NCBI GenBank assembly: GCA_002817055.1
Contig: MUCU01000016.1
Coordinates: forward strand, 1-19,975
Length of the DNA: 19,975 nt
Source of the DNA: SAR202 cluster bacterium Io17-Chloro-G7
Lineage (GTDB): Bacteria > Chloroflexota > Dehalococcoidia > UBA3495
Direction of reading: 5' to 3'
In this document: one piece after another, positions 1 to 19,975 of the stretch
Layout of the letters: the number at the start of each line of letters is the position of its first letter
How positions within the stretch are numbered: the stretch's first letter is position 1
The notes under the pieces: model-generated
Told to the model about the DNA's origin: nothing
Databases searched by the model: none
The model's input: only the letters and a program-made list of their open reading frames with translations
Translations under genes and position numbers: made by a program

Positions 1-68
1 ATACTGTGGCTTTCCTGCTCAACCAGTCCCAAGGGAATCCACCTTTGCAACTGTCGAAGTTGCTGGTA

Positions 69-90
69 TAAAAATACCCGCACATCGGGT
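69..90 (-). terminator. Possible intrinsic terminator after the membrane-protein gene
   Basis: Read on the minus strand, ACCCG-ATGTG-CGGGT forms a 5-bp stem with a 5-nt loop and is followed by A and five T residues. It begins four bases past the stop codon of the 94-1047 gene, where a terminator is expected. The stem is short, so termination may be leaky. Confidence 0.45.
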
Positions 91-93
91 TAG

Positions 94-1047
94 CTAGGGT
101 CGTGTTCGTTGGGACTCGATTTGCTCGACCAAGAATTGGAGGTCCCGCAACACTTCGTTGACGGTGTCGGGAGCGATCCTGGTGAATTCTAATCCCTCGC
201 TTTGGGAAAGCCCGCTCAGGTCCAGGTTCAACTCCGCTTGAACGTCGCCTGAAGCGTCTTGGAGCTTTAATCCATAGTAGACTAAGGACCGCCTGGTATC
301 AGTGGAAAGCATGCTGGGCCCAACGGGCAGTACGTATTGCTGGTTGAGGCTAATGCTCCCCTCTTCTTTGTTGAAGAACAATGTGCGGGTCGACCCATCG
401 GGGTAATTTAGACGCACCTCGGCGTTCTGTAGGTCGCTTCCCTTCGTGTAATTGTCTACCCTAACGGTGCTTAGGATGGTTTCCAAATTATCGTCATACT
501 GAGCGAAGAAAAGGGTAATGTCCTTTGTCTCGGTATCGACTTGGAAAGTATACCAATTCCTGACCAACTCCCCATGAGGGTACTTAAGTGCTGCTAGCCC
601 TTCTTCCAGTATCTCGCCGAAAACAGCTTCGGGGAATACCTTGGGCATTGAAGCTGAACTGGCCTGTACTGTCGGAGCTGGCGTGGGTTGAGGGTTGGAT
701 TCTTCATCCGCCTCCGCTGCGGCTGAATCGGTGCTGGCTGACGTATCCTCAGCAATGTCCGGTGCTGGAGTTGGCTCCGGTGCTGGTGTCGGGTCGGGAA
801 CGGCGGTGGGTGCTGGCTTCGGGGTTGCCGGGGCAGCCGAAGTCACAGTTAGATTGTCGCTAGTCGGGGCCGTGGAGACGGTGGCTTGGGCACCAGCGTC
901 TTCGGCGTCTTTCGCCGATATGGGGTCAGACCCTCCGTAGAAAAGATAACCCACAACAACTGCCGCAACGGCAACTATGCCGATCGTAGCAATTGCGATA
1001 TGTTTTTTGGTGCTGCGCCCTTCTGGCGCTCTGGAAACTCTCATCAT
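94..1047 (-). CDS. Single-pass membrane protein with Pro/Thr/Ala linker, unknown function
   Basis: I do not recognise the family. The 317-residue protein has a short basic N-terminus (residues 1-15) and one hydrophobic segment at about 16-35, rich in Ala, Val and Ile. A low-complexity linker at about 45-130 is dominated by Ala, Pro, Thr, Ser and Asp/Glu with repeated PTPAPEP-like units. A compact C-terminal domain (about 135-317) looks mostly beta-stranded and has several Tyr-Asp and Asp-Gly turns. The positive-inside rule predicts a cytoplasmic N-terminus and an exported C-terminal domain on a stalk. The start is a double ATG with AAGGGTG about 4 nt upstream on the minus strand. It lies 173 bp downstream of the CetZ/FtsZ-like gene on the same strand and may be co-transcribed with it, so a membrane partner of that GTPase is possible but unproven. 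A surface-exposed or periplasmic sensor domain is an alternative. Confidence 0.8.
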   Translation of the reverse strand: MMRVSRAPEGRSTKKHIAIATIGIVAVAAVVVGYLFYGGSDPISAKDAEDAGAQATVSTAPTSDNLTVTSAAPATPKPAPTAVPDPTPAPEPTPAPDIAEDTSASTDSAAAEADEESNPQPTPAPTVQASSASMPKVFPEAVFGEILEEGLAALKYPHGELVRNWYTFQVDTETKDITLFFAQYDDNLETILSTVRVDNYTKGSDLQNAEVRLNYPDGSTRTLFFNKEEGSISLNQQYVLPVGPSMLSTDTRRSLVYYGLKLQDASGDVQAELNLDLSGLSQSEGLEFTRIAPDTVNEVLRDLQFLVEQIESQRTRP

Positions 1048-1096
1048 TCACACCCTTGGTGGCCCGGTTGCTGCCAGGGCCTTGATTCTCGTTATT

Positions 1097-1121
1097 ACCG
1101 AGCTCGCGAACCGAGCTCGGT
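1097..1121. repeat. Perfect 10-bp inverted repeat between two minus-strand genes
   Basis: ACCGAGCTCG (1097-1106), a 5-nt CGAAC loop and CGAGCTCGGT (1112-1121) form a GC-rich perfect hairpin on either strand. It lies in the 173-bp gap between the GTPase gene and the membrane-protein gene. No T-run follows on either side, so it is not a normal terminator. A processing site, an mRNA-stabilising hairpin that lowers downstream expression, or a protein-binding operator all fit. Confidence 0.5.
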
Positions 1122-1220
1122 TGCTAGAATCCCTTGCCAAATATGAACATTGGGTTTGATTAATTGGATTAAATATTAATAGTGCTGGAACTCGCCCACT
1201 ATTTGTTAAAGGCCGCTTAG

Positions 1221-2477
1221 TTAAAGGTCGGGCAGCAGAGTTGCCGCTTTGGAGGTTTCATGCCAATCATTAAGTCGCCCTATCTTCTTGGCTTTCGTAT
1301 CATCCATCATTTTGGTTGCTTCAATATAGAACGACTCGATCATATCCATGGTGGCGCCCTTTCCGATATTTGAAACTATGACCGTTACGCTGATGGTGTC
1401 GGATGTCCTGCCTGGGTATGTGCCCTTTCGACGACCGGCGCCCGGCACTTTTTCGGACAGGATATTGTCCATCATTTCCACGATCTCTTCGGTTGCTTCA
1501 TGGTCAGGGCCAGCGAACAGACCAAGAACATGTTGGGCATCGTATCTAGACGTTCCGTTTTCCCACAGTTCGCAGTCCACTGAAAGGTCTCCCAACGCAC
1601 GGTTCAATACGTTGGAGGCTCTTTCAATCTGCTCCTTCGACGTAGCAAAGTGTTTGCGGCCCGAACCCCCACCTCTAATCCGATCGAATAAAGAGAGGGA
1701 GCGCTTGGGCACCTGTGTTTGACTTACGCCTATGGCTACAGGCCCGCGCAGGATACGGATCACATCGTTGGCGTCCAACACCTCGCCTATAAACCTGCGG
1801 TCGGTTTCCTCTCCGACGCACAGGATATCCATGAAAGAGTCGGCAATCCTCCGGTTAATAAGGTCGTAGTTCTGGGACATAGACTCGTTGCTTTTGACGA
1901 ACTTCTGGTTGTCAATCAAGAACACAGCATCGGCCTGAGAGTTCTCCATGACTTTTTTCAGGCAGGTAGCGGTGTTGACCATGCTGTCCGGGTCGTCATA
2001 CTGGTTGGCAAATGGAAGCACCAGCATGGCATACACGGGTTTGTGAAAGGCATCCTTCAATACGTCAATGATCACGCCCACCGATCCCGAACCCGTACCG
2101 CCTGCGGTTGTGGCGATGACCATGATCGCATCGGCATGAGGGATATCACCGTGTTCGCGAATCGTCGCGATGATCTTCTTGGCGTCTTTTCGCGCTTGCT
2201 CTGCGCCATCCGCATTAACCTTGCCAGCCCCGCGCCCTCTGAACTCGTCGGTGGTGCCCAGCAGGATCGTGTGGTCTTCGGTATGAGGGATGTGTTTCAA
2301 TCCATAAAGGTCCCCAGCTCCCAGGTTTATAGCAAATACGCCCCGTTCGATGGGGTCGTTCTCCCCACCGGTAAAGATACGAATATGCCTGTTCTTCCAC
2401 ACCCACTTCCCCAGCACAACAAACTCGTCGGCAATATTTGACCCACCTTGTCCGGTCCCAACGACGACAAGCTTCAT
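1221..2477 (-). CDS. Tubulin/FtsZ-superfamily GTPase, CetZ-like
   Basis: This 418-residue protein has the full tubulin-superfamily plan. A nucleotide-binding start is at 4-14 (VVVGTGQGGSN). A T3-like loop with GRGAGKVNADG spans 81-91. The signature GGTGSGS is at 126-132. A helix-6/7 segment NYDLINRRIA is at 203-212. A T7-like loop at 233-241 (VLDANDVIR) keeps two Asp residues (235, 238) in the FtsZ D-x-x-D spacing, so GTP hydrolysis in a polymer looks feasible. A second domain ends near 380-400 with ISVTVIVSNIG, matching the FtsZ/CetZ activation domain. From family knowledge, AINLGAGDLYGLKHIP, the LLG...GRGAG block and the IDNQKF...ESMSQNYDLIN block resemble archaeal CetZ more than FtsZ. The FtsZ disordered tail and C-terminal membrane peptide are missing. 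The ATG has a perfect AAGGAGG 5 nt upstream. It is probably cytoplasmic and could act in shape or membrane remodelling. The FtsZ-like (FtsZl) families are the main alternative. Confidence 0.88.
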   Translation of the reverse strand: MKLVVVGTGQGGSNIADEFVVLGKWVWKNRHIRIFTGGENDPIERGVFAINLGAGDLYGLKHIPHTEDHTILLGTTDEFRGRGAGKVNADGAEQARKDAKKIIATIREHGDIPHADAIMVIATTAGGTGSGSVGVIIDVLKDAFHKPVYAMLVLPFANQYDDPDSMVNTATCLKKVMENSQADAVFLIDNQKFVKSNESMSQNYDLINRRIADSFMDILCVGEETDRRFIGEVLDANDVIRILRGPVAIGVSQTQVPKRSLSLFDRIRGGGSGRKHFATSKEQIERASNVLNRALGDLSVDCELWENGTSRYDAQHVLGLFAGPDHEATEEIVEMMDNILSEKVPGAGRRKGTYPGRTSDTISVTVIVSNIGKGATMDMIESFYIEATKMMDDTKAKKIGRLNDWHETSKAATLLPDL

Positions 2478-2576
2478 GCTATCCTCCTTGTCAAAAATTT
2501 CAGGTGGCCATGTAAGACCAAGCCGGGCGCCTCTTTTGGGACGCTTAAAATAATTTTAGGCCACACTCGCCTTGCC

Positions 2577-2626
2577 AGAGCTTTGGTTAATTGACCAAGA
2601 ATGGCCAAATCTTTAAAAAAAGCTCT
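2577..2626. promoter_or_regulatory. Nested inverted repeats upstream of the CetZ-like gene
   Basis: An outer pair AGAGCTTT (2577-2584) / AAAGCTCT (2619-2626) encloses an inner near-palindrome TTGGT-TAATTG-ACCAA (2583-2598). The element lies about 100-150 bp upstream of the GTPase start, in the expected leader or promoter zone. An AT-rich TATATAA stretch just beyond it (about 2633-2639) could hold a -10 box on the minus strand, but I find no convincing -35. It could be an operator or leader structure; chance is possible in AT-rich DNA. Confidence 0.3.
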
Positions 2627-2983
2627 TACTTTATATAACGTTTGAATTTCGAGCCTTAGTGATTTTTTATGGTAGGCCTGAACCGCATTTTTATGGGGAG
2701 CAGCGCCAGACTGAGATGAACAACACACGATAGACAACACGCGGTGCAATGACCGTCATGAGGAATCGGTAGTCGGTAGAAGGTAAACGGTAAGTGGCAA
2801 TGAGGTGAGTGGCATGAGGTAAACTCTTCACCGTGTTCCTGTCAAGGGTATTAAATCCCGTTCCAAATTGAGTTTTATGTCGCGCGATTTAAACCTCAAG
2901 GCTTATCCTGATATTTTTGATCAATCTAGCCGTTAACCATGGTGGACACCGGTCTACACCGGTGGCTTCCGAAACGAGTTGAG

Positions 2984-3013
2984 TTGACTCGCCAGGATCG
3001 TGGCTGCTATATA
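2984..3013 (+). promoter_or_regulatory. Predicted sigma70-type promoter with overlapping inverted repeat
   Basis: TTGACT (2984-2989) and TATATA (3008-3013) are separated by 18 bp, close to housekeeping consensus. An inverted repeat CGAGT...ACTCG (2975-2979 / 2987-2991) overlaps the -35 box and could be an operator. Transcription would run toward the XRE regulator at 3401, leaving a leader of roughly 380 nt. Confidence 0.45.
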
Positions 3014-3170
3014 AGAGAAACGGTGTGGCCGCTGTGGAGCAATGATTCTGGGGTATCACAAACAATTTAAAATCAATCGCATGGGTTGTTTGGGGAATTT
3101 ATACTCTCTGATTTTTACGCTTGCTGATATCGATGCTTTGCTTATGGTCCGCATACGGATTTTGCTGATG

Positions 3171-3191
3171 TGTTGATCTCGCAGATCAACA
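3171..3191. repeat. Perfect palindrome with 9-bp arms, possible operator
   Basis: TGTTGATCT (3171-3179), CGC, AGATCAACA (3183-3191) is an exact inverted repeat centred 210-220 bp upstream of the XRE gene. Small Cro/CI-type repressors often bind such dyads upstream of their own gene, so autoregulation is a reasonable inference. As RNA it would form a 9-bp hairpin with a 3-nt loop but lacks a following T-run. Confidence 0.5.
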
Positions 3192-3224
3192 TACCTAAAA
3201 TAGATATAGGAGTACAAACTTGTT

Positions 3225-3244
3225 TTTGTCACAAATTTGTCACA
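3225..3244 (+). repeat. Two 9-bp direct repeats spaced one helical turn
   Basis: TTTGTCACA occurs at 3225-3233 and again at 3236-3244, an 11-bp period, so both copies face the same side of the helix. This is typical of a tandem activator or repressor site. It lies between the palindrome at 3171 and the XRE gene. The binding protein is unknown. Confidence 0.4.
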
Positions 3245-3400
3245 TAATGCAATGGATGGGGCCTGCGTTGCTGACAGATGGGTTTAATTGTCGCGGAACC
3301 ATCCCGGCCGCCGCAGGCAAATTCTTGGTTTGCAAACCCGGTGCGAAACAAAATACGACGAGGTTTAAAGGAGCCTGCCTCCGGCGCAGCCGAAGTGTAG

Positions 3401-3799
3401 GTGAAGAATGATTTAATGAGAATTAAAAAGATTGGGTTGCCAGGCTTGGGACCTCGGCTGAAAGAAGCACGGAACAAGGTCGGCATGACGCAAGAGGCCG
3501 TCGCCGAGACAATTGGCGTTTCGTGGATGACAGTGCACCGGTGGGAGCACGAGCAGCGAACCATATCAGAGGATAAACTGGAACGGCTCAGCCAGTTGTA
3601 TGGTAAGACCATGCGATGGTTTCTGACGGTTGAAGAGGGCGACCTCGACCCGCCCGATGTGCGTTCAGATGCGGCGAGGCGTATCTATCATAAAGTCGCC
3701 GACGCTCCTCTCAAGTACCACTCCATGTTGGAGAAGGTGGTTGGGGAGTTGCTGGAAGGGTTGGAATCAACTGAGGGAATCAGTAACAGCGGGCGCTAA
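3401..3799 (+). CDS. XRE-family (Cro/CI-type) transcriptional regulator
   Basis: The 132-residue protein carries a helix-turn-helix at about residues 15-72. LKEARNKVGMTQEAVAETIG is the first half and VSWMTVHRWEHEQRTIS the recognition-helix half, with a Trp-Glu after the recognition helix as in lambda-repressor-like domains. A C-terminal region (about 85-125) is predicted helical and may dimerise; no peptidase, metal-binding or toxin-antitoxin partner domain is visible. The reading frame is closed by a TAG immediately before the GTG at 3401, so translation starts there (GAAG 5 nt upstream) or at ATG 3416 (GAAG 9 nt upstream). It is a single gene facing a convergent thioredoxin-like gene. The repeats upstream suggest self-regulation. 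Its other targets are unknown. Confidence 0.85.
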   Translation: MKNDLMRIKKIGLPGLGPRLKEARNKVGMTQEAVAETIGVSWMTVHRWEHEQRTISEDKLERLSQLYGKTMRWFLTVEEGDLDPPDVRSDAARRIYHKVADAPLKYHSMLEKVVGELLEGLESTEGISNSGR

Positions 3800-3939
3800 C
3801 ATTTGGCGTTAGGCAATTCCCGATGGTAAATTTCCCGCCATCAATTCCGGCTAATTTACTTGTGTAATACCTCCTGTCCTAACAGGGACTAATGGTCTGG
3901 CGCTATGATTTACAGCTAGATGATCTAGAGCTTAGTTAT

Positions 3940-4899
3940 CTAGAGTCCGGTCAGAGCTTCGGTTAGGGCTTCATCCAATTCATCCAATGTGGCAAACCCC
4001 TCAAACTTGTGGGCTATGCGACCGTCTGCCCCCAGAACGAAGGTCCAAGATTCATTGAACCAGTGGGGAATCTTGCTGAGTCCCCATGCATCGACCAAGG
4101 GATGGAATACCGCCTTGGTCAAATCCCCTTGGATTTCGTGGGGATTGTCGTAAAGTTCAACGTGAATAAAATTCGCCTCCCCAACGTGCCGCTCCTTTAA
4201 CTCCGACACCGTGTCTACTTGAGGCCCGCAAGTGGGGCTGGTGCAAAAGGCTGGTGTGGCAAACACGATAACCGTGGGCCGCCCGGTGATAATGGCGTCG
4301 CCGATGGTCAACTGATAAAGATCCGGGTCAGGGGTGAAGTCTGTTGTCAGCTCCCCTAAACTGCTCACCGAGTGCACTGTCTTGTTTAGGCTCAGCGGTG
4401 GAATAGAGCCAATCTCAGGGACTGTAACCCTTTCGAGCACATCAACCGAGATTTTCCCTTGTACCGGGCCGTCTGGACCGATTACATCGATCTCTAGATT
4501 CCATAGGCCAGCCTTCTCAAAGGTCATCTCGGTGGAATAGGCACCCCGGACACCGTAGGGCCACAAATGAAATTCTGCTCGCTTCGATTCACCCCTTGCC
4601 TGGCCTTCGCCTTGGTATGTGGATGAAACGGTGGCTTCTGGGGCTTTGATCAACGATTGAGACGTGGTCAACAGAAATGAGACCCTTTGAGTCCCGATCC
4701 GAAGTTGAGTCGTGGCCATTATAGGCACAATCTCCCCTTCGCTGGGCCGAGTCAATACTGTGATTGGGGCGATAGTGGGGATTGGTTTCGCGGTTGCCAC
4801 GGCGCCGCATGCAATGGCCAAGATTGTTGCCAGGGCTGTCAGTGCGAAAATCCCCCGCGTAATTAAAAAACGGCGCTCGCCCAATAACCGGCACTTCAT
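3940..4899 (-). CDS. Thioredoxin-fold lipoprotein with CxxxxC motif
   Basis: This is a secreted protein of 319 residues. The N-terminus is basic, followed by a hydrophobic segment ending LAIAC, a somewhat non-standard lipobox, so lipid attachment is likely but not certain. Residues about 45-160 look like an immunoglobulin-type beta domain that includes GLWNLEIDVIGPDG. Residues about 185-319 are thioredoxin-like: TVIVFATPAFCTSPTCGP places two cysteines at 219 and 224, and HWFNESWTFVLGADGRIAHKF matches the later strands. The CxxxxC spacing differs from thioredoxin CxxC and from Sco1 CxxxC, so the role could be thiol exchange or metal delivery. I chose ATG 4899 because GAGGA lies about 7 nt upstream; an in-frame TTG at 4932 would add 11 residues. 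It lies 73 bp downstream of the TlpA-like gene on the same strand, so co-transcription is likely. Confidence 0.82.
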   Translation of the reverse strand: MKCRLLGERRFLITRGIFALTALATILAIACGAVATAKPIPTIAPITVLTRPSEGEIVPIMATTQLRIGTQRVSFLLTTSQSLIKAPEATVSSTYQGEGQARGESKRAEFHLWPYGVRGAYSTEMTFEKAGLWNLEIDVIGPDGPVQGKISVDVLERVTVPEIGSIPPLSLNKTVHSVSSLGELTTDFTPDPDLYQLTIGDAIITGRPTVIVFATPAFCTSPTCGPQVDTVSELKERHVGEANFIHVELYDNPHEIQGDLTKAVFHPLVDAWGLSKIPHWFNESWTFVLGADGRIAHKFEGFATLDELDEALTEALTGL

Positions 4900-4972
4900 C
4901 AGTAATCCTCGTTTTAATGCCGTTCTGTTCAATTACCCCCCAATGCTCTATTAAATATGACCTCCACCAAAT

Positions 4973-6442
4973 CTATGGGCCTTGGGCGTATGCGCCAAAG
5001 GTGAAAGCAAAGAAAGCGAAGTCGCTCGAGTTGGAGCTGAGCTTGAGTTCGTGGCCGCCAAACTCGGGCAAAGCCACCACCTCGTACAAACGCGGCTCAT
5101 CAACCCTAAAGAAGCTGCGGCCTCCCTCAACAATTAAATCGGCGCCAGCCTCCTCAGATGTCAAAGGCCGGCCATCAATTGTAACTTGAACCTCAAACGG
5201 CGGTCCGCCCTCTGGGTCTATCACGGCGTTGATGCTGGTTGCGAAAAATTTCAGTGCAATGTAGTCAGAATAGTCCTGGGTCTCCCGGGCGTGCTTCAAC
5301 TTTTCATCGCCGTTGGTCCAAAGGCCATTTAAATAAACGAACTGGTTCTGGTGGTCGCCCGGGTCAACATATTCCAAGGTCTGATTAGCGCCATCGTAGT
5401 ATTCAGTGTGGGCCACGTAAATACCCTGGCTTGAAGAGTTCCGCCGGAAGCCTCCATAAATCTCTCGGGTAATTCGGGTCGATTGGTCGCTTGAATACGC
5501 CCTGTTGTCAGCTACAGGCTCTTCGACAGTGCTTATTTTCACATCGCCCAGCGATGCTCCCGATTCTTCCAAGAGATTTCTAATCTGTTCTTCCGTTTCG
5601 ATGTAGGCGCCTTCCCCGAAATGGGTGTAACGGACGATGCCTTTGTCGTCGACCAGGTACTTTGCTGGCCAGAACCGGTTGCTATAGGCGGACCACGTAC
5701 CGAAGTCGTTATCCTGGGCGATGGGCCAGGTCAGGTTGTTTTCCGTTAGGCTAGCCTCCACGTTCGCTGTCACTTTTTCGAAATCGAACTCGGGGGTATG
5801 GACTCCAACGATCACTAATCCTTTGTCCTTGTATTTGTCATTCCATTCCCTCAAGTAAGTAAAGGTTCGAATGCAATTGACGCAGGTATAGGTCCAAAAA
5901 TCTATCAGAACCACCTTCCCTTTGAGCTCCTCCATGACCAGCGGCTGAGAGTTGATCCAATTGGAGATTCCCGTAAATTCCGGAGCCTGGTCACCCACCA
6001 TCCCACCGACCTGCCCGGTGGTGGGTAGCGAGATGGGCTCCGATGTTTCAGCCGGTTCGCTCAGTTTACTCAGTTCACTGCTCACTGGGGCCTGAGTCGG
6101 ATCCGTGGCCGGAGATTGACCGTCCTGCGGCGGGCTGGCTGTCGTCGGATTAATCGGGGACTTGGCGACAGTGTCTGAATTGGTCGCCAGCTCTGTAGCC
6201 GCCGAGTTAATTGACCCTGAGCCATTGGACGCTGAGCTAGCGGCTGCAGGGCCAGTTGACGTTGAGCTAGGAGGCGCATCTGTGCGGGCCGCCGTTCCGC
6301 CCGACTGGGATTGGGAGTCGCCGGAATTTGAAGCTGTCGATCCGCCGTTGCCTTCCCCTCCGCACGCCGCTATGAGGAAGGTGATAACCGCAAAAGCTGC
6401 GACTAGAATTGGTCCTCTTAGAATTTTATTTAAAGCCAACAA
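4973..6442 (-). CDS. TlpA/DipZ-like thioredoxin lipoprotein
   Basis: The signal peptide ends in FLIAAC followed by GGEGN, a good lipobox. A Ser/Thr/Ala/Pro-rich linker spans about residues 35-140. A TlpA-type thioredoxin domain follows at about 150-300, with VVLIDFWTYTCVNCIRTF giving catalytic cysteines 187 and 190 and FWPAKYLVDDKG the cis-Pro region. The last 150 residues (from about AYSSDQSTRIT onward, with GGHELKL near the end) match the beta-sandwich module after the thioredoxin domain in mycobacterial DipZ, by my recall of that family. The membrane CcdA part of DipZ is absent. Function: extracytoplasmic disulfide reduction or exchange, perhaps with cytochrome c or metal-centre assembly. 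I chose TTG 6442 because AGGA lies 6 nt upstream and it gives a normal-length signal peptide; the frame stays open to TTG 6556. Confidence 0.88.
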   Translation of the reverse strand: MLALNKILRGPILVAAFAVITFLIAACGGEGNGGSTASNSGDSQSQSGGTAARTDAPPSSTSTGPAAASSASNGSGSINSAATELATNSDTVAKSPINPTTASPPQDGQSPATDPTQAPVSSELSKLSEPAETSEPISLPTTGQVGGMVGDQAPEFTGISNWINSQPLVMEELKGKVVLIDFWTYTCVNCIRTFTYLREWNDKYKDKGLVIVGVHTPEFDFEKVTANVEASLTENNLTWPIAQDNDFGTWSAYSNRFWPAKYLVDDKGIVRYTHFGEGAYIETEEQIRNLLEESGASLGDVKISTVEEPVADNRAYSSDQSTRITREIYGGFRRNSSSQGIYVAHTEYYDGANQTLEYVDPGDHQNQFVYLNGLWTNGDEKLKHARETQDYSDYIALKFFATSINAVIDPEGGPPFEVQVTIDGRPLTSEEAGADLIVEGGRSFFRVDEPRLYEVVALPEFGGHELKLSSNSSDFAFFAFTFGAYAQGP

Positions 6443-6544
6443 AATCGTTCCTATCGCTAGTATTAGATTTTTGGAATCTTGTGCGGGATTTAAGTTAAGC
6501 TGGTTTACCCAAATGCCTGGAAAAAGAGATATTATTTGTTGTGG

Positions 6545-6599
6545 GTCGGGCCCCAATCACATCAGTTGTTCACATCAGTTGTAGGGAATACGGCCCGAC
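6545..6599. repeat. 13-bp tandem duplication enclosed by 8-bp inverted repeats
   Basis: TCACATCAGTTGT occurs twice without a gap (6557-6569 and 6570-6582). GTCGGGCC (6545-6552) and its exact complement GGCCCGAC (6592-6599) enclose the pair. The element sits about 105-155 bp upstream of the TlpA-like start, in its likely promoter zone. It may be a tandem operator or a small insertion footprint. Confidence 0.5.
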
Positions 6600-6734
6600 G
6601 GCATTATTTGGATGTAGTGCGGACCGCCCGGCCGGTCGACAGATAGACTAATTCAGACTCTAGCGGTTTGCCAGCAGTGGGTATATTAGAGGTACCGTCA
6701 CTTGGTCAAACATAAATGAACTGGGTCGACGTCG

Positions 6735-6761
6735 GGCTAGCCCAAAACTAGCCTAATTTTT
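6735..6761 (+). terminator. Orphan terminator-like hairpin on the plus strand
   Basis: GGCTAG (6735-6740), CCCAAAA loop and CTAGCC (6748-6753) form a 6-bp stem, followed by TAATTTTT. This is intrinsic-terminator geometry on the plus strand, yet no plus-strand gene lies upstream until 3799. It might end a small RNA or an antisense transcript, or be chance. Confidence 0.35.
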
Positions 6762-7128
6762 CTGAACATAATCATTTTAGAACAATGACGACGAATCAAT
6801 TCTGGGTAGACCAACGGCTTGATGGAATGGCGTAGTCTCACTAAAGTAGTTGAGAGCATCCAAGACCAGCGGCTGGGCGGGGGGGCGCTTAATATTTTCG
6901 CCCAGGGATATGAAGGCCTTTGCGTTTACTTTGTCTTGCTTATGTCTGGCTTAAGGAATGTGAAAGAACGTGAAACCTTGATTCGGCTACTGAACAGTTC
7001 GTCCGACTATTATGTCTAGACACAAACGTATCGATAGGAACATGAATATCCACCCCTAGAAGGAAGGATGGGAAACCAATAAGTTGGGGCAAAGAGTGGA
7101 GGGCCGAGATGTGGAGAGGGCACAGACT

Positions 7129-7746
7129 ATGAAAATCGAGAAGACGTCGCTAGCATCGGCTAAGACAAAATCGAAGGTATCTTCCAGGAGAACGGCGGCG
7201 GCAGCTCCACGAAAAACGTCGGCGACAGTATCGATGAAATATCATCTATTTCAGGTTAGCGCCGGATGGATTGGTGTGATGGGGTCCGGACACGGGTTGC
7301 GGAGACTTAGCTTGCAGCCAACTCCTCAAGATAGCCTGGAAGGACTTGGCACGGACCTGGAACGGTCGGAGAATAATCCATCGTTTTTTGCGAAAGAGCA
7401 GGAATGCTTGGAACGGTATTTTTCCGGGGACACGAGGGCGTTGGATGAAATCGAGTTGGACTTTGCCGGCGCTCCGCCCTTTTTCAGTGCCGCCTGGAAA
7501 GCCTGTCGCAGCATTCCGGTCGGCGAGACCAGAAGTTATGCCTGGCTTGCGGCTGAAGCCGGAAGCCCTTTGGCCGTCAGAGCCGCTGGCCAGGCTATGG
7601 CGAGAAACCCCTTTGCCCTGGTAATCCCGTGTCATCGAGTCATCGCCAGTGATGGGGACCTAAGGGGGTACGGAGCCGGAGGTTTAACCGTTAAAGCAGA
7701 ACTGCTCAATATGGAACACGATCATCGGACCAAGTCCGAAAATTAA
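7129..7746 (+). CDS. ogt: Methylated-DNA--protein-cysteine methyltransferase (O6-alkylguanine repair)
   Basis: It repairs O6-alkylguanine by transferring the alkyl group to its own cysteine. The active-site motif IPCHRV contains Cys168 in this numbering. Upstream are the helix-turn-helix region with VGETRSYAWLAAEAGSP and RAAGQAMARNP (the conserved Arg-Ala-x-Gly-x-Ala-x-x-x-Asn-Pro pattern), and downstream GYGAGG. These are the hallmarks of the Ogt/AGT C-terminal domain. An N-terminal subdomain (about 36-110) is poorly conserved, as usual. The first 35 residues are a Lys/Arg/Ser/Ala-rich low-complexity tail not typical of the family, which may aid DNA binding or be a misplaced start. I chose ATG 7129 because GGAGAGGG lies 8 nt upstream; ATG 7234 would remove the tail and TTG 7084 would extend it. 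An alpha/beta hydrolase follows after 61 bp. The gene symbol is by family; ada-C or mgmt naming would also fit. Confidence 0.92.
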   Translation: MKIEKTSLASAKTKSKVSSRRTAAAAPRKTSATVSMKYHLFQVSAGWIGVMGSGHGLRRLSLQPTPQDSLEGLGTDLERSENNPSFFAKEQECLERYFSGDTRALDEIELDFAGAPPFFSAAWKACRSIPVGETRSYAWLAAEAGSPLAVRAAGQAMARNPFALVIPCHRVIASDGDLRGYGAGGLTVKAELLNMEHDHRTKSEN

Positions 7747-7807
7747 TCTCAAATATTGATTTCGGTTGGCGCTGTTTTTCAAACATATGCTGCAAATGTG
7801 ACTTGCG

Positions 7808-8761
7808 ATGGATAATCATGTCTCAGATAATCTGGCTAGCGAGCGAGCCCCAGGGGCCGCTGGCGATCTAGGAGTTTGCCCCTTGGAGGACAAGAACTCG
7901 AATCCCCACCTACCCCCGGAAAAGTGGGCCGATATAGGCTCATTGCGGATGCGTTACCTCGACTGGGGTGGCGACGGGCCTCCTATCATGGCTTTACACG
8001 GATTGGCTTCCTCCGGCAACTGGTACGACATTGTCGCCAGGATGCTTTCGGATGGATACCGCATAATCGCCCCCGACCAGCGCGGACATGGTAAAACTAC
8101 CCAGGCCAGCAGCGGATATGACTGGCCAACCCTAGCAGCCGACATTGCTGGGCTCATGGATGTCGAAAATATTAGTCAGGCGGCGGTGTTAGGGCACTCT
8201 TGGGGTGGACACGTGGCATCTGCCCTGGCGGCCCACTTCCCGGATAGGGTGCAAAAGCTGGTAATGATCGAGGGCGGGTATTTGGACGCTCGCTTGGGTG
8301 AAGAAGCGACTTGGGAAAGTTTCTCTCACCGGGTGCGTCCCCGCAATGTGTCCGGCGATCGGGAAGAGTTCCTGGACCGGTTGCGCGTCCAACTGTCGGA
8401 CTGCTGGAGTGAAGATTTGGAGCGTATTGTCCAGACCATGGTGTATGAAGATGAAGATGGGATGATTCAAGATATCTTGAGACCCCACAATCACGCCCAA
8501 GTAATCCGCACCATGTGGGATTTCCCTCCAGCATCCGTTCTACCAAATGTGGAATGCTCGTCCCTGATCATCCCTGCTGGACCGACGCCGGATCGTGTTG
8601 GCTCAGATTACGCGGTGCGCCGCGTCGCAATGGTGGATTCGGCTATGGGGTATCTAAAAAACGGCCAAGTGAATTGGATTCCTGAAACAATTCATGACAT
8701 TGGCTACCACAAACCCCAAGAACTGGCTCAAGTCATTAGAGAGTTTCTTGCCCAAAGTTAA
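7808..8761 (+). CDS. Alpha/beta-fold hydrolase
   Basis: This is a serine hydrolase of 317 residues. The oxyanion-hole motif LHGLASSG is followed by the APDQRGHGKT loop. The nucleophile elbow GHSWGG places Ser131 as the catalytic residue, and His296 in ETIHDIG is the likely catalytic base. A cap region lies at about 165-235. The fold and spacing match the epoxide-hydrolase/haloperoxidase/esterase superfamily; the substrate cannot be read from sequence. Residues 1-38 precede the fold and look disordered. No signal peptide is present, so it should be cytoplasmic. No good Shine-Dalgarno precedes ATG 7808, but no better start exists before the fold begins. It lies 61 bp after the alkyltransferase gene on the same strand and could share its transcript. 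The radical SAM gene downstream has its own promoter. Confidence 0.88.
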   Translation: MDNHVSDNLASERAPGAAGDLGVCPLEDKNSNPHLPPEKWADIGSLRMRYLDWGGDGPPIMALHGLASSGNWYDIVARMLSDGYRIIAPDQRGHGKTTQASSGYDWPTLAADIAGLMDVENISQAAVLGHSWGGHVASALAAHFPDRVQKLVMIEGGYLDARLGEEATWESFSHRVRPRNVSGDREEFLDRLRVQLSDCWSEDLERIVQTMVYEDEDGMIQDILRPHNHAQVIRTMWDFPPASVLPNVECSSLIIPAGPTPDRVGSDYAVRRVAMVDSAMGYLKNGQVNWIPETIHDIGYHKPQELAQVIREFLAQS

Positions 8762-8892
8762 CCGCCCCATGATATAACGAGGTGGGATGGGATTCAGTCG
8801 GATTGGGGTACTCATTTTGCGTTGAGGGCAATCCAAAAGGGGCGAAAAGAGTAAACTAGAGAATAGTCGCGAAATTGTTGGTTTTGTTAGCG

Positions 8893-8921
8893 TTGACATA
8901 CGAAAAATGCGCCGGTATGTT
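8893..8921 (+). promoter_or_regulatory. Sigma70-type promoter of the radical SAM gene, with inverted repeat
   Basis: A perfect TTGACA (8893-8898) is separated by exactly 17 bp from TATGTT (8916-8921), four of six -10 positions. An inverted repeat ACATAC (8896-8901) / GTATGT (8915-8920) overlaps both boxes and could be a repressor site. Transcription would begin near 8928, giving a leader of about 175 nt. The rest of the 340-bp gap before the gene holds only the hairpin at 8981 and no coding region. Confidence 0.6.
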
Positions 8922-8980
8922 TTCTCTGGTAGAGATTCTCTATCCTGGCCAACATAAAATCATTGAGTCTTGCCTTAATC

Positions 8981-9022
8981 CAGCCCAATCGATGGACCCA
9001 TTCTATGGAATAGATTGGGCTG
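8981..9022 (+). promoter_or_regulatory. Long hairpin in the leader of the radical SAM gene
   Basis: CAGCCCAATC (8981-8990) pairs perfectly with GATTGGGCTG (9013-9022); the 22-nt loop can form a smaller CCAT/ATGG stem. It lies inside the predicted leader, about 80 nt before the start codon. No T-run follows, so it is not a terminator. I do not recognise a known riboswitch; the cobalamin consensus is not apparent. Confidence 0.45.
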
Positions 9023-9101
9023 TGAGTCTGGTCGGTACTCTGAACTCAGGTAAAGCCCGGCTTGTTTGTTAGCCCGGCTCACCTCTAAAGAGGGGAATCC
9101 G

Positions 9102-10637
9102 GTGAAGATCGAAAAAGTTACCTTTATTAGCCCTGAATTGCCTTATTGGAATTTGGTGACCCATGCCGTGTTCCCAGAATACGGCGTACCGGTGGTAGCA
9201 ACTCTCACCAGGGACGCCGGGTATGACGTAAAAGCCTATGTGGAGCACATAGGCCCCATCGATTGGGACGATGTCATGAAGTCAGACGTGGTGTGTTTCC
9301 ACGCCTTCAGTTCCACCATGCCGAAAACCATTGACTACATAAAAAAGATCAAGGACGTTAAGCCGGAGATGCCCATCGTCATAGGGGGAACTCACGCTTC
9401 CGTTATGTGGGAGGACACGCTCCAATACTGCGATTTGGTGGTGCGGAAGGAAGGTGACGAAACGCTGCCCGAGGTTTTGGACACATGGAAGAACGATGGT
9501 AACTTAAGTAAAGTCCTTGGGATTTCCTATTGGGACCACGGAAAGGTCAGGAGCACCCCTGACCGGCCATTTACTCAGGACTTTGAGGTTATTCCGGACC
9601 TGGAGCTAATTTCAGGTTATTTGAATTGGCCCCGGTGGAAGCTGCTGTTCAAGCTTAAGATGCGCTGGCAGCTCCTTCAGACAAGCAGAGGGTGCCCTTA
9701 TGACTGCTCCTTTTGTATAGCGCCCAGAGAGTTGGGCCGCGCCTACCGGTTGCGTAGCATCGACAACATAATCGCAGACATCAAGTACCAGCAAAAGCTG
9801 GTTGGCTCCAAGTATTTCTTTATCGTTGACAATCACTTTACGGTAAATAGGCAACGTTCCAAGGACCTGCTAAACCGGATAATAGAAGAGAAAATTCAAT
9901 GGTACGGGATCTGCTTCACTAGGATGGAGGTGGCTCGGGACGAAGAGCTTTTGGCCCTGCTCAAGAAAGCTCAGATCAACACGCTCTACATGGGCCTTGA
10001 ATCTTTCGACAACAACGTATTGAAGCTGCTGAACAAAGCTCAGACCCAGGAAGGCCTGAGGAAATCTTTGGCCACCATAAAATCCCACGGGTTAAGGGTT
10101 TTGGGTTCCTTTGTCATGGGTTCCGACGAAGACACGGTGCAGAGCCTTAGAGCGACAATTCAGTCCGCAATCGAAATAGACATTGATTATGTAGCCCTTT
10201 TCCCGCTGAGCGGCTACCCGGAGTTGAACTCTCCCAACATAAAAATAAACCGGTTCTTCTTGCCTTCATGGGACCGTTTGGACGGGACATTCGTAATGTT
10301 TTTGCCCAAGAATATGAAGCCAAGCACACTGCAACGGGAGATTAACAACGCTTATAAGAAGTTCTACGGACCGAAGCAGGTTATGCGTAGGCTGATCAAA
10401 GGGGACATTTGGTGTGGCCTGAAGCGGATCGCTTACAACTACTGGGCGTGGGAAATCCGTCGCAGCACTAAGACGTGGATAAAGTACCTAGAAAGCGTCG
10501 AGGGCAAGTATTACGACGAAAACGATAAGCTGATTGAAGATATGCTGCCGGAGGAAGGGATTCACCCAGCCCAATTCCCGGGTTCTTCATTGGCGGCGGG
10601 CTTGGAAAGAACGGCCATTACCATGGGTGGGGATTAA
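9102..10637 (+). CDS. B12-binding-type radical SAM protein
   Basis: The 511-residue protein has an N-terminal Rossmann-like domain of the cobalamin-binding type at about 5-140. Its features are the PEYGVPVVATLTRDAGYDV start, VVCFHAFSST and PIVIGGTHASV. A radical SAM core follows at about 185-410 with SRGCPYDCSFC, giving cluster ligands Cys198, Cys202 and Cys205. The supporting strands are FIVDNHFT, MGLESFD and GSFVMGSDEDT. A C-terminal region of about 100 residues is specific to the protein. The classic DxHxxG cobalamin-ligand motif is absent, which is common in this class. Members methylate, cyclise or rearrange unreactive carbons in lipids, tetrapyrroles and natural products; the substrate here is unknown. 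Start: GTG 9102 with AGAGGGG 6 nt upstream; the frame is open to 9066. It has its own promoter and ends at a strong terminator. Two SAM methyltransferases lie beyond it on the opposite strand. Confidence 0.9.
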   Translation: MKIEKVTFISPELPYWNLVTHAVFPEYGVPVVATLTRDAGYDVKAYVEHIGPIDWDDVMKSDVVCFHAFSSTMPKTIDYIKKIKDVKPEMPIVIGGTHASVMWEDTLQYCDLVVRKEGDETLPEVLDTWKNDGNLSKVLGISYWDHGKVRSTPDRPFTQDFEVIPDLELISGYLNWPRWKLLFKLKMRWQLLQTSRGCPYDCSFCIAPRELGRAYRLRSIDNIIADIKYQQKLVGSKYFFIVDNHFTVNRQRSKDLLNRIIEEKIQWYGICFTRMEVARDEELLALLKKAQINTLYMGLESFDNNVLKLLNKAQTQEGLRKSLATIKSHGLRVLGSFVMGSDEDTVQSLRATIQSAIEIDIDYVALFPLSGYPELNSPNIKINRFFLPSWDRLDGTFVMFLPKNMKPSTLQREINNAYKKFYGPKQVMRRLIKGDIWCGLKRIAYNYWAWEIRRSTKTWIKYLESVEGKYYDENDKLIEDMLPEEGIHPAQFPGSSLAAGLERTAITMGGD

Positions 10638-10676
10638 CCAGCATAGCTACTGACTTAACACCTTCGAAACCACAGT

Positions 10677-10729
10677 AATTGGCAATAAAAAAGGCCCCGA
10701 TCAAGTCGGGGCCTTTTTTATTGCCAATT
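10677..10729. terminator. Bidirectional intrinsic terminator with a perfect 24-bp stem
   Basis: The arms at 10677-10700 and 10706-10729 are exact complements around a TCAAG loop. The core GGCCCCGA / TCGGGGCC is GC-rich and is flanked by A6 on one side and T6 on the other, so it works on both strands. It separates the convergent radical SAM (plus) and METTL27-like (minus) genes and lies 6 bp from the stop codon of the latter. Confidence 0.95.
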
Positions 10730-10735
10730 GATTAT

Positions 10736-11362
10736 CTACACACGGTAGGCCCAGATCTGGTGGAAAACCTCGGGCTCCCCCTTCGGCAACGGTTGGTATG
10801 GATCGGACGCCTCTGCCAGCTTCCACTTTCCTTGGGCCTCCAACTCGCTCTGCTTTTCTTTAAAACCCGCGCCCTCATACATGTCGGTCCGCAGGCTGAA
10901 CACCACGTGTCCGCCGGGCTTGGTGACCCGTATCAACTCGTCGAAAGCGCTGGCCGGGGCGTGGCCCAGGGTAAACACGCCGACGCTGATCACACCATCG
11001 AAACTGTCGCTGCTAAAGTCTAGGGTTTCCCCCATCACCATTTGGTGGAGCTCGGCGTAAATATTCTTGTTGCGGGCTTCCTCAAGCATCCCTTGGGAAA
11101 GGTCCATCGCCACTAAGTTTGTGAAGCCGAGGGCGGCGAGGGCCTCACCGGCCAATCCAGTCCCTGCTCCTGCGTCCAAGACCTTGGCGGACTTGGGCGT
11201 CAGCTTCGCGAAAACGTCGGCGGCAGTTTGTGGGGCGTTCCAGGCGAAGTCCTCTTCCAAGTCCCGGTCATATTCGCTAGCCCACTGGTCGTACCGCTCC
11301 TCCAACTCCTGATTATTCGTGGATGCGTATACGTATTGAACCTTGTTTTCGGCATCGGGCAT
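10736..11362 (-). CDS. SAM-dependent methyltransferase, METTL27/WBSCR27-like
   Basis: A class I methyltransferase of 208 residues. Motif I is VLDAGAGTGLAG (61-72), motif II is LVAMDLSQGML (83-93), motif III lies around DGVISVGVFTLGH, and a post-motif GGHVVFSL strand follows. The N-terminal VYASTNNQELEERYDQWASEYD pattern is the hallmark, by recall, of the METTL27/WBSCR27-like group, whose substrates are poorly known. It is soluble, with no signal peptide. Start: ATG 11362 with AGGA about 10 nt upstream. It is the last gene of a minus-strand run, 86 bp after the second methyltransferase, and ends at the two-way terminator. The two methyltransferases are not close copies of each other, so recent duplication is unlikely. 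Confidence 0.88.
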   Translation of the reverse strand: MPDAENKVQYVYASTNNQELEERYDQWASEYDRDLEEDFAWNAPQTAADVFAKLTPKSAKVLDAGAGTGLAGEALAALGFTNLVAMDLSQGMLEEARNKNIYAELHQMVMGETLDFSSDSFDGVISVGVFTLGHAPASAFDELIRVTKPGGHVVFSLRTDMYEGAGFKEKQSELEAQGKWKLAEASDPYQPLPKGEPEVFHQIWAYRV

Positions 11363-11448
11363 TCTAAACCGTTCCTAACCGCGCCTCGCCAGATTGAGAT
11401 ATTCCATTCGGATATTGACCGGGCGTAGGTGTCTATCGTCCTCGTATA

Positions 11449-12267
11449 TTACTTCTGGCAGACGAAAAACCCCCACCCTACCTCATTGTCGGTCACCGCT
11501 TGGGCCGTCTGAATGTACGCCGTGGTCAATTCCCGGAAGTGCTCGGCGTGCTCTCCGTCGCTTTTGGGCGTGCGTTCGGACAGGCAAATATAGCTGGTCC
11601 GCAGGTGTTCCGATAAATCACGTGCTTCTAAAATCTTGAATCCCTGGGCCTTTAGAGCAGTCTGATACGACTCGAAGCTGAATTCCGTATCGAATAACAA
11701 CCGGTCATACACGTATTTTTGCGCCTCTGGAGATATGTCCGTTTTGGGCTTAATCAGGTCGTCAAAGACCATGATCCCGCCGTCTTCCAAAACTCGGTAG
11801 GCCTCGCTCAAAGCGTCGGATTTACCATGGACATGATAAATAACCGCCTGACTCCACACATGGGAAAAGGTGCCGTCTTCGAAGGGCAACTCGGTGGCGG
11901 AAGCCTTCTCGAAGGCCAAGCGGCTCTGCAATTCCGGAGTCTGGTTGGAGCGGCTCTTTTCGGCGTTGCCTATCCGTACACCGCTCAAATCCACCCCGGT
12001 GACGCGGCAGCCCTGAGTTTCCGATAGCCAGATGGCGGTTGTTCCGTTTCCGCAGCCCAAGTCAAGAACCTTAGCATCCTGACCGATTTTCCCCTGTTCG
12101 ATCATTATATTGTTGAGGTTGGCGCAGGCCTTGATGAAGTCATTGCCCGTATTTTGGTCGAAGACTCCCCAATGGACGCTTCCTTCCTGGTCCCAAAACG
12201 CACGGTAGATTGCGTCCTGACCGTCGTAATAGGACTCGGTGTCTTGCTCGGTGTATTTGCCGCTCAA
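11449..12267 (-). CDS. SAM-dependent methyltransferase, small-molecule type
   Basis: A class I methyltransferase of 272 residues. Motif I is VLDLGCGNGTTA (67-78), motif II is VTGVDLSGVRI (89-99), an FSHVWSQAVIYHV segment forms the active-site region, and a GGIMVFDDLI strand follows. The N-terminus (YYDGQDAIYRAFW...HWGVFD) resembles the family of sarcosine/dimethylglycine, tocopherol and sterol methyltransferases, which act on small amines or prenylated compounds. The substrate is not readable here. The start is TTG 12267, supported by GGAGGA about 8 nt upstream; no closer ATG is in frame before the conserved start of the fold. It lies 141 bp downstream of panD on the same strand and upstream of the METTL27-like gene. 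Co-transcription is possible but is not shown by overlap. Confidence 0.88.
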   Translation of the reverse strand: MSGKYTEQDTESYYDGQDAIYRAFWDQEGSVHWGVFDQNTGNDFIKACANLNNIMIEQGKIGQDAKVLDLGCGNGTTAIWLSETQGCRVTGVDLSGVRIGNAEKSRSNQTPELQSRLAFEKASATELPFEDGTFSHVWSQAVIYHVHGKSDALSEAYRVLEDGGIMVFDDLIKPKTDISPEAQKYVYDRLLFDTEFSFESYQTALKAQGFKILEARDLSEHLRTSYICLSERTPKSDGEHAEHFRELTTAYIQTAQAVTDNEVGWGFFVCQK

Positions 12268-12408
12268 TCTAGTTTTCCTCCAAATTCGCCGGGAACGTTG
12301 AGCGTGGTAGTTATTTAAGCCGTCGGCGCGCCGTATGGTGAGTATCCCTGGTCCACGGTGCGGGTGAGGCTGTTATATAACATTTGCCCGACGACCGATT
12401 CGATTGGC

Positions 12409-12780
12409 TCAGTGGACCTGCTCAGGGGCTTTGGCGCCTTCCAGGTACTCTACGAACTCGTTTGCTTCATTGACCAGGATCATCTGAGGCTCAATGGGCT
12501 CGTCGGTTGATTCAAATGACATGATGATTACGCAGTTGCCTTGGCTGCTCAGACGAGCTGCGGCGCCTTGGACAGCGATTACGCCGGAGCCTCGCTCGCC
12601 AGCTATCGCATAGGTCTCGAATCGGTTGCCATTGGTTATGTCACATACCAGGACCTTTTCAAAATCCCACAGATCGATGCGCTCCATTAACTCTTCGTCA
12701 ATAAGAATGCTGCCTATGTAATCAGGATTGGCGTCGGTCACGTATGCTCGGTGAATCTTGGACCTTAGTACTATTCTCAT
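12409..12780 (-). CDS. panD: Aspartate 1-decarboxylase
   Basis: PanD makes beta-alanine from L-aspartate for pantothenate and coenzyme A. The 123-residue proenzyme cleaves itself between Gly23 and Ser24 (DYIGSILID), and the new N-terminal pyruvoyl group is the cofactor. The lysine/histidine start RSKIHRAYVT, the NGNRFETYAI segment with the conserved Tyr, ERGSGVI, and the GAAARL loop are all in place, so the enzyme should be active. The last 30 residues are the variable tail. Start: ATG 12780 with AGAGGAAA about 5 nt upstream. No other pantothenate gene is nearby. The gene is transcribed toward the two methyltransferases, and a short hairpin lies in its leader. Confidence 0.95.
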   Translation of the reverse strand: MRIVLRSKIHRAYVTDANPDYIGSILIDEELMERIDLWDFEKVLVCDITNGNRFETYAIAGERGSGVIAVQGAAARLSSQGNCVIIMSFESTDEPIEPQMILVNEANEFVEYLEGAKAPEQVH

Positions 12781-12804
12781 AATTTCCTCTTATGCGCAAA
12801 AAGT

Positions 12805-12824
12805 TCTTTGGCACAAACCAAAGA
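12805..12824 (-). promoter_or_regulatory. Small hairpin in the panD leader
   Basis: TCTTTGG and CCAAAGA are 7-bp arms around a 6-nt loop, 25-44 nt upstream of the panD start. On the minus strand a short T-run (ACTTTTTG) follows, so it resembles a weak attenuator just before the gene. The stem is AU-rich and could equally be chance. Confidence 0.3.
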
Positions 12825-13994
12825 TGCTTAATATTTAGTGGCTGGTTTACTGCATATGGTGCTTGGCGCCGGTACTAGGCAATTTAAATTCATGACTGGC
12901 TGGGGTAACGCTGGTACCATTCTGAGCCCACCCTCGCTCGATCCTGTCTCGAGCCCCTGTATCTAACCAGCGATGGGACCGGTTTGGCCTGAAGTTTCCC
13001 TATTTCGACTCCTTCCCGTTTGAGAACCAAGGCTCGGCCCGACCCCACTCTAAACACCCCTCAGCCAATTCCTCATACAGCAAAATATTGTGGATAAATT
13101 TAGTCGGTTTGTTGTATTTGCTACTGCACCCTATTTAGGTATTGGCAGAATTCTTACAGTAATAGGCCCGCCATATCCCTTATCTAATGGCTACAATTGG
13201 GGATAATAGGTGGGTTGGAGCCAGAGGGTGGTAGATTGAAGCCCAGAGTTAGGGCTCGCAGGGGAGTTGGCGGTTGGGGCGGGAGCGGCGAGTTGCTGCC
13301 ATCAATTGATATATGCCGGTGAAGCGGCGTTGTCGGGTCTGTTTCCAAACACCTCCCGGCTCCAAACGCATGCTGGCTGGAAATAGCAGCTTCATATTCT
13401 CACCTAATTTGAATGACCATCTCACCAGAGACCGTCATAGCTAATTTATGTCTGTGGCAACCGATTTTAACGAACCGGCGCAGTGTATCAGCGTGAAGCG
13501 GCCTCGTCAAATTTTCTAGCCTTATCTCGAAGAGGAATGCGTCTTATTTCGGGACATTTACTGCAAAAATCCACAAAAATGCTCCCACAGGTTTCTAGTA
13601 TTAGGTTCAAACCTAGGAAAACTTTAACGAAGTCTTGCTAAGAATTGACATTGCGTCTAATCGTGACTGAGTTTAGGTAGGCGCAAGGGCATCGTTGGGT
13701 TGCCGGCGGCGGCAGACTCCAGCACGGTGATAAGACCTGGTAACGTCGCTTAATCGGTCGCTGCGGTGATGCGTATGGGGATCAAAAACAAAGGTGCGAG
13801 GCCTAAATTATTGATCGCGACAGATTGTCCATGCTGATAAATGGGGCCGGTGCAGGCTAGCCTTCTGAGCACTTCTGCCCAGGCGGCAGATTAGCGTTAG
13901 CCAGCATATAATGAGAGCTTAAGCCTAAGCTGCAAAATTGTTGGTGATGCCCCGCTACTTTCCGATGTTTCTGTAAGCACTGACGAGAGATTCG
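12825..13994. other. 1.2-kb stretch with no recognisable gene
   Basis: No reading frame of useful length and no rRNA, tRNA, tmRNA or RNase P hallmark is visible on either strand. Small features are a palindrome TAGGTT-CA-AACCTA at 13602-13615, a TTGACA at about 13646-13651 without a good -10, a short GC hairpin TGCCG-GCGG-CGGCA near 13700, and AGCTTA-AGCC-TAAGCT at 13916-13931 downstream of dnaE, which lacks a T-run and is a weak terminator candidate. The stretch may be decayed coding sequence or an unrecognised RNA. Confidence 0.5.
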
Positions 13995-16900
13995 TTACAC
14001 GGACAGTTCTTCTTCGTCGTAGGCTTCTTGGTAGGCTTCGTCATGGGCCCCGTGCTTGTCCTCCAACGATACTGTGCCAGGTCCCAACAGTGATTCTAGA
14101 CGCACCTGCAGGTCTTGGCAGTAACCGGTACTTACCACCGGCAACTCCATAACAACTCGGCGTCCCCCGGTATAAATGTTTAGATTAACCCGGTCTTTAC
14201 CTGGGTAGTCTAGAATGACGCCGATAACCTCCCGTAGGAGCTGGGTATCGCTGAGGGCATCGTCGGTTTCGGTCACCCCCAATAGAACGGTCCGAGGATA
14301 AGACTGATCAATCACTGGTTTGCCACCACCATTTGAGGCTGAGCCAGCTTTGCCCACACTGCGTGAACGGTTACCATTGGCGAGGGTGGCGGCTTTGCCG
14401 TTTGCGCGGTTCCCGGCGTTGCCGTTGCCATTGCCGTTGCCATTGGGATTGAAGGAGGAAACGCCGTTTGGGGAATCGGTCTGCGTTTCACTAGGCAAAT
14501 ATTCTTTAACCTGGTCACAGACCAGAGAAAACTGGTCGGCGCGAAGGCGGAGCTTGCCGGTTACATTTACCAATTTCCCTTCCTGCCATGTCTCTGGAGT
14601 CCGTTCCAACACCTCGGGCCAGACTATCACCTCCATCGGCCCACCCAATAGGTCGAGGGTGACTATAAGGAATTTCTTTTGCTCCTTGGTGTAACGCTCA
14701 TTGAGGGCAGACACATGGCCCAGCACGGTCATCGTTTGACCCTGCTTGCTTTCATCAAGCTGGTCTAAAGTAGCCGTTGCGTTGCCGGGGTCCAGTGAGG
14801 CTAGAACCCGCAGAGGGTTGACGGAAAGTGGCAGCCCTAGAAGTTCTCTCTCCCATGTCGCTTTCTCCTCTGCGGTCACGTCGGGGCCGGTTAGGGGTAT
14901 TCCAGGCGTCTGGTCTATACCAGCCCGCTCGGATTCTCCGCCGAACATGCTTGTTTGCCCGGAGTCGCGCGTACGGGCTTCCCGCTGGGCCGTGGCTACG
15001 ATACGGTCTACAGCCTCAAGTACCGCACCTCTGGGGGCCATGCTGTCGAATGCGCCGGCTTTGATCAAGCTTTCCATGGTGCGCCGGTTGAGTCCCCGCG
15101 GGTCTGCTCTTCGGCAGAAATCATCGATGGAAGCGAAGTCACCGTTGGTTTTCCGTTCTTCAACTAAAGGACGTACTGCGCCTTCACCCACGGTCTTCAC
15201 CGCAGCCAATCCCATGCGAATGCCTGGAGTCCCACCGTTCCCATTTTCTGCGTGCTCGCCATTTCCTTTTGGTGGGTTTTCTCCCCGTGTTTTTTCGCCG
15301 GAGTTTCCTTTTTCGATGCTAAAGAACTCTTCCGATTTGTTAATATCCGGCAAAAGGACCGGAATGCCCAATCGGAAGCACTCATTTATGGATGTAACGA
15401 TCTTATCGGGATGGTCCATTCGGGAATTTAGTACCGAGGTCATGTATTCCAAAGGATAGTGTGATTTAAAATACGCAGTCCAATAGGAAATAAGGGCATA
15501 GCTGACGCTGTGGGCTTTGTTGAAGGCGTATCCGGCAAATGGCTCGATAAGGTTGAAGATATCAATCGCAAGAGCTTCATCGAAACCCTTATTTCGGGCA
15601 CCTTCGACAAACCTTTCCCGTTCCTGGGCCATCAGAGCAGCAATTTTCTTCCCCATAGCTTTTCGGACAATGTCCGCACTGCCCAAGGTGTAGCCCGCGA
15701 ACTGCTGGAGTATTAGCAGCACTTGGTCTTGGTAGACAATGATGCCGTAGGTCTCGTCCAGCAGGTCTTTGAGGCTAGGATGAGGATAACTGACCGCCAC
15801 CCGCCCGAATTTGGCGTCGATGAATGTATCTATGTTCTCCATCGGTCCGGGACGGTAGAGTGCGATCATGGCGGCGATGTCCCCCAGATTGGAGGGCTTT
15901 AGCTCTTTTATGTACCGCTGCATGCCAGCGCTTTCCAGTTGGAACAGGTCGGTGGTGTTACCGGAAGAAAGCAACTCGAAAGCGGCCGTATCATCCAAAG
16001 GCAGGCGGTCCAGATCGATCCGGATGCCTTGGGTCTGGTCTAGGAGCTTGATGGCCCGGTCGAGAATTGTCAGGTTGGTCAAACCCAGGAAGTCCATTTT
16101 CAGCAGGCCCAAGTGGGCAACGGGGTCCATGGAAAACTGGGTCATCAGGACTGGGCTGTCCTCATCGCCGCGGACGGGCCGTTGTAATGGGACGGTCTCG
16201 GTCAATGGCTCGGATGCGATGAGCACGCCAGCGGCGTGGGTGCTGACGTGATGGACTATGCCTTCCAGACCCTGGGCAGTATCCACCAATTTGCTAATCG
16301 GCGCCTCGTTATCATAGGCCGATTGGAACTCGCTGTTGGCTTTCAACGCATCTGCCAGAGTGCGGGACTTTAAGGGCACCATGCGAGCAATGCGGTCCAC
16401 ATCCCCGTAGGGCATACCCAAAGCCCGACCAACGTCACGAAGGGCCGCTTTGGCGCCCAGGGTGCCAAAGGTGATGATCTGTGCCACCCGGTCGCTTCCG
16501 TAGCGGTCGACCACATAGTGGAGCACCTCGTCTCTACGATCGTCCTGGAAGTCCAAGTCAATGTCCGGCATTTCCTTGCGTTCCAGGTTGAGGAACCGCT
16601 CGAATACCAGCCGGTACTCCAACGGGTCCACGTTGGTAATTCCCAAGCAATACAGGGCCACGCTACCGGCGGCGCTGCCCCGAACGCCGTACATTATCCC
16701 GTTGCGCCGTACGAAATCGATGATGTCCCAAACAACGAGGAAGTAGTTGGCGAAATTGGTGTACTGAATCACCTCCAACTCATACTTCAACCGTTCTTGT
16801 TCAGCCTGCGTCGGATGAGGGTAACGGGTTTTGAATCCCTCCCAACACAGTTGAGCCAGGTATTGGTCGGCGTCCAAGTCGCCCGGGACTGGATATTTTG

Positions 16901-17765
16901 GGAGGTGAGTCTGGCCGAATTCCAAATCCACTCGGCACATGTCGGAGATAAGTTGGGTGTTGGCCAGACCAACCGGGAAATCCGAGAATATCTGGGCCAT
17001 TTCCTGAGGACTCTTAATGTAGTAGGAGTCCTCTTCCATCCGCAGGCGTTTCTCATCTTGGACCGTCGTGTTGGTTTGGATGCAGATGTATATATCCTGC
17101 AGCGGCGAGTCCTGTTGCCGCACGTAGTGGACGTCGTTGGTGACCACCAAGGGAATATCCAGGTCCTTTCCCAACTGCACCAATGCCTGATTGATCTCAG
17201 GCAGGTTGGGGACGTGTTCGTGGCGCTGTATCTCCAAGAAGTAACCATCGCCGAAGCGTTCTTTGTACCAACGGGCCACCTTGGCCGCTTCCTCGACGTT
17301 GCCGTCGGTCAGAAGCCGAGGCACTTCGGCGGAAGGGCAACCGGAAAGGGCTATCAAGCCTTGGTGGTGTTCCTCCAGAAGAGCGCTGTCAATTCGAGGG
17401 CGATAGTGGAATCCTTCGACGTGGGCTTGAGTGACCAGACGCATCAGGTTTTGGTAGCCGGTGTTATCCCTGGCCAAGAGTACCAAATGATGGGGACTGC
17501 GCTCACTGGCGGACCGATCGAATCGACTGGAGTGGGCCACATAGACCTCGCAGCCTATGATGGGTTTGATGCCCGCGTCTTTACATGCGGAATAGAAATC
17601 GACCACGCCGTAGAACGTGCCGTGGTCGGTGATGGCCAAAGAATCCATCCCCAATTCCTTGGTGCGCGCGACCAAATCTGGGATACGGCTGATGCCGTCG
17701 AGCATGCTGTATTCGGTATGGGTGTGCAGATGAGTGAATGGGGCTTGTGGGGCTGGTTCGGGCAT
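13995..17765 (-). CDS. dnaE: DNA polymerase III alpha subunit
   Basis: This is the replicative polymerase catalytic subunit, 1256 residues. The order is: PHP domain (about 8-280) with intact-looking metal motifs HLHTHTEYS, TDHG, GCEVYV and NDVHYV; palm with PDIDLDF, giving catalytic Asp401 and Asp403; KMDFLGL with the third catalytic Asp558; fingers and HhH region; OB fold (about 1012-1090) with MTVLGHVSALNERYT; then a C-terminal beta-domain. Asp401 and Asp403 match E. coli numbering exactly. Two low-complexity Asn/Gly-rich insertions sit at about 818-846 and 1102-1150, the second separating the OB fold from the tail and explaining the length above the usual 1160. The well-kept PHP suggests proofreading ability, as in Thermus-type DnaE. 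Start: ATG 17765 with GGAGG about 4 nt upstream. No intein is seen. It is monocistronic here. Confidence 0.97.
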   Translation of the reverse strand: MPEPAPQAPFTHLHTHTEYSMLDGISRIPDLVARTKELGMDSLAITDHGTFYGVVDFYSACKDAGIKPIIGCEVYVAHSSRFDRSASERSPHHLVLLARDNTGYQNLMRLVTQAHVEGFHYRPRIDSALLEEHHQGLIALSGCPSAEVPRLLTDGNVEEAAKVARWYKERFGDGYFLEIQRHEHVPNLPEINQALVQLGKDLDIPLVVTNDVHYVRQQDSPLQDIYICIQTNTTVQDEKRLRMEEDSYYIKSPQEMAQIFSDFPVGLANTQLISDMCRVDLEFGQTHLPKYPVPGDLDADQYLAQLCWEGFKTRYPHPTQAEQERLKYELEVIQYTNFANYFLVVWDIIDFVRRNGIMYGVRGSAAGSVALYCLGITNVDPLEYRLVFERFLNLERKEMPDIDLDFQDDRRDEVLHYVVDRYGSDRVAQIITFGTLGAKAALRDVGRALGMPYGDVDRIARMVPLKSRTLADALKANSEFQSAYDNEAPISKLVDTAQGLEGIVHHVSTHAAGVLIASEPLTETVPLQRPVRGDEDSPVLMTQFSMDPVAHLGLLKMDFLGLTNLTILDRAIKLLDQTQGIRIDLDRLPLDDTAAFELLSSGNTTDLFQLESAGMQRYIKELKPSNLGDIAAMIALYRPGPMENIDTFIDAKFGRVAVSYPHPSLKDLLDETYGIIVYQDQVLLILQQFAGYTLGSADIVRKAMGKKIAALMAQERERFVEGARNKGFDEALAIDIFNLIEPFAGYAFNKAHSVSYALISYWTAYFKSHYPLEYMTSVLNSRMDHPDKIVTSINECFRLGIPVLLPDINKSEEFFSIEKGNSGEKTRGENPPKGNGEHAENGNGGTPGIRMGLAAVKTVGEGAVRPLVEERKTNGDFASIDDFCRRADPRGLNRRTMESLIKAGAFDSMAPRGAVLEAVDRIVATAQREARTRDSGQTSMFGGESERAGIDQTPGIPLTGPDVTAEEKATWERELLGLPLSVNPLRVLASLDPGNATATLDQLDESKQGQTMTVLGHVSALNERYTKEQKKFLIVTLDLLGGPMEVIVWPEVLERTPETWQEGKLVNVTGKLRLRADQFSLVCDQVKEYLPSETQTDSPNGVSSFNPNGNGNGNGNAGNRANGKAATLANGNRSRSVGKAGSASNGGGKPVIDQSYPRTVLLGVTETDDALSDTQLLREVIGVILDYPGKDRVNLNIYTGGRRVVMELPVVSTGYCQDLQVRLESLLGPGTVSLEDKHGAHDEAYQEAYDEEELSV
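14418..14447. repeat. Hexanucleotide repeat inside dnaE
   Basis: Five tandem units, GTTGCC (twice), ATTGCC, GTTGCC and ATTGGG, encode the Asn-Gly run in the linker before the DnaE C-terminal tail. The unit is six bases, so gain or loss of units keeps the frame and only changes linker length. Confidence 0.7.
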
Positions 17766-17813
17766 CGGGCCTCCGGCAGATATGTGGCCGCCGCCATTCT
17801 AGGCGTTGGATGT

Positions 17814-17846
17814 ATTATAATCTCTGGCTGCCTTACCCGCTGTCAA
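17814..17846 (-). promoter_or_regulatory. Candidate dnaE promoter
   Basis: Minus-strand TTGACA lies at 17841-17846. An 18-bp spacer leads to GATTAT (17817-17822), or a 21-bp spacer leads to TATAAT (17814-17819). The leader to the dnaE start would be about 40 nt. The long spacer of the better -10 lowers confidence. Confidence 0.45.
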
Positions 17847-17955
17847 GGGGAAAATACCAGATGTAGTAACTGGTGAAGAATTATCTACTAGAGAAGCTAG
17901 CTTCACTTCGGGCCGAAACGGGGCTACATGCTACAATTGGCCTGTCTCAAGATAG

Positions 17956-19050
17956 GTGGCGCCGGAAATATTAACGAGCCTGGAAATAGAGAATTTTAAG
18001 GGCATCAAAAAGGGAAAGCTGGAAGGCTTAACCCAAGTTAATATCCTGGTGGGCCGGAATAACTCGGGTAAGTCTACGGTTTTGGACGCGCTGATCCTGA
18101 TGCGAAGCGCGGTCGTAGCACTCGATTTTTTAAACGAGTTTGGTCCAGACCAGATATTAAAGCGACGGGTAAATCGGGGCGAGGGTGAAGCCAACTATGA
18201 CGAACTCTGGCCTGGAATGCGCACCGATCTCGAATTAAGGCTGGCAGCGGAAATGGTGCCAGAGATATCGGTTAACCAGGTGTGGAAATCTATGGGTTCT
18301 AACGATGCACCGCGTTCGACCAGTACAGTTGTGAGTAGGCATCCTAGTTCGTCCAGGACAGCGTGGAGTAGCCGATGGCGCAAAGCTGAGTCAGCCAAAA
18401 AATACCGGAATACCGATGCGTGGCAAAAGCTGGCGGCAGCGATCAGTGAAGATTGCGCCACATATCTGGCATTGATTCATTTAATTGACGCTCAAGGTAT
18501 ACATTCCCCTTATGCAGAGCGGATCTGGCCCGAGTTAATTCAGGACCGCAGAGACATCAAAGTCACCCGAATGCTCAACGATATATATCGCACTAATATC
18601 GAATACCTGAGCTTCATGCCGCATCCAGTCCAAACTAGGCTGGTGGCCGCATTTCCTGAGACAGGCCTGCCGGTGGACTGGCTGGGAGATGGTTTTCGCT
18701 ACGCCGTTAATATACTGGCGCTTGGAGTGTCTCTACACGGGTCGGCGTTGCTCGTAGAAGAGATGGAAACCCACCAACACCCCTAGTCGCTCCGAAAACT
18801 CATTGAAACCCTGTTTGTACTGGCAAAGGAACAGAATCTACAACTCTTTTTGACAACCCACAGCATGGAGCTAATTTCATATGCGCTGGAGGCCGCTGAA
18901 GAGAAAGAGATCGAGTTGAAGCTGCACCATCTTAGCCTGAGCGATGAGGGGACTCTTAAATCGACTGCATTTACTCGTCCCAACGCCGAACTCATGCTGG
19001 ACATTGGACATGACCCACGCCTTCACTACAAGTACATCGGGGCTGATTAG
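17956..19050 (+). pseudogene. OLD-like AAA/ABC ATPase gene interrupted by an in-frame amber codon
   Basis: The frame encodes an ABC-type AAA ATPase (AAA_15/AAA_21-like) of about 364 residues. LEIENFKGI opens it, Walker A GRNNSGKS is at 33-40, the signature-like LGDGFR at 243-248, Walker B ALLVEEMETHQHP at 264-276, and the switch motif TTHS near 300. Codon 277 is TAG (18784-18786), followed in the same frame by SLRKLIETLF, which normally continues this motif. The stop therefore cuts one gene in two and removes the switch histidine. A stretch at about 120-148 has unusually many Ser and Arg, but other frames there carry stops, so I see no frameshift. A GTG start with a weak ribosome site is assumed. 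Related proteins pair with TOPRIM partners in OLD and PARIS anti-phage systems. The TOPRIM-like gene starts 5 bp later. Amber suppression or a sequencing error are alternatives. Confidence 0.75.
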
Positions 19051-19055
19051 CTGGA

Positions 19056-19834
19056 ATGCCATCGATCCTAGTCGTCGAAGGGCTAACCGATGCCAAATTC
19101 TTTCAAGAAATGTTCATCAGGTTGTACCTCCGAGATGCGCATCGCGGGTTCGATGACCAACCAGGAAGACGTAATATGCCAAGGGGAGTGCGGGGGTCGA
19201 CGGAGAGCAGCGCCGAACTGGACGTAGAATTCCGGTATTCTAGGGTTTTCAGTAATAGCGCTACTGGCGGGAAATCGCAAATACCGGTCATCATCAGAGG
19301 ATTGCTGGATGAGGATATTCGGAATTTCGTGGTAGCGCAAGATTTAGATGGAGACAGGCAAGAACAGGTAGTGGCAGCCACCGCAGATGTTATCTACACT
19401 CATCTGAAGGTATCCGGACGAAGTGATGGGGAACCCCGTGGCTTAGTTACGTTGGATGGCGGTACCATTTGGGTGCTGCCTATTGGCTTAGAACCAGATG
19501 GGGAACTCAACAAGCTCGGAATAGCCAAACATTCGCTGGAAGACTACTTGATAAAGCTCTTGCTCGAAGATGCTTCCTTACAGACGAAAATTCCGGAGCT
19601 ACAATCTTTGCTTCTGGAAATCTTGCCACCTATCCGCGACAAATCCGCGACAAAGATGGCGATTTCGATTCAAGCAAAGAACTGTTCCAACTGATCAAAC
19701 CATTGGTGCAACACAGCTTCAGTGACACGGGCGTGATTGAAAAGGTAGTCAAAGATGCTAACGAAGGGATCTTGCGCTCAGTCTTGGCGCCACTCTTGAC
19801 GGACGTGGAGCAGGCCTTTGGTTTAGGTACCTGA
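19056..19834 (+). pseudogene. TOPRIM-like (DUF3226/DUF4435-type) gene frameshifted by a duplication
   Basis: The N-terminus ILVVEGLTDAKFF carries the TOPRIM glutamate (Glu8). VVAQDLDGD (93-100) supplies the D-x-D-x-D metal site, and SLEDYLIKLL near 180 matches the later acidic segment of DUF3226-like proteins. After residue 196 the frame runs into a false tail and stops at 19692-19694. Removing one copy of the 11-bp repeat at 19632-19653 joins IRDK to DGDFDSSKELFQLIKPLV and continues to a stop at 19832-19834, giving about 255 residues. This is clear evidence of a frameshift. The gene begins 5 bp after the ATPase frame, so the pair formed an operon. Such proteins act as TOPRIM nucleases in OLD- and PARIS-type defence. 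The truncated product keeps the metal site, so residual activity is possible. Confidence 0.78.
19632..19653 (+). repeat. Exact 11-bp tandem duplication causing the frameshift
   Basis: ATCCGCGACAA is present at 19632-19642 and again at 19643-19653. Eleven is not a multiple of three, so the second copy shifts the TOPRIM-like frame. Deleting one copy restores a continuous protein. It is typical of replication slippage, and precise reversal is possible. Confidence 0.9.
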
Positions 19835-19880
19835 TATAAGGCTGAGCTTCTCCAGTTGCGCAGCTTGAATCATAAACCAA

Positions 19881-19975
19881 ATCGACATAGGTAGGCCCTC
19901 GCAGGCTTTCCCTGTCACACCACCGTGCGTACGGGTCCGTACACGGCGGTTCGGCGGGTTGAGCGGTCAGTGCGA
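19881..19975 (-). mobile_element. 3' end of a group II intron (class IIC-like), partial
   Basis: On the minus strand, 19950-19919 folds as domain V. The stem ACCGCCGTG/CACGGTGGT carries the CGC-type catalytic triad of class IIC, a 2-nt CG bulge interrupts it, and a TACGG/CCGTA upper stem follows. Domain VI comes next (GACAGGG...GTCGAT), and the intron appears to end near 19881, with the exact edge uncertain by several bases. The 5' part, including any reverse-transcriptase/maturase gene, lies beyond the window. Class IIC introns usually insert after terminator hairpins or attC sites. Identification rests on recall of the domain V consensus. Confidence 0.7.

Follow-up and report, generated by a model that had tools for sequence, protein, structure and literature searches.

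A CetZ-family GTPase gene beside a gene for a predicted membrane protein in a SAR202 bacterium

Results

Genes and features at the locus

The window, i.e., the whole stretch of DNA analysed here, comprises 19,975 nucleotides from a SAR202 cluster bacterium. One complete open reading frame of 418 codons, running from ATG to stop, occupies positions 1221-2477 of the minus strand and encodes a protein of 418 amino acids. Directly downstream on the same strand lies a gene for a predicted single-pass membrane protein, referred to below as the partner. The CetZ of the window and its relatives from 19 loci were designated S-type. The features of both genes are listed below; motif conservation in CetZ was counted over 52 aligned sequences, the window's own included.

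1221..2477, minus strand: cetZ-like gene, S-type (open reading frame; PF00091 at 79.7 bits, cut-off 33, and PF21011 at 49.5 bits, cut-off 21.6)
1893..2471, minus strand: GTPase domain, residues 3-195 (PF00091 match)
1350..1886, minus strand: CetZ_C domain, residues 198-376 (PF21011, E 4.5e-13)
2082..2102, minus strand: GGTGSGS loop (T4), residues 126-132 (G126-G131 invariant in 52 rows)
1761..1778, minus strand: LDANDV (T7-like), residues 234-239 (D235, A236 and D238 invariant in 52 rows)
1224..1235, minus strand: LPDL peptide at the C-terminus, following the long helix 375-413 (P416 invariant, L418 in at least 90% of 52 rows)
1098..1120, minus strand: perfect 9-bp inverted repeat with a 5-base loop and no T run, between cetZ and the partner gene (found by eye)
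94..1047, minus strand: partner gene, single-pass membrane protein of 317 amino acids (open reading frame, locus comparison)
1015..1041, minus strand: N-terminal peptide RVSRAPEGR, residues 3-11, predicted cytoplasmic (R6, E9 and R11 invariant in 18 of 18 rows)
937..999, minus strand: transmembrane helix, approximately residues 17-37 (hydropathy and charge count; helix at 14-37 in the model)
655..933, minus strand: P/T-rich linker at residues 39-131, for the most part modelled as disordered (pLDDT low along most of its length, column identity 0.29)
175..615, minus strand: predicted extracytoplasmic beta domain, residues 145-291 (strands; pLDDT of ten-residue blocks 83-96 over residues 141-240 and 63-84 over 241-290)
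106..171, minus strand: C-terminal helix of the partner, residues 293-314 (model)
76..90, minus strand: terminator-like site just after the partner stop codon

The gap between cetZ and the partner gene is about 176 nt in the window and 38-137 nt in 16 relatives, and the two genes probably form an operon. The hairpin between them is possibly a processing or attenuation element. The terminator call is weak, since shuffled sequences gave 4.2 sites on average (sd 2.2) and the region itself seven, and the promoter scan of the window region gave none on the minus strand. No division gene was recognized among five window neighbours scanned with Pfam. Near cetZ, positions 4973-6556 encode an AhpC-TSA/thioredoxin-like protein that scored over the cut-off, and positions 3940-4932 gave only a weak Redoxin match (E 0.035); relatives of both redox-like reading frames (3940-6556) were located near cetZ in five of the 19 loci. 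Two methyltransferase-like and one PanD-like reading frame, recognized by eye at 10736-12780, had no BLAST relatives in the 19 loci, and the reading frames flanking them, at 9066-10637 and 13995-17765, matched the nearest relative, L016.

The predicted model of the CetZ protein (mean pLDDT 85.8, pTM 0.87) contains a long terminal helix, residues 375-413, and the chain ends in LLPDL. Ten of the 12 S-type sequences in our tree have an LP[DN]L end; L017 has VPLL there instead, and in L019 the LPNL lies six residues short of the end. D-type sequences, described below, carry a terminal DIPSLL or variants of it, and four of seven haloarchaeal plasmid CetZs have a short terminal peptide as well (ELDPLF, ELDALF, ELDSIFN, RLENLF). 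The conserved LP[DN]L near the C-terminus suggests that CetZ also binds something via its tail; that the partner protein is what the tail binds is a guess. An earlier note on this DNA had stated that both the tail and the peptide of FtsZ were absent. It was right as to the FtsZ-type DVPSFLRR peptide and wrong as to a terminal peptide altogether, because a conserved one lies at or near the very C-terminus. The GGTGSGS and LDANDV motifs that it had named are both present, and the blocks that had appeared to resemble archaeal CetZ do so in the alignment: AINLGAGDLYGLKHIP aligned with AVNSAKADLLGLKNIP, and ESMSQNYDLIN with ESVQGGYDEIN, in 4b46.

Assignment to the CetZ family

PF21011 (CetZ_C) scored over its gathering threshold in the window protein and matched all 24 aligned members at E <= 0.001; PF00091 was likewise found in 24 of 24, the window included. 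With TIGR00065, the FtsZ model, the score of 42.2 bits was far below the cut-off of 295.2. The best sequence matches in PDB were 4b46 (1.3e-27; 100.2 bits), 4b45, and 3zid, which we take to be Haloferax CetZ1, Haloferax CetZ2, and a methanogen CetZ, respectively; their entry titles read FtsZ or tubulin/FtsZ GTPase.

Several other identities were considered and rejected. For canonical FtsZ, the TIGR00065 score lay under the cut-off and the DIPxFLR-type peptide was absent. TubZ/PhuZ was matched weakly (PHROG 4733 at E 0.0029; TubZ entry 4xcq at 36.7 bits versus 100.2 for 4b46), as were the tubulins and BtubA/B (best tubulin 22.1 bits, BtubB 17.9, PDB sequences), and the Tubulin_2 domain of FtsZ-like proteins, PF13809, reached 20.8 bits against a cut-off of 27. 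A chance reading frame was ruled out by the 1077 matching protein clusters described below.

In a tree of 54 rows, drawn with midpoint rooting, with long branches and without tubulins or archaeal FtsZ among the rows, FtsZ was split from everything else at 100/100, and the window protein was placed on the CetZ side. The S-type sequences formed one clade (100/99), sister (89/90) to a group (92/98) that contained archaeal CetZ, the C-type sequences, and L057. After removal of 3zid and the C-type, a topology that unites the bacterial S-, D-, and E-types in one clade was not rejected (p-AU 0.476). These comparisons support the assignment of the window protein to the CetZ family in a broad sense.

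Relatives and separate FtsZ

A search over 5.8 billion proteins gave 1077 matching protein clusters at E <= 1e-3. Among the 120 matches listed, identities were 69-92%, all had PF00091 together with PF21011, and the names that bear an organism were those of Chloroflexi/Chloroflexota or Dehalococcoidia. Scanning genome contigs yielded 19 loci, of which 18 are titled Chloroflexota, Dehalococcoidia, or SAR202, and one, L019, is titled "uncultured bacterium". The nearest relative locus, L016, is 92% identical.

Canonical FtsZ over the cut-off was present in 17 of 18 S-type genomes, the exception being G016, an assembly of 1.6 Mb, and in 62 of 63 genomes when 43 genomes with CetZ and 20 without were taken together. 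Where an S-type genome had ftsZ, it was on a contig other than that of cetZ in 16 of 17 cases, and in G002 it was about 1.8 Mb away. The FtsZs of related genomes, e.g., G015, end in DVPSFLRR...GFFR. The CetZ_C score, the PDB matches, the tree, the Chloroflexota/SAR202 relatives, and the separate FtsZ in relatives together argue for a CetZ-like protein in a bacterium. The earlier note had proposed a CetZ-like GTPase of the tubulin superfamily in a bacterial genome, to be abandoned if the protein fell inside canonical FtsZ, or if the genome had a normal division cluster at this locus and no other ftsZ; its proposal was supported by the profile scores, by the placement outside canonical FtsZ, and, as checked in the genomes of the relatives, by the separate ftsZ.

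A further tubulin, named C-type, was found in five of the 18 S-type genomes, as a canonical-looking second CetZ (L050-L054 in G012, G015, G009, G003, and G001); the four sequences long enough for the tree grouped with 4b46 and haloarchaeal CetZ (95/96). PF01917 archaellin-type proteins were present in four of these five genomes versus three of the 13 other S-type genomes. The D-type, of approximately 390 amino acids and 34-37% identical to the window CetZ, occurs in Dehalococcoides mccartyi as P0121, which is 100% identical to L072. P0121 is named "cell division protein FtsZ", and its UniRef name is "Tubulin-like protein CetZ". At D-type loci L088, L090, L093, L095, L098, and L104 a long reading frame that by eye resembles a coiled coil stands beside one cetZ copy and faces it, in L098 as next but one; other D-type copies adjoin reading frames resembling GAPDH and a sensor kinase/regulator, also by eye. 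L057 (G148, positions 964-2022), from the same phylum sample, is 30-40% identical to haloarchaeal plasmid CetZs and sits beside them on a long branch, possibly as a result of inter-domain transfer. Two genomes with CetZ, G084 (L128) and G025 (L132), have two canonical FtsZs each, and the copy examined from each has no DIPxFLR-type terminus.

The partner membrane protein

The model of the partner had a mean pLDDT of 71.8. The protein gave no Pfam family at E <= 1 and no convincing relative in PDB, where the best match (E 0.043) covered the N-terminal, transmembrane, and linker stretch. When 18 partner members were compared with Pfam, nine families appeared, each matched by at most one member.

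Of the relative loci, 17 extend downstream of cetZ, and each of these has a same-strand partner gene 3' of it; 16 were recognized by BLAST and L013 by motif, transmembrane helix, and position. The L013 partner keeps the N-terminal peptide and the transmembrane helix, but its outer domain is another one. Contig ends cut off L015 and L019; even so, L019 shows the start of a reading frame with R-I-S-E-G-R and a transmembrane helix after cetZ, and in its genome, G018, a partner domain was found at the end of a different contig. In G001 cetZ is duplicated, and both copies have a partner. The outer neighbours of the pair fell into at least two contexts among the relative loci, so cetZ and the partner gene are the constant unit.

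Conservation along the partner was uneven. Mean column identity was 0.72 in the N-terminal peptide, in which R-x-x-E-x-R is invariant, 0.41 in the transmembrane helix, 0.29 in the linker, 0.53-0.58 in the outer domain, and 0.52 in the C-terminal helix. Three to six lysines and arginines precede the transmembrane helix and zero to two are found in the 20 residues after it; because the positive charges come before the helix, the N-terminal peptide should be cytoplasmic.

A profile of the partner was positive in 17 of 18 S-type genomes, 16 of which had supplied sequences to the profile, so that only G018 counts as independent; the miss was G014, in which the cetZ contig ends. In the 25 CetZ-bearing genomes without S-type cetZ the profile gave two linker-level matches, at 21.6 and 30.8 bits. 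The D-type CetZ goes without such a partner, so this type of anchor is no general feature of CetZ.

Peptidoglycan and MreB genes

The gene content of 43 genomes with CetZ, 18 of them S-type, was compared with that of 20 Chloroflexota genomes without CetZ, namely those listed out of the 374 CetZ-free genomes in the phylum sample. MurG was found at 1e-20 in one of 43 versus 20 of 20 (over the cut-off, 1/43 versus 7/20). For MraY the numbers over the cut-off were 0/43 and 15/20, and any match at 0.001 was obtained in 1/43 and 20/20, five of the latter being below the cut-off. MreB scored over the cut-off in 1/43 and 16/20. Some match to the MreB model at E <= 0.001 was obtained in 62 of 63 genomes; the listed matches from CetZ-bearing genomes other than G018 did not exceed about 52 bits, with the cut-off at 366, and these are presumably other proteins of the actin/Hsp70 type. 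Thus MurG (1e-20), MraY (0.001), and MreB (over the cut-off) were all not found in 42 of the 43 genomes with CetZ, and in 17 of the 18 S-type ones.

Larger samples gave the same separation. Of 400 genomes in the phylum sample, 26 had CetZ (the same set with two queries) and 267 had MraY at 1e-50 (262 over the cut-off), with no overlap; in the class sample of 128 genomes, 26 had CetZ, 54 had MraY (1e-10), none had both, and 48 had neither; CetZ is thus missing as well from many genomes in which MraY is. The non-overlap was checked by eye, genome by genome. The phylum tables speak mainly for other CetZ types, as G015 was the only S-type genome among the loci examined there.

The exception was always G018, an assembly of 0.6 Mb (L019, L139-L142) that holds an S-type cetZ, the partner, MurG, MreB, and a MraY match below the cut-off. 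Its cetZ is the most distant of the S-type (55%), with one close relative (99%) among the 120 matches listed. The genome may be genuine, because its cetZ and ftsZ contigs are alike in base composition (46%); it may also reflect a transfer, or a mixed bin.

Discussion

The reading we prefer, with a probability of roughly 0.55, is that the locus encodes a CetZ cytoskeleton tied to the membrane in wall-less bacteria, as a two-gene module beside canonical FtsZ. Its basis is the sequence family, the gene pairing, the motif conservation, the co-occurrence, and the separate FtsZ in relatives. CetZ would probably form GTP-dependent polymers in the cytoplasm. The partner, predicted to span the membrane once with its N-terminus inside, probably binds CetZ through the R-x-x-E-x-R peptide, perhaps at the CetZ tail or surface, and would keep the filaments at the membrane; the linker and beta domain of the partner would extend outward to the protein envelope. 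A likely role of such an assembly would be to shape or organise the envelope of cells that lack peptidoglycan and MreB.

Other explanations have to be weighed against this one. CetZ could act in division, as a second subunit of FtsZ type that helps to constrict wall-less cells and is anchored to the membrane by the partner. Its terminal LPxL in the S-type, or the DIPSLL-like end in the D-type, does resemble the C-terminal peptide of FtsZ, S-type relatives keep FtsZ (17/18), a passage of PMC9856176 gives two FtsZs for most archaea, and one in PMC11994032 describes SAR202 as having no ftsW or ftsI. Still, the window protein scores 42 bits against a 295-bit FtsZ cut-off and groups with CetZ, ftsZ is encoded away from the cetZ contig or far along it, and the canonical FtsZ of related genomes has a DVPSFLRR-type peptide of its own, so we hold a role in constriction to be rather unlikely. 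It is quite improbable that CetZ positions a surface machine (archaellum or type IV pilus), a function reported for CetZ1 of haloarchaea and suggested for CetZ2. The excerpts of PMC11621097 describe an effect of CetZ1 on the placement of ArlD and CheW, those of PMC9856176 link cetZ2 to pili, and seven of 18 S-type genomes have PF01917 archaellin-type proteins; yet the other 11, although some assemblies may be incomplete, gave no PF01917 match, and a Pfam scan of 15 neighbour proteins recognized no pilus protein. A main role in positioning the archaellum is thereby weakened.

The partner might also be a mere neighbour, an envelope protein co-transcribed with cetZ and without contact to it. The proposed interaction is built on genomic linkage only, and the partner belongs to no known family. 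However, the pair is kept in 17 of 17 loci and in at least two outer contexts, it is duplicated in G001 and recurs in the L019/G018 lineage as far as contig ends allow, and the best-conserved part of the partner is the predicted cytoplasmic peptide, even where the outer domain differs (L013). We therefore regard simple adjacency as unlikely, and favour the membrane-tied cytoskeleton.

CetZ-like proteins of Chloroflexota-Dehalococcoidia have already been named, in one sentence of PMC9871819, so a bacterial CetZ is not new in itself, even though passages of two papers from 2023 and 2024 call CetZ archaea-specific (PMC9856176, PMC11621097). The window protein agrees with that sentence in phylum, class, and CetZ_C similarity; section 7 of PMC9871819 mentions neither subtypes of these proteins nor a partner gene, nor does it connect them with peptidoglycan loss. 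No open-access paper was found to name CetZ together with SAR202, so CetZ is not named in those of the texts PMC10284905, PMC10444878, PMC11994032, and PMC10608941 that name SAR202. In the literature passages on CetZ we met neither the partner pairing nor the absence of murein genes.

Archaeal CetZ (4b46, 4b45, 3zid), for which crystal structures are mentioned in part of PMC9856176, shares with the window protein the GTPase and CetZ_C domains, the side of the FtsZ split, and, in the haloarchaeal plasmid CetZs noted above, a short terminal peptide. The window protein differs in its bacterial host, separate clade, LP[DN]L terminus, and membrane partner gene. The D-type P0121 of Dehalococcoides mccartyi, an organism described as lacking peptidoglycan in a passage of PMC10608941, has CetZ_C and the T7 aspartates in common with it, and has the terminal DIPSLL peptide; the D-type differs in identity, length, and neighbours, and no S-type partner was recognized for it.

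The association between CetZ and the missing wall genes may go back to one inherited event or loss. According to the reconstruction in a passage of PMC10284905, peptidoglycan genes were lost once within Dehalococcoidia, and passages of PMC10444878, PMC11994032, and PMC10608941 describe SAR202 or Dehalococcoidia without peptidoglycan.

The proposed module can be compared with the filaments of FtsZ. These are tethered to the membrane by FtsA, ZipA, and SepF, and the module would work alike, with an adaptor keeping a soluble filament of the tubulin type at the membrane. The adaptor differs from those tethers in that, by prediction, it crosses the membrane once, between a short N-terminal peptide in the cytoplasm and a large outer domain.

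In a bolder form of the proposal, bacteria that had lost peptidoglycan and MreB took up or kept an archaeal-type CetZ and equipped it with a transmembrane adaptor linking its cytoplasmic filaments to the protein envelope (S-layer), as a portable two-gene shape system. We consider this form doubtful; if it is true, CetZ would be the cytoskeleton of wall-less prokaryotes in both domains and not an archaeal peculiarity. The assignment also corrects database names, where entries for such CetZ proteins carry the label "cell division GTPase FtsZ". Among the genomes compared, the bacterial CetZ branch occurs almost only where murein genes are missing by the cut-offs used, with G018 excepted. SAR202 strains are in culture, according to a passage of PMC10444878, and the short conserved peptide offers a defined site for mutation. 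If CetZ has a bacterial branch with its own adaptor, the holding of cell shape without murein or MreB would become directly testable.
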